Assembly: GCA_017962085.1 (NCBI GenBank)
Contig: JAGCWA010000011.1
Coordinates: 58,887 to 122,886 of the forward strand
Direction of reading: 5' to 3'
DNA length: 64,000 nt
Source of the DNA: Paludibacteraceae bacterium
GTDB taxonomy: Bacteria; Bacteroidota; Bacteroidia; Bacteroidales; Paludibacteraceae
The translations under genes were made by a program, and so were the position numbers. Under the pieces are notes generated by a model. That model searched no databases. It had not been told where the DNA came from and saw only the letters and a program-made list of their open reading frames with translations. Numbering within the stretch: position 1 is the stretch's first letter; each line of letters opens with the position of its first letter. Of this stretch, positions 1 to 64,000 are shown one piece after another.

Positions 1-576
1 AGCAGATGTGTTCCCCTCCCATTGGAGAATGTGGACACGGATCAGATCATACCCGCCCGTTTCCTGAAGGCGACGGACAAAGAGGGGTTCGGTGAGAACC
101 TATTCAGGGATTGGCGCTACGACAAGGAGGGTAACCCTGTCAAGGAGTTCGTGCTGAACGACCCCACCTACAGCGGCTGCGTCCTCGTGGCTGGCAAGAA
201 CTTCGGTAGCGGTAGCAGCCGTGAGCATGCGGCCTGGGCCATCGCCGGATATGGGTTCAGGGTGGTTGTCTCCAGCTTCTTCGCGGACATCCACAAGAAC
301 AATGAGCTGAATAACTTCGTCCTGCCTGTCGTCGTGAGCGAACCTTTCCTGGCCCGCCTCTTCGCCAGCATAGACGAGAACCCAAAGATGGAGGTGAAGG
401 TGGATCTGCCGAACCAGACCATCACCAACCTGGCGACAGGGGAGAGCGAACGGTTCGAGATCAATGCCTACAAGAAAGAGTGCCTCATGAAGGGTTACGA
501 CGATATCGATTACCTATTGAGCAAAAAGAACCTCATAGAGGATTATGAGTCTAAAAGAGATATGACATGGAAATAA
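1..576 (+). CDS. leuD: 3-isopropylmalate dehydratase small subunit (LeuD), 5' end cut by window
   Basis: LeuD is the swivel subunit of isopropylmalate isomerase. With the [4Fe-4S] subunit LeuC it interconverts 2- and 3-isopropylmalate in leucine synthesis in the cytoplasm. The frame is open from base 1 and already reads the conserved N-terminal stretch around [16 protein letters not shown], so only about 10-15 residues are missing. The first possible start inside the window, a TTG at 22, is not the real one. The family substrate loop [12 protein letters not shown] is intact near residue 70. The gene overlaps the next one by 10 nt, which implies one operon; leuC and leuA are expected just left of the window. 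Family and role are certain; only the start is unseen. Confidence 0.96.
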
Positions 577-2078
577 TGGACACTACCCTACGTGATGGGG
601 AACAGACATCGGGGGTATCATTCGCCCCCCACGAGAAACTGGGTATCACCCGCATGATGATCGATACCTTAGGGGTGAACCGTGTGGAGGTGGCCTCCGC
701 CAGGGTCTCCGACGGTGAGTCGGACGCGGTGAAGCGTATCGTGGAATGGGCGAAGAAGGCCGGACACCTGCAACGCATAGAGGTGCTCGGTTTCGTGGAT
801 GGCGGCACCTCCCTCCGCTGGATCGAGGAGATGGGCGCCAAGGTGATGAACCTGCTCACCAAGGGTTCGAAGCGTCATGTGGAGAACCAATTGGGGAAGA
901 GCACTCAAGAGCATCTCGCGGATATCCGCGCCATCGTCCTCGACGCACAGGCAAGGGGTATCGAGGTGAACCTCTATCTGGAGGATTGGAGCAACGGCAT
1001 GATCCACTCACGCGAATACGTCTACGAGTATCTGGACGCTATCGCCGACCTACCCATCAAGCGGGTTATGCTGCCGGATACCTTAGGCATCCTCAACCCG
1101 CAGCAGACCTTAACGTTCTGCAAGGATATGTTGGACCGTTACCCGAAGTACCACTTCGACTTCCATGCCCACAACGACTATGACCTCGCCTTGGCGAATG
1201 TATTCGCCGCCGCGTCGGCCGGTATCCAAGGTCTGCATACCACCTTCAACGGATTGGGCGAAAGGGCGGGCAACGCTCCGCTGACCAGCGTCGTGGCGGT
1301 GCTCCATGACCAACTGAAGATCAAGACCTCCATCCGTGAGGATAAGATCTACCAGATGAGCAAGCTGGTGGAGACCTACTCGGGCATCCGCATCCCGAAC
1401 AACAAACCGATCATCGGTGACAATGTCTTCACCCAATGCGCGGGCATCCATGCGGACGGGGACTCGAAGAACCACCTCTACTACAACGACCTGCTGCCGG
1501 AACGTTTCGGACGTGAGCGTGAATATGCCTTGGGCAAGATGTCGGGCAAAGCCAGCATCCGCAAGAACATCGAGGCGTTAGGCATCAGCCTAGACGATGA
1601 CTCGATGACCAAGGTCACGCAACGTATCATCGAGCTGGGCGACAAGAAGCAGATCGTCACGCAGGAGGATCTCCCCTATATCATATCGGACGTGCTCAAA
1701 CACCCTGTGGAGAAGCAGAAGATCCGCATGGTCAACTACTCCCTCTCGCTTACCCATGGCATACGCCCTGTGGCGACCGTGAAGATAGAGATCAACGGGG
1801 AAAGCTACCAGGAGACCGCAGCCGGCGACGGACAGTACAACGCCTTCACTAAGGCGTTATGGAAGATATACACCTCGCTCAAGAAACCGATCCCTGAGTT
1901 GCTGGACTACTCGGTCATCATCCCTCCTGGCGGTAAGACGGACGCCTTGGTCCACACCACCATCACATGGAAGTTCCGTGACCACGTGTTCAAGACCCAC
2001 GGACTGGATGCCGACCAGACAGAGGCGGCCATCCAAGCAACAGAAAAAATGTTAAACTTAATAGAAGAAAAACAATGA
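567..2078 (+). CDS. Alpha-isopropylmalate synthase family protein, second copy (LeuA2/citramalate-synthase-like)
   Basis: This 503-residue enzyme of the DRE-TIM metallolyase family condenses acetyl-CoA with a 2-oxoacid. The N-terminal DTTLRDGEQ motif is at residues 5-13 and the metal-binding HAHND at about 199-203. [14 protein letters not shown] segment follows, and the C-terminal 120 residues look like the LeuA regulatory dimer domain. The start at 567 is forced by an in-frame stop at 552. It sits between leuD and leuB (10-nt and 4-nt overlaps), as in other Bacteroidales leu operons that also carry a standard leuA. Substrate cannot be read from sequence: 2-oxoisovalerate (leucine) or pyruvate (citramalate route to isoleucine) are both possible. 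Confidence 0.88.
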
Positions 2079-3142
2079 AACTGAATTTAGCCATATTACC
2101 TGGAGACGGCATCGGACCTGAGGTGGTCTCCGTTGCCCTGAATGTAGTGAAGAAAGTGTGCGAGCGCTTCGGACACTCGCTGACATACGACTCCGCTTTG
2201 GTCGGTGCCTGCGCCATCGACGCTTGCGGTGACCCTTATCCTGAGGATACCCACGCACTCTGCATGAAGGCGGATGCTGTGCTCTTCGGCGCAGTGGGCG
2301 ACCCTCGCTTCGACAATGACCCTACCTCCAAGGTGCGCCCTGAGCAGGGACTGCTCGCCATGCGTAAACAGTTGGGACTCTACGCCAACCTGCGTCCGGT
2401 GGAGACCTACCCTTCGCTCGTCGGCCAATCTCCCCTCAAGGAGGAGGTGGTGAGCGGTGCGGACTTCCTCTGCATCCGTGAGCTGACTGGCGGTATGTAC
2501 TTCGGTGAGAAGGGAAGGAAGGAGAATGGCACGGTGGCCTACGATACCTGCATCTACAGCACGGAGGAGATCCGCCGCATCCTCAAGCTCGCCTTCGAAT
2601 ACGCTATGCGGAGACGCAAACACCTGACGGTCGTGGACAAAGCGAACGTCCTGGAGTCTTCCCGCCTATGGAGAGAGGTGGCTCAATCCATGGAGAAGGA
2701 TTACCCTGAGGTGAAGACCGATTATATGTTCGTGGACAATGCCGCCATGCAGTTGGTGCGTTGCCCGAAGTTCTTCGACGTCATGGTGACGGAGAATACC
2801 TTCGGCGACATCCTCACCGACGAGGCGAGCGTCATCGCAGGCTCCATGGGCCTTCTCGCCTCCGCCAGCATCGGCACGCACACCAGCCTCTTCGAACCAA
2901 TCCACGGCAGCTACCCTCAGGCGGCTGGCAAGGACATCGCGAACCCATTGGCGGCTGTGCTTTCCGCCGCAATGATGTTCGAATACGCCTTCAACGCCAA
3001 GGAGGAGGGCGCTACTATCCGTCGCGCGGTGGCGGCTTCCCTCGAAGCGGGTATCGTCACGGAAGACCTCGCCGCCAAGGGCGCGAAAGCCTACAAGACC
3101 AGCGAGGTCGGGAAGTGGTTATGTGATTATATTGGTCGATAA
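2075..3142 (+). CDS. leuB: 3-isopropylmalate dehydrogenase
   Basis: LeuB oxidises and decarboxylates 3-isopropylmalate to 2-oxoisocaproate with NAD+, the third step of leucine synthesis. The 355-residue length is normal for the family. Visible signatures are the N-terminal [10 protein letters not shown], the substrate-binding arginine region ([10 protein letters not shown]), [10 protein letters not shown], the catalytic lysine/aspartate segment [11 protein letters not shown], and the NAD-binding tail around [19 protein letters not shown]. The start ATG overlaps the stop of the upstream synthase (ATGA), so translation is likely coupled. It is the last recognisable leucine gene of the operon. 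Confidence 0.97.
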
Positions 3143-3167
3143 AATCAATCATAGCATTGGATTTAAA

Positions 3168-3470
3168 ATGGATTATAAGGTTAACATACAGGCACTTGCG
3201 GACTATATCCGCCACCACGACGTGGCCTATCAGGACAATAAGGGATATTATAACATCTCTTACGGAGAGGATGACGGATGCGCCATCTTCTTCGCGAGCA
3301 AGATCTCCTCGATGAAGGAGGTGACGGTCGTCGATCGGAACGATATGCTCTCCACTCCTTATCGTCGCTTGGCGGAAAGTGCGGCGCCCAATGACCTGCT
3401 GATCCTAGCGGAACCCTTCCTCTTCCGGTTTTCGGAGGAGGAAGCCCGCCACTTCCTCATAGGTGGATGA
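3168..3470 (+). CDS. Small conserved-looking protein of unknown function after leuB
   Basis: A protein of about 100 residues whose function I do not recognise. I chose the ATG at 3168 (MDYKVNIQALADYI); the frame is open further up to 3123, but that would overlap the end of leuB and add an unlikely N-terminus. It has no signal peptide or membrane segment and is acidic and soluble. The C-terminal half reads like a compact alpha/beta protein with many acidic residues in the last helix (FSEEEARHF). It follows leuB by 25 nt in the same direction and ends just before a strong bidirectional terminator, so it is probably co-transcribed with the leu genes. Confidence 0.7.
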   Translation: MDYKVNIQALADYIRHHDVAYQDNKGYYNISYGEDDGCAIFFASKISSMKEVTVVDRNDMLSTPYRRLAESAAPNDLLILAEPFLFRFSEEEARHFLIGG

Positions 3471-3508
3471 ATTAGAATACCAATTATTCTTAAATTCAAC
3501 CGCTCATC

Positions 3509-3558
3509 AAAAAAGGGCGGCGCCATCACGGATGTGAGGGCGCCGCCCGATGTTTTTT
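3509..3558. terminator. Bidirectional intrinsic terminator between convergent genes
   Basis: A perfect 10-bp stem GGGCGGCGCC / GGCGCCGCCC (3515-3524 and 3539-3548) has a 14-nt loop. It is preceded by six A and followed by six T, so it can stop transcription from both the leu operon (+) and the RNase G gene (-). Confidence 0.93.
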
Positions 3559-3585
3559 CAGAGCTGCGACTACGGGATGACGAAG

Positions 3586-5184
3586 TTAATCCTCTTCGCT
3601 CTCGTGAATCGTTTCAGACTCTTCTGTCAAGTCCACCTCGTTGCCTTTCTCGTCGTAGAACTGATATTGAAGGAACGCGAAGTTTTGTGACGGAATCAAC
3701 TTGAAGGAGCAATGGTACTTTCGGCTCCATTTAGACTTCAGTGTGAAGAATGGGAGTCCTTTGTTGATATAAGCCGCCACGTAAGGGTGGACATAAAGTT
3801 TAAAACTCCTTACTTGTAAGATATTTACAAGATAATCTATCTTACTCTCCAATGTGTCCACGAATAAGATAGAGGGTTGGGAAACACCTTTTCCCATGCA
3901 CGTCGGACATACTTCCTCCGTGTTGATGTGCATCTCAGGACGCACTCGTTGACGTGTGATCTGCATCAGGCCGAACTTACTGAGTTGCAAGATGTTGTGT
4001 CTTGCTCGGTCATTCTGCATGTTCGCCTTCATTCTGTCGTAGAGGGCTTGCCGGTTTTCCGCCTTGGTCATATCGATGAAGTCGACCACGATGATACCAC
4101 CCAAGTCGCGCAGTCTCAGCTGTCTGGCCAATTCGTCGGCTGCGGCCAGGTTCACCTCGATGGCGTTCGCCTCTTGGTCGTTGCCGGCTTTGGACTTGTT
4201 ACCGCTGTTGACGTCCACGACGTGCATCGCTTCGGTCTTTTCGATGATGAGGTAAGCCCCGTTCTTGAAGGAGACGATCCTTCCGAAGAGCGACTTCAGT
4301 TGTTTGGTGACGGAGAAATGGTCGAAGATAGGGGTGTCGCCCGTGTAGAGCTTGACGATGTTCCTCTTCTCCGGAGCTATTTCGCTCACGTACTCCAGCA
4401 CCTCGTTGTAGACAACCTTGTCGTTTACGTGAATGCTTTCGAACGAAGGGTTGAAGATGTCGCGGAGGATGGCGACGGTGCGTCCGAACTCCTCGTGGAT
4501 CAGTTTAGGCAGTTTGCCCTCGCTGCTCATCTTCGCCACGCTGGCCTCCCAGCGTTGTACGAGCGTTTGTATCTCCGCGTTCACGTCTTCCACCGACTTG
4601 CCCTCCGCCACGGTACGTACGATGACGCCGAAGTTTTTAGGCTTCACGCTTCTGACGATTTGCTTGATACGGTTCCGCTCCTCGTTCGATTTGATTTTTT
4701 GGGAGACGAACACTCTGTCCGCTCCTGGAATAAGTACCAGAAACCTTCCTGCGATGGATATCTCCGCCGTCAGTCTCGGTCCTTTCGTGGAGATCGGTTC
4801 CTTGGCGATCTGCACCAGCACCTCCTGCCCTTGGGTGAGCAAGTCCGTGATCTGGCCGCCTTTTTGGATCTCCTTCTGGATCTGATAACGAGAGAGGGTG
4901 AGTCCCTTCTTCTTGCCGCTCAGGGCATCCTTCATGAACGAATTCAGTGTAAGGAAATGAGGCCCTAAGTCTTGGTAGTGGAGGAACGCTCCCTTCTCGT
5001 AGCCCACGTCAACGAATGCCGCATTGAGTCCTGGCATCAGTTTCTTCACCTTGGCGAGGTAAATGTCGCCAACGGAGAATTTGCTGTCCCGCCTATCCTT
5101 GTTCACTTCAACCAGCTTTTTGTCGTCCAGTTGAGCGATGGATATTTCCGATGCTTGAACATCAATTACTAATTCGCTACTCAT
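3586..5184 (-). CDS. rng: Ribonuclease E/G family endoribonuclease (RNase G)
   Basis: This 532-residue single-strand-specific endoribonuclease acts in rRNA 5' maturation and mRNA decay. The N-terminal S1 RNA-binding domain spans about residues 38-125 (VGDIYLAKVKKLMPGLNAAFVDVG). The RNase H-like/5' sensor part follows. The catalytic acidic motif VVDFIDM lies at about 366-371, and the CPTCMGKG zinc-link near residue 426 is used by the family for dimerisation. It lacks the long disordered C-terminus of RNase E, so G-type is the better call. It is the third gene in minus-strand order after HU and the bS22-like gene, but a terminator separates it from them. Confidence 0.94.
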   Translation of the reverse strand: MSSELVIDVQASEISIAQLDDKKLVEVNKDRRDSKFSVGDIYLAKVKKLMPGLNAAFVDVGYEKGAFLHYQDLGPHFLTLNSFMKDALSGKKKGLTLSRYQIQKEIQKGGQITDLLTQGQEVLVQIAKEPISTKGPRLTAEISIAGRFLVLIPGADRVFVSQKIKSNEERNRIKQIVRSVKPKNFGVIVRTVAEGKSVEDVNAEIQTLVQRWEASVAKMSSEGKLPKLIHEEFGRTVAILRDIFNPSFESIHVNDKVVYNEVLEYVSEIAPEKRNIVKLYTGDTPIFDHFSVTKQLKSLFGRIVSFKNGAYLIIEKTEAMHVVDVNSGNKSKAGNDQEANAIEVNLAAADELARQLRLRDLGGIIVVDFIDMTKAENRQALYDRMKANMQNDRARHNILQLSKFGLMQITRQRVRPEMHINTEEVCPTCMGKGVSQPSILFVDTLESKIDYLVNILQVRSFKLYVHPYVAAYINKGLPFFTLKSKWSRKYHCSFKLIPSQNFAFLQYQFYDEKGNEVDLTEESETIHESEED

Positions 5185-5205
5185 AACATAAAATTTTTTA
5201 AAACA

Positions 5206-5246
5206 TAAAAAAGAACAAACTCAAGTTTGCCTCAAGTTTGTTCTTT
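5206..5246 (-). terminator. Intrinsic terminator of the HU/bS22-like unit
   Basis: Inverted repeat AAAGAACAAACT (5210-5221) and AAGTTTGTTCTTT (5234-5246), followed on the minus strand by a T-run (5207-5212). It lies between the bS22-like gene and rng and should end transcripts coming from HU. Confidence 0.8.
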
Positions 5247-5271
5247 CGTCTCTTTTCGCAACTAAAGACCG

Positions 5272-5361
5272 TTATTTCTTCTTATGACGATTCTTCTTCA
5301 GTCTCTTCTTGCGTTTGTGAGTGGACATTTTATGTCTCTTTCTCTTCTTTCCGCTTGGCAT
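5272..5361 (-). CDS. 29-residue bS22-like (AURKAIP1/COX24-domain) small ribosomal protein
   Basis: The minus strand encodes a 29-residue protein, MPSGKKRKRHKM at the start and KKNRHKKK at the end, then TAA. More than half of the residues are Lys, Arg or His. This matches the tiny AURKAIP1/COX24-domain protein annotated across Bacteroidota, thought to be a bS22-type 30S ribosome component. It sits 36 nt downstream of HU on the same strand and is followed by a good terminator, so the two share a transcript. It falls below common ORF length cut-offs. Identity is from memory of the family; the ribosomal role is inferred. Confidence 0.88.
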   Translation of the reverse strand: MPSGKKRKRHKMSTHKRKKRLKKNRHKKK

Positions 5362-5396
5362 AGTTGTTAAAAATTTAAATTACTAATTATTATGAT

Positions 5397-5699
5397 TTAT
5401 TTCTTCTTTCCGTCCTTAACAGCTGTCTTCTTCACATCGTTCATGAAGGTCTTAGCTGGCTTGAATGCTGGGATATTGTGCGCTGGGATAATGATGGAAG
5501 TCTTCTTTGAGATGTTTCTTGCTGTCTTCTCAGCCCTGGCTTTCACAATAAAAGAGCCGAACCCTCTCAAATATACATCCTCACTCTTGGATAAGGATCT
5601 CTTCACTTCACGCATGAAAGATTCCACCACTTTCAAAACATCTTCTCTTTCAATTCCTGTTGTCCTTGAAATCTCGTTAACGATATCTGCTTTAGTCAT
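5397..5699 (-). CDS. HU/IHF family histone-like DNA-binding protein
   Basis: A 100-residue nucleoid protein that bends DNA as a dimer. I start it at the ATG at 5699 (MTKADIVNEISRTTG), the canonical HU N-terminus; the frame stays open upstream but reads non-homologous sequence through the promoter. The body has the HU dimer core (VESFMREVKRSLSKSEDVYLRGFGSF) and the arm region ending in IPAFKPAKTF. It then has a lysine-rich tail (KKTAVKDGKKK) a little longer than in E. coli HU. A -7 element lies about 50 nt upstream. Confidence 0.93.
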   Translation of the reverse strand: MTKADIVNEISRTTGIEREDVLKVVESFMREVKRSLSKSEDVYLRGFGSFIVKARAEKTARNISKKTSIIIPAHNIPAFKPAKTFMNDVKKTAVKDGKKK

Positions 5700-5748
5700 C
5701 TCAAATACTTTGTTTATAATAACGTACTTAATCTTAAATTTCGGTCTG

Positions 5749-5756
5749 CAAATATA
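5749..5756 (-). promoter_or_regulatory. Bacteroidota -7 promoter element of HU
   Basis: TATATTTG on the minus strand (consensus TAnnTTTG) 50 nt before the HU start; the upstream DNA is T-rich but I see no clear TTTG at -33. Confidence 0.6.
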
Positions 5757-6035
5757 CTCATTTTCACTGATTAAAAAAAACATAACGTTATTTTTTTCTT
5801 CGTAATGTTCCAACCTTCTTTTTTTATCGTCTAATCCGCGTATCTGTCAATGCCCTGATATGTCTGCGGAAGGTTGTGCCGACCAACTCATTTCCCCCTC
5901 TTCCGCCGTGTTCCATCCTGCTTTTTTCGCTGTGGAATCGCCCTTCTGTTTTTGGGATGTGAGGACAAATATACCCTTTTAAGTATACAAGGAATAAAAA
6001 AAAGAGTAAATTCGCGAACATGAATAGGTCAATGT

Positions 6036-7154
6036 ATGTCAATGATTGAAATAAAAAGAGTCGAAAGCAAGAAGGATCTGAAGACCTTCATCCGTTTCCC
6101 CGAAACGTTGTACAAAGGTAATGCATATTGGGTGCCCCCTTTGGAATTCGACGAGATGAACGTGCTGCGCAAGGACGTGAACCCCGCCTTTGACCATTGC
6201 GAGGCGGAGTATTGGCTGGCCTACAAGGACGGTGTGCTGGCGGGTAGAGTGGCCGGCATCATCAACAAGGTGGCCAACGAGAAATGGGGCGACAAGGTCC
6301 GTTTCGGATGGCTGGACTTCATCGAGGACATCGATGTGCTCCGCGCCTTGATCGACAAGGTCATCGAGTGGGGCCTTTCGAAGGGCATGAAGACAATCCA
6401 GGGCCCGCTCGGTTTTAATGACATGGATAAGGAGGGCCTTCTGGTCGAAGGGTTCGACAAGATGCCTACCATCGCGAACATATATAATTACCCGTACTAT
6501 CCTGCCATGCTGGAGCAATTGGGTTTCAACAAGGATGAGGATTGGGTGCAGTACCGTATCAAGGTGGCGGAGATTCCGGAGAAGGTGAAGATCGTCAGCG
6601 AGGGTATCGCCCAAAGGTACAATGTGAGGGCGGTCTTCTTCGACAAGAAGAAGGATCTGAAGAAATATGGGAAGTCCATGTTCCATGTGCTGAACGAGGC
6701 CTTCAAGGATTTATATGGCTACGCGACACTTTCGGAGAAGGAGATCGAATCGCTGATCAAGACCTATTTCAGCTTCGTCGACCCTAAATATGTATGCTTC
6801 GTGTTGGACGAGCACGACGACGTGGTGGCCTTCGGTGTGAGCATACCGACTTTGTCGAAGGCGTTCCAGAAGGCGAAAGGCAAGGTGCTGCCGTTTGGTT
6901 TCGTCCACATCCTCAAGGCGTTGCGGGGGAATGACACCATCGATTTGTACCTGAACGGAGTACATCCCGATTGGCAGAAACGTGGTATCCATGCGCTATA
7001 TTACACGAAGATGACCCAGGCATATATCGACAACGGATTCAAATATGCCATCACAAACCCTCAGTTGGAAAGCAACACCAATGCGGTGCGTATCTGGCGC
7101 AATTATGAGCAGGAGCCGTACATCCGCCGTCGTTGCTATTCGAAGGGTATTTAG
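6036..7154 (+). CDS. GNAT-fold acetyltransferase-like protein (YghO-like)
   Basis: A 372-residue soluble protein with the layout of the YghO-like GNAT family. The N-terminal half reads like a degenerate acyltransferase domain (FIRFPETLYKGNAYWVPPL, then LAYKDGVLAGRVAGIIN as the first GNAT beta-hairpin). The C-terminal half looks like a second one, with HPDWQKRGIHALYY as the acetyl-CoA-binding loop and NPQLESNTNAVRIWRNYE near the end. Substrate is unknown. The start is ATG 6036, with a second ATG two codons later equally possible. It is a single gene between HU (divergent) and the thioesterase, with a 222-nt upstream region that holds no other gene I can support. Confidence 0.82.
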   Translation: MSMIEIKRVESKKDLKTFIRFPETLYKGNAYWVPPLEFDEMNVLRKDVNPAFDHCEAEYWLAYKDGVLAGRVAGIINKVANEKWGDKVRFGWLDFIEDIDVLRALIDKVIEWGLSKGMKTIQGPLGFNDMDKEGLLVEGFDKMPTIANIYNYPYYPAMLEQLGFNKDEDWVQYRIKVAEIPEKVKIVSEGIAQRYNVRAVFFDKKKDLKKYGKSMFHVLNEAFKDLYGYATLSEKEIESLIKTYFSFVDPKYVCFVLDEHDDVVAFGVSIPTLSKAFQKAKGKVLPFGFVHILKALRGNDTIDLYLNGVHPDWQKRGIHALYYTKMTQAYIDNGFKYAITNPQLESNTNAVRIWRNYEQEPYIRRRCYSKGI

Positions 7155-7279
7155 TGTGTCGAACACGTGGTCGCCGGCTTGTCGGCCGGCTGTGCGGAAC
7201 GGTTGCGGAACCTATCATTGGCTTCGCCTCCGGGTAGGAAGATATATTAGTTAGAAAACACCTAATTTTTTATTTATTT

Positions 7280-7672
7280 ATGGATTATACGGAAGGTGCA
7301 TTGTCTGCGCTGAAGAACGATAAATTTGTGCAGTACATCGGCGTGGAGTTGCTGAGTGCGTCGGAAGGCCATGCGACGGGCAGGATGGTGATTCAGGATT
7401 TCCACCTGAACGGGGTCGGTTCCGTACAGGGCGGCGCGCTCTATACCTTGGCGGATTATGTGGTGGCGGCCGCGGCGAATTCCCGCGGGAAGACGGCGGT
7501 CTCGTTGGATGGTCACATCGACTATATCAAGGCGGTCTCTTCCGGTGTCCTCACCGTGGAGGCGAAGGAGATCTCCCTCAAACGCACGATAGCCATCTAC
7601 ATGGCGGAAATCAGGAACGAGGAGGGCGCATTGGTCGCCTCCTATCAGGCTAAAATGTTCAGAAAGGATTAA
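7280..7672 (+). CDS. Hotdog-fold thioesterase (PaaI family)
   Basis: This 130-residue hotdog-fold protein is of the PaaI/4HBT type and hydrolyses acyl-CoA thioesters. The characteristic central helix region NGVGSVQGGALYTLADYVVAAAAN (residues about 49-72) carries the family G-x-x-x-GG-x-x-x-x-LAD pattern. It continues into the strand VSLDGHIDYIKAV and the final strand YQAKMFRKD. It starts at ATG 7280 and ends 2 nt before the next lipoprotein gene, suggesting co-transcription with the following genes up to recO. Its actual acyl-CoA substrate is not deducible. Confidence 0.88.
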   Translation: MDYTEGALSALKNDKFVQYIGVELLSASEGHATGRMVIQDFHLNGVGSVQGGALYTLADYVVAAAANSRGKTAVSLDGHIDYIKAVSSGVLTVEAKEISLKRTIAIYMAEIRNEEGALVASYQAKMFRKD

Positions 7673-7674
7673 GG

Positions 7675-8406
7675 ATGAGGCTTTCCCGGTACATATTACT
7701 GCTTTTGCTCTTCCCGCTCTTCTTGGGGGGATGCGACTTCATATTCGGCAGCGTAACCGCCGATACGGAACTCGCGCCAGACGAGCCGTTGACCGAACCG
7801 AACGGACATCACCGCGCAAGGCATCGCTGGAGCCAAATCTATTCCCTGAAGAAAAGCAGATTCCTGCGCGACCCGAATAAGTTGCACATCGCGGCGGGCA
7901 AGGAGATGGGGCTCAATCCTCCTTACCGGAAGAACGCGGACTTCCTCGCCGAAAGGGACTCCTTGCTGGAATGCGGGGCGCTGGTCTATGTGCCGGACTC
8001 CACCTACTACGTGAAAAAAACAGCCAAATACTCGTACCCGTACCTGACGCCTGAGGCGTTCAAGGTGCTGAACGAGCTGTCCGAGCGTTTCCAACAGAAA
8101 CTGAAGGAGAAGAAACAACCCGCCTATTCGCTCTACTTGACTTCCGCACTGCGCACGGAGGAGAGCCAGAAGCGCCTACGCAAGGGCAACAAGAACGCCA
8201 CGAGGGACACCACCAGCCACCTCTATGGCGCATCCTTCGACATCTCCTACTGGGAGTTCCTCCGCAACTCGAACAGACGGGCATATAGCTACAAGCATAT
8301 CCAAAACATACTCACCAAGACGGTGAGCGAAATGAGGAACGAAAACAAGTTCCTCGTCATCAAGGAGAACGGTCAGTTCTGCTTCCATATCACTGTGGTT
8401 CAATAG
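7675..8406 (+). CDS. DUF5715 lipoprotein, M15 peptidase-like
   Basis: This is a 243-residue lipoprotein. The signal peptide ends at lipobox LGGC (Cys20), so it should be anchored in the envelope. The C-terminal 100 residues resemble M15 D-Ala-D-Ala/endopeptidase folds: SALRT (Arg160), then SHLYGASFDI with His182 and Asp189 in H-x6-D spacing, and a final His238 in CFHITVV. These are the zinc-ligand positions of M15. It matches the DUF5715 family seen in Bacteroidales. A role in trimming peptidoglycan peptides is inferred, not shown. It lies 2 nt after the thioesterase and 16 nt before recO. Confidence 0.83.
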   Translation: MRLSRYILLLLLFPLFLGGCDFIFGSVTADTELAPDEPLTEPNGHHRARHRWSQIYSLKKSRFLRDPNKLHIAAGKEMGLNPPYRKNADFLAERDSLLECGALVYVPDSTYYVKKTAKYSYPYLTPEAFKVLNELSERFQQKLKEKKQPAYSLYLTSALRTEESQKRLRKGNKNATRDTTSHLYGASFDISYWEFLRNSNRRAYSYKHIQNILTKTVSEMRNENKFLVIKENGQFCFHITVVQ

Positions 8407-8422
8407 AATAGGAGGAACGGTC

Positions 8423-9148
8423 ATGTTCGTCAAGACGGATGCCATCGTTTTAAGCCATAAGAAGGTGAGGGACAACGCGGCCCTGCTCACCCTCTATACG
8501 GAGGAGTTGGGTAGAGCCTCCTTCCTGCTCTACGGGGCGGGAAGCAAACGGGGCGGGAAGTGCTACTCCCTGCTCCAGCCGCTTTCGCTCCTCTCTGTGG
8601 AGGCGACCCTCAAGAACGGGCAGGAGCTGAACGTGATCAAGGAGTTGAAATGCCTGCACCCCTTGCTCGACGCTATGACCAACCCCTACAAGAGCAGTAT
8701 CCTCTTCTTCTTGGCGGAGATGCTGACGAACGTGTTGCGCACCAGCGAGTCGGACAAGCTTCTTTTCCGCTTCCTCAAGGAGTCCGTGCTATGCCTGGAC
8801 GGGATGGAACGGGGCGTATATAACTTCCACATCGCCTTCCTCGTCCGCTTATCTTCCCTCCTAGGCTTCTGCCCCGACGTGTGTGACTTGGCGGACGCCC
8901 GCTATTTTGACCTTAGGCAGGCCGAATATACCGACCAGCGACCACCCCACAAGGAGTTCGTCGCCGACAGGGAGGCGCAGTTCCTGCGTTTGCTCTGCAG
9001 AATGAACTATAGGAATCTTTCCTGCTTCCGTTTCTCGAAAGAGGAAAGGAACGAGTTGTTGGACTATATCATCGATTATTATCGTATTCATCTGCAAGAT
9101 TTCAGGGACCTTAAAACATTGGATGTGCTGCGGGAGATATTCGACTGA
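8423..9148 (+). CDS. recO: DNA repair protein RecO
   Basis: RecO anneals single strands and, with RecR/RecF, loads RecA on SSB-coated DNA. The 241-residue length fits the Bacteroidales form. The N-terminal OB-fold starts FVKTDAIVLSHKKVRDNAALLTLYTEELGR, including the family's typical Y-T-x-E-x-G-R segment. The helical middle domain follows (LLFRFLKESVLCLD, LLGFCPDVCDLAD). The zinc-finger cysteines of longer RecO proteins are largely missing, which is usual in this phylum. It is the last gene of the 7.3-9.1 kb run. Confidence 0.92.
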   Translation: MFVKTDAIVLSHKKVRDNAALLTLYTEELGRASFLLYGAGSKRGGKCYSLLQPLSLLSVEATLKNGQELNVIKELKCLHPLLDAMTNPYKSSILFFLAEMLTNVLRTSESDKLLFRFLKESVLCLDGMERGVYNFHIAFLVRLSSLLGFCPDVCDLADARYFDLRQAEYTDQRPPHKEFVADREAQFLRLLCRMNYRNLSCFRFSKEERNELLDYIIDYYRIHLQDFRDLKTLDVLREIFD

Positions 9149-9223
9149 ATTTGTTGAGGAAGAATCAATCGGATTGTGTGTGGTCAACGTTTTGCCATAA
9201 AATTAGACAATAGTATAAGGATA

Positions 9224-9255
9224 TTTGTGCATATTACATTCGTGTGCTATCTTTG
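9224..9255 (+). promoter_or_regulatory. Bacteroidota promoter of the 9.3-kb outer-membrane protein gene
   Basis: TTTG (9224-9227), 20-nt spacer, TATCTTTG (9248-9255): a full match to the -33/-7 pattern, 32 nt before the start codon. Confidence 0.85.
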
Positions 9256-9287
9256 CGAAAAATATTAATCAATCAAAAAGGTAAGTT

Positions 9288-9917
9288 ATGAAGAAGGCTC
9301 TAATCGTAATGCTGCTCATGTTGATGGGTGGATTGAATGTGCTCTTCGCCCAATCCAAAGGAGAAAAGATGGTTGGCGCTATAGTAGGGGTAGAGGTTCA
9401 GAAAGGTTATATTAAGGAAGGGGAAGTCAAGACGGAAGGCAAGCCTATCATTTATATGGAAGCCTCTCCCGCATTTTATTTTTTCCCCGTTAACAAGTTC
9501 CGCATCGGTGCACAATTAACTTTTTGGAAGAAAATCGAAAAGTATGATCATTACGATTGGTCCCTGGCCATTTTTGAGGTTGCTCCCTCTGTCTCCTATT
9601 ACATTAAGCTCGCCGAAAAGTTCCACTTCACTCCAGAAATCACCGCTGGTTTCATCCGTACGAAGCGTGTTGATGTTGATTTTCAAAACCCGGACTTCTA
9701 TGAGAAAAAAACAACCACTGTGAGATCACATGGATTTTCGTTTCATGCCATACCCGTGAAGTTCGAATTTAGGCCTGCGCAACACCTCTGCATATCCGCA
9801 AGTGTGCTCAATTTTTCTCTTCATAAGTACATAAACACTGCGATGGATAGAGAAGAGGGCGACATCTACTTTGACTTCGGAATGGCTCCAAGCGTCGGAA
9901 TCGGTTTCTATTTCTGA
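9288..9917 (+). CDS. Predicted outer-membrane beta-barrel protein
   Basis: A 209-residue exported protein. The signal peptide runs to about residue 21 (MKKALIVMLLMLMGG...LFAQ). The mature part is a series of short alternating strands with aromatic ends (IIYMEASPAFYFFPV, FRIGAQLTFW, FEVAPSVSYYIKL, FHAIPVKFEFRPA), and it finishes on a phenylalanine (GIGFYF). That pattern fits a small 8-stranded barrel of the outer-membrane-protein-like class. I do not recognise a specific family. It is transcribed alone, with its own promoter and a terminator after it. Confidence 0.75.
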   Translation: MKKALIVMLLMLMGGLNVLFAQSKGEKMVGAIVGVEVQKGYIKEGEVKTEGKPIIYMEASPAFYFFPVNKFRIGAQLTFWKKIEKYDHYDWSLAIFEVAPSVSYYIKLAEKFHFTPEITAGFIRTKRVDVDFQNPDFYEKKTTTVRSHGFSFHAIPVKFEFRPAQHLCISASVLNFSLHKYINTAMDREEGDIYFDFGMAPSVGIGFYF

Positions 9918-9963
9918 TCGCGCTTCATACTTGTCTTCGTAGACGGAGCGATGATATTGTGAA

Positions 9964-9987
9964 GGGGGAGATCGATCTTCCCCTTTT
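9964..9987 (+). terminator. Intrinsic terminator after the outer-membrane protein gene
   Basis: Near-perfect palindrome GGGGGAGATCGATCTTCCCC (9964-9983), followed by TTTT. Confidence 0.85.
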
Positions 9988-10033
9988 ATCGTATCACAAA
10001 ATTATCGTTGTTAATAATTCAAGTATGAAAAGT

Positions 10034-10065
10034 TTTGCATATACACCATCATTTATCTATTTTCG
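10034..10065 (+). promoter_or_regulatory. Bacteroidota promoter of the DksA-like gene
   Basis: TTTG (10034-10037), 20-nt spacer, TATTTTCG (10058-10065), a one-base variant of TAnnTTTG; 34 nt before the start. Confidence 0.7.
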
Positions 10066-10099
10066 CAAAAGAAAAATATAAGTTTTACTTTTAAATCTG

Positions 10100-10486
10100 A
10101 TGGATATGGCTGAGAAAACACGATATTCTGATGCGGAACTTGCTGAGTTCAAGGAACTTATACTTGAGAAGTTAGCCGCAGCCCAAAGAGACTACGAACT
10201 ACTGAAGGCCAGCTTGGCCAATATGGACGGAAACGATGTATGCGACACGTCACCTACCTTCAAGGTGTTGGAGGAGGGTGCCGAGACGATGACCAAGGAG
10301 GAGGCCGGACGTTTGGCGCAAAGGCAGATGAAGTTCATCCAGCACCTGCAGGCCGCATTGGTGCGCATTGAGAACAAAACGTATGGTATATGCCGCGAAA
10401 CGGGCAAGTTGATCCCTAAGGAGAGATTGCGCGCCGTGCCTCATGCCACATTGTGCATCGACGCGAAAAACAGCGGCGTGAAATAA
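10100..10486 (+). CDS. TraR/DksA family protein with a reduced zinc finger
   Basis: A 128-residue DksA/TraR-type regulator that in the family binds in the RNA polymerase secondary channel. The N-terminal coiled coil (residues about 10-85) is followed by the finger domain YGICRETGKLIPKERLRAVPHATLC. Only two of the four classic zinc cysteines remain, at the first and third canonical positions (GIC and TLC). The two partners read as ETG and IDA. The C-terminal alpha-helix is short. Bacteroidales homologues that I recall share this reduced finger, so it is probably functional without zinc. It precedes lspA by 70 nt. Confidence 0.88.
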   Translation: MDMAEKTRYSDAELAEFKELILEKLAAAQRDYELLKASLANMDGNDVCDTSPTFKVLEEGAETMTKEEAGRLAQRQMKFIQHLQAALVRIENKTYGICRETGKLIPKERLRAVPHATLCIDAKNSGVK

Positions 10487-10555
10487 AAAAGAAGTGAAAT
10501 TGCGGTTCGGACTTCTCTTCGGGGGGATGCTCGAATCGCTTTTTATATATAGATT

Positions 10556-11209
10556 GTGCAATCAGAACAGAAAAAGGAATTGATTTATGCTTCCGCTTTG
10601 ATCTTCGGTATCATACTGATCGATCAGATCGTGAAGTTTTACGTGAAGACGCACTTTTACTTGCATGAGAGCGTTGAGGTGACAAGTTGGTTTTTCATCC
10701 GTTTCGAGGAGAATAACGGAATCGCCTTTGGTTTGGAATTCTTCAAGGGGAACAACAAGATTATATTGACTGTCCTGAGGATCATTGCGGTGGGTGCGCT
10801 TTGCTATTACCTACGCCATGTGATATTGAAGGGGGTGAAACGGGGCTTCGTGCTCAGCATCGCCGCTGTCATCGCTGGTGCGACGGGTAATATCATTGAC
10901 TGCGTCTTCTACGGCTACTGCTTCAATTCCAGTGTGGGTCAGGTGGCTGAGTTCATGCCGGATGGCGGTGGGTACGCCCCGCTTTTCTGCGGTAGGGTGG
11001 TGGATATGCTGAAGTTCCCGCTCTTCTCCTTCACGTGGCCGGAATGGTTGCCGGTGGTGGGAGGTGACTCCTTCACCTTCTTTTCCCCTATCTTCAACTT
11101 GGCGGATTCCGCCATCACTGTGAGTGTTTTTGTCATCCTGATATTCTACAGAAACTATCTTTCGGAATCTAAGGATAATCATAACGAATCTATGGCTGAA
11201 GGGAAATGA
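10556..11209 (+). CDS. lspA: Prolipoprotein signal peptidase (signal peptidase II)
   Basis: LspA cleaves the signal peptide of prolipoproteins in the inner membrane after diacylglyceryl modification. At 217 residues it is longer than the E. coli form, as is typical in Bacteroidota. Four membrane segments are visible, with IDQIVKFYVK in the first. The conserved NNGIAFGL stretch is present, as are the two catalytic aspartates in RVVDMLKFPLF and FNLADSAITV. The start must be the GTG at 10556, because an in-frame TAG lies two codons upstream and no ATG is near. Its stop overlaps the next lipoprotein gene (ATGA). Confidence 0.95.
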   Translation: MQSEQKKELIYASALIFGIILIDQIVKFYVKTHFYLHESVEVTSWFFIRFEENNGIAFGLEFFKGNNKIILTVLRIIAVGALCYYLRHVILKGVKRGFVLSIAAVIAGATGNIIDCVFYGYCFNSSVGQVAEFMPDGGGYAPLFCGRVVDMLKFPLFSFTWPEWLPVVGGDSFTFFSPIFNLADSAITVSVFVILIFYRNYLSESKDNHNESMAEGK

Positions 11210-11559
11210 AAGGCTTGCGTGTTGTCATATTATGTGGGTTGTTGTCGCTGGTGGCTTGCTCGCCCGACTCTTCCCGTCCGATTATTCCTGAGGATAAGAT
11301 GGCGGATATCTTAATAGACCAGTACCTGGTGCAGTCCGCCGCTGTCCAACGCCCTGTCGAGAAGCCGGACAAGGTGAATTATTACTATGCCCATATCTTG
11401 GAAAAATACCATTATACGGAGGCGGAATTCGACTCGTCCGTGGTGTGGTACACTGCTCACATGGATGTGTATGAGAAGGTCTATGAGAAGGTGATGCAAA
11501 GGTTGCAGGCCATGGAGGATTCATGCATGAGTGTCGTCACCTCATCCTCCGCACAGTAG
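11206..11559 (+). CDS. DUF4296 lipoprotein
   Basis: A small lipoprotein of 117 residues with signal peptide MKGLRVVILCGLLSLVACS and lipobox cysteine at 18. The mature part carries the DUF4296 pattern: IIPEDKMADILIDQYLVQSA, then YAHILEKYHYTEAEFDSSVVWYTAH, then a C-terminal helix. Function is unknown. The family almost always follows lspA in Bacteroidota, and here it overlaps lspA by 4 nt, so the two are translationally coupled. Confidence 0.9.
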   Translation: MKGLRVVILCGLLSLVACSPDSSRPIIPEDKMADILIDQYLVQSAAVQRPVEKPDKVNYYYAHILEKYHYTEAEFDSSVVWYTAHMDVYEKVYEKVMQRLQAMEDSCMSVVTSSSAQ

Positions 11560-11579
11560 GTTTTTAGCAACGGAATACG

Positions 11580-11909
11580 ATGATCAGGGGATATTTGGCA
11601 CGTAGGGTCTACCTCTCTCCCACAAATTGGTTGCGTAACGCGCTCCTTTCCGTGGACGCTGTCGGTGACGTGTCCGTTTCTCTGTTTGACGGGGTGGAGC
11701 CTCCTGCCACGACTTTCGTGGAGGGCATTATTCTCCCTTTCGAGCCTCGGTTCGTGCGCTCTGTCTCCTTGTCGGATTACCTGTCGATGAATGAATTCCC
11801 TGCGGGGAAGAGTGCCCGCCACTATTGGTCGCTTGATTACCCCGGGCTCTTTCTCGGACATGAGACGCCTGCGGAGGAAGGCGAATGGCATGTCGCCCAA
11901 CTCTGTTAG
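11580..11909 (+). CDS. Small conserved protein of the lspA-folA interval, function unknown
   Basis: A 109-residue protein without signal peptide or membrane segment. The start (MIRGYLARRVYLSPTNWLRNALLSVDAVGDV) reads like the short N-terminal beta-sandwich strand found at the head of amidohydrolase-like proteins, and the middle (FVEGIILPFEP) is consistent with that. It is far too short to be such an enzyme. A similar small gene is often found in this spot in Bacteroidales. It ends tail-to-tail with folA, with a 4-nt overlap, so antisense overlap of the two transcripts is expected. Confidence 0.7.
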   Translation: MIRGYLARRVYLSPTNWLRNALLSVDAVGDVSVSLFDGVEPPATTFVEGIILPFEPRFVRSVSLSDYLSMNEFPAGKSARHYWSLDYPGLFLGHETPAEEGEWHVAQLC

Positions 11910-12418
11910 TCTGCCAAGTTCTCCTGTTTTTTCCTGAGATAGTTCACAAACTCGTAGTCATGGTCGTTCTTCTCGTCGGCGGAGAAACACTCCCTGGAGT
12001 ACTCTTGCCAAACGGTGTCGAGGATAGGCGGGAAGAAGGTGTCTGCCTCGGGTGACACGTGCACGCGGGTGAGGCAAAGCTTGTTGGCCAGCGGCATCAT
12101 CAGTTCATAGATTTGTCCTCCTCCCATGACGAAGATCTCCTCTTTTTTCAGGGATGGGTCGGCCTCGAGCTCGTCCAGGGAACGGATGATTTCGCAACCT
12201 GGAGCCTCCTCCTTTTTCATCGTGCGTGAGAGGATGATATTGCGTCGATTGGGCAATGGCCGGCCGATGGAGAGGTACGTGTTGCGGCCCATCAGGACGG
12301 TATGTCCCGTCGTCAGGAACTTGAAGTGCTTCATGTCTCCGGAAAGATGCCAAAGCAGTTGATTGTCTTTCCCGATGGCCAGATTGTCCGCCACGGCGGC
12401 GATGATCGTGTATTCCAT
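11906..12418 (-). CDS. folA: Dihydrofolate reductase
   Basis: DHFR reduces dihydrofolate to tetrahydrofolate with NADPH. The 170-residue protein has the usual signatures. The N-terminal MEYTIIAAVADNLAIGKDNQLLWHLSGDMKHFK includes the Trp-His/Leu active-site loop and the acidic residue of LSGDM. The NADPH-binding TVLMGRNTYLSIGRPLPNRRNIILSR and the FVMGGGQIYELMMP glycine loop follow. The C-terminal strand pair ends DYEFVNYLRK. It is transcribed alone from the minus strand behind a -7 element. Confidence 0.95.
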   Translation of the reverse strand: MEYTIIAAVADNLAIGKDNQLLWHLSGDMKHFKFLTTGHTVLMGRNTYLSIGRPLPNRRNIILSRTMKKEEAPGCEIIRSLDELEADPSLKKEEIFVMGGGQIYELMMPLANKLCLTRVHVSPEADTFFPPILDTVWQEYSRECFSADEKNDHDYEFVNYLRKKQENLAD

Positions 12419-12439
12419 ATCCTTCTTTTATCTTTTCCG

Positions 12440-12447
12440 CAAAGATA
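12440..12447 (-). promoter_or_regulatory. -7 promoter element of folA
   Basis: TATCTTTG on the minus strand, 22 nt before the folA ATG; no -33 TTTG at the expected distance. Confidence 0.6.
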
Positions 12448-12594
12448 ATACTTTCTGATGATTTCTAATTGACTTCACTCCGGGAGCGGTCCATCGTTCT
12501 TTTATGCTTTCGGGGAATGTGATATCATATAAATAGTTGATGTATAGTATTTTAGATAATCGCAACCCATAATTATTATTGCCAAAAACAGCAC

Positions 12595-12627
12595 AAAAAA
12601 GCCGACAACGCAAAAACATTGTCGGCT
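12595..12627 (-). terminator. Intrinsic terminator of the rprXY operon
   Basis: On the minus strand the stem AGCCGACAA/TTGTCGGCT (12619-12627 and 12600-12608) is followed by six T, 25 nt after the rprY stop codon. Confidence 0.92.
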
Positions 12628-12651
12628 CCCATCATCATTAACTTAAAACAT

Positions 12652-13359
12652 TTATTCACCCTTTGGCTCCTCCGGGATCACGATCTTGTACCCTTTGCCA
12701 TGCACATTGATGATCTCCACTTGAGGATCTGCCTTCAACAATTTACGTAACTTAGTGATATAGACATCCATGCTACGGGCGTTGAAATAGTTGTCGTCCA
12801 CCCAGATGGTCTTCAGGGCGCGGTTGCGCTCAAGGATGTCGTTCTTGTGCTCACAGAGCAAGGCGAGCAATTCGGACTCCTTGGTGGTCAGCTTCGTGGA
12901 CTCGCCATCGATGGTGAGGAGTTGCTTCTGGGAATCGAACGTGAACTTGCCCAACTTCTGGATAGGATCCGCCGCACCCTTCTTGCCGTTCACACGACGG
13001 AGGATCGCCTCGATACGGAGCAACAATTCCTCCATGCTGAAAGGCTTGGTGATGTAGTCGTCGGCACCGATACGGAAACCCTCGACGATATCCTCCTTGA
13101 GCGTCTTGGCGGTCAGGAAGAGGATAGGCACCTTCTCGTTCACCTGCCTGATCTCCTGCGCCAACGTGAAGCCATCCTTCTTAGGCATCATCACGTCCAG
13201 GACACACACGTCATACTTACCCGCGAAGAATGCGTTGCCACCCTCTTCGCCATCCAGCTTCAGGTCCACATCGTAGCCCTTAGCGTGCAAATACTCCCTC
13301 AGCAACATGCCAAGGTTCTCGTCGTCTTCGCACAACAGAATTTTTATCTTCTCGTCCAT
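12652..13359 (-). CDS. rprY: OmpR-family response regulator RprY
   Basis: A 235-residue DNA-binding response regulator. The receiver domain spans residues 5-120, with the acidic pocket at CEDDEN, the phosphorylated aspartate in VCVLDVMMPKKDG, and the conserved Thr and Lys in LFLTAKT and DYITKPFS. The C-terminal OmpR-type winged helix (about 135-230) ends in MDVYITKLRKLLKADPQ and VHGKGYKIV. Sequence and gene order match RprY of Bacteroides, linked there to envelope/stress and tetracycline-related regulation. It lies 20 nt after rprX and is followed by a terminator. Confidence 0.92.
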   Translation of the reverse strand: MDEKIKILLCEDDENLGMLLREYLHAKGYDVDLKLDGEEGGNAFFAGKYDVCVLDVMMPKKDGFTLAQEIRQVNEKVPILFLTAKTLKEDIVEGFRIGADDYITKPFSMEELLLRIEAILRRVNGKKGAADPIQKLGKFTFDSQKQLLTIDGESTKLTTKESELLALLCEHKNDILERNRALKTIWVDDNYFNARSMDVYITKLRKLLKADPQVEIINVHGKGYKIVIPEEPKGE

Positions 13360-13379
13360 ATCTTATCTCGTCTTTTAAA

Positions 13380-14912
13380 TTAAATATTTTTCTTAATAGG
13401 AATCTCAATGATAAACTTCGTGCCCTTCTCGTACTCGCTCTCCACCCGTATCGTGCCGCGATGGTCGGTGACCACCTTCTTCACGTAGGCCAAGCCTAAG
13501 CCGAATCCCTTCACGTTATGCACGCTGCCCGTCGGCACGCGGTAGAACTTGTCGAAGATGCGTTTCAAGTTCGATTTCTTGATACCGATACCGTTGTCCT
13601 CCACCGAGATGCAGAGCTTGCCATGCTCGTTCCACGTCCTGATCCGCAGCACCAATGGTCCTTTGCTGTACTTCACCGCATTGTCCATTAGGTTGTAGAT
13701 GATGTTGGTGAAATGGATCTCGTCCACCATCGTCTCGGAATCCTCCGCATCGAGCTCCGTCTGGATGTCTCCGCCCGTGTTCTGCACCTTCAGGGCGAAG
13801 TTGCCGGCGATGGTGAGGATGAGGTCGTCGATGTCCATCAGCTCCAGTTTCAGGGCCGAGCTCTCTTTCTCGAAGATGGACATCTGTAGCACCTTGTCGA
13901 TTTGGCGGGTCAGACGTTTCGTCTCGTCGCTGATGGTCTTGGAGAGTTGGTCCACCATGCTCTTCGACTTCGAAATGGAGTCGTCGTTCAGCATCTGCGC
14001 GGCGAGCGAGATGGTGGAGACCGGTGTCTTCAGCTCATGCGTCATGTTGTTCATGAAGTCCGTTCGCATCTCGGAGAGTTGCTTCTGCCGGGAGATGATC
14101 ACCAAGGAGAATACGAAGGTGAACAACAGTATAAGCGTGAAGAGGATCGATACGTAAAAGATCTGGTTCGACCCTAAGTACCTCGCCTTGGAGGGGGTAT
14201 AGACCTTCAGCATGTTGGAGGTCGGTGCGGGGTCGTTCGGGAAGAGCAGCTGCGTGTAGCACACCATGTCCTTAGGGCTCCATCCATCCTCCTCGAAGCT
14301 GCCGCTGCTGTAGATCTCGCGTCCCTCCTTGTTCACGACACTGTAGTAGTACTTCAGTTCGCCCAGTCCGTTGTTGTCCAGCTCGCGGTCGACGAGCTCG
14401 TTCAGCTTCTGGAAGTCGATGCGCTCCTCGATCGGTTTCACGTAGGTCTCGCTCAGCAGGCGGACCAGGATGTCATCCAGCAAGGCCCTGCTCTGCAGGA
14501 AGCGTTCCTTGAGTTTGTTCTGGATGATGCGGGAGGACTCCTCGATGGAGTTCATGCCATGCTTCATGGAGATGAAGACTGTAGGGCGTACCCGCACGCA
14601 CGAGTTGAAGGAGGAATCCGCCCGTTGGCTGATATTGTTCATCTGTCCGTTCATCGGCAGGGGAGCGGGCCCCGGCTTCGTGGTGATGCGGGTCTTGGAA
14701 GAAGGGACCGCCAAGTTCTTGTTCAGGTATTGGAGCGTCTCCTCCTCCTCCAATAGGCGGGCCACCTCGTAAAGGCTACGTTTCACGGCCTCACCGAACT
14801 GCTCCTCGCGCATCTCGGCCGTGGAGCGAATGTAGTAAGACTGGAGAAATATCAATCCCAAGAATGAAATCGACATTACAATACCCAATAATATGATCGT
14901 CGTCTTCTTCAT
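13380..14912 (-). CDS. rprX: Sensor histidine kinase RprX
   Basis: A 510-residue membrane sensor kinase partnering with RprY. I start it at ATG 14912 (MKKTTIILLGIVMSISFLG), since the six codons above would cover the promoter. Membrane helix 1 is at about residues 7-27 and a periplasmic sensor region follows to about 240. Helix 2 (FYVSILFTLILLFTFVFSLVII) leads into the HisKA domain with phospho-acceptor histidine in NNMTHELKTPVSTIS. The HATPase domain has N box NIIYNLMDNAVKYS, then VEDNGIGI and GFGLGLAYVK. The -7 box ends 5 nt before this ATG, so the transcript may be leaderless. Confidence 0.91.
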   Translation of the reverse strand: MKKTTIILLGIVMSISFLGLIFLQSYYIRSTAEMREEQFGEAVKRSLYEVARLLEEEETLQYLNKNLAVPSSKTRITTKPGPAPLPMNGQMNNISQRADSSFNSCVRVRPTVFISMKHGMNSIEESSRIIQNKLKERFLQSRALLDDILVRLLSETYVKPIEERIDFQKLNELVDRELDNNGLGELKYYYSVVNKEGREIYSSGSFEEDGWSPKDMVCYTQLLFPNDPAPTSNMLKVYTPSKARYLGSNQIFYVSILFTLILLFTFVFSLVIISRQKQLSEMRTDFMNNMTHELKTPVSTISLAAQMLNDDSISKSKSMVDQLSKTISDETKRLTRQIDKVLQMSIFEKESSALKLELMDIDDLILTIAGNFALKVQNTGGDIQTELDAEDSETMVDEIHFTNIIYNLMDNAVKYSKGPLVLRIRTWNEHGKLCISVEDNGIGIKKSNLKRIFDKFYRVPTGSVHNVKGFGLGLAYVKKVVTDHRGTIRVESEYEKGTKFIIEIPIKKNI

Positions 14913-14917
14913 CGACG

Positions 14918-14925
14918 CAAATATA
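14918..14925 (-). promoter_or_regulatory. -7 promoter element of rprXY, very close to the start codon
   Basis: TATATTTG on the minus strand with only 5 nt between its last base and the ATG of rprX. Since Bacteroidota transcription starts a few bases after this box, little or no 5' leader would remain. Confidence 0.6.
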
Positions 14926-15009
14926 AACAAACGATTTTAACATTTCGCGTGGCTTAACTTTATTTAATAAATAGGGGGGCAAATGGGCGGTAAAATGTGA
15001 AAAAAAGAG

Positions 15010-15017
15010 TAAATTTG
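15010..15017 (+). promoter_or_regulatory. -7 promoter element of the antiporter gene
   Basis: TAAATTTG, 99 nt upstream of the antiporter start; it points away from the rprX promoter, so this is a divergent promoter region. Confidence 0.6.
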
Positions 15018-15116
15018 CATGAGGTGAATTATAAAATTCGCTAAATTTACATAGCAGACAAAACCATAGGGTTTGGAAAATATCCATAAACCCCACCATA
15101 AGAGGAAGATAGCATA

Positions 15117-17432
15117 ATGGAGAATATACCATCGATACTGGCGGATTTAGCACTGATACTTATATCAGGTGGCGTCATGACCATTCTATTCAAATGGTTG
15201 AAGCAGCCGGTCGTATTAGGGTATATCGTGGCGGGATTTCTCATCAGCTCGCAGATCTCCCTGACGCCTACCATCTCCGGCACCTCCGACATCGGTACTT
15301 GGGCGGACATCGGCGTCATCTTCCTGCTCTTCTGCCTCGGTTTGGACTTCAGTTTCAAGAAATTGATCAAAGTGGGTCAGACGTCCGCCATCGCGGCCAT
15401 CACCATCATCACCTTCATGATCCTATTAGGATTCCTCGTGGGTGTTTCCCTAGGCTGGGGCATCTCCAACAGCCTGCTCTTAGGCGGTATGATCTCCATG
15501 TCATCCACCGCCATCATCATCAAAGCGTTCGACGATATGGGGCTGCGCAACCAGTCCTACACCCGTTACGTCTTCGGTATCCTCATCGTGGAGGACCTTA
15601 TCGCCATCCTCCTGATGGTGCTCATCTCCACCTTGGCAGTCAGCAAGACATTCGAGGGGGAAAGCCTCATCATGGCCATCCTGAAACTGATCTTCTTCCT
15701 GGTCGTTTGGCTGATAGGCGGCATCTATTTCATCCCAATCATCCTACGGAAGGCGAAGAAAGTGCTGAACGACGAGACATTATTGGTCTTCTCCCTGGGC
15801 TTGTGCTTCGGCATGGTGCTCTTCGCGAAGATAGTGGGATTCTCCTCCGCGCTAGGTGCGTTCGTCATGGGCTCCATCCTGGCGGAGACATTGGAGGCGG
15901 AAAAGATTGAGCGGTTGGTGCGCCCTCTGAAGGACACCTTCGGCGCCATCTTCTTCGTGTCGGTCGGCATGATGGTGGACTTCGCCGTCATCACGCAGTA
16001 CATTGTGCCGATCATCATCATCACCTTGGCGATCATCTTCGGACAGATCATCTTCGGCACCTGCGGTCTGCTCTTGGCCAACCAGCCTCTGAAGACCGCC
16101 ATCCAGTCGGGCTTCTGCCTCACGCAAATCGGTGAGTTCGCCTTCATCATCGCCATGTTGGGTATCAACCTCAAGGTCATCGACCCATTCATCTACCCTG
16201 TCATCGTGGCGGTGTCGGTCATCACGATCTTCCTCACACCCTACATCATGCGGTTCTCGGAGCCGGCCTACAACTTCATATCGTCCCACATGCCCGAGTC
16301 ATGGGCGAACGCCATCGAACGACGTTCCATCTCAGGGAAGTCCGCACATGTGCAAAACGTATGGTACAGCCTGCTGTCGCAGATTATCCGAATCATATTC
16401 ATTTATTCGGTGCTGACCATCGCCATCGAATTGCTCTCTATCAAATACTTCATACCGTTCGTCACCAGCAAGATCGAGGGATATTGGGGCGCCATCGTGG
16501 GTGCGGGTATCACCATCCTGATCATCTCCCCTCTGTTGCGCGCGATGGTGGCGAAGAAAAACCATTCGTTGGAGTATAAATATCTCTGGAAGACAAGCAA
16601 ATACAACCATGCGCCGTTGCTGGCCACCATCCTGCTCCGTTTCTTCCTCGCCGCCACCTTCGTCTATTTCATACTGCTGAAGACGGCGGAACTGATGGAA
16701 ATCAACACGGGGTTCCTCTTCATCGCGGCATTCGTCATTTGCGCCGCCATCATCATCGTCTTGATGCTGCGGTCCAGACGTATCAAGCTCTACTCCATCA
16801 CGTTGGAGCGTAAATTCATGCACAACCTCAACTCGAGGGAATATGAGGAGAAAAAGAAAACAAGAGCGAAGGAGGTCTTCGGCAAAAAAGAACTGGCCAA
16901 GAGCCTTTCCGCGCATGACCTACACTTGGTCGACTTCGAAGTGCCTCAGTTCTCGAAGGTGATAGGGTATACCCTAAGGAGAATGAATTTCCATCAGAAG
17001 CACGGCGTCTATGTGGTCTCCATCATGCGAGGCAAGCAACGCATCAACATCCCTTCGGCGGAGGAGGTCATCTTCCCGTTCGACAAGCTGCTCGTGCTTG
17101 GCACCGACGAACAACTGAAATCGTTCAACGAAACCTTGAACACCAACAACGAGGCGTGGGTGCGCGACACGAAGAACACCGGCGTCGTCATCGAGCAGTT
17201 CCAAATCTCCGAGAAATCCACCTTGGCGGGGAAATCCATCAGCCAGTCCGGCATCAAGGAACACTCCAAGTGTATGGTCGTCGGCATAGAGCATGAGGGC
17301 GTAACCACCATGAACCCGTCCCCTAATACTGTCATCGAGCAGGGCGACTTCATCTGGATCGTGGGCGAGGCCCAGAAGATTCAGGAGCTGATGAAAAATT
17401 GCGAATCCATCTACGTGTTGGACCAGCAGTAA
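15117..17432 (+). CDS. CPA2-type cation:proton antiporter (KefB-like) with C-terminal TrkA-C domains
   Basis: A 771-residue inner-membrane protein. Residues about 5-385 form the Na+/H+ exchanger fold of about 12 helices, with the family stretches PVVLGYIVAGFLI, FLLFCLGLDFSFK and FGAIFFVSVGMMVDF. Four or so extra helices follow (about 415-560). A cytosolic region then holds two TrkA-C-like RCK modules (about 610-690 and 700-771; VIGYTLRRMNF, STLAGKSISQSGIKEHS, IEQGDFIWIVGEAQ). There is no nucleotide-binding TrkA-N domain. It should move K+ or Na+ against H+ in pH/osmotic control; the ion is not deducible. Confidence 0.88.
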   Translation: MENIPSILADLALILISGGVMTILFKWLKQPVVLGYIVAGFLISSQISLTPTISGTSDIGTWADIGVIFLLFCLGLDFSFKKLIKVGQTSAIAAITIITFMILLGFLVGVSLGWGISNSLLLGGMISMSSTAIIIKAFDDMGLRNQSYTRYVFGILIVEDLIAILLMVLISTLAVSKTFEGESLIMAILKLIFFLVVWLIGGIYFIPIILRKAKKVLNDETLLVFSLGLCFGMVLFAKIVGFSSALGAFVMGSILAETLEAEKIERLVRPLKDTFGAIFFVSVGMMVDFAVITQYIVPIIIITLAIIFGQIIFGTCGLLLANQPLKTAIQSGFCLTQIGEFAFIIAMLGINLKVIDPFIYPVIVAVSVITIFLTPYIMRFSEPAYNFISSHMPESWANAIERRSISGKSAHVQNVWYSLLSQIIRIIFIYSVLTIAIELLSIKYFIPFVTSKIEGYWGAIVGAGITILIISPLLRAMVAKKNHSLEYKYLWKTSKYNHAPLLATILLRFFLAATFVYFILLKTAELMEINTGFLFIAAFVICAAIIIVLMLRSRRIKLYSITLERKFMHNLNSREYEEKKKTRAKEVFGKKELAKSLSAHDLHLVDFEVPQFSKVIGYTLRRMNFHQKHGVYVVSIMRGKQRINIPSAEEVIFPFDKLLVLGTDEQLKSFNETLNTNNEAWVRDTKNTGVVIEQFQISEKSTLAGKSISQSGIKEHSKCMVVGIEHEGVTTMNPSPNTVIEQGDFIWIVGEAQKIQELMKNCESIYVLDQQ

Positions 17433-17529
17433 AGGGCTTCCAAATCTCCTAAAATATCAACTCTTAACCTCTAATTCTTAACCAAAAAGGGAGGTTATAG
17501 CTCCATGTGTCAATTCTATAATTATAGGG

Positions 17530-17560
17530 TTGGCATTTTCGTTTTTTATATCTAATTTTG
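17530..17560 (+). promoter_or_regulatory. Bacteroidota promoter of the activase/dehydratase fusion gene
   Basis: TTG (17530-17532), 20-nt spacer, TAATTTTG (17553-17560); 26 nt before the start codon. Confidence 0.72.
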
Positions 17561-17586
17561 CAAATATTTTCACGTAAGATATTTTT

Positions 17587-20500
17587 ATGTTCAAAATAGG
17601 ACTTGATATTGGCTCTACTACGGCAAAGATTGTAGTGCTGAACGAAGCTGGGGAAGTAGTATACTCTTCATATAAACGCCACTTGGCTAACGTCAAAGGC
17701 GCCATATCTGCTTTTCTGGAGGAGCTGAAAAACACACTATCAACGGAAAAATTCACACTCTCCATCACCGGATCCGTAGGGTTGGGCGTGTCTGAACGAT
17801 ATGAGATCCCCTTCGTCCAGGAGGTGATCGCCGCCACTGAATTCACGAAGCAAGTACATCCGGAGATCTCCACCATCATCGACATAGGTGGTGAGGACGC
17901 TAAGATTGTCTACCTGCGTGACGGACAGGTATCCGACCTCCGCATGAACGGTAACTGTGCCGGTGGTACGGGTGCGTTCATTGACCAGATGGCGCTTTGC
18001 TTAGGCGTGGAGGTCTCTGAGCTGGACGGGCTCGCCAAGAATGCGCAGCACGTCTATCCGATCGCTTCCCGCTGTGGCGTCTTCTCCAAAACGGACATTC
18101 AAAACCTCGTGGCGCGCAACGCTTCCAAGGAAGATATCGCCGCCTCCATATTCCGCGCCGTGGCCGTACAGACCGCCAGCGCATTGTCACATGGCTGCGA
18201 AGTGCGCCCTAAAGTGCTCTTCTGCGGCGGTCCGCTCACCTTCATCGGTTCCCTCCGGAAGGCCATCGCGGACTATTTCAGACTCGACATCAACGACGAC
18301 TGCGTCATCTTGGAGAACGCGAACATCATCCCTGCCTGGGGTACCGCTCTCTTCAAGAACGATATGACTCCGATCAACATCGATGAATTGACGGAGATAC
18401 TGAACCGTGAGCCTGTTCAAAAGAAAACGGCCAACCCGAATAAGAACAAGACGAACGTCATCCTGCCTCCTATCTTCCACGACGAGGAGGAATACATGGC
18501 TTGGAAGGCGGAGAAGGAGAAGTCGCACATCCCTGTGGTCAACCTCAACGAGTGCAAGGGCAAGACCTACTTGGGTATCGACTCCGGCTCCACCACGACG
18601 AAGATCGTCCTCATCAACGAGACAGGTGATATTCTCTATAAATACTACACCCACAACGGGGGTAACCCGATTGGTGCCGTGCGCCGCGGTCTGGAGAAGC
18701 TGAAAGCTCGTTGCGTGGAGGAGAAGCTAGACTTGCACATCACGGCAGGCTGCTCCACCGGCTACGGAGAGGACCTCATCAAGGCGGCTTTCTCGCTCGA
18801 CTTCGGCATGATCGAGACAATGGCCCACTACGTGGCCGCCAAGAATATGTGCCCGGATGTCTCCTTCATCCTTGACATCGGTGGACAGGACATGAAGGCT
18901 ATCTACGTTGAGAACGGCGCATTGACCCGCATGGAGATCAACGAGGCCTGCTCGTCAGGTTGCGGATCCTTCATCGAGACGTTCGCCCAAACACTGAACT
19001 GCGAGATCACCGACTTCGTCTACCAGGCTTGCCAAAGCCAGAACCCGTGCGACCTTGGTACCCGTTGCACCGTCTTCATGAACTCTAAGGTGAAACAGGT
19101 GCTGCGCGAGGGCTACTCGGTGAGCGACATCGCCGCCGGTCTTGCCTATTCGGTTGTCAAGAACTGCCTCTTTAAGGTGTTGAAAATCAAGAACTACGAC
19201 GAGTTAGGAAAGAACATCGTCCTCCAAGGCGGTACGATGAAGAACGACTCCATCGTCAAGGCGTTCGAGAACCTCACCGGCAAAAATGTATACTGCAACA
19301 ACGTGCCGGAGTTGATGGGTGCCTATGGTTGTGCCCTCTACGCCAAGAAGATGCACGACCAGAACAAGAAGGCGACGCCGCTTGACAACTATCTTATGTC
19401 GGCGGACTTCGATTCGAAGGTATTGTCCTGCAAGGGATGCGATAATAATTGCCAAATCACGAAATATAGCTTCAAGAGCGGCGGCACCTACTACTCCGGT
19501 AATAAGTGCGAGAAGATATTCAACAACGGTGGCTACAAGGTGAAACCGGGTGTCGACATGAGCGCAAGGAAGTACCACGAGCTCTTCGACCGCGCCGAGC
19601 AACCGTCCAAACTGCTCTCTCCGCTCTTCCGCATGGGTATTCCACGCGCATTGAACATGTACGAGGAGTTCCCGTTCTGGCATACCTTTTTCACGGAGTG
19701 TAACATACAAGTGGAGATCTCCTCCACATCCACCTATAGAAACTACGAAAGGGGCGTCCACACTGTCATGTCGGACAACATCTGCTTCCCTGCGAAGCTG
19801 GTGCACAGCCACATCTACGAACTGCAGGAGAAGGGCGTGGACCGCATCTTCTTCCCGCGCGTCGTCTACGAGTGCGTGGAGGATAACGCTGCACACAACA
19901 GCTTCAACTGCCCGATCATCATCGGTTACCCGGACGTGGTGCAAAGCGCCATCGACTCGGAGATACCGATTGACTCGCCTGTCATCTCCTTCAAGGATGA
20001 GAAGCTCTTGCTCAAGCAATTGATTCGCTACATGAAGGGCTTGGGCGTATCCGAGAAAGTGGTGAAGGCCGCCCATGCCAAGGCGGTGAAGGTTTACAGC
20101 GAGTTCGGACTGAACCTCCGCAAGCTCAATGAGGAGGCGTACGAGAAGGCGAAGAAGGAGGACCGTCTGGTCATCGTGCTGGCGGGAAGACCTTACCACA
20201 CTGACCCGCTCGTGCAGCATAAAGTATCCGAGATGATTTCTCAAATGGGCGTGGACGTCATCACGGAGGAGGTCTCAAGAAAGAATAACTGCGACGAGAA
20301 GGAGGCCTTCATCATCAAGCAATGGTCCTTCGTCAACCGTATCCTCAACTCCGCCCAGTGGGCAGCAAGACAGGGAAGGAACGTCCACTACGTGGAGACC
20401 ACCTCTTTCGGTTGCGGACCGGACGCGTTCTTCACGGACGAGGTGCGCAGTTTGCTCAACCGATATGGTAAGTCACTGACTTTATTGAAGATAGACGATA

Positions 20501-21822
20501 TCAACAACGTAGGTTCCATGAAGCTCCGCGTGCGTTCCCTCATCGAGAGTCTCAAGTTCGAGGCCAAGGAAACCACCGAGGTGAAGCCGTTCATCAAGCC
20601 AAGACGCTTCGAGGTGGGCGACAACGAGCGCAGGAAAATCCTCGCTCCATTCTTCACGGAATACCTCTCCCCACTCTTCCCGGCCGCCTTCAAATGGGCT
20701 GGTTACGACATGGAATCCCTGCCGTTGAGCAACGCGGATTCGAACGATGTGGGACTGAAATACTCCAACAACGAGGTCTGCTACCCTGCCACCCTGATCG
20801 TGGGCGACCTGATCAAGGCGTTGCAGTCGGGCAAGTATGACCTGGATAAGGTAGCCGTGGCCGTCACCCAATTGGGACAATGCCGCGCCGCCAACTACCC
20901 TCCGCTGATCCGCAAGGCGATCGTGGACGCCGGTTTCGAGCAGGTGCCTGTCATCGGTATCGGTGGAACGGACAACATCGAGGACCAACCGGGCTTCAAG
21001 CTGAACCTTATCAAGGCGGCTCCGCTTGTCATATACGCCACCATGTACGGAGACTGGCTCTCCATCTTCTACCACGCCATCGCGGTGCGTGAGAGGAACA
21101 AGGGCGAGGCGCGCAAGTTGCGTGACCTCTACTTGGAAAAGGCGAAACCATTGGTCGAGAAGGGTGATACGAAGGGACTGCTGAAGCTGACCGGCGAAGC
21201 CGCCCGTGCCTTCAACGAGGTACCAATCTACGAGGATCGCGTCTATCCGAAGGCAGGTATCACAGGCGAGATATTCCTGAAATTCAACCCATATGCGCAC
21301 CGCTACGTGCCGGATTGGCTGATGGAGCATGGTGTCGAGGTTGTGCCATCCGCTGTGCATAACTTCTTCTTCCGCGCCTTCGTCAACTACAAGTTCAACA
21401 AAGAGAACTTCGTGAAGCGCTTCAAGGTGCCGCCATTGGTCATCGACATGGCCTACAACCTCATCCGCAAGGTGATGAAGAAGATCGAGGCGGAAGCCTC
21501 CCAGTTCAGGTACTACAAGCCAGAGCAGGACATCAAGACCATCAGCGAATACGCGAAGGATGTGATCAGCCTCTCCGCCCAGTTCGGCGAGGGATGGTTG
21601 TTGCCGGCGGAGGTCATCGCCTTCATGAAGGACGGATGCAACAACGTCGTCAGTATGCAGCCGTTCGGTTGTATCGCCAACCACATCGTGGCGCGCGGTA
21701 TCGAGAAGAAGCTGAAGAAGGAGTACCCGCAGCTGAACATGCTCTCCCTCGACTTCGACGGAGGCGTCAGCGAGGCGAACATCGCCAACCGTCTGTTGCT
21801 GTTCACCAGCAACATGAAATAA
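17587..21822 (+). CDS. 2-hydroxyacyl-CoA dehydratase activase / dehydratase-like fusion protein
   Basis: A 1411-residue cytoplasmic fusion. Residues 1-265 and about 328-590 are two BadFG/BcrAD/HgdC-type ASKHA ATPase modules. Their phosphate loops are IGLDIGSTTAK and GIDSGSTTTK, and the [4Fe-4S] cysteine regions are GNCAGGTGAF (Cys124) and EACSSGCGSF. A cysteine cluster CKGCDNNC follows near residue 615, then a DUF2229 region (about 660-900). The C-terminal part resembles HgdB-type dehydratase subunits. The family couples ATP hydrolysis to low-potential electron transfer for radical dehydration of 2-hydroxyacyl-CoA. The single-chain form is common in anaerobic Bacteroidales, but its substrate is unknown. 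It is transcribed alone. Confidence 0.9.
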   Translation: MFKIGLDIGSTTAKIVVLNEAGEVVYSSYKRHLANVKGAISAFLEELKNTLSTEKFTLSITGSVGLGVSERYEIPFVQEVIAATEFTKQVHPEISTIIDIGGEDAKIVYLRDGQVSDLRMNGNCAGGTGAFIDQMALCLGVEVSELDGLAKNAQHVYPIASRCGVFSKTDIQNLVARNASKEDIAASIFRAVAVQTASALSHGCEVRPKVLFCGGPLTFIGSLRKAIADYFRLDINDDCVILENANIIPAWGTALFKNDMTPINIDELTEILNREPVQKKTANPNKNKTNVILPPIFHDEEEYMAWKAEKEKSHIPVVNLNECKGKTYLGIDSGSTTTKIVLINETGDILYKYYTHNGGNPIGAVRRGLEKLKARCVEEKLDLHITAGCSTGYGEDLIKAAFSLDFGMIETMAHYVAAKNMCPDVSFILDIGGQDMKAIYVENGALTRMEINEACSSGCGSFIETFAQTLNCEITDFVYQACQSQNPCDLGTRCTVFMNSKVKQVLREGYSVSDIAAGLAYSVVKNCLFKVLKIKNYDELGKNIVLQGGTMKNDSIVKAFENLTGKNVYCNNVPELMGAYGCALYAKKMHDQNKKATPLDNYLMSADFDSKVLSCKGCDNNCQITKYSFKSGGTYYSGNKCEKIFNNGGYKVKPGVDMSARKYHELFDRAEQPSKLLSPLFRMGIPRALNMYEEFPFWHTFFTECNIQVEISSTSTYRNYERGVHTVMSDNICFPAKLVHSHIYELQEKGVDRIFFPRVVYECVEDNAAHNSFNCPIIIGYPDVVQSAIDSEIPIDSPVISFKDEKLLLKQLIRYMKGLGVSEKVVKAAHAKAVKVYSEFGLNLRKLNEEAYEKAKKEDRLVIVLAGRPYHTDPLVQHKVSEMISQMGVDVITEEVSRKNNCDEKEAFIIKQWSFVNRILNSAQWAARQGRNVHYVETTSFGCGPDAFFTDEVRSLLNRYGKSLTLLKIDDINNVGSMKLRVRSLIESLKFEAKETTEVKPFIKPRRFEVGDNERRKILAPFFTEYLSPLFPAAFKWAGYDMESLPLSNADSNDVGLKYSNNEVCYPATLIVGDLIKALQSGKYDLDKVAVAVTQLGQCRAANYPPLIRKAIVDAGFEQVPVIGIGGTDNIEDQPGFKLNLIKAAPLVIYATMYGDWLSIFYHAIAVRERNKGEARKLRDLYLEKAKPLVEKGDTKGLLKLTGEAARAFNEVPIYEDRVYPKAGITGEIFLKFNPYAHRYVPDWLMEHGVEVVPSAVHNFFFRAFVNYKFNKENFVKRFKVPPLVIDMAYNLIRKVMKKIEAEASQFRYYKPEQDIKTISEYAKDVISLSAQFGEGWLLPAEVIAFMKDGCNNVVSMQPFGCIANHIVARGIEKKLKKEYPQLNMLSLDFDGGVSEANIANRLLLFTSNMK

Positions 21823-21970
21823 ACAGGGGGCATTCCTCATAATATTTTATATATCTCTGTAAGATAGTTCATTAGGCGGTGAACCCGTCAATGGATTAGT
21901 CCCATATGAAAAAACATGCATGGAAATGTCACAAAAATGTTTTTTTTTATGGTTATCACATTATTTTTTA

Positions 21971-21978
21971 TAAATTTG
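21971..21978 (+). promoter_or_regulatory. -7 promoter element of the GH5 cellulase gene
   Basis: TAAATTTG inside an AT-rich stretch. It gives a leader of about 130 nt before the GH5 start; no clean -33 box. The 287-nt gap holds nothing else that I can support. Confidence 0.55.
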
Positions 21979-22109
21979 CACGCTTGGATATCGAAACCAT
22001 ATTCCAAAAGCATATATTTGGCATATATTGTTGATGTGTATCTAAGTGGAGAAATATAGTTAGAAACAAATAATTATCAGAATCAGTAATAATTTTAATT
22101 TTTAATCAC

Positions 22110-24029
22110 ATGAAAAAACTTTTTACATTAGCAGCAGCGTTATTGGCTTTCGCTTTGCAAAGTAATGCGGGAGACTATAGCACTTGGGGCAAATTGAAAG
22201 TGGTTGGGAAACAATTGAGCTCCCAATCAGGAGAACCAGTCCAACTGAGGGGCTGGAGTACGTTCGGACACTTCGACGGTTTGGAGAAAGCATTCAACGA
22301 CGAGGGCGACTTCCAAAGAATGAAGCAAAATGGTGCCAACTTGGCCCGTATCGCTATGTATATCAACGAGGGAAGGGGATATCAAGGCAACCAAGACTAC
22401 AACAAACAATGGGTGAAGGATTGCATCAAGTGGTGTAAGAATCAAAACATGTACTGTATCGTAGACTGGCACATTTTGAAGCCAGGTAACCCGAATGATT
22501 ACAGCGGTGCGGAGGATTTCTTCCGTGAGATTTGCCAATATGTGAAAAATGGTGGTTACGACAACGTCATTTACGAGATCTGTAACGAGCCTAACGTAGA
22601 TACCGATACCGATGTTATGGGTAAAACGGTTAAGGACGTATGGGAGAATGTGAAGAAATATGCGGCAAAGGTGCTTCCTGTCATCAAACAAGGTGATGGT
22701 GATGCAATCGTGCTCGTAGGTACTCCTCAGTGGGACCAAGGTTTGGCATGGCCTCTCCAAGATCCGCTTGACGAGTGCGGTTTGGAGAATGTGATGTATT
22801 CATTCCACAGCTACGCTGGCGACCAAAGACGTTATTTGGGTTATATCTCCTCAGCTGCGGCATTCTTGCCAATCTTCGTTTCTGAGTGGGGTCTTTCTAG
22901 CCACACGGGTGATGGTGGTGACTTCAACGAGGCAAAGAAGACTGCTGACATGTTGATGGACATCTGCGCAGGTAAGAACCTCGGAAACCAAATCATCAGC
23001 TGGGCTAACTGGAGCTGGTGTGACAAGGGTGAGGTTGCTTCTTCTTTCACCAACTATGACGGCAACCAATGGTCACAATCCGGTGAATACGTGAAGAGCG
23101 CATTGCAAAAAAACAATGACTACTCTAAAGAGGCATCCAAACCATACAAAGGCGAGGCTCAGTATTTTGATGGTGTCAACGATTTTGATCTTGACTTGAT
23201 GAAATATGACGAAGGTGGAGTTGGTATCGCATTCTTCGACAACGATGAGGACTGGAAGAACAGCTGTAGAGGCGCTTGTAACATGGGTAATGCCGGTGCT
23301 TTGGATGGTATCCGCGACGACGAAGCCGTTGACTTGGGTTATACCTATGGCGATGGTGAGTCTGGTCTAGGTGACGGTTACTATAGCTTGGGTTGGATCA
23401 GCCAGAGTGAGTGGGTGAAATATACCATGGATATCGAATATGGTGGTATCTATGAATTCGAAATCTTCACCAGCAACAGACAACACGACGTGGAGGCTAT
23501 CAACAAGGTCGCTTTCGCTTTGGATGGCAAGAACTGCTTGGTAGAGGAGGATGGTACGGAATACTACAAAGTAGTAGACTTGACCCCTTGCCATGGTGGA
23601 ACTGAGTCAACGAGTGGTTACCAAGAGTGGGGCTGGGCTGAAGTAAAATCCAGCTATGCTCCTGGCAAGAAGTTCTATTTGAAACTGGAGAAGGGAAGAC
23701 ACGTCTTCGCTGTGGCTTTCATGGCTACATCCGCAGGTTTGGGTACTGTTAAATTCAAGGGTGACCCTAACAATGTGGGACTCAACGACACGAAGGCTAA
23801 CCTCAATGTTTCAATTTGGCCTAACCCTGCAGAGAACGGCAACGTGAACATTTCTGCAGACTCTGACGCTGAGGTGGAGATCTTCACCGTGGATGGTATC
23901 AATGTTTACTCAGGCAATGTGGCTGCAGGTGAAACCAGCGAGTTGAACCTCAACCTTCCTGCTGGTATCTACAGCGTTTCTGTCAAGGGCGAGCAAGGTG
24001 TGAAGACAGAAAAACTGATTGTGAAATAA
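22110..24029 (+). CDS. GH5 (subfamily 2-like) endo-glucanase with carbohydrate-binding module and T9SS tail
   Basis: A 639-residue secreted cellulase. The signal peptide is at residues 1-20 (ends QSNA). The GH5 domain (about 25-335) has acid/base Glu160 in YEICNEP, nucleophile Glu259 in IFVSEWGLSS, and SFHSYAG and SWANWSWCDKGE typical of GH5_2 beta-1,4-glucanases. Residues about 345-555 form a beta-rich, aspartate/tryptophan-rich module that looks like a CBM6-type carbohydrate-binding domain, a weaker call. Residues about 565-639 are a type-A T9SS sorting domain (IWPNPAENGNVNIS to KTEKLIVK), so the enzyme should be exported by T9SS and anchored on the cell surface. It is single-gene, with promoter and terminator. 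Confidence 0.93.
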   Translation: MKKLFTLAAALLAFALQSNAGDYSTWGKLKVVGKQLSSQSGEPVQLRGWSTFGHFDGLEKAFNDEGDFQRMKQNGANLARIAMYINEGRGYQGNQDYNKQWVKDCIKWCKNQNMYCIVDWHILKPGNPNDYSGAEDFFREICQYVKNGGYDNVIYEICNEPNVDTDTDVMGKTVKDVWENVKKYAAKVLPVIKQGDGDAIVLVGTPQWDQGLAWPLQDPLDECGLENVMYSFHSYAGDQRRYLGYISSAAAFLPIFVSEWGLSSHTGDGGDFNEAKKTADMLMDICAGKNLGNQIISWANWSWCDKGEVASSFTNYDGNQWSQSGEYVKSALQKNNDYSKEASKPYKGEAQYFDGVNDFDLDLMKYDEGGVGIAFFDNDEDWKNSCRGACNMGNAGALDGIRDDEAVDLGYTYGDGESGLGDGYYSLGWISQSEWVKYTMDIEYGGIYEFEIFTSNRQHDVEAINKVAFALDGKNCLVEEDGTEYYKVVDLTPCHGGTESTSGYQEWGWAEVKSSYAPGKKFYLKLEKGRHVFAVAFMATSAGLGTVKFKGDPNNVGLNDTKANLNVSIWPNPAENGNVNISADSDAEVEIFTVDGINVYSGNVAAGETSELNLNLPAGIYSVSVKGEQGVKTEKLIVK

Positions 24030-24050
24030 CAAACGGTTTTCCGCAATATG

Positions 24051-24087
24051 AAAGGGTCGGGTTCGTATAGATTCCGACCCTTTTTTC
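24051..24087 (+). terminator. Intrinsic terminator of the GH5 gene
   Basis: Stem AAGGGTCGG (24052-24060) / CCGACCCTT (24074-24082), followed by TTTT, 22 nt after the GH5 stop codon. Confidence 0.92.
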
Positions 24088-24146
24088 ATGTGGATGCGCC
24101 ATACGATGAATCGGGCAAGCCCATACCCCCACGGCAGTTTCATTTA

Positions 24147-24200
24147 CCGCATTAGACATAATGTTATTTGCGATTTAACTATTTACGATTTACTATTCTC
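24147..24200 (-). repeat. Intergenic AT-rich repeat, inverted copy of the one at 27644-27702
   Basis: Read on the minus strand, this stretch contains two AAATCG-type units and ends with the block TCTAATGCGG. The plus strand at 27644-27702 has the same order of words ending TCTAATGTGG. The two copies face each other around the secreted protein and serine hydrolase genes. They look like a short dispersed intergenic repeat; I see no coding content or transposase. Confidence 0.55.
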
Positions 24201-24276
24201 TGTGAGGAATTGTAGCCTGTTGCCGCATCTGAATGAAAGAGCCGTGATTCATGTATGAAAAATATGAAAAAATTCT

Positions 24277-24284
24277 TATATTTG
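24277..24284 (+). promoter_or_regulatory. -7 promoter element of the secreted protein gene at 24.4 kb
   Basis: TATATTTG followed by C, about 100 nt before the start codon; no clear -33 box. Confidence 0.6.
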
Positions 24285-24384
24285 CGGAATCGTCTATCAT
24301 GACAAAACATAGGAAACGGTATATCACAAGGAGACATACAAGAACAATATGATGAATACAATTTAATAATTAAAACATAAAAGC

Positions 24385-25815
24385 ATGAGAAAATTATTTT
24401 TACTTTCTTTTACGCTGCTCGCATCGATAGCGAGTGTATTTGCGGATGGAACCGACAAATACTGGCTGATTAAAGATGGAAAGATTGTGACGGAGAACGT
24501 GTCCATTTCCCCATATACTGGGAAAAGGGTGGAGAGAGGATTAGATATACCTAATCAAATGATGGACACCGTCGTGGACGGAAAGAATGTTGTTGTTTAC
24601 AAGCAACTCTCCACAAACTATTTGGATGTGAAGTTGAAGATCGATTCCTTGAACCCGATTGACCTGAGTAAATACTATGTGTTGGTCTTGGAATATATGA
24701 TTCCGGAGTCACACAAGGATTTCACCCTCATGAGCGATGCTAACGACAGGAACAAGCCTTTGTTCATCATCGGTATGCAGGATTCCATGAAAGCGATAGA
24801 AAAAGAACCAAACCCCAATGAGTGTCCTGTCTATGTTACTATAGATGCAAAGTTCGGTGCGGCGAATGAATGGAGAACAGAAAAGAAGTATTTGTATGCC
24901 ATTCCAGACATGAAGACAATAGGTGGTATGGTATTCTCGTATGCTCGTGAGAAAGGGGAGATTGCAGACTTTCCATACATCAAAAACTTCTACATCGAGT
25001 CAATGGAGGGTGGAAAACCGTTCTATGCGGAGAACTTCGACTGCCCTATCCAGAATCCGCTCTATAAGGAATTAACTTACCCGACCAAAACCCTTGTGCA
25101 TTATACGGGTGGCATTGTGCCTGTGTTGTCGGATGCAGAAACCATTCCATACGTGCAGAAAAACAAACTCGTGTGGTTTAGGGACTATATGCCTGACTCA
25201 CTCAGAGGTACTGATGGTTCCGGTTATATGGACGATGAGGTTCTCCATGGATTGCAGGTGGAGGCTCAAAGAGACTCTATCGTGTTCCCTGGAATCAAAC
25301 TTCCTGCGGGCACTAAGCAGTTCAAGTCTGAGATGATTGTGAAGAAGCATAAGAATGACAAAGAGGAATCAGACATGAGATGGGAAGATGGCGATCCTGC
25401 TACTGTCGTGAATGTGATGGACGTGCCGATTAAGGTGCGCTTCAACACAGGCCAAGTCGTGGATTTGGATGACAATAAATTGCAGATGATTTGGACAAAG
25501 CATGAGAGTGTCATCAATGTGCCAGCTGAAGCTACTTCTATGGATTTGATCATCAGCTCATTGCCAGTTGGTTATTTGGTGGACAACATCATGTTTACTT
25601 CACTGAACAGCGACGGCCTCAATGACGTGGAGGCTGATGCCTTCGCAATCGACGCATACATTGATGGCAACGGTAACGTGGTTGTGTTGAACGGCGAATT
25701 GCTCGCGACTTACAACATGAACGGTCAGGTGGCTTCCATCAACGACAAGGTTATCGTGATCGTCGTAAAGGGCGAGAACGGTGCGATCGCTGCTAAGACA
25801 TTGATCAGAAAATAA
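24385..25815 (+). CDS. Secreted protein of unknown function with a T9SS-like C-terminal tail
   Basis: A 476-residue exported protein with signal peptide at residues 1-20 (LLASIASVFA). I do not recognise a catalytic family. The body has beta-rich segments such as KYYVLVLEYMIPE and NFYIESMEGGKPFYAENFDCP, like a jelly-roll carbohydrate-binding or scaffold protein. The last 70 residues (DVEADAFAIDAYID, then a repeated strand pattern, then AAKTLIRK) mimic a degenerate type-A sorting tail with its final basic residue. The position next to the exported GH5 enzyme, with similar low-complexity tails, suggests a cell-surface partner, but that is inference. Confidence 0.75.
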   Translation: MRKLFLLSFTLLASIASVFADGTDKYWLIKDGKIVTENVSISPYTGKRVERGLDIPNQMMDTVVDGKNVVVYKQLSTNYLDVKLKIDSLNPIDLSKYYVLVLEYMIPESHKDFTLMSDANDRNKPLFIIGMQDSMKAIEKEPNPNECPVYVTIDAKFGAANEWRTEKKYLYAIPDMKTIGGMVFSYAREKGEIADFPYIKNFYIESMEGGKPFYAENFDCPIQNPLYKELTYPTKTLVHYTGGIVPVLSDAETIPYVQKNKLVWFRDYMPDSLRGTDGSGYMDDEVLHGLQVEAQRDSIVFPGIKLPAGTKQFKSEMIVKKHKNDKEESDMRWEDGDPATVVNVMDVPIKVRFNTGQVVDLDDNKLQMIWTKHESVINVPAEATSMDLIISSLPVGYLVDNIMFTSLNSDGLNDVEADAFAIDAYIDGNGNVVVLNGELLATYNMNGQVASINDKVIVIVVKGENGAIAAKTLIRK

Positions 25816-25858
25816 ATAGGACCCCCGCAATATTAGCGTGGCCTATAGTCTGTATACG

Positions 25859-25892
25859 GACGGGTGGGGAATTGATCCTCGCCCGTCTCTTT
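25859..25892 (+). terminator. Intrinsic terminator after the secreted protein gene
   Basis: Stem GACGGGTG (25859-25866) / CGCCCGTC (25880-25887) with one G-T pair, followed by a T-rich tract. Confidence 0.8.
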
Positions 25893-25985
25893 TATTAATT
25901 TTCATAGAATTCGCTTTATAGTATCCGCCTGTGAAATCTTTTCCGTAAGTTTGTTCTGTAATTTTTCTTGAAATTCTTTTGGCAC

Positions 25986-27536
25986 ATGACAACATTACGA
26001 TGTCTACTTTTATCGTTCGTTTGGCTATTTATCCCTATCGTCCAGCTCTTCCCGCAGACGGGCGATCTACCTCGTGTCGCTCCAGCGTCACAGGGCGTAT
26101 ATCCTTCTGATATAGAGACTTACTTCGATGCGATGCTCTCTTGTCCCACGGGCGAGCCGCATGGCATCATGGTTCTTCGTCACGGCAAGGTGATCGGTGA
26201 ACTCTTCCCGAAACCGTTCGACGCTTCCTATCCGCAGATGCTCTACTCGGACGCCAAGTCTTTCGTGGGCCTGGCGGTGGTGCTGGCGATCGAGGAGAAC
26301 CGCCTGAAGCTGACGGACCGTGTGGCCTCCTTCTTCCCTGACCTGCTGCCGGACTCGATCTCCGACAACCTAGCTGCAATGACGGTCCGCGATCTCCTGA
26401 CCATGACCTCAGGTATCCAGCCGGACCCGCTGATGCGTACGACGGGGGCGGACTGGATTCGACGATACCTCGCCAAACCGGTCGACAAGCCAGGCGAGAC
26501 CTTCCACTACGACTCCATGTGCTCCTACCTGCTTTCCGCCATTGTGCAACGGGTGACGGGGCAGAAATCATTGGATTACCTGAAACAGCGGATCTTCACC
26601 CCCCTGCACATCACGGAGGTGGAATGGGAGGAGAGCCCCGAAGGCATCAACACGGGTGGCTGGGGTCTTCGCATGCAGGTGGAGTCGATGGCTAAGATCG
26701 GACAACTATTGCTGAACAAGGGCAACTGGGCGGGCAAGCAACTCATCTCGGCCGAATGGGTGGAGGAGATGACCTCCTCCCTGCAGGAAACGGGCATGAT
26801 GGACACCTACGGCTACCACATGTGGCGCTGCGACTACCCGAACGCCTACCGCGCCGACGGAGCTCTGGGACAGTACATTATCGTGGCGCCCGACGAGGAT
26901 ATGGTGGTGGCCATCACGCAGGCGAACACGAGCAACGGTGTGGCGGAGCGTCACCTCGTCTGGGACTTCTTCCGCAAGGTGAAGAGCGAACCCTTGCCTG
27001 ACACAAGCGGCTATGTCCATCTGCTAAAGGCGCAATCCGCCTACTCGCTGCCGACGGTCTCCATGGGCAAACGCAACATCAGGAGCCTCTCGAAGATGGC
27101 GAACCAGACATTCTCCTTGGGGGCGAACGGGCTGGACTGGAAATCGGTGCGCTTTGAGCCTGGCAAGGACACGCTACGGATCATCGTCACTACCGCAACG
27201 GATGAGCAGTACACGATATTGGCCGGCCGTGGGGAGTGGCTCACCACCTCAACCGACGCCTATCCACCCTATAGCATACGGGCCGTGGGTCGCTTCAAGG
27301 GTATTCATGGTCCCTTCCACGTGGCGGGATGCTACGGCGGGAACGCCTCCGAGCTAATTCTCAAGGTGCGCTACACCAGCTGGGGCAGCGGGGCCGACCT
27401 GCACTTCCAACTGACGAAGGGCCAACTCTCCCTGCAACTCAAGGAGAACGGCAAACGCAAGGCGTATGGAGTCGAGGTGGTTGTGGGGGAAAAGGCGGAT
27501 CAACGCATCGAGAGGACGGATGGTAATCAGCAGTAA
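25986..27536 (+). CDS. Serine hydrolase of the beta-lactamase/class C penicillin-binding protein family
   Basis: A 516-residue exported protein from ATG 25986; the open frame also allows a TTG six codons earlier. The N-terminal signal is MTTLRCLLLSFVWLFIPIV. The SxxK motif is SDAK with Ser88 and Lys91. The second motif is at Tyr175-Asp-Ser in FHYDSMCSYLL, and the HMWR segment lies near the third motif position. The C-terminal about 150 residues are an extra beta domain. In the family such proteins are esterases, D-aminopeptidases or beta-lactamases; no beta-lactam role can be read. A TAAGTTTG box lies at 25946-25953. Confidence 0.86.
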   Translation: MTTLRCLLLSFVWLFIPIVQLFPQTGDLPRVAPASQGVYPSDIETYFDAMLSCPTGEPHGIMVLRHGKVIGELFPKPFDASYPQMLYSDAKSFVGLAVVLAIEENRLKLTDRVASFFPDLLPDSISDNLAAMTVRDLLTMTSGIQPDPLMRTTGADWIRRYLAKPVDKPGETFHYDSMCSYLLSAIVQRVTGQKSLDYLKQRIFTPLHITEVEWEESPEGINTGGWGLRMQVESMAKIGQLLLNKGNWAGKQLISAEWVEEMTSSLQETGMMDTYGYHMWRCDYPNAYRADGALGQYIIVAPDEDMVVAITQANTSNGVAERHLVWDFFRKVKSEPLPDTSGYVHLLKAQSAYSLPTVSMGKRNIRSLSKMANQTFSLGANGLDWKSVRFEPGKDTLRIIVTTATDEQYTILAGRGEWLTTSTDAYPPYSIRAVGRFKGIHGPFHVAGCYGGNASELILKVRYTSWGSGADLHFQLTKGQLSLQLKENGKRKAYGVEVVVGEKADQRIERTDGNQQ

Positions 27537-27643
27537 ATCTGCAAATAACCTCTTATTTCATATGCTATAAGACCATCTAATCCACCTAAATACATGGATC
27601 ATTTCGATGAGGCAGAGGGGAAAAATTCGTTCTGCTTTTCTGG

Positions 27644-27702
27644 AATCGTAAATCGTAAATCGTAAATCGTTAAATAGTAAATGTCATATTATATCTAATG
27701 TG
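27644..27702 (+). repeat. Intergenic repeat with four tandem ATCGTAA-type units
   Basis: Three exact 7-bp ATCGTAA units and one variant are followed by a TTAAATAGTAAATG word and a TCTAATGTGG end. It matches, in inverted orientation, the stretch at 24147-24200. No gene lies in this 258-nt gap apart from the WYL promoter at its right end. Confidence 0.6.
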
Positions 27703-27742
27703 GAAAATGAAACCGCCCTGCCCAAAACATTTTCCAAACATA

Positions 27743-27776
27743 TGCCTCGTTTTGGCACATGTTACGCCTATATTTG
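27743..27776 (+). promoter_or_regulatory. Operator-promoter of the WYL-exonuclease operon (site C)
   Basis: Inverted repeat TGCC (27743-27746) - N7 - GGCA (27754-27757), then N3 and GTT, and exactly 11 nt after GGCA the -7 box TATATTTG (27769-27776). No TTTG box is at -33; the palindrome occupies that place. The same arrangement occurs at 40113-40146 and 38600-38633, both on the minus strand. Since WYL regulators commonly control their own promoter, this is probably the binding site of the next gene's product. Confidence 0.68.
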
Positions 27777-27794
27777 CAGAAAACAATTTGAATC

Positions 27795-28715
27795 ATGGCA
27801 AAGAGCGTAGCGAACAAATATGTGTGGCTGGTCGAAACCATCTACAATGCTGGTCGAATCACCTTTGATGAGATCAGCAGGAAGTGGGAGGAGACCGACT
27901 TGGGTGATGGGGGTCCTCTTGCCTTGCGCACTTTCCACAAATGGCGCGAGACAGCCGAAGAGATGTTCGACGTGAACATTGAGTGCGAGCGGAAGGGCGG
28001 CTACCACTACTACATCGACAACCCCGAAGACCTCAAGAAGAACAACCTGCGGACCTGGTTGCTGCAGACATTGTCGGTGAGCAATCTGATGATGGAGAAC
28101 CAAGCGTTGAAGGAGCGCATCCTGCCCGAAGAGATCCCTTCCGGCAAGGAGTTCCTATCGGTCATCCTGAATGCGATGAAGAACAACCACGCCCTCGAAA
28201 TGGCCTATAAAAGCTTCTGGCACATGCAAGAATACACGATTAGGGTCTATCCTTACTGCATCAAGTCATTCAAGCAACGTTGGTACATGTTGGCTAACCG
28301 AGGGACCTTGGAGGAACCGGTTCTGCGGACATATGCGCTCGACCGCATCTACAGCATCCAACCATTGCCCGACGAGACATTCCGGCTACCGGAGGATTTC
28401 GACGCACATGCCTACTTCGGGAACGTCTACGGAATCATCAACACGGGGAATGCGCCCCAGACCGTCCGTCTGAAGGTCTCCGTGGGCCAAGCGAACTACA
28501 TTCGCTCGCTACCGCTCCACAAAACGCAGAAGGAGGTTGAACGGACGGATGAATATAGTATCTTTGAACTCTGGCTCTGCCCCGAGCTCGATTTCCAACA
28601 GGAGATCCTGTCGAAGGCGCCGGACATCGAGGTGTTGGAGCCAGTGGATCTGCGCAACAGTTTGGCGGAAAAAGTAAACACAATGAATGATATATACAAA
28701 GGGAAAGCGATATGA
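27795..28715 (+). CDS. WYL-domain transcriptional regulator
   Basis: A 306-residue cytoplasmic regulator. The N-terminal about 70 residues read as a winged helix (YVWLVETIYNAGRITFDEISRKWEE, then ALRTFHKWRETAEEMF). The WYL domain follows at about 120-205 (ALEMAYKSFWHMQEYTIRVYPYCIKSFKQRWYML) with its expected tyrosines/arginine and the RTYALDRIYSI end. The C-terminal WCX-like extension (about 230-300) has the strand LKVSVGQANYIRSLPLH. WYL proteins sense nucleic acids or nucleotides and control DNA-damage or phage-defence genes. It overlaps the exonuclease gene by 4 nt and sits 18 nt after the -7 box of site C. Confidence 0.9.
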   Translation: MAKSVANKYVWLVETIYNAGRITFDEISRKWEETDLGDGGPLALRTFHKWRETAEEMFDVNIECERKGGYHYYIDNPEDLKKNNLRTWLLQTLSVSNLMMENQALKERILPEEIPSGKEFLSVILNAMKNNHALEMAYKSFWHMQEYTIRVYPYCIKSFKQRWYMLANRGTLEEPVLRTYALDRIYSIQPLPDETFRLPEDFDAHAYFGNVYGIINTGNAPQTVRLKVSVGQANYIRSLPLHKTQKEVERTDEYSIFELWLCPELDFQQEILSKAPDIEVLEPVDLRNSLAEKVNTMNDIYKGKAI

Positions 28716-29206
28716 AAGATTTTGCGGCAATAGACTTTGAGACAGCGAACAACGAGTCGACCTCGGTCTGCTCGGTGGGGGTGGTCATCGTACGGGATGG
28801 TGAGTTCGTCGACTCCTTCTACTCACTCATCCAGCCGGAACCGAACTACTACAACTATTGGTGCTCGCAGGTGAACGGTCTATGCAGGGAGGACACGGAC
28901 AATGCGCCTGTGTTCCCCAAGGTGTGGGCGCAGATCGAGCCGAAGATTCAGGGCTTGCCCCTCGTCGCCCACTACAAGGCCTTCGACGAGAAGTGCCTAC
29001 GAGCCGTGTTCCGCTGCTACCAGATGGACTACCCCGACTATGAGTTTTACTGCACCCACATCGCCGCCAAAAGATATTTTGGCAAGTCATTGCCCAACCA
29101 CCAGCTGCATGTGGTCGCCGAAGCCTGCGGTTACCATCTGGAGAACCACCACCACGCCCTGGCTGATGCCGAGGCCTGCGCTTGGATCGCTAGGGAGATT
29201 CTGTGA
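28712..29206 (+). CDS. DEDDh 3'-5' exonuclease (DnaQ/RNase T family)
   Basis: A 164-residue exonuclease of the DnaQ fold. Metal ligands are visible: Asp8 and Glu10 in AAIDFET, Asp92 in VAHYKAFDEKCL, and His147 with Asp152 in HHHALADAEA (DEDDh pattern). It has no other domain, so it is not the polymerase III epsilon partner. Its ATG overlaps the WYL stop (ATGA), so the two proteins are made together. A 3'-exonuclease tied to a WYL regulator suggests processing of damaged DNA or RNA ends. Confidence 0.9.
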   Translation: MKDFAAIDFETANNESTSVCSVGVVIVRDGEFVDSFYSLIQPEPNYYNYWCSQVNGLCREDTDNAPVFPKVWAQIEPKIQGLPLVAHYKAFDEKCLRAVFRCYQMDYPDYEFYCTHIAAKRYFGKSLPNHQLHVVAEACGYHLENHHHALADAEACAWIAREIL

Positions 29207-29281
29207 AATCCTTCGTCAATCGTTGGTGGATGCGTTGCATGAATTATTTCGGTGGGGGTATCTTGAACCAAATATAAATAT

Positions 29282-29289
29282 TACCTTTG
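29282..29289 (+). promoter_or_regulatory. -7 promoter element of the glycan cluster, 6 nt from the start codon
   Basis: TACCTTTG (29282-29289) ends 6 nt before the ATG at 29296, so the message would be nearly leaderless; TTG at 29263 is too close to be a standard -33. Confidence 0.5.
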
Positions 29290-29295
29290 TGGATA

Positions 29296-30579
29296 ATGAG
29301 AGAGACGATCGAATATATTATCCGCTTTCTGCTGCATGGCAACGACGACTTGCTGTGCCGTGTGGGGTATACCCGTGACACTGCATTGTTTTCGCAATAT
29401 GACGTGGTCATCCTTCCTTCGCCTTTCTTCGATGATGAGGTGTACGGGACTCCTCAGTCAGAGCCCGTGCTTCCCCTGCCTACCATAGGGGATACCCCCA
29501 TCCTATTCGGTTCGTCGACCACTGAACAAGTCGGCTCCACGAAGGTTGTCCATGCGGACCTCGTCGCAGGCGCCTACTTCCTCATCTCACGATACGAGGA
29601 GTACCTTCACCCTGACCGCCACCGCGACGCCCACGGAAGGTTCTTGGGCAAAGAGTCCTTGCCTTATCGGGCGGGCTTCCTCCTCCGTCCTATTTTGGAT
29701 GAGTATAGCCACCTGCTACTGACTTGGCTCTCCGAATCCGCCACCGTCTCCTTCCCTTCCTCAGGATATGAGCAGATATATCTCACACACGATATCGACA
29801 GGATCGCCTACTATCGTAACCCAAGAGGTTTCTTAGGCGGAATAAAAAGGAACCTAACCTCTTTCCCGGGACTGAAAAAGGTCCTCAAGGCTCCTCTCCG
29901 CTTGGAGAACGACCCTGCCTATACATTCCCTTGGATCATCGAAATGGATAGGAAGGTGAAGGGTGCGCAATCGGTCTATTTCGTAAAATCGGACATCCAC
30001 CAACATGCCAATGACCTCCCAAGCTACTCGCTCGCTGGGAAGGATTTCAAGAGGCTCTTCTCCCTTCTGAAAACAAACAATGTACGCTTCGGACTCCATA
30101 CGAGCTACTATGCGGGAGAGCACCCGGAGATTATTTCCCAAGAAAAAGAACAACTGGAGCGTTCGCTCAACCTCCCCATATCATTCAACCGTTGGCACTT
30201 CCTCCGCTCGTTGCAGCCCGCTGACTTCAACGCCCTGATAAACGCAGGCGTCAGCGACGACTTCACGCTGGGGTACGCCGACACCGTGGGCTTCCGCCTC
30301 GGCACTTCACGATGCGTGAGGTGGATCGACCCGAAAAGCAGGAAGGTGACCTCCCTTCGCCTCCACCCATTGGTGGCGATGGACTGCTCCCTCAGCAATA
30401 GCTACTACATGAACTTGACGGAGGATGAGGCGAAGAAGACGCTTCTCTCCCTTCTCTCTCAAATCAGGAAACACCACGGAGAGGTGGTACTGCTCTGGCA
30501 TAACACCGTCTTCTCGTCCGTAGAGGGAGGATATCATCCATCTTTATACCAAACAATCATCGAGGAATTAAACAAATGA
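29296..30579 (+). CDS. Polysaccharide deacetylase-like protein of a surface-glycan cluster
   Basis: A 427-residue cytoplasmic-looking protein. I start it at ATG 29296; a TTG at 29287 is possible. The N-terminal 140 residues are the DUF7033-like segment common before such domains (YRAGFLLRPILDEY). The deacetylase-type NodB fold follows, with its first metal-ligand motif YLTHDIDR at about 160. Further on are FGLHTSYYAGEHP (a possible histidine ligand), FNRWHFLR and, near the end, VVLLWHNTVF. It overlaps wecB by 4 nt and probably modifies an N-acetyl sugar of the same pathway; the substrate is inferred only. Confidence 0.8.
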   Translation: MRETIEYIIRFLLHGNDDLLCRVGYTRDTALFSQYDVVILPSPFFDDEVYGTPQSEPVLPLPTIGDTPILFGSSTTEQVGSTKVVHADLVAGAYFLISRYEEYLHPDRHRDAHGRFLGKESLPYRAGFLLRPILDEYSHLLLTWLSESATVSFPSSGYEQIYLTHDIDRIAYYRNPRGFLGGIKRNLTSFPGLKKVLKAPLRLENDPAYTFPWIIEMDRKVKGAQSVYFVKSDIHQHANDLPSYSLAGKDFKRLFSLLKTNNVRFGLHTSYYAGEHPEIISQEKEQLERSLNLPISFNRWHFLRSLQPADFNALINAGVSDDFTLGYADTVGFRLGTSRCVRWIDPKSRKVTSLRLHPLVAMDCSLSNSYYMNLTEDEAKKTLLSLLSQIRKHHGEVVLLWHNTVFSSVEGGYHPSLYQTIIEELNK

Positions 30580-31667
30580 AGATACTGACGATCATAGGTG
30601 CCCGCCCTCAATTCATCAAGGCGACTGTAGTGAGCAGAGCCATCCGCTTGCACAATGAGCGGCACGGAACCGCCATGGAGGAGAAGATCCTCCACACCGG
30701 CCAACACTACGACCATAACATGAGCCAGATATTCTTCAACGACCTCTCCATCCCTCGCCCGACATGGTTGCTGGATGGCTCCGCGACGGCTCCGCAACCT
30801 CTCTCCGAAAAGATTCTCAAGGCCATCGGTGACGAACATTTCGACTGCGTCATCCTCTACGGAGACACCAACTCCACCCTCGCCGGCGCATTGGCCGCGG
30901 AGAAGCGAAACATCCCCATCGCCCACATCGAGGCGGGCCTGAGGAGCTTCAACGACCGCATGCCCGAGGAGCACAACCGCATCGAGACGGACAAACGGTC
31001 CCACTGGCTTTTCTGCCCTACCCAGACTGCGGTCGATAATCTTCATAATGAACATATTACAAGCAACATACACTTGGTGGGGGATGTGATGTACGACACC
31101 GCCCTCCTCTTCGGGGAAACCGCGGAACGCTCTTCCGACGTCTGCGAAAGGCTGAATCTCCCCAAAAAGGGTTTCTACCTTGCGACGATCCATCGCGCGG
31201 AGAATATCTGCGAGGAGAACCTCTCCAACATCCTTTCCGCCTTCAACGAAATCGCCAGCCAGGAGCGAAGAATCGTCTTGCCGCTTCACCCTCATACCCG
31301 TTCCTTCATACAACAACACCCTAAGTTACAGGCGTTGTGCGATAAGAATGAATATCTAATGATCACGGAGCCAGCCAATTACCTCGATATGATCATGCTG
31401 GAGAAATCGGCCGCCCTTATCCTTACCGACTCTGGCGGTATCCAAAAGGAGGCCTACTTCCACAAGACGCCATGCGTCACTTTGCGGAACGAGACGGAGT
31501 GGATCGAGACCGTGGCGGCAGGCTGGAACATCCTTGCGGGAACGGACAGTGAGAGGATCAAGGAGGCGATCCACCACGATTTCAGCCGCCAACCCATCAA
31601 GGATTACGGGAGCGGTGACAGTGCGCAAAAAATCATTCAGGTGCTCTGCTCCGATTTCAACAAATAA
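30576..31667 (+). CDS. wecB: UDP-N-acetylglucosamine 2-epimerase (non-hydrolysing)
   Basis: WecB interconverts UDP-GlcNAc and UDP-ManNAc, the precursor for ManNAc-type surface polysaccharides. The 363-residue length is normal. Signatures: IGARPQFIKATVVSRAI at the N-terminus, LHTGQHYDHNMSQIFF, VILYGDTNST, HIEAGLRSFNDRMPEEHNRI, TIHRAEN, and DSGGIQKEAYFHKTPCVTLRNETEW at the UDP site. It follows the deacetylase-like gene with an ATGA overlap and is followed 30 nt later by a glycosyltransferase, giving a three-gene surface-glycan unit. Confidence 0.95.
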   Translation: MKILTIIGARPQFIKATVVSRAIRLHNERHGTAMEEKILHTGQHYDHNMSQIFFNDLSIPRPTWLLDGSATAPQPLSEKILKAIGDEHFDCVILYGDTNSTLAGALAAEKRNIPIAHIEAGLRSFNDRMPEEHNRIETDKRSHWLFCPTQTAVDNLHNEHITSNIHLVGDVMYDTALLFGETAERSSDVCERLNLPKKGFYLATIHRAENICEENLSNILSAFNEIASQERRIVLPLHPHTRSFIQQHPKLQALCDKNEYLMITEPANYLDMIMLEKSAALILTDSGGIQKEAYFHKTPCVTLRNETEWIETVAAGWNILAGTDSERIKEAIHHDFSRQPIKDYGSGDSAQKIIQVLCSDFNK

Positions 31668-31669
31668 AC

Positions 31670-31677
31670 TATTTTTG
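31670..31677 (+). promoter_or_regulatory. -7 promoter element of the glycosyltransferase gene
   Basis: TATTTTTG overlapping the gap right after wecB, 20 nt before the glycosyltransferase start; could give it its own transcript. Confidence 0.5.
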
Positions 31678-31697
31678 CGTTCAGATAGTATCGAGCC

Positions 31698-32897
31698 ATG
31701 GCAAAGAGAATATTGATCGTATGTGACGCTTTCCCCCCTGATTTCGCCCCCCGCATAGGCAATCTATGCAAGCATCTGCGGGCGGATTTTGAGGTGACGG
31801 TCATCACAAGAGCCTCGACGAAGACCTCTTGGCCGATCCATATCGACCGTGAAAACATGGTCCTCCATACCATCCCCCTGACCTCCGACAAACCATGGAT
31901 CCAAACATTGCAAACGGCTGGCGATTACCTCTTCAGCCGTAGCGACCGCAAACTCTATAGGGAGGCCATGCGCCGCATCCAGGGGGAACGCTTCGACCTC
32001 GTCTTCTGCACCAGCTACTACATCTTCCCGTTGCTTTGCGGAAAGAAGATCGCGCAACGTCTTCATATCCCTTTGCTCGTCGATCTAAGGGATATCATGG
32101 AGCAGAACGCCCGTCCGCATGGGTTGGAAAAGATCAGGCAGTTCTTCAAGCTCCGCTGGCTCAACCAGTGGCGGCGCGACAGGGTACTCCGCAAGGCGCA
32201 GTTCGTGACGACGGTCTCCCCTTGGCACGTGAAGACGCTGCGGAAGATCCAGCCCAACGTCGAACTGGTCTTCAACGGCTACGACCGTGACCTCTTCTCC
32301 TTCCAGCCTATCCCTTCCGATAAATTCGCCATCACCTATATCGGCAGGCTGCTCGACCTGAGCCTCCGGGACCCCAGCCTTCTATTTCAGGCGGTGCGTG
32401 ACCTCGTAGCGGATAAAGCGTTCGCCAACGACCTCGTTCTCCGCTGGTATGTGGACAATGATAGCAAGGCGGACGTGGAAACGATGGCGCAGGCCTATGG
32501 CGTCACGGCCTACAACGAGGTACATGGCACCATCTCCGCCGATAAGATGCCGGAGGTGCTCAACCGCTCCTCCATTGCGTTGGTACTCTCCAACAAGGCG
32601 ACGGCGGACGGTCCACATGGCATCATGACGACCAAGTTCTACGAAGCGTTAGGCTGTGAGAAGCCTGTGCTTTGCGTACGCAGCGACGAAGATTGCCTTG
32701 CCGAAACCATCCAGAAGACCCGCGCGGGCATCGCCGCCTCCACCGTCGAAGAGGTGAAGTCCTTCCTCCTCGACAACTACCGTCAGTGGAAAGAATACGG
32801 ATATACGCACCAGAAGGTAGACCTGGCGCAAAAAGAGTTATTCACGCGACAGGCGCAGGCAAAACAGTTCGAGACCCTCATAATTCATAATTCTTAA
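31698..32897 (+). CDS. Glycosyltransferase, GT-B fold (GT4-like)
   Basis: A 399-residue GT-B glycosyltransferase. The N-terminal Rossmann lobe starts RILIVCDAFPPDFAPRIGNLCKHL. The linker QFVTTVSPWHVKTLRKI leads to VFNGYDRDLF, the usual GT4 turn between lobes. The C-terminal lobe includes AITYIGRLLDL, and near the end MTTKFYEALGCEKPVLCVRSDED matches the donor-binding E-x7-E region. It should transfer a nucleotide-activated sugar to a growing surface glycan, following wecB in the same direction. Donor and acceptor are unknown. Confidence 0.88.
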   Translation: MAKRILIVCDAFPPDFAPRIGNLCKHLRADFEVTVITRASTKTSWPIHIDRENMVLHTIPLTSDKPWIQTLQTAGDYLFSRSDRKLYREAMRRIQGERFDLVFCTSYYIFPLLCGKKIAQRLHIPLLVDLRDIMEQNARPHGLEKIRQFFKLRWLNQWRRDRVLRKAQFVTTVSPWHVKTLRKIQPNVELVFNGYDRDLFSFQPIPSDKFAITYIGRLLDLSLRDPSLLFQAVRDLVADKAFANDLVLRWYVDNDSKADVETMAQAYGVTAYNEVHGTISADKMPEVLNRSSIALVLSNKATADGPHGIMTTKFYEALGCEKPVLCVRSDEDCLAETIQKTRAGIAASTVEEVKSFLLDNYRQWKEYGYTHQKVDLAQKELFTRQAQAKQFETLIIHNS

Positions 32898-32935
32898 TTG
32901 ACTTCGTCGAACTGACGTTTCATAATTCTCATTAT
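32878..32935. repeat. AATTCATAATTC-type intergenic repeat
   Basis: Repeated words CATAATTC (three times) surround a TTGACTTCGTCGAACTGACG core. This style of AT-rich intergenic filler is common in Bacteroidales; a weaker relative (CTCTTAACCTCTAATTCTTAA) sits at about 17460-17485. It has no coding content. It overlaps the last codons of the glycosyltransferase. Confidence 0.4.
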
Positions 32936-33076
32936 TCCCCCAAAAAAATGTGGTAAAAGGTAAAATATTCCCCAATAAAAATGTAAAAATTGCTTGTACT
33001 TTGCTAAAAATGAGTGTATTAAAAATCCTTCGTCATTTGGTGCATTTTCTCCTTATTTTTGGAGCCTATTTGATTG

Positions 33077-33163
33077 AAAATTCGCAACACTACTGCGAAT
33101 TTTCAATGAAAATATGCAATACTACTGCGAATTTTTAATCTTTTTTTCAGATAATTTCATGCG
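33077..33163 (+). repeat. Left flanking repeat of the DUF4143 ATPase cassette
   Basis: Direct repeat of the block at 34307-34392. The first 44 nt are identical, and similarity continues with a few changes and a 1-nt indel to the ATGCG word. The core is AAAATTCGCA-N7-TGCGAATTTT, a 10-bp perfect inverted repeat, followed by a second, partial one. The right end overlaps the last codons of the ATPase gene. Read on the minus strand, the palindrome lies just after the stop codon and could serve as a terminator. Confidence 0.85.
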
Positions 33164-34280
33164 CCCACAGCTTTTGGAAGAAGTCGGTGACGTGCAGAAG
33201 TTCGATGCCATCGACGGTGCGGTTGAAACGGTCGAGCGACACGAGGATGCGTCGGCAGTCCGGGTACTCGTCGCCAAAGGACTTCAACCCTTTCAGATGC
33301 TTAGGCAGAGCCTCCTCTGCGGATTTTATCTCCACCGCTACCTTCGCATCCCCTAAGATCACATCCACTTCCACTTGTGTGTAGGTACGCCAATAGGAGA
33401 GTTTATTTGGGTTGTCGGTGTAGCTTAGGTACGCCACGAGTTCTTGCACCACGAGATGTTCGAACGCATGTCCGTACTCCGTCGTACCCCGTCGCAAATG
33501 CGTGCGTCCCAGCAGGTAATTGGTGACGCCCACGTCGAAGAGGTAAAAACGTGGCGCCTGCACCACCTTGCGTTTGGCTTTGCGTGTGAAGGCGGGAATC
33601 ATATAGCCCACGAGCGTATCCTCCAGGATTTGGAAATACTCCTTCACGGTGTTGGCGCTCACACCGCAGTCTGACGCGATATTCAGGTAATTGACCATTT
33701 CACCGTCGGTCATTGCGGCGATTTCCAGGAATCGGGAAAACCCGGCGAGGTTGCGCACCAGCGATTCTGCCTGGATCTCCTCGCGCAGGTAGATGCCCAC
33801 GTAAGCCTTCAACAGATTGCTGGGGTTCTCCTTCAGGTAATGGCGAGGAATCATGCCATTGTTTACCGCTCGGTCGATGTCGAAATCGGGCACTTCGCAG
33901 CTCACGAAAGGGAACAGGTACTGAGGCACAGCCCGTCCACCCAATGTGTTCACGCCCTGTCGTTTCAGTTTCCTCGCACTCGAGCCACACAATATGAAAC
34001 GCAGATGCCGGTTGGTTATCAACCAATGTATCTCGTTGAGGAGGGCGGGCACCTGTTGAATCTCGTCGATGATGACCAACTGACCTTCATTGGCTGTTTC
34101 GAGTGTCTCGCGTAGCAGGGCGGGGCGTTGGCGGAAACGGTTCAGCACGTCGGTCTGAAGCAGGTCGTAGTAGATGGCGCCGGGGAACCGGGTCATCAAC
34201 ATGGTCGTTTTCCCTGTTTGGCGTGCACCGAACAGAAATACGCTTTCATCGTCTATAATTTGCAAAACTCGCTCGTTCAT
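33147..34280 (-). CDS. DUF4143 AAA ATPase with C-terminal PD-(D/E)xK-like nuclease fold
   Basis: A 377-residue protein. The P-loop ATPase domain (about 10-170) has Walker A GARQTGKT at 18-25 and Walker B LVIIDEIQ at about 68-75. A helical DNA-binding-like linker follows (AAMTDGEMVNYLNIASDCGVS, residues about 185-215). The DUF4143 part shows a nuclease-like arrangement in YTQVEVDVILGDAKVAVEIKS (E/D then E-x-K). The family is abundant and poorly understood; roles in toxin-antitoxin or phage defence have been suggested. It is flanked on both sides by near-identical palindromic repeats and has a -7 box 17 nt before the start. Confidence 0.88.
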   Translation of the reverse strand: MNERVLQIIDDESVFLFGARQTGKTTMLMTRFPGAIYYDLLQTDVLNRFRQRPALLRETLETANEGQLVIIDEIQQVPALLNEIHWLITNRHLRFILCGSSARKLKRQGVNTLGGRAVPQYLFPFVSCEVPDFDIDRAVNNGMIPRHYLKENPSNLLKAYVGIYLREEIQAESLVRNLAGFSRFLEIAAMTDGEMVNYLNIASDCGVSANTVKEYFQILEDTLVGYMIPAFTRKAKRKVVQAPRFYLFDVGVTNYLLGRTHLRRGTTEYGHAFEHLVVQELVAYLSYTDNPNKLSYWRTYTQVEVDVILGDAKVAVEIKSAEEALPKHLKGLKSFGDEYPDCRRILVSLDRFNRTVDGIELLHVTDFFQKLWAHEII

Positions 34281-34296
34281 AGTGTTTTATTTTTTG

Positions 34297-34304
34297 CAAA
34301 TATA
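34297..34304 (-). promoter_or_regulatory. -7 promoter element of the DUF4143 ATPase gene
   Basis: TATATTTG on the minus strand, 17 nt before the ATG. The flanking palindrome begins 2 nt upstream of it, so a protein on the palindrome would block or steer polymerase; autoregulation is plausible. Confidence 0.65.
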
Positions 34305-34306
34305 TA

Positions 34307-34392
34307 AAAATTCGCAACACTACTGCGAATTTTCAATGAAAATATGCAATGCCACTGCGAATTTTCAACCTTTTTTCGGACGATTTGATGCG
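34307..34392 (+). repeat. Right flanking repeat of the DUF4143 ATPase cassette
   Basis: Direct repeat partner of 33077-33163, 1230 bp away, with 44 identical bases at the start. It contains the AAAATTCGCA-N7-TGCGAATTTT inverted repeat plus a second partial copy (ATGCAAT..TGCGAATTTT). It fills the gap between the ATPase promoter and the end of the PLD gene. Confidence 0.85.
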
Positions 34393-34429
34393 TGTGGCGA
34401 CGCTAAACTTCCCTATTTTCTCCTAAGAA

Positions 34430-34942
34430 TCACACGATAGGATCTGAGCAGAACTCTTTCCGTTTGCACGTTTTGCAGTGTTTGCCCATCCATACTTCAT
34501 CAAACTGGTTCATGGCCTGTTCGACGATTTGAGGGTCGTCGGTCAGGATCCCGGCCTCGAAGTTGCGTGTTGTTTCGGCTTTCATTCCGACGCCCGCCCC
34601 TGTGAGGTTCGCGCTTCCCACGTAAACCTCTTTGCAGTCGAAGACGAACATCTTGAAATGAACCCTTGGGCACAGCACTCGCTCCAGCCGGCTAAACAGC
34701 ACAGGGTATTTATCAAAATCCTCACGGAAGTTCGGTCCCGGCTCTTTCGCATGGATAAGCCTTATCTCTACGCCACGCCGGATGAGTGCGGCAAGCAGAG
34801 CCAGAAACGGTTTCTTCTCTTTGCCCATCTCCACATAGAGGTCTTTGATATCGGCAGTGCCAATCCATAGCGTGTGCTTCACGGATTGGATGCGGGAGAG
34901 GAGGGCGGTGTAGTGGGTGGTGTTAGGGATGTAGTGAATCAT
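34430..34942 (-). CDS. Phospholipase D-like nuclease, third gene of the McrBC operon
   Basis: A 170-residue protein with one HKD half-site: His95-x-Lys97-x4-Asp102, then the supporting GSANLTG (Ser110, Asn112). Single-HKD proteins of this size act as dimeric DNA nucleases such as BfiI or Nuc. The last 15 residues carry three cysteines (156, 159, 165; CKTCKRKEFC), a likely zinc site for DNA binding. It overlaps mcrC by 20 nt on the same strand, so it is made from the same message. A separate nuclease attached to McrBC is unusual. Confidence 0.86.
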   Translation of the reverse strand: MIHYIPNTTHYTALLSRIQSVKHTLWIGTADIKDLYVEMGKEKKPFLALLAALIRRGVEIRLIHAKEPGPNFREDFDKYPVLFSRLERVLCPRVHFKMFVFDCKEVYVGSANLTGAGVGMKAETTRNFEAGILTDDPQIVEQAMNQFDEVWMGKHCKTCKRKEFCSDPIV

Positions 34943-36344
34943 TGGACAAAATATTTTTTATGGATTCGGTTAATGATTCTTCAACGCCTTTCATTTCTTC
35001 CCGAAACTCATTCATTTTATCTTTAACAGGAATTTTTAAACCATATCCACAAATTTCACCTTTATATCCCAATAATTTTCTTGAATTGGATTTAATCACT
35101 TTGTTATTCTGATTAGTTTTTTCGTTAGGTTCTATAGGATATAGTAATGCACAATGTTTTGCTGGAAGAACATACATATATGTGATCATCTGAAACAAAT
35201 CGTCATGGCAAATAGAAATTCTATTCAAGGTAGGACTATCTTCCCCATCATTATTAACATCACTTCCCAAACGTTTGTATTTTGCATCTAATACAAAAGA
35301 CTTTTCTCCTTGTTCATCACCTTCCACTGCTTTGTAAAAATCAGGGTAATAAGATTTTTTCCCATTTTCGTACAATGCTATTCCGTTTTCCTCAGTTTTA
35401 TTTTTTGCGTGAGTTATATCGAGGTGTTTCTCTTCAAAAATTGAATTCAAATACTCCTCCCACAACCATGCGCCATCGAATAGAATTCCATAGACTTTAT
35501 CCTTCTCCTGCCCATACTTAAGGGATTCGTGGCGAAGGATCTGCAGGCAAATTTTTTGCAGTTCTGTATAGGCCGAGAAGTAGGGATGCCTGACGGGGCG
35601 GAGGTTCTGGTTGATGACCTTCTGACGCTCCCGGACGTTATAGGTTTGCGTGGCCATAACGATTTGGCTGACAGCCTCTTTCGTCTCTTTGTTATTGCTT
35701 AGAATGTGTGCGCCATGGGCTTTCGTCTTGATGTACTCTATCGTGTGACGAATCAGCTGTGTCACCTCGTTGTCGTAGCTATGTTCCCTTGTGGAATAGG
35801 CCACGGTGCCTCGAAAAGGAATGTTTTGGCGGATATGTCGGCTCACATCAATCGGTCCACGGATGTTGGCGTCGTTGTACTCAAACCGACGGTACTTTTT
35901 GTAGAGACCTTGCCCCAACGCCTTTTGCAGGAAGAGGGGAAAAAGATAGAGCAAGAAATCGAACACCTGTTCTTTGTCGGTGGTGTGTTTGATGTCGAAC
36001 AAGTTGATAGCGAACACTCTCTGCAACATGTAGTGCAAGAAATAGTCGTTCTCATCCTCTCTCACGAATCGTGAACGGATATCTATCTGTGTGTCGTTGA
36101 CCCCGACGAAGCCCATGATGTTGCCCGTAATGATTTGGTCGCCCTGCAATTCGATAATACGGCCTTCGCTAATATCGTCGCCATAGTGATTCAAATCACG
36201 GGGGAAGACCAAAAGATTAGGACGATCGTCAAGCTTCAGTTTGCCTATGGGGAGGTTGGCGATTCGCTCGATGTCCGGGCGGGCGATTTGCTCGTCGTCG
36301 GTCAACTTATGACTTGTATTATCCGTTATTTGAATCTGAGCCAT
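34923..36344 (-). CDS. McrC-family (LlaJI-type) restriction subunit
   Basis: A 473-residue McrC-like protein, the nuclease partner of the McrB GTPase in type IV (modification-dependent) restriction. The N-terminal part has the McrC beta-strand block (ITGNIMGFVGVNDTQIDIRSRF), the helical middle contains LWEEYL at about 294-299, and the PD-(D/E)xK nuclease core follows: Pro334-Asp335 in SYYPDFY, then Asp353-Ala-Lys355 in FVLDAKYKRL. The gene overlaps mcrB by 26 nt and the PLD gene by 20 nt. Base composition is clearly more AT-rich than the chromosome around it, which fits horizontal gain. Confidence 0.88.
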   Translation of the reverse strand: MAQIQITDNTSHKLTDDEQIARPDIERIANLPIGKLKLDDRPNLLVFPRDLNHYGDDISEGRIIELQGDQIITGNIMGFVGVNDTQIDIRSRFVREDENDYFLHYMLQRVFAINLFDIKHTTDKEQVFDFLLYLFPLFLQKALGQGLYKKYRRFEYNDANIRGPIDVSRHIRQNIPFRGTVAYSTREHSYDNEVTQLIRHTIEYIKTKAHGAHILSNNKETKEAVSQIVMATQTYNVRERQKVINQNLRPVRHPYFSAYTELQKICLQILRHESLKYGQEKDKVYGILFDGAWLWEEYLNSIFEEKHLDITHAKNKTEENGIALYENGKKSYYPDFYKAVEGDEQGEKSFVLDAKYKRLGSDVNNDGEDSPTLNRISICHDDLFQMITYMYVLPAKHCALLYPIEPNEKTNQNNKVIKSNSRKLLGYKGEICGYGLKIPVKDKMNEFREEMKGVEESLTESIKNILSNDSLHP

Positions 36345-38370
36345 TAGTGGTAGTGTTGTTTGAATCGTAAGCCCTTTTTAGTTTGTTCATACTATCCTCT
36401 ACACCCTGCATTCCTCGTAGATATTCGAACAAAAGACCCTTGAGGTGATATTTCCACAAATCATCAAATGAATTATTGTCATATTTGCCATTGTTGCTTT
36501 TATAATTTTTCAGTTTCAAGAAATAACTTGCACCAATATGGTAGGCGGAAGAAAGTCCCTCTATACATTTATCCTCTTCTTTTTCATTCTCTTTCTCTTC
36601 ATGCCAAATCATCTTATTGAGGCTTTCCATCTTGCCTTTTATGAGTTTAATTGTCTCATCATCTGGCTTCAATGAATTTCCATTGCTGTCTTTCCATGCA
36701 TCTTCATTATCAAGCATTTCTTGAGAATCTTCGTCAGTAACCTCCTTAAAGGCGAATCTCCTACGGAAGGCAAAATCCATGCTTTCCACGCTACGGTCAA
36801 TATCGTTCATGGTGCCGATGATATAGACGTTTTCGGGGACGAAGAACCATCCATAGTTGTCACTTTCTTTAATACCCAAAGCATCATCAAAATCGTTTGG
36901 TTCTTCCTGCATATTCGCATATTGTGTTTTAACCTTGCCATCTTTCCCACGATATCCGGGATCAATTGAAAAGAATAGTTCGCCAAAAATTTTGCTTATC
37001 TCGCCACGATTGATTTCATCAATGATTATCACATATTTCTTATTTGGATTTCTTAGTGCAGTACTGCATAAGGCTTTGAAAACTCCATCTTTTCGTTCAA
37101 AGCTAACATTACCATTATCTTCTCGTTTAGGTCTCAATCCCTCTACAAAATCAGTATAATCATATGATGGATGGAATTGTACTAGCTTATAGTCCCCATT
37201 TGTTTTTATTTCACCGCCTTCTCCTATAACTTCCCCATCGTTAATGTTGAAATTTTCATAAAGTATATGCATAAAATCAAAAGGTGATATGTCTTTATCT
37301 TTGCAATGTTCCTTATAAAAGTTGTATATGGCCTTGTTCCTCTCGAAAATATTATTGCTATTGCAGTCGATTCCAAATAGAGATATAATATTATCAATAT
37401 GTTCTTTGCTGTTGATTGGAACGTATTCATTTGGATAATAGCTATTAAGCACTTTGAGTATGAATGATTTCCCGAATTTCTCAGAATAAGGTTCTGGGTC
37501 ATTGTCATTTACCATCTTATGTAAGTCGTTTGCAAGAACTTTTATAAGAGCTTCAGGTTCTTGTCCTAATTTTTTCAAATAGCCTGTTACTTTATAATCT
37601 GAGAGTTCTTTGTTCCAATACAATAGATAGGTGTTAGATGATCCTGGGAAATAGGAACCAAGCGGTTTTAATTTACGTTCGATCCAATAACAGAAATTAT
37701 CTTTGTTTTGTTTCCCAATGCAGTAATCGTCTAGAGTCATCTCCTTTAGCTTTTCCTTTGGAAACCGATATTGGAAACTATCTAATAGATTTTTTTCGTC
37801 AGAACCATTATGTTCATACTTGTTAATAGCTGATTCTAGAACCTCAATAGGGCGTAAAGTCTTTTTTTGCGATACGATTTGCTCTGCAATTTCTTTTGCT
37901 AAATAGGTTTTACCTGTTCCGGGTGCGCCGGTGAGAATAATATTGCGAGAATTAATCAGTAATTTTAAAATAGAATTCATATTTTGTTTGGTTTTTATTT
38001 TCCTGTATAATGTGTCGATTTGCCTTTTAATATCAATGTCTTGTATTTTTCGTATTCCTTGGACTAGTTTATACTCAAATTGATCGGATTCTTCAAGTTC
38101 ATAGATTATACTCTTTGCTACATAAACGCAATCTTCGTAATCAATTCCATATGAAGAAAATTCATTTTCAAGTTCTGGAATACTTGTTACGACTTGTTTG
38201 TCTTCTAATATCTCAGCTAATGCGATAACATTAAATCCTCGAGAGATAGCAACTATGTCACCAACAGATGCATCATCGACACATATTAAAAAAGAGTGCG
38301 TCTTTAATAACTCATAGTAGTCGCGGTTTCCTTTCCCCCAATATTTACAGCCTAATTTCCAATAATTCAT
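36319..38370 (-). CDS. McrB-family GTPase/AAA+ restriction subunit with N-terminal PUA/EVE-like domain
   Basis: A 683-residue AAA+ motor. Residues 1-60 (NYWKLGCKYWGKGNRDYYELL, then VGDIVAISRGFNVIALAEIL) look like an EVE/PUA-type reader of modified bases. The motor has Walker A GAPGTGKT at 148-155, a long insert of about 290 residues, the family Walker B IIIDEINRGE (Asp451, Glu452), sensor IIGTMNDIDRS at about 517-526 and the arginine-rich FAFRRRFAF at about 533-541. It is the first gene of the operon with mcrC and the PLD nuclease. A TTG-N20-TATATTTG promoter lies 45 nt upstream. Very AT-rich. Confidence 0.88.
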   Translation of the reverse strand: MNYWKLGCKYWGKGNRDYYELLKTHSFLICVDDASVGDIVAISRGFNVIALAEILEDKQVVTSIPELENEFSSYGIDYEDCVYVAKSIIYELEESDQFEYKLVQGIRKIQDIDIKRQIDTLYRKIKTKQNMNSILKLLINSRNIILTGAPGTGKTYLAKEIAEQIVSQKKTLRPIEVLESAINKYEHNGSDEKNLLDSFQYRFPKEKLKEMTLDDYCIGKQNKDNFCYWIERKLKPLGSYFPGSSNTYLLYWNKELSDYKVTGYLKKLGQEPEALIKVLANDLHKMVNDNDPEPYSEKFGKSFILKVLNSYYPNEYVPINSKEHIDNIISLFGIDCNSNNIFERNKAIYNFYKEHCKDKDISPFDFMHILYENFNINDGEVIGEGGEIKTNGDYKLVQFHPSYDYTDFVEGLRPKREDNGNVSFERKDGVFKALCSTALRNPNKKYVIIIDEINRGEISKIFGELFFSIDPGYRGKDGKVKTQYANMQEEPNDFDDALGIKESDNYGWFFVPENVYIIGTMNDIDRSVESMDFAFRRRFAFKEVTDEDSQEMLDNEDAWKDSNGNSLKPDDETIKLIKGKMESLNKMIWHEEKENEKEEDKCIEGLSSAYHIGASYFLKLKNYKSNNGKYDNNSFDDLWKYHLKGLLFEYLRGMQGVEDSMNKLKRAYDSNNTTTNGSDSNNG

Positions 38371-38400
38371 TTTTCTTTCTATTTAGTTCTAATTCACAAA

Positions 38401-38574
38401 CTATATATTCCCTCCAAATATATCCAAAACAATCAATCCCCACAACTCATAGTTAAAACTTTTTTTCACCACTTTTCCCTTTTTTCTCTGAGTTGTCAAG
38501 TATTCCTTGACAGTTGCCTCTTCTTCAAACACACCTTCTTTGATGATTCGATTATCCTGTTTTTGCCGTCGTTG
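38401..38574 (-). pseudogene. RhuM-family-like gene fragment
   Basis: An open stretch of 57 codons with no start codon (in-frame stop just before it at 38575). It reads RQKQDNRIIKEGVFEEEATV, then KEYLTTQRKKGKVVKKSF, then loses similarity. The pattern EG-x-x-E-x-x-ATV-x-x-x-x-T-x-Q is what I remember from the middle of virulence RhuM-type proteins, which are normally about 300 residues. The rest of the gene is gone. The right part of the fragment now holds the mcrB promoter. A homology search is needed; confidence is moderate at best. Confidence 0.42.
38415..38445 (-). promoter_or_regulatory. Bacteroidota promoter of the mcrB-mcrC-PLD operon
   Basis: On the minus strand TTG (38443-38445), 20-nt spacer, TATATTTG (38415-38422), 45 nt before the mcrB start. 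Confidence 0.72.
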
Positions 38575-38599
38575 TTAGATTTAATTGTTCGTTTGCCAG

Positions 38600-38633
38600 C
38601 AAAATAAAGCACAACCTACGCCATATCACGGCA
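38600..38633 (-). promoter_or_regulatory. WYL-type operator-promoter, site B (upstream of RhuM relic and mcrB)
   Basis: Minus strand: TGCC-N7-GGCG (38619-38633), N3, GTT, and 11 nt after the palindrome the -7-like box TTATTTTG (38600-38607). It shares 22 of 27 bases with site A around the palindrome. A transcript from here would cross the RhuM relic and then enter mcrB, so it could be a second promoter of the restriction operon or the old promoter of the lost gene. The 400-nt gap between mcrB and the AAA+ gene contains this site, the relic and the mcrB promoter. Confidence 0.6.
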
Positions 38634-38770
38634 CAAGTTGGAGAAAATCATATCCAATTTTTTAAAAAATAAAGAGCAAAAACCAGCCCGTTTTTAATAA
38701 AAAGTAGAGCTAAAGCCGATAAACGTTCATAACGCATTAGGCCTATTCCCCCACGGAGACCTCGACTCCA

Positions 38771-40057
38771 TCATATCGCGAATCCGATGCAGGTGCTTCT
38801 CTTTCTCTCCAACCACTCATTTTCGCAATGCTGAACCAGGGAATCGAACGAAGTGGAGTCCTCGCCGTTCAGGATACCGTCAATGGCATGTCGGCGGGCG
38901 ATGTTCTCAATCTGTCCGCCACTGAACTCGTATCGGGTAGCCAAGATGCGGATGTCGCTTTCATCCAACATCGGAAGCATACTTTGCCAAATGCTCATAC
39001 GGGCTTCAACCGTAGGTTTCTCAAACCTGACTTTGTAAAGGAATCTACGTTCAAAAGCCTTATCCATGTTCTGTACCAAGTTGGTCGTGGCGATCAGGAT
39101 ACCGTCGAACGTCTCCATCTCCTGCAGGATGATGTTCTGGATGGAGTTCTCCATTTTATCGACGGCTCTCTCCGCACCCTCCTGACGTTTGCCGATAATC
39201 GCATCCGCTTCATTGAAAAGCAGGATGGGCGTGATGTCAGAATCCTTCACCTTCCTCCTATAATCATCAAAGACTTGCTTGATGTTCTTCTCACTCTCGC
39301 CTACCCACATACTCTTTATCTGTGAGATGTTGACCTGCAGAATGTCACGTCCTGTTCGCTTCGCCAGTTGAAGGACAGTCTCTGTCTTTCCCGTGCCTGG
39401 ATCTCCATAGAAAAGGCATGTGAACCCGCAGCGAAACCCCTTCTCCTGCATTCGTTGATGGACAATCCTGTATTGTTCCCGATCCAAAAGTTGCTTCAGT
39501 TCTTTTATTTGTGAATCAATCTCCGTGTCATAGAAAAGTTCCTTGCCGATGATTTCCTCGTGTTTGATGATGTTTTTCTCATCACTTTCCAACTCGCTAT
39601 CGCTTAACACATCACCACAGAGTTCGTTAATGGTTTTTTGAGAAACACGGTAGGTACGGGTACAGCAATATCTCTCTTCACAGCGATAAATTATGCCTCG
39701 CTTCTCCAACTCGTCAATATCATTCAAATAACGCAAGAAGGCTATCGTACTACAACCACATTTTTCAGCAATAGTATCAATGCTAATGTGGGACGAAAAA
39801 CACTCAGAGGCGAAAAGAACAAACAATGCACTTTGCCTCATGGTTAGATTCATCTTCATGGAGATAAATCTAAGGGGTTTTTCTGCCACCTCGAAGAACC
39901 CTTTGCTCAAAGATGAATTTTCTAAAAGCTTGTCTACCTGACACACGGCCGAGATCAAATCCATCCCTTTGAATGTATCCTCATTGTCCTCACAAACCTC
40001 CACTAAGTCCAAACGACTTTTGAGGAGTTCTATACATTCCAATGTTTCCTTTTTCAT
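38771..40057 (-). CDS. AAA+ ATPase with N-terminal winged-helix-like region
   Basis: A 428-residue protein from ATG 40057 (MKKETLECIELL); the open frame runs further up but through the promoter. The N-terminal 150 residues are helical, with a wHTH-like part (QSALFVLFASECF, SIDTIAEKCGCSTIAFLRYLNDIDELEKRGII). The AAA+ core has Walker A GDPGTGKT at 218-225 and Walker B-like ILLFNEAD at about 278-285, with Asn in place of the first Asp. Sensor LIATTNL is at about 321-327 and the arginine finger in FERRFLYKVRF at about 335. This is a FtsH/FIGNL-type clade of unknown role. It has a site-A operator upstream, shared with the WYL operon. Confidence 0.82.
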   Translation of the reverse strand: MKKETLECIELLKSRLDLVEVCEDNEDTFKGMDLISAVCQVDKLLENSSLSKGFFEVAEKPLRFISMKMNLTMRQSALFVLFASECFSSHISIDTIAEKCGCSTIAFLRYLNDIDELEKRGIIYRCEERYCCTRTYRVSQKTINELCGDVLSDSELESDEKNIIKHEEIIGKELFYDTEIDSQIKELKQLLDREQYRIVHQRMQEKGFRCGFTCLFYGDPGTGKTETVLQLAKRTGRDILQVNISQIKSMWVGESEKNIKQVFDDYRRKVKDSDITPILLFNEADAIIGKRQEGAERAVDKMENSIQNIILQEMETFDGILIATTNLVQNMDKAFERRFLYKVRFEKPTVEARMSIWQSMLPMLDESDIRILATRYEFSGGQIENIARRHAIDGILNGEDSTSFDSLVQHCENEWLERKRSTCIGFAI

Positions 40058-40112
40058 ATGATGACACAAATGGTTATGAAGATGCACTAATTGGCAACTA
40101 GAATGATGAGGG

Positions 40113-40146
40113 CAAAGAAAAAAACAACCTATGCCAAATGATGGCA
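40113..40146 (-). promoter_or_regulatory. WYL-type operator-promoter of the AAA+ ATPase gene (site A)
   Basis: Minus strand: TGCC-N7-GGCA (40132-40146), N3, GTT, and 11 nt after GGCA the -7-like box TTTCTTTG (40113-40120), 56 nt before the AAA+ start codon. Spacing and flanking bases match site C before the WYL gene and site B at 38.6 kb. There is no -33 TTTG. Confidence 0.66.
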
Positions 40147-40225
40147 CAGGATGAAAAAAATGTTATGTTAATAAAAATATAAGATCGCGCCACTTAATAA
40201 TATCTGAATTTGTGTGATCTACCAA

Positions 40226-40345
40226 TCACACCCTCTCCAACACCCTATGAAACTCCGGTGCCAGTACATGCACGATGCCGTTTCTGTTGGGACGTTGGAA
40301 CTTATCTAGGGTTACGACAAATTTGGGGTAGTTTCTATCATAACC
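40226..40345 (-). pseudogene. C-terminal relic of a second DUF4143-type ATPase
   Basis: Forty codons on the minus strand ending in TGA read GYDRNYPKFVVTLDKF, then NGIVHVLAPEFHRVLERV. This aligns by eye with the end of the intact DUF4143 ATPase at 33147 (DEYPDCRRILVSLDRF, then DGIELLHVTDF): Y-P, LD-x-F and GI-x-x-L recur in order. Everything upstream of the C-terminus is missing; the frame runs straight into the palindromic repeats at 40330-40393, so an internal deletion probably joined repeat and gene tail. Confidence 0.6.
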
Positions 40346-40393
40346 GAAACTTTACTGGAAAATTCAAAAAGTTTCTATTATAACCGAAACTTT
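40330..40393 (+). repeat. Tandem palindromic repeat beside the DUF4143 relic
   Basis: Two 24-nt direct copies, AGTTTCTAT-Y-ATAACCGAAACTTT (40330-40353 and 40370-40393; one base differs), start 40 nt apart. Each is an inverted repeat AGTTTC-N10-GAAACT, extended to AAAAGTTTC/GAAACTTTT in the second. The layout (paired palindromes beside a DUF4143 ATPase) is the same as at 34307-34392, though the bases differ. The rest of the 432-nt gap 40058-40489 holds site A and the relic. Confidence 0.8.
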
Positions 40394-40455
40394 TAATTGT
40401 TTTTACAGACAACCGCAGAGGGGATAAGATATTTTCCATATTGAGATAATCTTTT

Positions 40456-40463
40456 TACTTTTG
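40456..40463 (+). promoter_or_regulatory. -7 promoter element of the 40.5-kb membrane protein gene
   Basis: TACTTTTG, 26 nt before the start codon; only TTTT at the -33 position. Confidence 0.6.
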
Positions 40464-40489
40464 GACAATGAATTAATTATGGTTTAGGC

Positions 40490-41281
40490 ATGAAAAATGT
40501 TCTGAAATTTATCCCGTTATTGATAACGACAATCGTCATTCTATTATTTTTTTATGATGATTTCATTGCCTTTATGTTGTGTTTTGCTTCCTTTTTCATT
40601 GTCATTCCTGCTATTGTTATTTCCATCATTCTGTTTATAAAGTCTTTTTCTTTTTCAAGTACCAGTTGGAAGGTCTATTTCGCATGGGGGCTCGTGGATG
40701 TGCTTCTTGTGGTTGGTTACAACATATTTGTGGCTCCAGACACTGTTTGCAATCCAGACATAATGGCGGAGCATTACGAGAAGAACGCAGTGAAAATGAA
40801 GGAGTTGATTCAATATACGAACCAAGCCTTGGATGATTCGGCTGCCATTTGGTTGGAGTTTGAGCACGGTGATATCTCTATCTTCCATGTTTCCTCCAAG
40901 AGGGATTCTTTATGGTCGAGTCATTGGAACGAGGATGCTGAGGATAAGAAGGATTCTCTCAGGGCGGTGGTGGGACTTACCTCCGATGAGTTGGAAGAGA
41001 TACAGGACCGTCTTGATGAGTTGGGTTGTATCGGAATTAGTACCAAAAAAGACAGAGCCTCATGTGTAATATATTTTCGTAGGGTAGGCATGGGAATGTA
41101 CTCATACATCCTGTATGACGAGCCTATGAGCGAAGAGAATAAAGAGTATTATATGGAAGATCCGGCGTATATACCGTACAGCGAGACAGTCGTCTTTGAA
41201 TACGGTGGAGGAGCCATTGGTCTGCAAGTTTTCCCGAGGGACCAGAGAGATTCTTTCCTGAGTGCTCACAAGCCATGGTAG
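40490..41281 (+). CDS. Membrane protein of unknown function
   Basis: A 263-residue protein. Three hydrophobic helices fill the first 90 residues (FIPLLITTIVILLFF, FMLCFASFFIVIPAIVISIILFI, VYFAWGLVDVLLVVGYNIFV). The remaining about 170 residues form an acidic soluble domain with alternating strands (SAAIWLEFEHGDISIFHVS, SYILYDEP, TVVFEYGGGAIGLQVF). I do not recognise a family. It lies alone between the defence island and argC and is AT-richer than argC, so it may belong to the island. Confidence 0.72.
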   Translation: MKNVLKFIPLLITTIVILLFFYDDFIAFMLCFASFFIVIPAIVISIILFIKSFSFSSTSWKVYFAWGLVDVLLVVGYNIFVAPDTVCNPDIMAEHYEKNAVKMKELIQYTNQALDDSAAIWLEFEHGDISIFHVSSKRDSLWSSHWNEDAEDKKDSLRAVVGLTSDELEEIQDRLDELGCIGISTKKDRASCVIYFRRVGMGMYSYILYDEPMSEENKEYYMEDPAYIPYSETVVFEYGGGAIGLQVFPRDQRDSFLSAHKPW

Positions 41282-41383
41282 GGCAGCACTAAAATCCACT
41301 ATTTTTAGTTAAACATATAAAGCCATTGGTCTGATAACTTAAAAAATATCCCTAACTTCGCGCAGTGTTTTTTGTGATTGATT

Positions 41384-42346
41384 ATGGTAAAAATAGGAAT
41401 TATAGGCGGTGCCGGCTATACGGCAGGCGAGTTGCTTCGCATCGTTTTGAACCATCCTCAGGTGGAGGTGGTCTTCGTTAACAGTAGCAGTAATGCGGGT
41501 AATAAACTCTATGACGTCCATGAGGGTCTTTTCGGCGAGACGGAGATGACCTTCACCGACGAGCTCCCTTTGGATAAGGTGGATGCCTTGTTCATCTGCT
41601 CGGGACATGGGGATAGCAGGAAGTTCCTGGAGTCGCATGTGGTGCCTTCCAACGTGAAGATCATCGACCTCTCGCAGGATTACCGCGACGAGAGCGACGG
41701 CTTCGTCTATGGCTTGCCTGAGGTGAACCGTGAGCGTATCAAGAAGGCTACTAAGCTGGCGAACCCTGGTTGTTTCGCTACGGCTATCCAGATCGGTCTC
41801 CTTCCGCTGGCGGCTAAGGGATTGCTGAAGGGAGAGGTGCACACCACTGGTATCACGGGTTCCACGGGTGCGGGTGTGAAGCCGGGCGCAACGTCCCATT
41901 TCAGCTGGAGGAACAACAACATCTCCATCTACAAGGCTTTCACGCACCAACACTTGTTGGAGATCAACCGCACCATGCGTCAACTGCAGCCGGGCTTCAG
42001 TCACGACATCAACTTCTTGCCTGTGCGCGGTGATTTCGCGAGGGGCATCTTCGTCTCTTCCTACACGGAGTGCGACTTGGAGATCGAGGAGATCCAGAAG
42101 CTCTACAAGGATTTCTACAAGGATTCAGCCTTCACCTTCGTGATGGACGCTAACCCAGACTTGAAGCAGGTGGTGAACACGAACAAGGGCATTGTCCATG
42201 TCGAGAAGCATGGTAATAAGCTGTTGATCATCTCCATGATCGACAACCTGCTGAAGGGTGCTTCCGGCCAGGCTGTCCAGAACTTCAACCTGATGTTCGG
42301 GTTGGAGGAGACCTGCGGACTGAAGCTGAAGCCGAGCGGTTTCTAA
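41384..42346 (+). CDS. argC: N-acetyl-gamma-glutamyl-phosphate reductase
   Basis: ArgC reduces N-acetylglutamyl-phosphate (N-acetyl or N-succinyl form in Bacteroidales) to the semialdehyde with NADPH in arginine synthesis. The 320-residue protein from ATG 41384 (a TTG two codons earlier is also open) shows the nucleotide loop IGIIGGAGYTAGELLRI. The catalytic cysteine is in LANPGCFATAIQIGLLPL, and HTTGITGSTGAGVKPGATSHFSWRNNN and NLLKGASGQAVQNFNLMFG are present. No other arg gene is next to it in the window; a terminator follows directly. Confidence 0.95.
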   Translation: MVKIGIIGGAGYTAGELLRIVLNHPQVEVVFVNSSSNAGNKLYDVHEGLFGETEMTFTDELPLDKVDALFICSGHGDSRKFLESHVVPSNVKIIDLSQDYRDESDGFVYGLPEVNRERIKKATKLANPGCFATAIQIGLLPLAAKGLLKGEVHTTGITGSTGAGVKPGATSHFSWRNNNISIYKAFTHQHLLEINRTMRQLQPGFSHDINFLPVRGDFARGIFVSSYTECDLEIEEIQKLYKDFYKDSAFTFVMDANPDLKQVVNTNKGIVHVEKHGNKLLIISMIDNLLKGASGQAVQNFNLMFGLEETCGLKLKPSGF

Positions 42347-42369
42347 TCGCACGGAACATAAAAGATAAT

Positions 42370-42403
42370 GCGGGGCTGTCACGATGTGGCGGTCCCGCTT
42401 TGT
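42370..42403 (+). terminator. Intrinsic terminator after argC
   Basis: Stem GCGGGGC (42370-42376) / GTCCCGC (42392-42398) followed by TTTGT. The hairpin carries a TGGCGGTCCC word that recurs in the terminator at 57025-57062. Confidence 0.75.
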
Positions 42404-42448
42404 ATTAGGTCGGTTAGTCTTCCGTCATTGGATGGGCTATGGAAAAAC

Positions 42449-42486
42449 AAGCGGGTTGAGCACCTCCCGGAACCCAACCCGCTCTC
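42449..42486. terminator. Hairpin between argC and the rhomboid gene, probable terminator of the rhomboid gene
   Basis: Stem AGCGGGTTG (42451-42459) / CAACCCGCT (42476-42484). On the minus strand it is followed by TGTTTTTCC, so it can end the rhomboid transcript. The rest of the 355-nt gap (42347-42701) shows nothing else I can support. Confidence 0.7.
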
Positions 42487-42701
42487 ATCATTATCTTATT
42501 TTATGTTTATTTTGTGATCATGTAATTTACCGAACTCCATCCTCTGAATCGTGAATGAGTGCTGCTCATCGGATGTGGAATTTATGTTTTTCAGGGCGCA
42601 AGGTATACTTTCCTTAGAAAAATGATTATGATAATTCCCTCAAATGAGTGGATTTTTGGCGCATAATGGTCAATAGGGTAGTGTGCGGAGCGCTTATCCG
42701 C

Positions 42702-43256
42702 TCATTCCCTTGGAGAGAAGATGAATCCGGCGATGGCGCCGCAGGCACCGCCGATGAGGTGGCCGGATTGGGATATGTTGTCGGCGGAGAAGATTCCGTT
42801 GAAGATTTCCCGGCCGAGGTATAGGACGATGATCAGGATGAAGGTCAGGGGGATTTCCTTCTCACGGAAGGAAGTCATGGAGGCCAGGATGATGAAGGCG
42901 AAGACAACGCCGGAGGCGCCCAACAGGCCTGTGGAGAAGAGCGTGTTGTTGATGATGGCGGTGACGAGGGCGGTGGCTCCGATGACGATCAGAATGCGTT
43001 TGCTGCCGTATTTCTCTTCCAGGATGGGACCCAGGAGGAGGAAGAAGAGCATATTGCTGATGTAGTGCGAGAAGTTGGCGTGGCCCAGTACATGGGTGAA
43101 GCACCTCACGTAGGTCAGTGGGTTGAGCAGGGAAGAGCTATAGGTGGAGAAGAACACCTTGGTTGTCCAATCGTTGGTGAACACGCCCAAGATGAGGGCG
43201 ATGGCCGAAATGATGGCGAAAGTTAGAATGATGGGCGAATTATATGTTATCTTCAT
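42702..43256 (-). CDS. Rhomboid-family intramembrane serine protease
   Basis: A 184-residue inner-membrane protease with about six helices, the minimal rhomboid core. The catalytic serine is Ser115 in LLGASGVVFAF (GxSG) and the catalytic histidine is His166 in SGHLIGGACGA. The early loop HVLGHANFSHYISNM (His56, His59, Asn61, Asn68) is the family's oxyanion-side motif. It starts at ATG 43256 behind a weak -7-like box (TACTTTCG at 43289-43296). It has no extra domains and no obvious partner gene. Confidence 0.92.
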   Translation of the reverse strand: MKITYNSPIILTFAIISAIALILGVFTNDWTTKVFFSTYSSSLLNPLTYVRCFTHVLGHANFSHYISNMLFFLLLGPILEEKYGSKRILIVIGATALVTAIINNTLFSTGLLGASGVVFAFIILASMTSFREKEIPLTFILIIVLYLGREIFNGIFSADNISQSGHLIGGACGAIAGFIFSPRE

Positions 43257-43469
43257 ATTATCCTAAATATTAACATTGTGCAGTTTGTCGAAAGTATAAA
43301 TTGGCGGATAATTCCACCTCGTTCGCTCACTATACGCAATATTCGTAAAAAAAACGGATATATGCAAGAGGGGGAAGGAGGGAGGAATTGTTAAGAATTA
43401 TAAAGCGATATGCGTTATGAATCTTATGGATGCGTGTCGCGTGAAATTTGTGTTTTTTTTCGAAATTAT

Positions 43470-43500
43470 TTTGTGCGTAAAAAAAATTTATATTCCTTTG
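43470..43500 (+). promoter_or_regulatory. Promoter of the trp leader and trpB2
   Basis: TTTG (43470-43473), 19-nt spacer, TTCCTTTG (43493-43500), one base off TAnnTTTG; 16 nt before the leader-peptide ATG. Confidence 0.65.
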
Positions 43501-43515
43501 TGAATAGGAAAAAGA

Positions 43516-43572
43516 ATGATTTCAATGAATGTTTTTAAGAACTATAGCAAACGTTGGTGGCGCAGATTCTGA
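43516..43572 (+). CDS. Trp leader peptide (18 residues) with tandem Trp codons
   Basis: A short open frame from ATG 43516 to TGA 43572 reads MISMNVFKNYSKRWWRRF; a second in-frame ATG at 43525 could also be used. Two adjacent TGG codons lie just before the stop. The downstream bases fold into mutually exclusive hairpins ending in a terminator, and the next real gene is tryptophan synthase beta. That is the classic arrangement where ribosome stalling at Trp codons lets transcription continue. No SD site is visible, as usual in this phylum. Confidence 0.82.
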   Translation: MISMNVFKNYSKRWWRRF

Positions 43573-43654
43573 GTGTAACGGAGGGTCTGCAATCGACGGA
43601 TGATATGTTCGACAAATAATAAAGCCGCAAGCCTCCAAAGGTCTGCGGCTTTTC
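43562..43654 (+). promoter_or_regulatory. Transcription attenuator of trpB2 (probable Bacteroid-trp type)
   Basis: Four pairing regions are visible. Region 1 GCAGA (43562-43566, right after the Trp codons) pairs with TCTGC in region 2 (43586-43590). Region 2 GGAGG..TGC (43580-43590) can pair instead with GCA..CCTCC in region 3 (43627-43636). Region 3 AGCCGCA (43623-43629) pairs with TGCGGCT of region 4 (43644-43650), followed by TTTT: the terminator. Regions 2 and 4 share GGTCTGC, as expected for competing partners. Low Trp-tRNA should stall the ribosome on region 1, freeing region 2 to block the terminator. Confidence 0.82.
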
Positions 43655-43693
43655 ATTTTATGGAGGAAACAATTTTAATAATTAAATAATAAG

Positions 43694-45061
43694 ATGGAAA
43701 AACAAAAAAGATTTTTATTGCAGGAGAATGAGATACCAAGAAAATGGTACAATATTGTGGCGGACATGAAGAACAAACCTCTTCCTATGTTGAACCCACA
43801 GACGAAGAAGCCTATCACGGTCGATGAGATGTGCGGCCTTTTCAACCGTGCATGTTCCGAGCAGGAATTGAACACGACGGACGCTTGGATCGAGATTCCT
43901 GAGGAGGTTCGCGACCTCTACAAGAGCTACCGTTCCACTCCGTTGGTGAGGGCTTACGGATTGGAGAAAGCGTTGGGTACTCCTGCGCATATCTACTTCA
44001 AGAACGAGAGTGTCAGCCCTGTCGGTTCACACAAGCTGAACTCCGCTTTGGCGCAGGCTTACTACTGCAAGAAGGAGGGTGTGACCAACATCACGACTGA
44101 GACCGGTGCCGGACAATGGGGTGCCGCCCTCTCTTACGCCGCTAAGGCATTCGGACTGGAGTTGGCTGTCTTCATGGTTAAGGTCAGCTACCATCAGAAA
44201 CCATACCGTCGTTCCATCATGCAGACCTTCGGTGCGCAGGTGATCGCCTCCCCAAGCATGAGCACACGTGCGGGTAAGGATATTTTGACCGCTAACCCTA
44301 GCTATCAAGGCAGTTTGGGAACCGCTATCTCAGAGGCGGTGGAGCTCGCTATGCAGACCCCTAACTGCAAGTATGTGTTGGGTAGCGTCTTGAACCACGT
44401 GACCCTCCACCAGACCATTATCGGTTTGGAGGCTGAGAAGCAGATGGAGATGGCTGGCGAATATCCGGACATCATCATTGGTTGCTTCGGCGGTGGTTCC
44501 AACTTCGGCGGACTCTCCTTCCCATTCATGCGTCACAACATCTTGGACGGCAAGAACACTCAGTTCCTCGCGGCGGAGCCTGCTTCCTGTCCTAAGTTGA
44601 CCCGTGGTGTCTTCCAATACGACTTCGGTGACGAGGCTGGTTACACCCCTATGTTGCCTATGTACACGTTGGGACATAACTTCGCACCTGCCCACATCCA
44701 CGCCGGCGGTCTCCGCTACCACGGTGCGGGAACCATCGTCAGCCAGTTGATCAAGGACGGCTTGATGAAGGGTGTGGACATCCCTCAGTTGGAGACGTTC
44801 GAGGCGGCTACGTTGTTCGCCCAGACAGAGGGTATCATCCCTGCTCCTGAGTCCTCCCACGCTATCGCCACCGCTATCCGTGAGGCGAAGAAGGCTAAGG
44901 AAGAGGGTAAGGAGAAGGTCATCCTGTTCAACCTTTCCGGACACGGATTGATTGATATGACCGCTTACGATCAGTTCATCGAAGGCGACCTCGTCAACTA
45001 CGACTTGCCGGATGAGGTGATCAAGGCGAACGTGGATAAATTGGAGAAGATCATCAAGTAA
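43694..45061 (+). CDS. TrpB2-type tryptophan synthase beta chain
   Basis: A 455-residue PLP enzyme that makes tryptophan from indole and serine. The length, the N-terminal extension (residues 1-75) and sequence words such as NESVSPVGSHKLNSALAQAYY mark the TrpB2 branch, not the 400-residue TrpB1. The PLP lysine is Lys114 in GSHKLNS. The phosphate loop GCFGGGSNFGG and the E-x-GAGQWG block (TETGAGQWGAAL) are present. No trpA or other trp gene is beside it, so it may work as a stand-alone indole scavenger. The upstream attenuator ties it to tryptophan supply. Confidence 0.92.
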   Translation: MEKQKRFLLQENEIPRKWYNIVADMKNKPLPMLNPQTKKPITVDEMCGLFNRACSEQELNTTDAWIEIPEEVRDLYKSYRSTPLVRAYGLEKALGTPAHIYFKNESVSPVGSHKLNSALAQAYYCKKEGVTNITTETGAGQWGAALSYAAKAFGLELAVFMVKVSYHQKPYRRSIMQTFGAQVIASPSMSTRAGKDILTANPSYQGSLGTAISEAVELAMQTPNCKYVLGSVLNHVTLHQTIIGLEAEKQMEMAGEYPDIIIGCFGGGSNFGGLSFPFMRHNILDGKNTQFLAAEPASCPKLTRGVFQYDFGDEAGYTPMLPMYTLGHNFAPAHIHAGGLRYHGAGTIVSQLIKDGLMKGVDIPQLETFEAATLFAQTEGIIPAPESSHAIATAIREAKKAKEEGKEKVILFNLSGHGLIDMTAYDQFIEGDLVNYDLPDEVIKANVDKLEKIIK

Positions 45062-45083
45062 TGATTGTCATATAGATTTCAGG

Positions 45084-45113
45084 GAAGGCGGACCAAATGG
45101 TTCGCCTTCTTTG
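45084..45113 (+). terminator. Intrinsic terminator after trpB2
   Basis: Stem GAAGGCGGACC / GGTTCGCCTTC with AAAT loop (45084-45109, one G-T pair), followed by TTTGTT. Confidence 0.88.
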
Positions 45114-45259
45114 TTGAGGCTGGGTGGTGAAGGTGCGCAAGGGATGGAATGTATGGATACGATTATAACGCCCCTTTCGCCAAGGGGATGGTTATGACGT
45201 TGCCCGCCACGGTTCCGCTCTTGCCGAAATCGTGGCTTTCTTCTTTGTTCTTTTCCGCT

Positions 45260-47899
45260 TTATTTGTCCGCAGGCAACTCCTTGATGTAGACGGTTCGCT
45301 GAGGGAATGGAATCTCTATGTTATTAGAATTGAGTGTGTTATAAATAATCTCTTTCGCCTTACCGCTGAGGGTGAGCTTCCGTTCCACCAGTCCCCAGAA
45401 GGTGACGAAGAGGTCTACGCTACTATCTCCGAATCCGTCCAATATCACGTTGATGCCTCGGTTAGGCTCGATAGGTGATATGCCGGTCTCGTCCGGTTTG
45501 GTCAGCACGGAGAGCGCCTCCACCAGCATCTTCCGCACCTGTTCGATGTCCGACCCGTAGCTGACGCCGACGGATAGTTTGATGAACTCGTATCCATGGT
45601 TGCGGGTAAGGTTCTTGAAGGTCTTGTTGAACAGTGTCGAGTTGAGGAAGGCGATGACACAGCCGTCCAAGGTGACAATCTGCGTGCTCTGGTAGGTGAT
45701 GGTGTCCACCCTTCCTCTGACGCCGTCGCACTCGATATAGTCGTTCACCCTGACACGTCCCGTCATGAGCGAGAGGCCGTAGATGAAGTTCTCGATGACA
45801 TCCTTCATGGCGAAACCGATACCTGTCGCCAAGCCCGCCGTCACGATGGAGATGCCGGACTTAGGCACCTTCAGGAAGACAAGGACATAGATGAAGAAAC
45901 CGCCCCACACGAGGATGGAGATGATGTTGTTCGCCAGCGTGATGTTGGCCTCCCCGTTGAAGGTGAAATGTTTGACGCGGTATTGCTTGTATAGCGCCTT
46001 CATGCCGTAACAGATGAAGCGGCAGACGAAGAAGGTGACGGAGATGACCAGCATCTTGAAGAGGGAGAGCTGGCATACACCCTCCACGTTGATGAAGTTG
46101 GTGTAGAACATGATCTTGAAGGTCTCCGAGAGGTCGAAGATGCCCGCTGCCAGGACGACGCAGATCAGGACGGAGCTGATGATGAAGATAGGCACCAGGG
46201 TCTTGATGAAGAGGTCGTATGGCCAGGTGATGCGTATATGGTCGCCCAACGTGTGCTTGTTCGGATGCACCATTTCGTAGGCCAGTTGCCTAGCCTGTCG
46301 GAGGGACAAGCTCTCGTCCTTCTTGATGGCCCGCGCGGTGAGGAAGCGGAACTCATATTTCTTGATGAGGTAGTAGAGGCAGGTGATGGTCTGTATCGCC
46401 ATCAACTGGAACAGCCACCAGATGAATATCTGCACGGCGAGCAGGGAGTATCCGCACCAGCTGGCGATGCAACTGGTGATGATGATGACGAGGGAGACAA
46501 GCGTGTACAACCCGTCGCTGGTATGTATCTTTTTCCTATGCCTTTTCAGGGAGATGGCCTGCCAGATGGTGAAGAGAAGCAGGACGGGAGGGAATAGGAT
46601 GCTCACTACGCTGTTCGTCACGAAGATGATGCGGAACACGATGATGATGAAGCCCATCAGGAGGATAGGCGTGTAGATGATGAAGCTACTCTTTATCTGC
46701 TTGACGCTGGAGCGTATCAGCAACGAGAAGAGCACCGCCGAGACGAGTCCGGCGTACTCGATCAGCAGTCCGCTCGCCATCATGAAGAAGTTATGCAGGG
46801 TGAAGAGCCTGAGGATTAGGAGCACGACGACAAAGAGCACGAAGGAGAACGCCAAGATGTAGTACGGTTTCTTGGCGATGAACACATTCGTCTTGAAGCG
46901 GGAAGGCAGTGCAAAACGGATGATGACGTTACTGAGCAGGAATGCCACAATCAAGTAGAAGACGATGAAGATGGCCAGTCCGATGACGATCGGTCCGCGC
47001 CATTCCGACTTCACGCTTTTGTTCTTAGGTTGCGTGTACTTCTCTATGATATCTTCCTTGGCGTTGTTGTAGTAGAAGTCCCATCGTTTGAGGATCGTGA
47101 AGTAGTTCACGTCACCGTTGATGAAGATGAGTTTCTTGATATCGGAGTAGCGGTCCATGGCGTAGTCGTTCACCTTCTTCAGCCTTTGGGAAACGAACTC
47201 GTAGTGTTCGCTGTCCTTGGAGACTTCGTTGTAGAGGTAGACGAGGTTGTCACGGATGATATTCGCCAAAGCGAGGCAAGAGTCCCTGCACACCTGCCCC
47301 TGTTCGCTTAGCAGGAATATGCTCTTCTTCTTCGCGCTGTCCGCCAATGCCTTCACATCCGTCTTGATCGGGGCGGGGAGCACACGTACCGAGTCGATCA
47401 GTTCCCCCTCCTGGTTCATGCGGACGTGGGTGATCGGGGTCTTAAAGGCAGTGTCGTTGGCGTTATGTCCCTTCCTGATGCGGGGAGGAAGCATCTCCAG
47501 GATGTCGATGATGTTATTGTATCGGTTCACTTCCACCCTATACATGTCCTGTATTTTCTGGAAGGGAAGCATATTCTTCGAGAAATTATTGTATTGCTGG
47601 GTCGCCTCATGGCAGGCGTAGGCGAGGTCGAAGGTGTAGTCCTGCTTCTGGGAGTAGAGCATGAGGGCGGTCTGTTCGCTCTTCTGCATGGTGTTGATGA
47701 GGTTCTGGTGCTGCATCTTGCTGATCACGTTGTACCGCTTCATCATCTCCTGCTGCTCCGTGTTGTAGGTTTCCAGCTCCATCAGGAGCACCATCAAGGT
47801 TTGTTCGAGGTCTTTCTCCTTCAGCACTGCGGAGGCAGGAACCGCCAGGAAGGCGAACAGCGCAGCGAATATTAATTTCTTCAATTTGCCGTTTATCAT
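45260..47899 (-). CDS. Large MscS-family mechanosensitive channel
   Basis: An 879-residue channel from ATG 47899, preferred over the GTG four codons earlier; the signal peptide is MINGKLKKLIFAALFAFLAVPASA. A periplasmic, helical, coiled-coil-like region covers about 25-310. About ten membrane helices lie between 320 and 690. The MscS core has its pore helix and TGIGFAMKDVIENFIYGL, then GRVRVNDYIECDGVRGRV and the cytosolic vestibule ending TVYIKELPADK. The domain order resembles the large MscK/YbdG-like members. It should release solutes on osmotic downshock. Confidence 0.9.
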   Translation of the reverse strand: MINGKLKKLIFAALFAFLAVPASAVLKEKDLEQTLMVLLMELETYNTEQQEMMKRYNVISKMQHQNLINTMQKSEQTALMLYSQKQDYTFDLAYACHEATQQYNNFSKNMLPFQKIQDMYRVEVNRYNNIIDILEMLPPRIRKGHNANDTAFKTPITHVRMNQEGELIDSVRVLPAPIKTDVKALADSAKKKSIFLLSEQGQVCRDSCLALANIIRDNLVYLYNEVSKDSEHYEFVSQRLKKVNDYAMDRYSDIKKLIFINGDVNYFTILKRWDFYYNNAKEDIIEKYTQPKNKSVKSEWRGPIVIGLAIFIVFYLIVAFLLSNVIIRFALPSRFKTNVFIAKKPYYILAFSFVLFVVVLLILRLFTLHNFFMMASGLLIEYAGLVSAVLFSLLIRSSVKQIKSSFIIYTPILLMGFIIIVFRIIFVTNSVVSILFPPVLLLFTIWQAISLKRHRKKIHTSDGLYTLVSLVIIITSCIASWCGYSLLAVQIFIWWLFQLMAIQTITCLYYLIKKYEFRFLTARAIKKDESLSLRQARQLAYEMVHPNKHTLGDHIRITWPYDLFIKTLVPIFIISSVLICVVLAAGIFDLSETFKIMFYTNFINVEGVCQLSLFKMLVISVTFFVCRFICYGMKALYKQYRVKHFTFNGEANITLANNIISILVWGGFFIYVLVFLKVPKSGISIVTAGLATGIGFAMKDVIENFIYGLSLMTGRVRVNDYIECDGVRGRVDTITYQSTQIVTLDGCVIAFLNSTLFNKTFKNLTRNHGYEFIKLSVGVSYGSDIEQVRKMLVEALSVLTKPDETGISPIEPNRGINVILDGFGDSSVDLFVTFWGLVERKLTLSGKAKEIIYNTLNSNNIEIPFPQRTVYIKELPADK

Positions 47900-47929
47900 A
47901 TAATCATACACTGGAATTAGTTAGCTTCA

Positions 47930-47937
47930 CAAAAATA
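47930..47937 (-). promoter_or_regulatory. -7 promoter element of the MscS-family gene
   Basis: TATTTTTG on the minus strand, 30 nt before the start codon; no -33 TTTG seen. The cstA promoter diverges from it. Confidence 0.55.
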
Positions 47938-47982
47938 CAATAATAAATCGTCCCACAGAATTCCATGAATATAAAAATATCG

Positions 47983-47990
47983 TAATTTTG
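47983..47990 (+). promoter_or_regulatory. -7 promoter element of cstA
   Basis: TAATTTTG followed by TGG, about 110 nt before the CstA start; no -33 box. Confidence 0.5.
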
Positions 47991-48099
47991 TGGAGATTAC
48001 GATGCATGGTGATGCCATGGAATTCACCGTTATCAATAAAAAGGACAAAACAATGGGCTTGAGAAGTGATTTGGAGAGCCCGTCTAAAATATAGTTCAA

Positions 48100-49554
48100 A
48101 TGGTAACGTTTATTATTTCGATGCTGGCGTTGGTGGCTGGCTATCTCTTTTATGGGAAATTGGTGGAGAGGATCTTCTCTCCGGACCCGAGTAGGGTTAC
48201 TCCTGCGATTTCCATGCAGGATGGCGTGGACTATATTCCGTTGCCCACGTGGAAGATTTTCATGATTCAGTTCCTGAACATCGCGGGCACGGGACCTATC
48301 TTCGGAGCCATCATGGGCGCCAAGTTCGGACCTTCCGCTTACCTGTGGATTGTCTTAGGATGTATCTTCGCGGGTGCGGTGCACGATTACCTCAGCGGTA
48401 TGTTGTCCATCCGTAACGGAGGCGCCGGATTGCCTGAATTGATCGGTAAGTACTTGGGGCAGAACACGAAGAAGATCATGCTGATATTCACGGTCTTCCT
48501 GATGTTGATGGTCGGTGCGGTCTTTGTCTATAGCCCCGCCCTCATCCTAGGGAACATGACGAAGGACTACATCGGTAATTCCGTCTATGTGTGGTGCGGC
48601 ATCATCTTCCTCTACTATCTGATAGCCACCTTGATGCCTATCGATAAGATCATCGGTAAGATTTATCCTATCTTCGCTTTCGCCATCATCTTCATGGCGG
48701 TTGCGTTGGGCGCTAATCTCTTCATCAAATGGCCTACGTTGCCGGAGTTGTACGAGACGGGTGTCTCCACCCTTTCGTTCAACGGGAAGGATATCTTCCC
48801 TGCCTTGTTCATCACGATTGCCTGCGGTGCGATCAGTGGTTTCCATGCGACCCAGAGCCCGCTGATGGCGCGTTGCATCAAGAACGAGAAGTATGGCCGT
48901 CCGGTCTTCTACGGCGGTATGATCACGGAGGGTATCGTCGCCCTGATCTGGGCCACCATCTCCATGTACTTCTTCTATGGAGGAGGAGCGGAGGAGTTAG
49001 GCGTTGAGACGTCGCTTCAGGCTCCGCAGGTGGTCACGGCGGTCAGCGAGGGTTGGCTGGGTCTCGTCGGAGGTATCTTGGCGCTGATGGGTGTCGTAGC
49101 TGCCCCAATCACCAGTGGTGACACCGCTTTGCGTTCCGCCCGTCTGATCGTGGCGGAGTTCCTCCACATGGAGCAGAAGAGCATCCGCAAGCGTCTCTAC
49201 ATCTGCATCCCGATGTTCGCCGTGACGATGGGTCTGCTCTCCTTCAACCTCACGAATCCGCAGGGATTCAATGTGATATGGAACTACTTCGGATGGAGCA
49301 ACCAGACCTTGTCCGTCTTCACATTGTGGACCATCACGGTCTACCTGGTATTGCACAAGAAATGCTTCTGGATCACCTTTGTGCCAGCCGTCTTCATGAC
49401 GACGGTCAGCGTCACCTTCCTGCTCATCTCGAAGGATTGCATAGGATTGGAACCGATTGTTGGTTATGTGGCGGGTGCAGTGGCCGCCGTGGCGTCTTGT
49501 GTCATTTTCTTCTTGTGGTACAACAAGAAGGGTAGTAAGCAGGTGGAGTCTTAA
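48100..49554 (+). CDS. cstA: Carbon starvation protein CstA family transporter
   Basis: A 484-residue inner-membrane protein with about 13-14 helices, short for CstA but normal for the Bacteroidales form. Typical words are present: FMIQFLNIAGTGPIFGAIMGAKFGPSAYLWI, GAVHDYLSGMLSIRNGGAGLPELIG and ACGAISGFHATQSPLMARC. CstA relatives import pyruvate or peptides under carbon stress. It is followed without a gap by the acetyltransferase gene at 49555, so both are probably expressed together. Confidence 0.9.
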   Translation: MVTFIISMLALVAGYLFYGKLVERIFSPDPSRVTPAISMQDGVDYIPLPTWKIFMIQFLNIAGTGPIFGAIMGAKFGPSAYLWIVLGCIFAGAVHDYLSGMLSIRNGGAGLPELIGKYLGQNTKKIMLIFTVFLMLMVGAVFVYSPALILGNMTKDYIGNSVYVWCGIIFLYYLIATLMPIDKIIGKIYPIFAFAIIFMAVALGANLFIKWPTLPELYETGVSTLSFNGKDIFPALFITIACGAISGFHATQSPLMARCIKNEKYGRPVFYGGMITEGIVALIWATISMYFFYGGGAEELGVETSLQAPQVVTAVSEGWLGLVGGILALMGVVAAPITSGDTALRSARLIVAEFLHMEQKSIRKRLYICIPMFAVTMGLLSFNLTNPQGFNVIWNYFGWSNQTLSVFTLWTITVYLVLHKKCFWITFVPAVFMTTVSVTFLLISKDCIGLEPIVGYVAGAVAAVASCVIFFLWYNKKGSKQVES

Positions 49555-50508
49555 GTGAATAATAAAGAGAAATATCGTCTTGCATGTGAGCGGCATCCCG
49601 AGGTGCCGCTCTTTGCTCAATATTGGTGGATGGAGGCCATCTGCGTGGGCAAGGTGTGGGACGTCCTGCTCGTCGAGGAGGAGGGTGAGGTGCGTGGCGC
49701 CATGCCCTACCTATGGGTGCGCAAGTACTTCCTCAAGATGATCCTGCAACCGGTCTTCTCCCAGAACAATGGTATCCATTTCTTCTACCCTGAGGGGTTG
49801 GACGAGGTCGGCAGGGAGGCCTTCGAACGCAGGGTTTGCGAGGATATCCTCGCCCAGCTGAAGGCTTTAAAGGTGGATTGGTACATGCAGGATTTCGACC
49901 CGACCTTCAGGCATCACGCGCTCTTCGAGGAGGCAGGCTACCACGTCTCCGAAAGGGTCACCTACATCATCCCAGACATTTCGGACTTGGAGAACCTCTT
50001 CAAGCGCTTCACTTCCGCCAAGCAACGACACATCCGCAAGGCGGAGCGTAACGGGCTGCAGGTAGGCTGGGACATGGATGTCTCCGCTTTCCACGAGTTC
50101 CATAGCGAGACGTTGAGGCTCCGCGGACGCACCAACATCAACTCACGCCTGCTGGAGGAGACGGTCTGCCGCAAGGCGATCGAGAGAGGGCAGGGGAAGA
50201 TCATCACCGTCCATGACGCGGAGGGGAACCTCCACAGCGCCCTTTTCTTCGTGTGGGACGAGCGGTTCGCCTACTACCTGATACCCGCCATCCATCCCGC
50301 ATTCAAGGCTTCCGGTGCCTCCACGCTGATGGTGTGGCGCACGTTGCAGTTCCTGCAGGGCAAGACGAAGGCGTTCGATTTCGAGGGAAGCATGGATCCG
50401 CAGATCGCCAACTCGTACAAGCAGTTCGCTACCGAACCGAGGACCTACCGCAGGGTGGAGAAGGTCAGTTCCCTGTTTTGTCGGCTATACATGCGTCTGA
50501 AAGGATAA
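49555..50508 (+). CDS. GNAT/FemAB-like acyltransferase
   Basis: A 317-residue cytoplasmic protein starting with GTG immediately after the cstA stop codon. It has two GNAT-like halves. The N-terminal half has HPEVPLFAQYWWMEAICVGKVWDVLLVEEEGEV, and the C-terminal half, around FTSAKQRHIRKAERNGLQV and ALFFVWDERFAYYLIPAIHPAFKASGASTLMVWRTLQ, resembles FemAB/BioF2-type aminoacyl or acyl transfer domains. Substrate unknown; the family often acts on cell-envelope glycans. Translational coupling to cstA is suggested by the spacing only. Confidence 0.8.
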   Translation: MNNKEKYRLACERHPEVPLFAQYWWMEAICVGKVWDVLLVEEEGEVRGAMPYLWVRKYFLKMILQPVFSQNNGIHFFYPEGLDEVGREAFERRVCEDILAQLKALKVDWYMQDFDPTFRHHALFEEAGYHVSERVTYIIPDISDLENLFKRFTSAKQRHIRKAERNGLQVGWDMDVSAFHEFHSETLRLRGRTNINSRLLEETVCRKAIERGQGKIITVHDAEGNLHSALFFVWDERFAYYLIPAIHPAFKASGASTLMVWRTLQFLQGKTKAFDFEGSMDPQIANSYKQFATEPRTYRRVEKVSSLFCRLYMRLKG

Positions 50509-50616
50509 TCATGGAATATTGGGTCATTCTCACGTTCTACATCTTGGCGTGAAATGTCCATTGACAGGTCGCATGAAAAAAACGTGGAAAATCACACCAT
50601 TTCTTCCCATAATATC

Positions 50617-50646
50617 TTGACGATTCAAATCGTTTTTTTATATTTG
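50617..50646 (+). promoter_or_regulatory. Bacteroidota promoter of the DUF3256-like gene
   Basis: TTG (50617-50619), 19-nt spacer, TATATTTG (50639-50646): good match to both boxes; the leader is about 100 nt. Confidence 0.78.
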
Positions 50647-50747
50647 TACAATGGCGGATTTTCGAATGCGCCATTTGTGTTGAGATGTGATAGATAAAAA
50701 AGAAATTACCTAAAAAAGGGACGTTGAAGCAGAGTAAATTAGTGTTA

Positions 50748-51416
50748 ATGAAACAGTTACTGATATATATTGTCGGATTGAGTTTGTCGTTAAGTTTGTG
50801 TGAGGCCCAGGCTTTGGAGACTTACATGACTCGCATGGTTCCATCGTCCACGCAGTTGAAGGTGGATATGTTGAACCAGCTGATACAATCTTACAAAGAG
50901 AAGAAAGGGGAGAGCAAGGTGGTTAGCCTCTACCGTGACACGTGCAGATTGATAGACTATGAGGAAAACAACTATGCGTTTTTCCAGACTTCCAGTCAGG
51001 GATATGTTTCCGCCAAGCTATGGAAAATAGATGATTCCCTCTCGGTATATGGGTTCAGTTCATGGGTATGTGGATCGATGTGTGACGGATGGTGGCGTGT
51101 GCAGACCTCCGGGAGGAAAGCGGTCGTGTTCCCTGAAATAGGGATATCCGACTTCTTCGACAAGGATTCATTGGTTGCGGATGGTCTGGACGCGGACACG
51201 TTGGCGAGCCGATTCGAGATGGTCTTCCTGCATTGTGAATTCAGCAAGGGGGATAGTGTGCATATTTACTGCGACACGGAACGTTATCTGGAGAAAGAGC
51301 GCAAGAAGCGTTATGCCAAATATTTCAAAGGGAACAGGGTCTCGTTATTGCCTATCGACGGGAGTTTCAGGATCGTGGCGGTCAAGCGGGACGAACGGTT
51401 CAACGAGGCGCATTAA
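50748..51416 (+). CDS. DUF3256-like exported protein
   Basis: A 222-residue protein from ATG 50748; a TTG eight codons upstream is in frame but less likely. The signal peptide MKQLLIYIVGLSLSLSLCEA is clear. The body matches my memory of DUF3256 in Bacteroidales: an early MVPSSTQLKVDMLNQLIQSY helix, a middle WVCGSMCDGWW with two cysteines, and a late IGISDFFDKD block. Function unknown, probably periplasmic. It lies only 30 nt before the alpha-2-macroglobulin gene, so the two may form one unit. Confidence 0.72.
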   Translation: MKQLLIYIVGLSLSLSLCEAQALETYMTRMVPSSTQLKVDMLNQLIQSYKEKKGESKVVSLYRDTCRLIDYEENNYAFFQTSSQGYVSAKLWKIDDSLSVYGFSSWVCGSMCDGWWRVQTSGRKAVVFPEIGISDFFDKDSLVADGLDADTLASRFEMVFLHCEFSKGDSVHIYCDTERYLEKERKKRYAKYFKGNRVSLLPIDGSFRIVAVKRDERFNEAH

Positions 51417-51446
51417 GTTGGAATGAATAATTTAAAATATATTTTT

Positions 51447-54400
51447 ATGAGGCGATTTATCAGGTTGTTTTTGGCCGTGCTTTTGGCCGTCATATCCACG
51501 GGATGTGGCAAAAAAGCGGTTGTCTCTGATGATACCCAGTTCATGGAGTACATCAGCAGTTATCCTCAGAATAGGATATCCCGCCATGCGGCTATCCGAA
51601 TCGTGTTGACTCATCCTTCCGAGAAGGCTAAGCCAGGTCAGAAGGAAGAGGAGAATCTCTTCTCTATGGATCCTAAAGTGAGTGGATCTACGTTTTGGGT
51701 GGATAATAGGACTCTTGAGTTCCAGCCCGAGACTGCCTTGGAGAGGGGTAAAGAGTACCATGTGACCTTCGAATTGGGCAAGGTGGCCGATTTGGAAGGA
51801 AAGGACGAATTGAAGCAGTTCGTCTTCCCTGTGGAGGTGATCAAGCAGAACATGTATGTGTCGTGTGATGAACCTCAGATGATGGATGGTGGCGAGTACC
51901 AGGTGACGGGTACGGTCTCCTTGAACGACAAGGAGGATTTGGCCGATCTGCAGGGTTGTTTCACGGCTCGGATGACTGCGCCTGAGAGGAAGACGTTGGA
52001 CATGGAATGGTCCGATGCCTCTTCCGATTACAGTCACAACTATTCTTTCACGATTACCGGTTTCGGCAAGAATATTAAGGATGATATCTCTTTGGAGGTG
52101 GAATGGAATGGCAAGAATATTGATTGCGAAGCCAAGGATAAGATAGAGATCAACATTCCTTATGTCGCGGGCATGAAGGTGACCAGCCTGAGTGTGGTGA
52201 ACGGCGAACAATCCCACTTGAAGCTCTTCTTCAGCAAATCCATCCGTCCGAACCAGGAGTGGCGCACGTATGTGGGCTTGAGCGGAGGCGGAAATGTCTC
52301 ATACGTGAGGGAAGGTAATGTGTTGAAGATATACCCGGAGAAGATAAACTTCACAGAGTCTAAATTGCATGTCTATTCGGGATTGATGAGTGAGGACGGT
52401 GAGAAAATTGCGAAGGATACGGTGCTGACCTATTGTTTCTCAAGCCTGAAACCTGCCGTCCGACTGCTGAAGAGGGGTGTTATCCTGCCTTCCACCGATA
52501 AGGCCGCTTTGCCTTTCCAAGCTGTCAACTTGAAGGCGGTGGATGTCACTGTGGTGAAGATTTTCGAGAATAATATGCTACAATATCTGCAGTCGAACAA
52601 AATGGACGAGTGCAATTATTCCGACTTGAAACGTACTGCCCGTCTGTTGTTCCAAAAGAGGGTGGATTTGGAGCCTGACAATGCCAATGCTTACTCTCAG
52701 TGGAAGACCTACTCCTTGGATCTTTCCCAACTCGCCAAAGAGGACCCGGGTGCCATGTATCATGTCATCTTCTCCTTCAAGAGGGCCTACTCCACTTACC
52801 CTTGCGAGATTACGGACTCAATCAACGATATTGAGCATGATTACAGTGGTGTCGCGGGAATCGAGGACAATGGAGACGATAGTTACTATTGGAGTTATTA
52901 TACTTACGATGATGAAGAAAGCGCTGTGCCGAACGACTACGCTTATGTATGGAGAGAGCAAGACGATCCTTCCAAGATCTCTTACTACTTGAATAGTTCA
53001 AGACGAGTAATCTCGAACATCTTTGTATCCAACTTCGGTATCACGGCGAAAGGTGGCAAGAGCAATTTCTATGACGTCATCGTGACGAATATCCTCACCG
53101 CCATGCCTGAGAGCGGCGCGAACGTGAGGTTCTACGATTACCAGATGCAGCTGATTTCCGAGGAGGAGACGGACAAGGACGGTTTCGTGAAGGCGAAGCT
53201 GTCAAGGTCGCCTTCTTTCGTGGCGGTGGAGAAGGATGGCCGTATGGGCTACCTCCGTATGCGTGACAACTCTGCGTTGTCGCTCTCTTCCTTCGATGTG
53301 GGCGGCGCCAAGTCGTCGAAGGGCGTGAAGGGCTACATCTATGGCGAACGTGGCGTGTGGCGTCCGGGCGATACGCTCAATATCTCCTTGATGCTTCAGG
53401 ATGCGGATGGTACGCTTCCTGCAGGCCACCCGATCACGATGTACCTGAAGACTCCTCGCGGACAACGCTATGCGCAGAAGGTGCAGAAATATGATCCTTC
53501 CAATTGCATCTATAGCTTCAGGATCCCTACGCAAGTGGATGACCAGACGGGTAACTGGCATATCGGTTTCTCCATCGGAGGCTCCACATTCCAGAAGAGT
53601 TTGTCGGTGGAGACGGTAAAACCGAACCGAATGAAGGTGCAGTTGTCGACCAAGCACCCTGTCCTCTCTTCGGGCACGTCTGAACCTATATCTATCCATT
53701 CCGAGTGGTTGCACGGTGGTCGTGCTGTCGGAAAGGGTGTGAACGTCACGATGAGGTATCGTCGTAATCCTAATCCGTTCCCTAAATACTCCGATTATAT
53801 ATTCGAGTCTCCTTCCGCGAAGGAGTTCACGAGCCAGGAGGTTACCGTGATCGAAAGTGAGACGGACGATGAGGGTAATGTCACTGAAAGTGTCCATATC
53901 CCTGAGCTGACGAATGCGCCGGGATTGTTGCAGGCTACCTTCACCACAAGAGTGGACGAGGGAACTGGCGACAACAGTGTGAACTATACGAACGTTCCGT
54001 TGTCTTCCTATTCCCGCTACGTGGGTGTCAAATACCCTATCAAGCCAGGCTTTAAGTATGTCTTCACGAATAAAAACCAGACTTTCCCTATCGTGTTGTT
54101 GGACGAGAGCGGAAAACCTCTCAACGGTGAGGGTATCTCCCTTAAGTTGTATAGAATGAGTTGGCACTGGTGGTGGGATTCTGATGAAGAAGAGGAGGAA
54201 GGCTATTATTCCGAAAGCCGTTCCACTACCCCTTATTGGGAGAAAAATGATATCTCTGTGAAGGATGGGAAGGCCTTGGTTACTATTAACGTGCCTGACC
54301 GTGATTGGGGTCGCTATTTGCTCATTGTCAAGGATGGCAAGAACGGTCATGAGGCGGGTAGCGAGATCTTTTTCGATTGGGAGAATTGGTATTCGCGTGC

Positions 54401-57011
54401 GCAAAACGATGGTTCTAAGTCTGCCGCAATGCTCTCTTTCACCTTGGATAAGGAGACATATAATGTGGGGGATAAGGTTAAGGTGACGATCCCTACACCA
54501 GAGAAGGGCCGTGTCTTGATCACGGTGGAAAACAGATCCAGGGTACTCTCCTCGAAGTGGGTGGATGCCCAGTCTGGTACTACCGTCGTCGATGTGGATG
54601 TGACGGACGAGATGATGCCTAACGCATATCTCTATGTGAACCTGCTGCAACCGTATAACAAGACGGAGAATGATCTTCCTATCAGAATGTACGGTGTGAA
54701 GAATTTCATGGTGGAAAGCGAACAGAGCCATCTGTACCCTGTCATTAAGATGGCTGATAAGGTTGAGTCGGACAAGGCGTTCGACGTTACTGTCAGCGAG
54801 AAGAACGGTAAGGAGATGAACTATACGTTGGCCATCGTGGACGAGGGTCTGTTGGATCTCACGAACTTTAAGACACCGAATGCCCATAACGAGTTCTTCA
54901 AACGTGAGGCGCTGGGCGTCAACTCTTGGGATATGTATGATTTGGTCATCGGCGCCTATGGCGGAAAGATAGAGCAGATATTGGCTATCGGTGGTGACGA
55001 GGCCTTGAACCGTGACGGTATGAACAAACGGTTCGAACCGGTTGTCCGCTTCTATGGACCTATCACGCTGAAGAAGGGTGAGTCGAAGACGCATAAGGTG
55101 GTGCTTCCTACCTATTTCGGTTCTGTCCGTGTCATGGTGGTTGCCGGTAATAAAGCGGCTTATGGAAGTGCGGAAAAGGCGGTGAAGGTGACGAAACCGT
55201 TGATGCTTCTGCCAACCGCTCCGCGCGTTGTCGGCCCTAATGAGGAGTTCTCTCTTCCTGTGAGCGTTTTCGCTATGGATGGCAAGAAGAAGAACGTGAC
55301 GATCTCCATCTCCGCAGGTGATAAGGCGGAGGTAGTGGGACGGTCAACGATCCAGGAGAGCTTCAATGAGAACGAGGATAAGATCATCACCTTCAACCTG
55401 AAGGCGAAACCAATCGTTGGAGCGAACAAGATCACCATCTCCGCTTCTGACGGTACCAATAATGTGAAGAGTGAAATCAACCTGAGTGTCCGCAATCCGA
55501 ACGAGCGCATCCAAAAGAGCAAGTTGTTCGAGATTCCTGCGAACCAGGAGGTGGAGTGTCCTTACGATCTGTTTGGCGTGGAGAACACCAACCAGCTGAT
55601 GGTTGAGCTCAGTTCGTTGCCGGCTCTGGATTTGGGACGTAGCTTGGAGTACCTGATCGGTTATCCTCATGGTTGTGCGGAGCAGACCTCCTCTAAGGCT
55701 TTCCCTCAATTGCTCTTGCCGGAGATTATCGAGATGTCTCCTCAGGAGAAGAAGGAGTGTGACCAACACGTGAGGGAGGCTGTGCTTAAGCTGAGCCAGA
55801 TGCAGATGGGAAGCGGTGCGTTCTCCTACTGGATGGGCGGCAACTACGACTATCCATGGGTGACCACATACGCCGGACACTTCCTCTTGGAGGCGAAGAA
55901 TCATGGTTATGACGTGTCGAATACGGTGATCAATAATTTCTTGTCATACCAGAAGAGGATGGCTTCCTCTTGGTCTTACCAAAGTGATAACGACAACACG
56001 TTGGAGCAGGCTTATCGCCTTTACACCTTGGCTCTTGCGGGCAAGGCGGATTTGAGCGCCATGAACAGGTTGAAGGATAAGCATCTGGATAATGTCTCCC
56101 AGTGGCGCTTGGCCGCTGCGTACGCGTTGTGCGGAAAGAAGGATGTCGCGAAGAATCTGTGCACTTCCTTGAGCTCGGAAGTACGTAAATACTCCCACAG
56201 CAATGTCACCTTCGGTTCTACGTTGAGAGATAGGGCGCTGATTTTGGATGCCATGACGCTGATTGGCTCGGACAAGACGACTACCTTCTCTTTGTTGAGG
56301 AAGATGTCTGAACAGCTCGGCACCGGCAAGCAATATAGCACGCAGGAGTTGGCTCAGGTATTGGTGGCATTCTCCCACTATGCTAAGCAGTTTAAGGGTG
56401 GAAACATCAATGCGGCATGTATCAAGGACGGTAAGTCTGTCGCGTTTAACTCCAACAACAATGTTGTGAAGAAATCGCTTGAGGTACAGGGCACGGGTCA
56501 AAAGACACTGAAGATCAAGAACAACGGTGGCACCGCTTTGTTCGCCTCTGTGGTCACTTCGGGTATTCCGTTGGAGAATGCGGGCGGTTCGTTCGAGAAC
56601 GGACTGACCATGAAGGTGATCTACAGCACGTTGGATGGTTCTTCAATCGATGTGAACAAGTTGGAGCAGGGTACGGATTTCATGGTGAAGGTGAGGGTTA
56701 GCAACACCTCTTCGTTCGAGACCTACAAGGAGGTTTCTTTGTCGCAAGTCTTCCCTTCCGGCTGGGAGATCCAGAACGATCGTCTCTCCGGTTCTTCGGA
56801 TGATAGCGAGAACTACAACTATAGGGATTTCCGCGACGACCGTGTGCTGACTTACTTCTCCCTCGCTCCTCGCGAGACGAAGACCTTCACTGTCAAGTTG
56901 CATGCGTCATTCGTTGGTAGGTATTTCGCTCCTGGCTTCGTTTGCTCATCGATGTATGACAGCGAGATCTGCGCCCGGAACATCGGTTTCTGGACGGTTG
57001 TTAGTGAATAA
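51447..57011 (+). CDS. Alpha-2-macroglobulin family lipoprotein with thioester
   Basis: About 1854 residues. I start it at ATG 51447, eight codons inside the longest frame, because MRRFIRLFLAVLLAVISTGC is a standard lipoprotein signal (lipobox cysteine at 20). Many MG-type beta-sandwich domains fill the first 1300 residues. GERGVWRPGDTLNIS and KTYLGI-type bait surroundings are seen in the middle. The thioester motif Cys-Ala-Glu-Gln in YPHGCAEQTSSKAFPQ lies at about residue 1410, followed by the helical thioester domain. Bacterial A2Ms trap attacking proteases in the periplasm; many are paired with PbpC, but no such gene follows here. Confidence 0.93.
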   Translation: MRRFIRLFLAVLLAVISTGCGKKAVVSDDTQFMEYISSYPQNRISRHAAIRIVLTHPSEKAKPGQKEEENLFSMDPKVSGSTFWVDNRTLEFQPETALERGKEYHVTFELGKVADLEGKDELKQFVFPVEVIKQNMYVSCDEPQMMDGGEYQVTGTVSLNDKEDLADLQGCFTARMTAPERKTLDMEWSDASSDYSHNYSFTITGFGKNIKDDISLEVEWNGKNIDCEAKDKIEINIPYVAGMKVTSLSVVNGEQSHLKLFFSKSIRPNQEWRTYVGLSGGGNVSYVREGNVLKIYPEKINFTESKLHVYSGLMSEDGEKIAKDTVLTYCFSSLKPAVRLLKRGVILPSTDKAALPFQAVNLKAVDVTVVKIFENNMLQYLQSNKMDECNYSDLKRTARLLFQKRVDLEPDNANAYSQWKTYSLDLSQLAKEDPGAMYHVIFSFKRAYSTYPCEITDSINDIEHDYSGVAGIEDNGDDSYYWSYYTYDDEESAVPNDYAYVWREQDDPSKISYYLNSSRRVISNIFVSNFGITAKGGKSNFYDVIVTNILTAMPESGANVRFYDYQMQLISEEETDKDGFVKAKLSRSPSFVAVEKDGRMGYLRMRDNSALSLSSFDVGGAKSSKGVKGYIYGERGVWRPGDTLNISLMLQDADGTLPAGHPITMYLKTPRGQRYAQKVQKYDPSNCIYSFRIPTQVDDQTGNWHIGFSIGGSTFQKSLSVETVKPNRMKVQLSTKHPVLSSGTSEPISIHSEWLHGGRAVGKGVNVTMRYRRNPNPFPKYSDYIFESPSAKEFTSQEVTVIESETDDEGNVTESVHIPELTNAPGLLQATFTTRVDEGTGDNSVNYTNVPLSSYSRYVGVKYPIKPGFKYVFTNKNQTFPIVLLDESGKPLNGEGISLKLYRMSWHWWWDSDEEEEEGYYSESRSTTPYWEKNDISVKDGKALVTINVPDRDWGRYLLIVKDGKNGHEAGSEIFFDWENWYSRAQNDGSKSAAMLSFTLDKETYNVGDKVKVTIPTPEKGRVLITVENRSRVLSSKWVDAQSGTTVVDVDVTDEMMPNAYLYVNLLQPYNKTENDLPIRMYGVKNFMVESEQSHLYPVIKMADKVESDKAFDVTVSEKNGKEMNYTLAIVDEGLLDLTNFKTPNAHNEFFKREALGVNSWDMYDLVIGAYGGKIEQILAIGGDEALNRDGMNKRFEPVVRFYGPITLKKGESKTHKVVLPTYFGSVRVMVVAGNKAAYGSAEKAVKVTKPLMLLPTAPRVVGPNEEFSLPVSVFAMDGKKKNVTISISAGDKAEVVGRSTIQESFNENEDKIITFNLKAKPIVGANKITISASDGTNNVKSEINLSVRNPNERIQKSKLFEIPANQEVECPYDLFGVENTNQLMVELSSLPALDLGRSLEYLIGYPHGCAEQTSSKAFPQLLLPEIIEMSPQEKKECDQHVREAVLKLSQMQMGSGAFSYWMGGNYDYPWVTTYAGHFLLEAKNHGYDVSNTVINNFLSYQKRMASSWSYQSDNDNTLEQAYRLYTLALAGKADLSAMNRLKDKHLDNVSQWRLAAAYALCGKKDVAKNLCTSLSSEVRKYSHSNVTFGSTLRDRALILDAMTLIGSDKTTTFSLLRKMSEQLGTGKQYSTQELAQVLVAFSHYAKQFKGGNINAACIKDGKSVAFNSNNNVVKKSLEVQGTGQKTLKIKNNGGTALFASVVTSGIPLENAGGSFENGLTMKVIYSTLDGSSIDVNKLEQGTDFMVKVRVSNTSSFETYKEVSLSQVFPSGWEIQNDRLSGSSDDSENYNYRDFRDDRVLTYFSLAPRETKTFTVKLHASFVGRYFAPGFVCSSMYDSEICARNIGFWTVVSE

Positions 57012-57024
57012 TGTTCATGGGATA

Positions 57025-57062
57025 GGGGGGACTGCTCAAGTGGCGGTCCCCCCTATTTTTTA
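57025..57062 (+). terminator. Intrinsic terminator of the alpha-2-macroglobulin gene
   Basis: Stem GGGGGGAC (57025-57032) / GTCCCCCC (57046-57053), then a T-rich run (TATTTTTTAT). The loop side contains TGGCGGTCCC as in the argC terminator. Confidence 0.92.
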
Positions 57063-57124
57063 TCATTGTGGCGAATAAATTCAATTTATTTCGCTATATA
57101 AGTTTTTTGATTAGTAGGAAATAT

Positions 57125-57132
57125 TATCTTTG
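57125..57132 (+). promoter_or_regulatory. -7 promoter element of the TM2/DUF2752/M48 cluster
   Basis: TATCTTTG, 52 nt before the TM2 start codon. TTTG at 57106-57109 is only 15 nt upstream of it, so spacing is not standard. Confidence 0.55.
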
Positions 57133-57184
57133 TGTAATTATTGCGGGATATATTCCTGTATCGTTTACGTTAAAAATTTTTTAT

Positions 57185-57778
57185 ATGAATAAAGATTGGA
57201 TATCCTATTTTTTGGCTCATAATTCGGGCTGTTTTGACGATTTTCATTTGTCGAGAATTGCGGAAGGCTTAGAGATGGTGCCGGACGAAAAGGCTCCGCT
57301 CGTTTTGGGTGCGGACTTCAAGAAGCCTTTGCATATGTTGCTTGTCTCATTGGCTGGTGGCGCGATGGGAATCGACCGTTTCGTTTTAGGTCAGACCGGC
57401 GTCGGAATCGCTAAGTTGTTGACTTGCGGCGGTATGGGTATATGGACCATTGTCGATTTCTTCCTTATCATGGGAGAGACGAGGGCCTACAACGCGAATA
57501 AGATCATCGAGCTGATCAATCTCTACTCGAATAAGACGGAAAGACCTTCGCAGGATGTCCGTCCGAAGAGCACTATGGGCTATGGCGAGGGCTCGTCGAA
57601 TAGTGAGGCTTCCCAGCCGCAGGCTTCCAGCTCCGAAGCGGATCCTATCAGCTTGCCTGAGCAAACTTCCAGTTCTCATATCCCAGGCGAGGAGAACCCT
57701 AGCGATTACGCGCCAAAATCAGACTATTCCGCATATGCCCCTAAGGGATATGCCGATTATACGAAGGGTGACGAGTGA
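57185..57778 (+). CDS. TM2-domain membrane protein
   Basis: A 197-residue protein from ATG 57185 (MNKDWISYFLAHNSGCFDD); 39 more codons are open upstream but cross the promoter. A TM2 domain occupies about residues 55-110: LLVSLAGGAMGIDRFVLGQTGVGIAKLLTCGGMGIWTIVDFFLIMG, two helices with the conserved G-x-x-x-G-x-x-R/D-x-F turn. The C-terminal half is low-complexity (Ser/Pro/Gln, then YAPK repeats), likely disordered. TM2 proteins of Bacteroidota often sit next to DUF2752 genes, as here; their biochemical function is not known. Confidence 0.85.
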   Translation: MNKDWISYFLAHNSGCFDDFHLSRIAEGLEMVPDEKAPLVLGADFKKPLHMLLVSLAGGAMGIDRFVLGQTGVGIAKLLTCGGMGIWTIVDFFLIMGETRAYNANKIIELINLYSNKTERPSQDVRPKSTMGYGEGSSNSEASQPQASSSEADPISLPEQTSSSHIPGEENPSDYAPKSDYSAYAPKGYADYTKGDE

Positions 57779-57805
57779 CCTCGTCGTCGGTAAGCTTGCG
57801 AAGCA

Positions 57806-58222
57806 TTGGGCTCTTTTAAGTCAAAGCGTTCGTTTCTCCTTTTTTCGGTAGCCTTGTTGCTCGCCGCCTATGTGTGGTTGGCGTTTAACATGTCGCTCGG
57901 AGAGGGGGAGGGATTTATCGTTTGCCCGTTCCGTAGGCTTACCACTTTGCCGTGCCCGGGTTGTGGATTGACCACCTCCATCCTCCTGATGTTGAGGGGG
58001 GAGTTCGTCTCCGCCGTGAGCTTGAACCCGATGGTTCTGCTGGCGTTCCCGATGCTGGTGATTTCCCCTTTCCTCCTCTTGTTGAAGGCGGATAAATGTT
58101 ACGAGCTATGGTGTGCTTTCGAAACTTATGTCTCGAAGGGCAAGTGGGGATGGGTATTGTTCCTTGTCATAGCGATTAATTGGATATATTTGATTATAAG
58201 TTCGTTGTATGGACGCATATAA
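57806..58222 (+). CDS. DUF2752 membrane protein
   Basis: A 138-residue protein with three hydrophobic helices. The DUF2752 signature is FIVCPFRRLTTLPCPGCGLTTS, with three cysteines in C-P-x-C-G context at residues about 39-53. The start is unclear: no ATG before the signature keeps the first helix, so the TTG at 57806 is used (an in-frame stop lies at 57791). It overlaps the next gene by 14 nt. Function is unknown; the CPxCG motif is consistent with metal or redox binding. Confidence 0.82.
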   Translation: MGSFKSKRSFLLFSVALLLAAYVWLAFNMSLGEGEGFIVCPFRRLTTLPCPGCGLTTSILLMLRGEFVSAVSLNPMVLLAFPMLVISPFLLLLKADKCYELWCAFETYVSKGKWGWVLFLVIAINWIYLIISSLYGRI

Positions 58223-59582
58223 GTTAAGTGAAAGCGAAAAGGAGTCTGCGGTAAACGGTTACCTGATGTCGTTGGCGGTTTTTGCCACGACGATGCCTAT
58301 TCCTGTCATCAATTTGATAGCGAATATCATCTATTACATTCGTCGTAGGAAGTCCACGTACCTTTCGAGGTGGCATAGCATGAACGCTTTCGTGTCGCAG
58401 TTGCCTCTTTTTTTCATCAACTCGTTCACTTGGTATTCCGTTTGGCATGTCTTGTGGGAAGAGTGGCAGATCAACGACTACCTCATCGCTTACTATATCT
58501 TGGCGGCCATCCTTAACGTGGCGGAGATTCTTTTGTCCATCATTTGTTGCCTTAAGATAAAGAGGAATAAGGAGGTGAATTGGGTTATAATCTCACCTCT
58601 GTGTCATATGCTTTGTGGAAAGAAATCGTGGGATGTGTGGCAACGTTCCTGGGTGCCTGCGGATCCGGTGTATGAGAAGCTGGCGCAGGAGGCTAAGCCT
58701 AAGTTTATTCGTGACGTGGCTGTCTCCGTGGGCTCTTTGCTCCTCATGTTCCTGCTGATATCCTTCGGCCTTTCCCGACAGAATTACGAATACCCTAATT
58801 TGTCGCTCTTCCCTGTCATCGAGGAATCCATCTATAACCGCTACGTGAATGGTCATGAGGTGGACGAGGACAAGGCCACAGAGGCTTTGCGGAAGTGTGT
58901 GAACCATATCTGCCAGAAAAATGGTTTTGACACTGTAAACGTTTATTTGGTGAAGAGTAATCAGATCAATGCGTTCGCCTATTGCGGACGAAACCTGGTG
59001 GTCTTCTCCAAGTTGGTCGAGACCTGCGAGACGGAGAGTGAACTGCTTGCCGTCATCGGGCATGAGTTGGGGCATATCGAGTGTGATCACGTGAGGAAAT
59101 CCGTGAAAAAGAATGTGGGTATCAGCCTGATCTTCTCCGCCTTCTTCGGAAACACCTCCAGTATTATGACGGAGATGACCACGAACCATCTGAGCCGCAA
59201 GGCGGAGCGTGAGGCCGACACCTTGTCCGTCAGGTATTTGTACAATGCGGACATCGACCCTTCCGGCTTCGCTTCCTTCATGAATAAATTGTTGAGCGGT
59301 ACCATCATCGATGACATTGGATTCTTCTCCGATCATCCTGCCACCCAGGAGCGTATCGACAGGAGCAGGGAGCAGGTGGCTCGTCTGGCCCCTAAGAAGT
59401 ACATGACCGTCATGAGCGAGGCCGAGTGGAAGGAGTTCAAATCACTGACTTCGTATGCCGGAACCAAGCCATATCGTATCAACCGAAAAAGTACTGATTT
59501 TGATATTGACGTTGATGAGGATAGTAGCGAAGAGGAGGGTAGTGATGAGGAGGAGAGTGACGGGGATGCGCACATAGAGTGA
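58209..59582 (+). CDS. M48 metalloprotease with N-terminal membrane domain
   Basis: A 457-residue membrane protease. Residues 1-150 look like a DUF4870/Tic20-type bundle of helices (AVNGYLMSLAVFATTMP, then WHSMNAFVSQLPLFF). Another helix (DVAVSVGSLLLMFLLISFG) precedes the M48 domain. Zinc site: HELGH with His285, Glu286, His289, and third ligand Glu333 in KAEREADTLS. The C-terminal 40 residues are an acidic, serine-rich tail. M48 members of this type (HtpX/Oma1/BepA-like) clear misfolded membrane proteins. It is co-transcribed with TM2 and DUF2752 genes (14-nt overlap). Confidence 0.88.
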   Translation: MDAYKLSESEKESAVNGYLMSLAVFATTMPIPVINLIANIIYYIRRRKSTYLSRWHSMNAFVSQLPLFFINSFTWYSVWHVLWEEWQINDYLIAYYILAAILNVAEILLSIICCLKIKRNKEVNWVIISPLCHMLCGKKSWDVWQRSWVPADPVYEKLAQEAKPKFIRDVAVSVGSLLLMFLLISFGLSRQNYEYPNLSLFPVIEESIYNRYVNGHEVDEDKATEALRKCVNHICQKNGFDTVNVYLVKSNQINAFAYCGRNLVVFSKLVETCETESELLAVIGHELGHIECDHVRKSVKKNVGISLIFSAFFGNTSSIMTEMTTNHLSRKAEREADTLSVRYLYNADIDPSGFASFMNKLLSGTIIDDIGFFSDHPATQERIDRSREQVARLAPKKYMTVMSEAEWKEFKSLTSYAGTKPYRINRKSTDFDIDVDEDSSEEEGSDEEESDGDAHIE

Positions 59583-59891
59583 ATCCGCACGTGATGCGGA
59601 TGTCGTGGGTATTTTCTTGATATAATCGTATGTGCTCATTTTTTTGTCTCCATTAGATAAGAAATAGTGTGAATTTAGTGGTGTTCATGATGTGGAGATG
59701 AATTATTTGTATATTTGCGGAGTCTAGCGTGAGTTGGGCATGATGAACCTTGGTGTTGAAAGGTGGAATTAGAAGATCGATAACTACTCTTTTTTTTAAG
59801 GATGCAATTGCTAGTGTAGCTCTTCCGAACAATTAGGAGATGTTCGGGGGGGATGTATGTAAAAATTTATATTACACTTTTTTAGAGGATT
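59583..59891 (+). other. 309-nt intergenic region with -7 box and leader hairpin
   Basis: A TATATTTG box at 59710-59717 gives the next gene a leader of about 170 nt. In it a CCGAACA/TGTTCGG hairpin (59825-59847) is followed by a G-run without T-tract, so it is not a terminator; it might shape translation. No coding content seen. Confidence 0.5.
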
Positions 59892-60743
59892 ATGAGAACA
59901 AAGGTTGCTATAATTGTCATCGGACATAACTCTTGGCATTATTTACAGAAGAACTTCGCCTCTTTGGAGTTCCTGATGAATGATCCGAGCGTGGAGATTA
60001 TTTATGTCGATAATGCGTCGGTCGACGAGAGTCGTGCCGCCATTTCATACTCTTACCCATCGGTGAAGATCATATCCTGCGCCAACAACCAGGGTGTGGC
60101 TGCGGCGCGTAACATGGGTATTGTGAATTCCCTCAGCGAATATGTCCTCTTCTTGGATAGTGATACGGAGATGAACGAGGAGGCTTTCCGTGCGATGGTC
60201 GATTACATGGATAACCATGAGGATGTCGGCGTGTGCGGTTGCAAGTTGATTGGACAGGATGGTCTTCCGCAGGCCAGCTGTAAACATTTCCCTACCCGTG
60301 TGGGCATCACGAAGAGCGGGTTGCACAACATCATGGTGCGCTATGGCTATAATATTTTTGAGGATTCCTATTACAAGACGCTTTACCCTGCCGAACAGAC
60401 GGAGGGGAAAGAGCCGTTGGTGGTCGATTTCGTGATCGGTGCCTGCCAACTGATTCGTAGGAAGGCGCAGGTGAAGGTGGGCTTCCTCGACGATAGAATT
60501 TTCTATGGTCCCGAGGATGCGGATTTCTGCCGCAGGCTGACCACCGTGGGCTATAAAACCGTTTACCTCCCTTACGTCTCCATCCAGCACGCTTATCAAC
60601 GCCCTATTTCGCAGAAGTTCTTCTCCCTGCAGACGATTCGTCAGATAAGGGGTTATAGCTTCTACTTCAGGAAAGTGGTGAAGGAGCACATGAGAGGCGG
60701 TAAGATCGATGTGATCACCAAGGATAGCTATACAGGTAAATAA
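59892..60743 (+). CDS. Family 2 glycosyltransferase (rhamnosyltransferase-like)
   Basis: A 283-residue GT-A glycosyltransferase. The N-terminal donor half has VAIIVIGHNSWHYLQKNFASL, then IIYVDNASVDESR, the loop NNQGVAAARNMGI and the metal-binding DSD in VLFLDSDTEMNEEAF. The acceptor half has FVIGACQLIRRKA and DDRIFYGPEDADFCRRL (E-D-x-D-x-C-x-R), typical of the WcaA/rhamnosyltransferase-like group. It adds a sugar to a cell-surface glycan; donor unknown. Single gene with its own promoter and a hairpin at its end. Confidence 0.9.
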   Translation: MRTKVAIIVIGHNSWHYLQKNFASLEFLMNDPSVEIIYVDNASVDESRAAISYSYPSVKIISCANNQGVAAARNMGIVNSLSEYVLFLDSDTEMNEEAFRAMVDYMDNHEDVGVCGCKLIGQDGLPQASCKHFPTRVGITKSGLHNIMVRYGYNIFEDSYYKTLYPAEQTEGKEPLVVDFVIGACQLIRRKAQVKVGFLDDRIFYGPEDADFCRRLTTVGYKTVYLPYVSIQHAYQRPISQKFFSLQTIRQIRGYSFYFRKVVKEHMRGGKIDVITKDSYTGK

Positions 60744-60777
60744 TGGGACGGAGGCAGGTTTCCGCACTCCTTCCCAT
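60743..60777. terminator. Hairpin between convergent genes at 60.75 kb
   Basis: Stem ATGGGACGGAG / CTCCTTCCCAT (one mismatch). It lacks a clear T-run on either side, so it is at best a weak or bidirectional terminator. Confidence 0.5.
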
Positions 60778-60782
60778 ATTCG

Positions 60783-61124
60783 TCAACCTCTCCTTTCCGC
60801 TCCGATAGGCCGGTCCCAGAACAGTTGACCACCGGCCTTCTCAGCCAATGCGTTGATGTGCTGTTCCAGTTCGGCGAGCAGCTTCTCCTCCCTTTTTTTG
60901 GAACGTCTACCCTTGCCCTCAAAAAGGATTTCATTGTAATAGGCGTCATATGACACTGCAAAATCCTCCTCGTCTTTGTGCGGGAAGAAAGTGACCGCCG
61001 CCTCGTAGCGGATATTCCCTCCTTCGGAGTCGGATATCAACATGACCAATGCGCCTTTGCGTTGCACTCCGTTTGCCATGAGATCCGCCTCGTAATAACG
61101 TTCGTATACATTGATGGTTGCCAT
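60783..61124 (-). CDS. Small conserved-looking protein of unknown function
   Basis: A 113-residue soluble protein on the minus strand. The first half is beta-rich (MATINVYERYYEADLMANG, KGALVMLISDSEGG, YEAAVTFFP). The second half is a helix with a basic patch (GKGRRSKKREEKLLAELEQHINALAE). I recognise no family. The order of strands then helix hints at a nucleotide- or ribosome-binding fold, but that is guesswork. It stands alone between the GT2 gene (convergent) and a secreted protein. Confidence 0.72.
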   Translation of the reverse strand: MATINVYERYYEADLMANGVQRKGALVMLISDSEGGNIRYEAAVTFFPHKDEEDFAVSYDAYYNEILFEGKGRRSKKREEKLLAELEQHINALAEKAGGQLFWDRPIGAERRG

Positions 61125-61163
61125 AATGGTATGCTGTTAAAGGTTTTTACTGATATTTAAATT

Positions 61164-61199
61164 AAAAGAGGAGCAAGAAGTCCGAAGACGCTTGCTCCT
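61164..61199 (-). terminator. Intrinsic terminator of the 61.2-kb secreted protein gene
   Basis: On the minus strand stem AGGAGCAAG/CTTGCTCCT (61169-61177 and 61191-61199) followed by TTTTAAT. Confidence 0.85.
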
Positions 61200-61245
61200 T
61201 TATGTTATCCGTGAGTAGGATTGAGGTCTACGTTACCGCTTCCCT

Positions 61246-62754
61246 TTAATTCTTCGGAACCGAAATCTTGATGATGTTGTATACGTTTCGTTTCTTCTTG
61301 TCTTCAGACTTGATTTTCAACATACCCGTTGACACGAAAGTATTGTCATACCAGAAATCAGAATCCAAATCGGAGACTCTTTTCAGTGTCTCTTCATCTC
61401 CTACGTACTCGATTTCATTTTCTTTCACTTTCTCGCCATTTTCTCCGAACGTGGTATGATACAATTTCCGATAAGTAGGCTGAATAATGTCTATGGAGTT
61501 GTCGGTCATATTGATGGACAAGTAACGACGGAGCCTTTTTGTCAGGTTCGGACCATGCATTGGCGCACCGTTATCCCATTCCACAACGCCATCTTGGTTA
61601 TATTTCAACAGAAGGTAGTGAGTGTAGCTATATCCGTCGAAAACCCTTTTTGTTTGCCGTTCACCTTTAGGACCAATTGTTGTCTCGTAGTGGTAAATTG
61701 GTTGGTAAGATTCTGCGACAAAGATGTATTTACCATTCTTTTCTATGATTCTATGAGGCAACATCAGGTAGTTCATGTTCACTTCCTTGTTCTTCTCTTC
61801 CATCTTGGTTTTCACACGGTCTACCCTTCTTATGGTTTTCTCTCCCATGTGGGACTCGAGATATCTCTTCATGTCACTGTAGTTGGTGTAGTTCGAAAAG
61901 ATCGTCTTCCCGTCTTTTAATTTTTTCAGATAGACGCCGACTGATGTCGAGTTGACCCTGCGGTCTTTGAGGGAATAGGTACCCGATATGAGGTAAGATC
62001 CGTCATCCATTTTGGAGGCATACGCCGATGTAGGAAATCTTTCCTCTCCCTCGGAAGTGATGGTATAGCTTTTGGTGATCTTGCCGTTGGCGAACACATG
62101 GAATTTGAGCACGTATTCTTTATTTTCTTTTTGTTTTAAGAACAAATACACTTCGTCTTGCTTGTCAGATACCTCAAACGACAGGAAGTTAGGTTTGAGC
62201 AAACTGAGGTCGGACACTTGAATCAGTTCTTTCGTTCCAGTTTTTACATTGACGCTGACCACAACAGGGCGATCTTTCATCAGACCCAGGATATAGACAT
62301 AGTCGCCTTGCGCTTGCTGCGCCAATTTTTCCGTCCTTTTCCCAGTCTCGCCTTCGAATACGGATGGTTTCATAGTCTCTCCGTCGAGGAGAAGGACCTG
62401 ATACTCTCCGCGTGTGGACATGGCTACTCTGTAAAAATTGCTCTTGTTTTCGAAATAGGAAACACGAAACTCTCTGGCGCAATTGACGTCAACACTTTTA
62501 ACTTTCTTCAGCAGCGTATCATATTTCATGAACGTCAAGATGTCGTGCCATTTTGTGGCATCCTTCTGCTTGTCTTCTATTTGGGTGGTCACAATCAATC
62601 CATTCTCCTTAATTGGAGTGCAATCAATGAAATCGACACCATTTTCCTTCTCGATTTCTATGTGTTTAACATTAACATTCTTCCCTTGCCCATACGATGA
62701 TGTCCATGTCAGAGCCATAAGGAACGCTAAAAAAAATGTAAATTTCTGCTTCAT
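61246..62754 (-). CDS. Secreted protein of unknown function
   Basis: A 502-residue exported protein from ATG 62754 (signal peptide MKQKFTFFLAFLMALTWTSSYG); upstream open codons run through the promoter region. The body is a regular series of beta-strands, with repeated patterns such as DGSYLISGTYSLKDRRV, GKYIFVAESYQPIYHYET and HYLLLKYNQDGVVEWDNG, which look like a beta-propeller. I recognise no known family. It has no T9SS tail, so a periplasmic location is likely. It is the second of two minus-strand exported proteins here. Confidence 0.78.
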   Translation of the reverse strand: MKQKFTFFLAFLMALTWTSSYGQGKNVNVKHIEIEKENGVDFIDCTPIKENGLIVTTQIEDKQKDATKWHDILTFMKYDTLLKKVKSVDVNCAREFRVSYFENKSNFYRVAMSTRGEYQVLLLDGETMKPSVFEGETGKRTEKLAQQAQGDYVYILGLMKDRPVVVSVNVKTGTKELIQVSDLSLLKPNFLSFEVSDKQDEVYLFLKQKENKEYVLKFHVFANGKITKSYTITSEGEERFPTSAYASKMDDGSYLISGTYSLKDRRVNSTSVGVYLKKLKDGKTIFSNYTNYSDMKRYLESHMGEKTIRRVDRVKTKMEEKNKEVNMNYLMLPHRIIEKNGKYIFVAESYQPIYHYETTIGPKGERQTKRVFDGYSYTHYLLLKYNQDGVVEWDNGAPMHGPNLTKRLRRYLSINMTDNSIDIIQPTYRKLYHTTFGENGEKVKENEIEYVGDEETLKRVSDLDSDFWYDNTFVSTGMLKIKSEDKKKRNVYNIIKISVPKN

Positions 62755-62972
62755 GGCATTACTAATTAATTTGGTAAATAAATTGTAGAAAACCTTGCAA
62801 TCCGCCGAATGAGTATCTGGTATCTTAAGCATGTCTTCATGTTACAAAAATAATGATATTTTTAAGAATAACAAGGATTTTGTCAAATGAATCACAATTA
62901 TGGGGAATATATCTGAGTTTTACCAATAATCAGACATCCCCCCCTCTTCTGCCCTATGCCCTTTTGTCTCTC

Positions 62973-63833
62973 TTAGTCGTCAATTTCAGGGAATTTGTGC
63001 TTACGATCGTATTTATAATATTTATACTCTTCGTCATGAATGATACAACCCGACGAAGTTCCATACCGGATACCATTTCTAACCAACGTGGAGAATATAT
63101 TGTTTATCATATCCACATTCTCCTTGCTGTTCTCAAGACGAAGGAGACCCTCCGCCGCATATATTCTACCTGTGGGATTATCCCCTTTCAACAAAGAAAT
63201 AAAAACAGCCTTGTCGTTTAGCTTCAGCAACTTCTCCATGGCTTCCCTGCCTTCTGGCTTTGCTCCAGCAATGCCATAGGAATAGCCATAAATATTACTT
63301 CCCCCTGGCTTGCAATCATCATCCGTTTTGTATAAACAATCATAATATTCCTTATATTCTTGGGGGATTACAACAGCCTCACATTCGCCCACTATTTCCT
63401 TTTTATAGCTCTTGTATTTTTCATAATTAAGGTCATTCTCGTATCTATATGTCCCCCTCGAAAATAGTCTGGAATATCGTTCTTGCAGATCTGCCCCGAT
63501 ATGGTTTTTAATACGGTCGTAACCATAGATTATAATGGCTATCTTGATAATTTGTTCCTTAAATACGACATAATTAATATCCACTGACACACTTCCTCCG
63601 GAGATTCCGTCGCAATACTGTTGTAGTCCGAAACCAAGCGGAATCGAATTATCATTCACAGTTCCAGTGAATTTTCGAATAGAGCTATCCGTAAAATCGT
63701 TCTTCTCTATAAAATCCAATGTGGAACGGAGGCAAGCTTCCCCTTTCTGAACCCGATTCATGTCCGTTCCCTCAGAGAAGGAATTGAAGAAACAGCATAA
63801 AACCAATAAAATAGAGAATATTTTCTTTGCCAT
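62973..63833 (-). CDS. Exported protein of unknown function
   Basis: A 286-residue protein from ATG 63833 (TTG two codons earlier also open), with signal peptide MAKKIFSILLVLCCFFNSFS. Cysteines recur (about six), with DDDCKPGG, GECEAVV and SSGCIIHDEEYKYYKYDRKH near the end. The middle holds helical leucine-rich pieces such as EGREAMEKLLKLNDKAVFISLLKGDNPTGRIYAAEGLLRLENSKEN, like HEAT-type repeats. No family recognised. Clearly AT-richer than neighbouring genes, possibly acquired. Confidence 0.72.
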   Translation of the reverse strand: MAKKIFSILLVLCCFFNSFSEGTDMNRVQKGEACLRSTLDFIEKNDFTDSSIRKFTGTVNDNSIPLGFGLQQYCDGISGGSVSVDINYVVFKEQIIKIAIIIYGYDRIKNHIGADLQERYSRLFSRGTYRYENDLNYEKYKSYKKEIVGECEAVVIPQEYKEYYDCLYKTDDDCKPGGSNIYGYSYGIAGAKPEGREAMEKLLKLNDKAVFISLLKGDNPTGRIYAAEGLLRLENSKENVDMINNIFSTLVRNGIRYGTSSGCIIHDEEYKYYKYDRKHKFPEIDD

Positions 63834-63872
63834 ATACAATGTTTTTCAAGTTCTTACTACGTGTCGGCTGGA

Positions 63873-64000
63873 TTATTTCACCAGTATCTTGTTCCCGTTG
63901 ATGATATACACGCCCTTAGGCATGCTGAATAGATTAGGGTCTTTGCGCACGAAACGTCCCTGAAGGTCATAGACGCTTTCGTCAGGATGGTCGGAACTGA
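63873..64000 (-). CDS. C-terminal end of a T9SS-tailed exported protein, 5' part beyond window
   Basis: Forty-one codons and a TAA stop at 63873-63875, open through the right edge of the window. The tail VYDLQGRFVRKDPNLFSMPK followed by GVYIINGNKILVK fits the end of a T9SS type-A-like sorting domain (strand, glycine turn, GVY-x-x-x, basic end). The rest of the protein lies outside. Only the secretion route can be inferred. Confidence 0.75.
   Translation of the reverse strand, partial: SSDHPDESVYDLQGRFVRKDPNLFSMPKGVYIINGNKILVK

Follow-up and report, generated by a model that had tools for sequence, protein, structure and literature searches.

A conserved palindromic operator-promoter linked to WYL regulator genes precedes three gene groups in a Paludibacteraceae bacterium

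According to the published descriptions (PMC9122601, PMC11804915, PMC7366714, PMC9122588 and the preprint PMC12340889), the sites of the WYL regulator DriD overlap the -35 position and keep a constant spacing to the -10 element, in promoters with poor elements of their own. Among the targets of DriD are the exonuclease gene recJ and didA, which encodes a division inhibitor, and a site is also found in front of driD itself. PafBC is described as a mycobacterial WYL activator working by sigma adaptation, with a -26 motif that substitutes for -35 recognition; within the heterodimer the -26 motif is recognized by one HTH, and the second HTH makes contact with sigma. BrxR and CapW are presented there as WYL repressors of BREX and CBASS defence operons which act on palindromic sites. 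The CapW sites overlap the -10 element, the better-studied BrxR box, spanning 27 bp, is located downstream of its promoter and a second BrxR box lies upstream of another promoter.

The DNA stretch analyzed here comprises 64,000 nt (the window) and derives from a gut bacterium, in which one unusual putative on-switch is common to three gene groups. Each of the sites A, B and C consists of TGCC-N7-GGCR, followed after exactly 11 nt by a TnnnTTTG-type box (Table 1); an earlier note on this DNA had described the three sites, their coordinates and the fixed phase correctly. The pattern TGCC-N7-GGCR-N11-[TnnnTTTG], equivalent to TGCC-N7-GGCR-N15-TTTG, matches the window three times, at sites A to C only, with 0.02 matches expected, and none of 100 shuffled windows attained three. 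Exact matches to the finer pattern TGCC-N7-GGCR-N-A-N-GTT-N9-TTTG, which was derived from sites A to C themselves, are confined to these sites within the 3.37-Mb genome. The bare core TGCC-N7-GGCR yielded 13 strand-matches at eight places in the window (3.34 expected), and the five places other than A to C are located within large ORFs. The palindrome has a length of 27 bp with the outer arms AACAT/ATGTT in A, ATCCT/AGGTT in B and AACTT/AGGTT in C. Over the palindrome, 21 of 27 positions are shared by sites B and C and 18 of 27 by sites A and B; from TGCC to TTTG the numbers are 26 of 34 and 21 of 34, respectively. The 22 of 27 formerly given for A and B was not reproduced.

Table 1. Operator-promoter sites and associated genes in the window.
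Feature	Position	Strand	Description
Site A operator	27737..27763	+	27 bp, AACATATGCC-N7-GGCACATGTT; TGCC-to-TTTG span 27743-27776
Site A -7 box TATATTTG	27769..27776	+	11 nt past palindrome core
WYL regulator, 306 aa	27795..28715	+	Pfam WYL 3.4e-11, WCX 2e-8; winged HTH from predicted model
DEDDh 3'-5' exonuclease, 164 aa	28712..29206	+	Pfam Rv2179c-like 1.6e-16, RNase_T 1.2e-13
PLD-family nuclease, 170 aa	34430..34942	-	Pfam PLDc_2 3.7e-15
McrC, 473 aa	34923..36344	-	Pfam McrBC 1.9e-55
McrB-like AAA protein, 683 aa	36319..38370	-	Pfam AAA_5 9.6e-17
Second, canonical promoter TTG-N20-TATATTTG	38415..38445	-	between site C and mcrB
RhuM relic, 33-residue match	38449..38547 (about)	-	tblastn E 2.5e-6
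Site C -7 box TTATTTTG	38600..38607	-	
Site C operator	38613..38639	-	27 bp, AACTTGTGCC-N7-GGCGTAGGTT; TGCC-to-TTTG span 38600-38633
AAA+ ATPase, 428 aa from ATG	38771..40057	-	Pfam AAA 2.5e-25; PADLOC IetA-like 7.9e-31
Site B -7 box TTTCTTTG	40113..40120	-	
Site B operator	40126..40152	-	27 bp, ATCCTGTGCC-N7-GGCATAGGTT; TGCC-to-TTTG span 40113-40146; C50-type by matrix

For the analysis of conservation 80 WYL-flanking loci of other genomes were picked by protein only and not by the pattern. The full pattern gave 67 distinct matches in these loci and its reversed control none. When the gap was varied from 5 to 17 nt, gaps other than 11 gave 0-3 matches, and when the spacer was varied from 4 to 10 nt, spacers other than 7 gave 0-1 matches. 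As related loci share ancestry, the 67 matches were also collapsed at 80% identity, leaving 23 clusters; overlaps between genomes and named records (e.g., L216, L220, L231, L232 and L234) were removed by collapsing identical sequences only. The counts on core and phase, the 67 matches, the outer arms and the -33 position refer to protein-selected loci only, a gap table from loci chosen partly by the pattern itself was excluded from the evidence, and gene calls are uncurated longest-ATG ORFs. That the three sequences resemble each other by chance, for which the five bare cores inside ORFs of the window might speak, is practically negligible: core plus box is expected 0.02 times and is conserved across species, and the 67 distinct matches against zero for the reversed control refute this reading.

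The pattern is linked to WYL genes. All 71 distinct 40-mers from the WYL-flanking loci are located on the same strand as the WYL gene, 60 of them downstream of its start. Upstream of 78 named WYL genes a core with at least seven of eight identical positions was present in 26 loci, 21 of which carry the box at gap 11 (absent in five), and such a core was absent in 52; some WYL loci have variant cores. The refuting condition of the earlier note, orthologous WYL operons lacking the motif, did not come true, apart from these exceptions. The outer arms change and yet stay palindromic, with 401 of 540 positions complementary as compared to 299 ± 11 after shuffling. A family-wide scan detected 78 matches in 38 of 350 genomes (reversed control: 7). 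WYL proteins at E<=1e-40 were found in 34 of these 38 genomes and in 162 of the 312 others (p 4e-6); the remaining four site-bearing genomes, G003, G231, G261 and G359, are 88, 83, 84 and 70% complete. As the core and the 11-nt phase are kept before WYL and AAA+ orthologues and concentrated around WYL genes, the designation as a WYL-type operator-promoter appears justified.

The operator core ends 11 nt ahead of the -7 box at A, B and C as well as in the 67 matches. A TTG at canonical spacing (19/20) was found in two of 90 sites versus 73 of 246 control promoters, which are sequence-defined and not mapped (p 2e-9), and the lack of the -33 box is partly forced by the operator, the TGCC end of which excludes TTG at spacing 20. 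Judged from these counts, the operator takes the place of the -33 box, as had been proposed. The layout corresponds to that of DriD, with a palindrome over -35/-33, a constant distance to -10/-7 and a poor upstream element; an operator on the -10 element or downstream of the promoter, as for CapW and BrxR, was not observed.

A profile search of the PDB with the window's WYL protein points in the same direction. Matches to DriD (4.9e-13 for 7tzv, 2.1e-12 for 9pfq; the DriD match spans profile positions 118-292 of 300 only, with the DNA-binding half unaligned) and PafBC (6.5e-13) are far better than those to CapW (0.014) and BrxR (0.39), which suggests a closer relation to the two former. The Pfam search reported no HTH in this protein. 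Its AlphaFold2 model (mean pLDDT 85) contains three N-terminal helices and two strands, so that the make-up of winged HTH, WYL and WCX expected of a DriD-like activator is predicted to be present. With DriD the system shares the WYL-WCX C-terminal half, the palindrome over the -35 position, an exonuclease target and a site at its own gene; it differs in the operator, in the phylum with its -33/-7 promoters, in the many variable defence cargos and in the presence of several WYL paralogues whose arms differ. PafBC is a WYL-WCX activator, too, with -35 recognition replaced, but acts as a heterodimer on a -26 motif instead of a 27-bp palindrome, whereas the window operon contains one WYL gene encoding a single WYL domain.

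On these grounds, promoter layout and profile, activation is favoured over repression of the BrxR/CapW kind, in line with the earlier note. The alternative is a WYL dimer over the -33 position and the spacer which blocks RNA polymerase until a ligand releases it. BrxR and CapW do repress defence operons via palindromic sites, they are dimeric WYL regulators encoded beside defence genes, the BrxR box has the same length of 27 bp, and the operator covers much of the promoter's upstream half and could occlude the polymerase. We nevertheless consider a repressor rather unlikely: the sites of CapW and BrxR are placed on or downstream of the -10 element, their profile matches are weak compared to DriD and PafBC, and a derepressed promoter that has lost its -33 box would be poor.

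Binding, activation, the ligand and the assignment of WYL proteins to sites are what we infer from these comparisons. In the favoured activator mechanism a WYL dimer would bind the 27-bp palindrome. The centre of the palindrome falls on the -33 position, ~19 nt before the -7 box, and this position has lost its consensus. The probable trigger of the WYL domain would be single-stranded nucleic acid arising through damage or phage replication, and the triggered protein would recruit RNA polymerase at fixed phase. The palindromes could also be intrinsic terminators of the upstream genes with an incidental TTTG box, given that at several sites (site B) T-rich DNA follows the hairpin-capable arms and that a co-directional stop lies within 100 nt upstream of 55 of 87 sites. 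A terminator, however, requires no fixed TGCC-N7-GGCR and no 11-nt spacing to TTTG, the nearest upstream stop is more than 200 nt away for 21 of the 87 sites and lacking within 2 kb for three more, and the core of site A is located 207 nt beyond the preceding ORF. This explanation is thus highly improbable on its own; a double role as promoter plus terminator is possible.

The genome encodes a second WYL protein, in an operon on another contig (C50). AACAT/ATGTT arms upstream of a TTTG box occur in the genome at site A only, while the arms of B and C are of the type of the second WYL protein, around which CCT-type sites lie as well. Whole-operator scores with the A-type and the C50-type matrix were 25.6 and 18.9 bits for A, 18.0 and 38.7 for B, and 18.3 and 29.1 for C, the A-type matrix resting on five AACAT-type operators from WYL proteins not in one clade; arms of this type are spread over more than one WYL clade. 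The operator in front of the site-B gene is kept upstream of AAA+ ATPase orthologues in seven genomes of the same genus, four of which have the C50-type clade, and no window-type WYL was found in these seven. This arm type, together with the conservation of B in same-genus genomes that yielded no window-type WYL, makes B and C probable targets of the second protein.

The former proposal that the window's WYL protein switches all three loci is therefore not upheld. In its favour, inner core and phase are identical at the three sites, these lie within 12.4 kb, and the arms of site C, taken alone, score practically alike for either WYL type (12.0 vs 12.1 bits). Against a single regulator stand the single occurrence of A-type arms, the CCT-type sites around the second WYL gene and the conservation of site B in the seven genomes, so that we regard it as doubtful. 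We consider it likely that the sites are DriD-like, WYL-controlled promoters of a dispersed regulon. Site A would serve the autoregulation of the window's WYL-exonuclease operon, and B (AAA+ ATPase) and C (a former RhuM cargo, now McrBC-PLD) would belong to the same promoter family, most likely under the C50 WYL protein.

Across related Bacteroidales the same promoter precedes many separate cassettes, among them McrBC, GmrSD, two CRISPR operons and a DEDDh exonuclease, but also partial copies of DnaA, DnaE, GyrB, FtsZ and FtsK; the window sites may therefore belong to a dispersed stress-and-defence regulon as one of its branches. Defence genes and cut-down replication and division genes behind one switch look like a coordinated emergency response. 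LexA (TIGR00498) had no match in the window's genome and none over the cut-off in 21 genomes, six of which gave weaker matches below it. A regulon of this kind would bear on how DNA damage and phage defence are co-ordinated in Bacteroidota without LexA. The putative regulon resembles the LexA/SOS system in its dispersed organization, its DNA-processing genes and a possible division control, and differs in regulator, operator and apparently in acting by activation. Tentatively, LexA-less Bacteroidales might possess an SOS-like 'halt and defend' regulon under WYL activators with interchangeable nuclease, restriction and CRISPR cassettes. The domain-only copies of DnaA, DnaE, GyrB, FtsZ and FtsK might then be induced blockers of replication and division, be it of the host or phage-hijacked, or decoys for phage inhibitors. 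In titles and abstract openings of the open-licence PMC literature no description of operator, regulon or cassette set was found. With core, spacer and phase so sharply defined, the regulon can be searched for in any genome, and new defence genes may be predicted solely from their promoter. The motif also links CRISPR, restriction, nucleases and truncated replication and division proteins to one kind of switch.

Within the window, the exonuclease ORF shares 4 nt with the end of the WYL gene, and 52 of 80 named WYL loci have a DEDDh exonuclease gene downstream of WYL on the same strand, 47 of them at a distance within 300 nt. The ATG of the AAA+ ATPase gene is located 55 nt beyond the box of site B. 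PADLOC assigned no named defence system to the WYL-exonuclease-AAA set and gave single matches to WYL, Cas3c, DEDDh, the candidate PDC-S48 and IetA/TRIP13-like proteins. The RhuM relic reported upstream of mcrB-mcrC-PLD is real, although it comprises the short match in Table 1 only, and is probably what is left of a former cargo gene. Site C is indeed positioned upstream of this operon, and a counterpart, AACCTGTGCC-N7-GGCGTAGGTT, is found upstream of an mcrB-like gene in the genome G001. The canonical promoter that separates site C from mcrB makes it uncertain whether C controls mcrBC, and weakens the case for C as sole mcrB promoter. The same 38-nt stretch as at this second promoter recurs in locus L083 between the site and a GmrSD gene. 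In a census of protein-chosen and pattern-chosen loci, which admitted relaxed cores (six of eight positions with a near-perfect palindrome), the McrB-like protein falls into one cluster with two further McrB-like genes that follow a site of this type. The PLD-family nuclease is of a kind that recurs in WYL islands and is 73-85% identical to seven such proteins.

The promoter form consists of the palindrome TGCC-N7-GGCR, followed after 11 nt by a TnnnTTTG box. The earlier note's three copies with this fixed phase are present in the window, where 0.02 matches to the exact pattern are expected. The palindrome comprises 27 bp in full, with the arms AACATATGCC/GGCACATGTT at site A, ATCCTGTGCC/GGCATAGGTT at site B and AACTTGTGCC/GGCGTAGGTT at site C; our own count gives 18 of 27 identical positions between A and B instead of the claimed 22. 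Site A is followed by a WYL-WCX regulator gene overlapping a DEDDh exonuclease gene, site B by an AAA+ ATPase gene and site C by a RhuM relic of 33 residues and then mcrB, mcrC and a PLD nuclease gene. Adjoining the McrBC-PLD genes, an AAA_14/DUF4143 ATPase is encoded at 33147-34280; a similar-looking 445-aa ORF separates the AAA+ and McrB genes of the related locus L081.

Operator-promoters of the window and genes found behind the promoter in loci of related bacteria (L-numbers)
Feature	Location	Strand	Remark
Site A operator-promoter	27743-27776	+	core, 11 nt, TnnnTTTG box
Site C operator-promoter	38600-38633	-	core, 11 nt, TnnnTTTG box
Site B operator-promoter	40113-40146	-	core, 11 nt, TnnnTTTG box
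Type I CRISPR operon: Cas6, then Cas3 gene	L146:5034-9922		behind operator-promoter
Type V CRISPR operon: Cas12a-Cas4-Cas1-Cas2	L172:1215-7084		behind operator-promoter
GmrSD	L083		behind site
HIRAN	L163		behind site
YhcG nuclease	L162		behind site
FtsZ GTPase domain	L076 (14186-14881), L139, L180		behind site
FtsK motor	L157, L206		behind site
DnaA ATPase domain, partial copy	L207:15932-16687		behind site
DnaB	L210		behind site
GyrB ATPase part	L199:2474-3607		271 nt behind site
DnaE partial copy	L188:16151-18610		behind operator-promoter
RtcB	L247		behind relaxed site
PD-(D/E)XK	L226		behind relaxed site

A selection-free set was obtained from 80 loci of named assemblies, fetched by WYL alignment alone (1.32 Mb, for the most part MAGs of Bacteroidales from rumen and gut). 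It contained 67 distinct matches (81 in total) in 42 of the 80 loci; at 80% identity the matches collapsed to 23 clusters. The reversed pattern gave none, gaps of 5-10 and 12-17 nt between core and box 0-3 each, and spacers of 4-6 and 8-10 nt 0-1. The WYL strand carries all 71 distinct 40-mers, and 60 of these come after the start of the WYL gene. A 7-of-8 core precedes WYL itself in just 26 of the 78 loci having enough upstream DNA, which counts against the proposal; in 21 of these 26 the box stands at gap 11. Some loci carry a core variant such as TGCA-N7-TGCA in the WYL promoter, the arms being similar and the phase unchanged. With a stricter pattern, 350 genomes yielded 78 matches in 38 genomes and seven for the reversed control (our own tally from the match listing), and a WYL relative at E<=1e-40 was encoded in 34 of the 38 site-bearing genomes versus 162 of the 312 others (Fisher 4e-6).

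Conservation was also examined before orthologues picked by protein, whose upstream DNA was then taken in the correct orientation. Within 160 nt upstream of WYL, 20 of 45 loci (counting that of the window) show a core matching at 7 or more of 8 positions; TTTG stands at gap exactly 11 in 17 of the 20 and at gap 12 in two, and one has a degenerate box. The 428-aa AAA+ gene is present in 7 of 15 same-genus genomes, and in six of these seven the operator keeps its place at -90 from the ATG (two with CGCC for TGCC); in the genome G005 its position is -646, and two small ORFs intervene.

In 90 distinct sites from loci chosen by protein, 401 of 540 outer-arm positions are complementary, compared with 299 +- 11 after re-pairing. 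The commonest arms (AAGGT/ACCTT, GACCT/AGGTC, AACCT/AGGTT and AACAT/ATGTT) differ in sequence, each being palindromic. The canonical -33/-7 boxes follow PMC7366714. Of 246 control TAnnTTTG promoters in these loci, 73 have TTG at a distance of 19 or 20 nt upstream, versus 2 of the 90 sites; since the operator itself excludes TTG at spacing 20, the palindrome substitutes for the -33 box.

This arrangement bears on the mode of regulation. The preprint PMC12340889 reports two DNA-binding domains of DriD flanking -35, every site being equally distant from weak -10 elements, and PMC11804915 describes how PafBC, which ssDNA activates, replaces -35 recognition through a -26 motif. Here the palindrome is likewise located at the -33/-35 position at a fixed distance to -7/-10, whereas repressor-type sites overlap -10 (CapW) or lie downstream of the promoter (BrxR R-BOX1). 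In the PDB the WYL profile matched DriD (7tzv, 4.9e-13; 9pfq, 2.1e-12) and PafBC (6.5e-13), with CapW (0.014) and BrxR (0.39) far behind; the same preprint identifies 7tzv, 9pfq, 9pfv and 9pga as DriD, labelled merely "WYL domain-containing protein" in the PDB. Layout and profile match, by analogy, favour an activator at the predicted operator-promoter over a repressor, and the WYL protein would respond to a putative ligand.

The earlier note had the WYL protein of the window switching its own operon, the AAA+ gene and possibly the restriction genes, which the arm types speak against. The genome encodes two further WYL paralogues. One, at C50:14907-15803, is 52% identical and has an operator of its own; the other, on contig C18 (64275-65156), is 37% identical, and no operator site was seen in the 11.8 kb around it. 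AACAT-type arms with a TTTG box occur in the genome at site A only, at <=2 mismatches (the other match being its reverse strand), and CCT-type arms also before an AAA+ paralogue and at a second C50 position. In the WYL tree, the C50 type falls into a 20-row clade (support 100/100) with CCT-type left arms at 18 of the 19 own sites found, L020 being the exception; outside it, five own sites have AACAT arms, and their WYLs do not form one clade. The presumed recognition helix is RTFHKW in window-type WYL and RTFENW in C50-type WYL. Matrices built from five A-type and 19 C50-type operators scored site A at 25.6 versus 18.9, site B at 18.0 versus 38.7 and site C at 18.3 versus 29.1, the arms of C alone being indecisive. 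A search of 15 same-genus relatives found no window-type WYL, full-length identity reaching 52% at best; seven of the 15 have the AAA+ gene with its site. Of these seven, four carry a WYL of the C50-type clade, G014 has nothing beyond WYL pieces, and two genomes of 88-89% completeness have no close WYL. Arm types, scores and the AAA+ site kept in such relatives point to the C50-type WYL, rather than the window's, as the more probable regulator of B and C.

LexA (TIGR00498) had no match in the window's genome and none above the cut-off in 21 genomes, six of which gave weaker, mostly C-terminal matches; the role of SOS might be taken by a WYL-based response. No description of the operator or cassette set was found in the open-licence literature.

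A census with relaxed cores, for which some of the loci had been chosen by the pattern, covered 170 distinct sites with 157 genes downstream, including 27 WYL, 24 AAA+ of one family, three McrB-like and many others; a cluster of seven formed around DnaE-like genes, of which three have 815-820 aa. Cargo genes were named by Pfam or NCBIfam (Table). A DEDDh exonuclease has a site of its own in L145 and L174, and seven PLD genes within such islands share 73-85% identity with that of the window. A second promoter of 38 nt precedes McrB in the window and GmrSD in L083, which fits an exchange of cargo genes behind a retained leader. Recurrent genes with DUF6557 similarity also lie behind the operator (L228:11561-11980, L224:12540-13562; two clusters of five, one match under the cut-off); no paper naming DUF6557 was found in the open-licence literature.

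Judged by open-frame lengths, short copies accompany full-length housekeeping genes in most genomes checked: DnaA with 471-478 aa beside 251-293 aa in two of three genomes (the third with the long one only), FtsZ with 392-741 beside 221-255 aa in three of four (the fourth shows the short one only) and DnaE with 1274-1331 beside 803-826 aa in all four. In the two short FtsZ copies that were aligned, GGGCGTG is retained, and both stop before the second half. PDIDID is kept in three of four short DnaE copies (absent in L090). Aligned with a housekeeping copy, three of the four stop at column 932 of 1336; the last residue of the 819-aa L188 copy is placed at the alignment end.

Two copies of a 20-bp inverted repeat, GTTTCTAT(C/T)ATAACCGAAAC, lie 40 nt apart at 40331-40350 and 40371-40390 of the window (four strand-matches versus 0.06 expected, for a pattern derived from those same copies), possibly the operator pair of another regulator.
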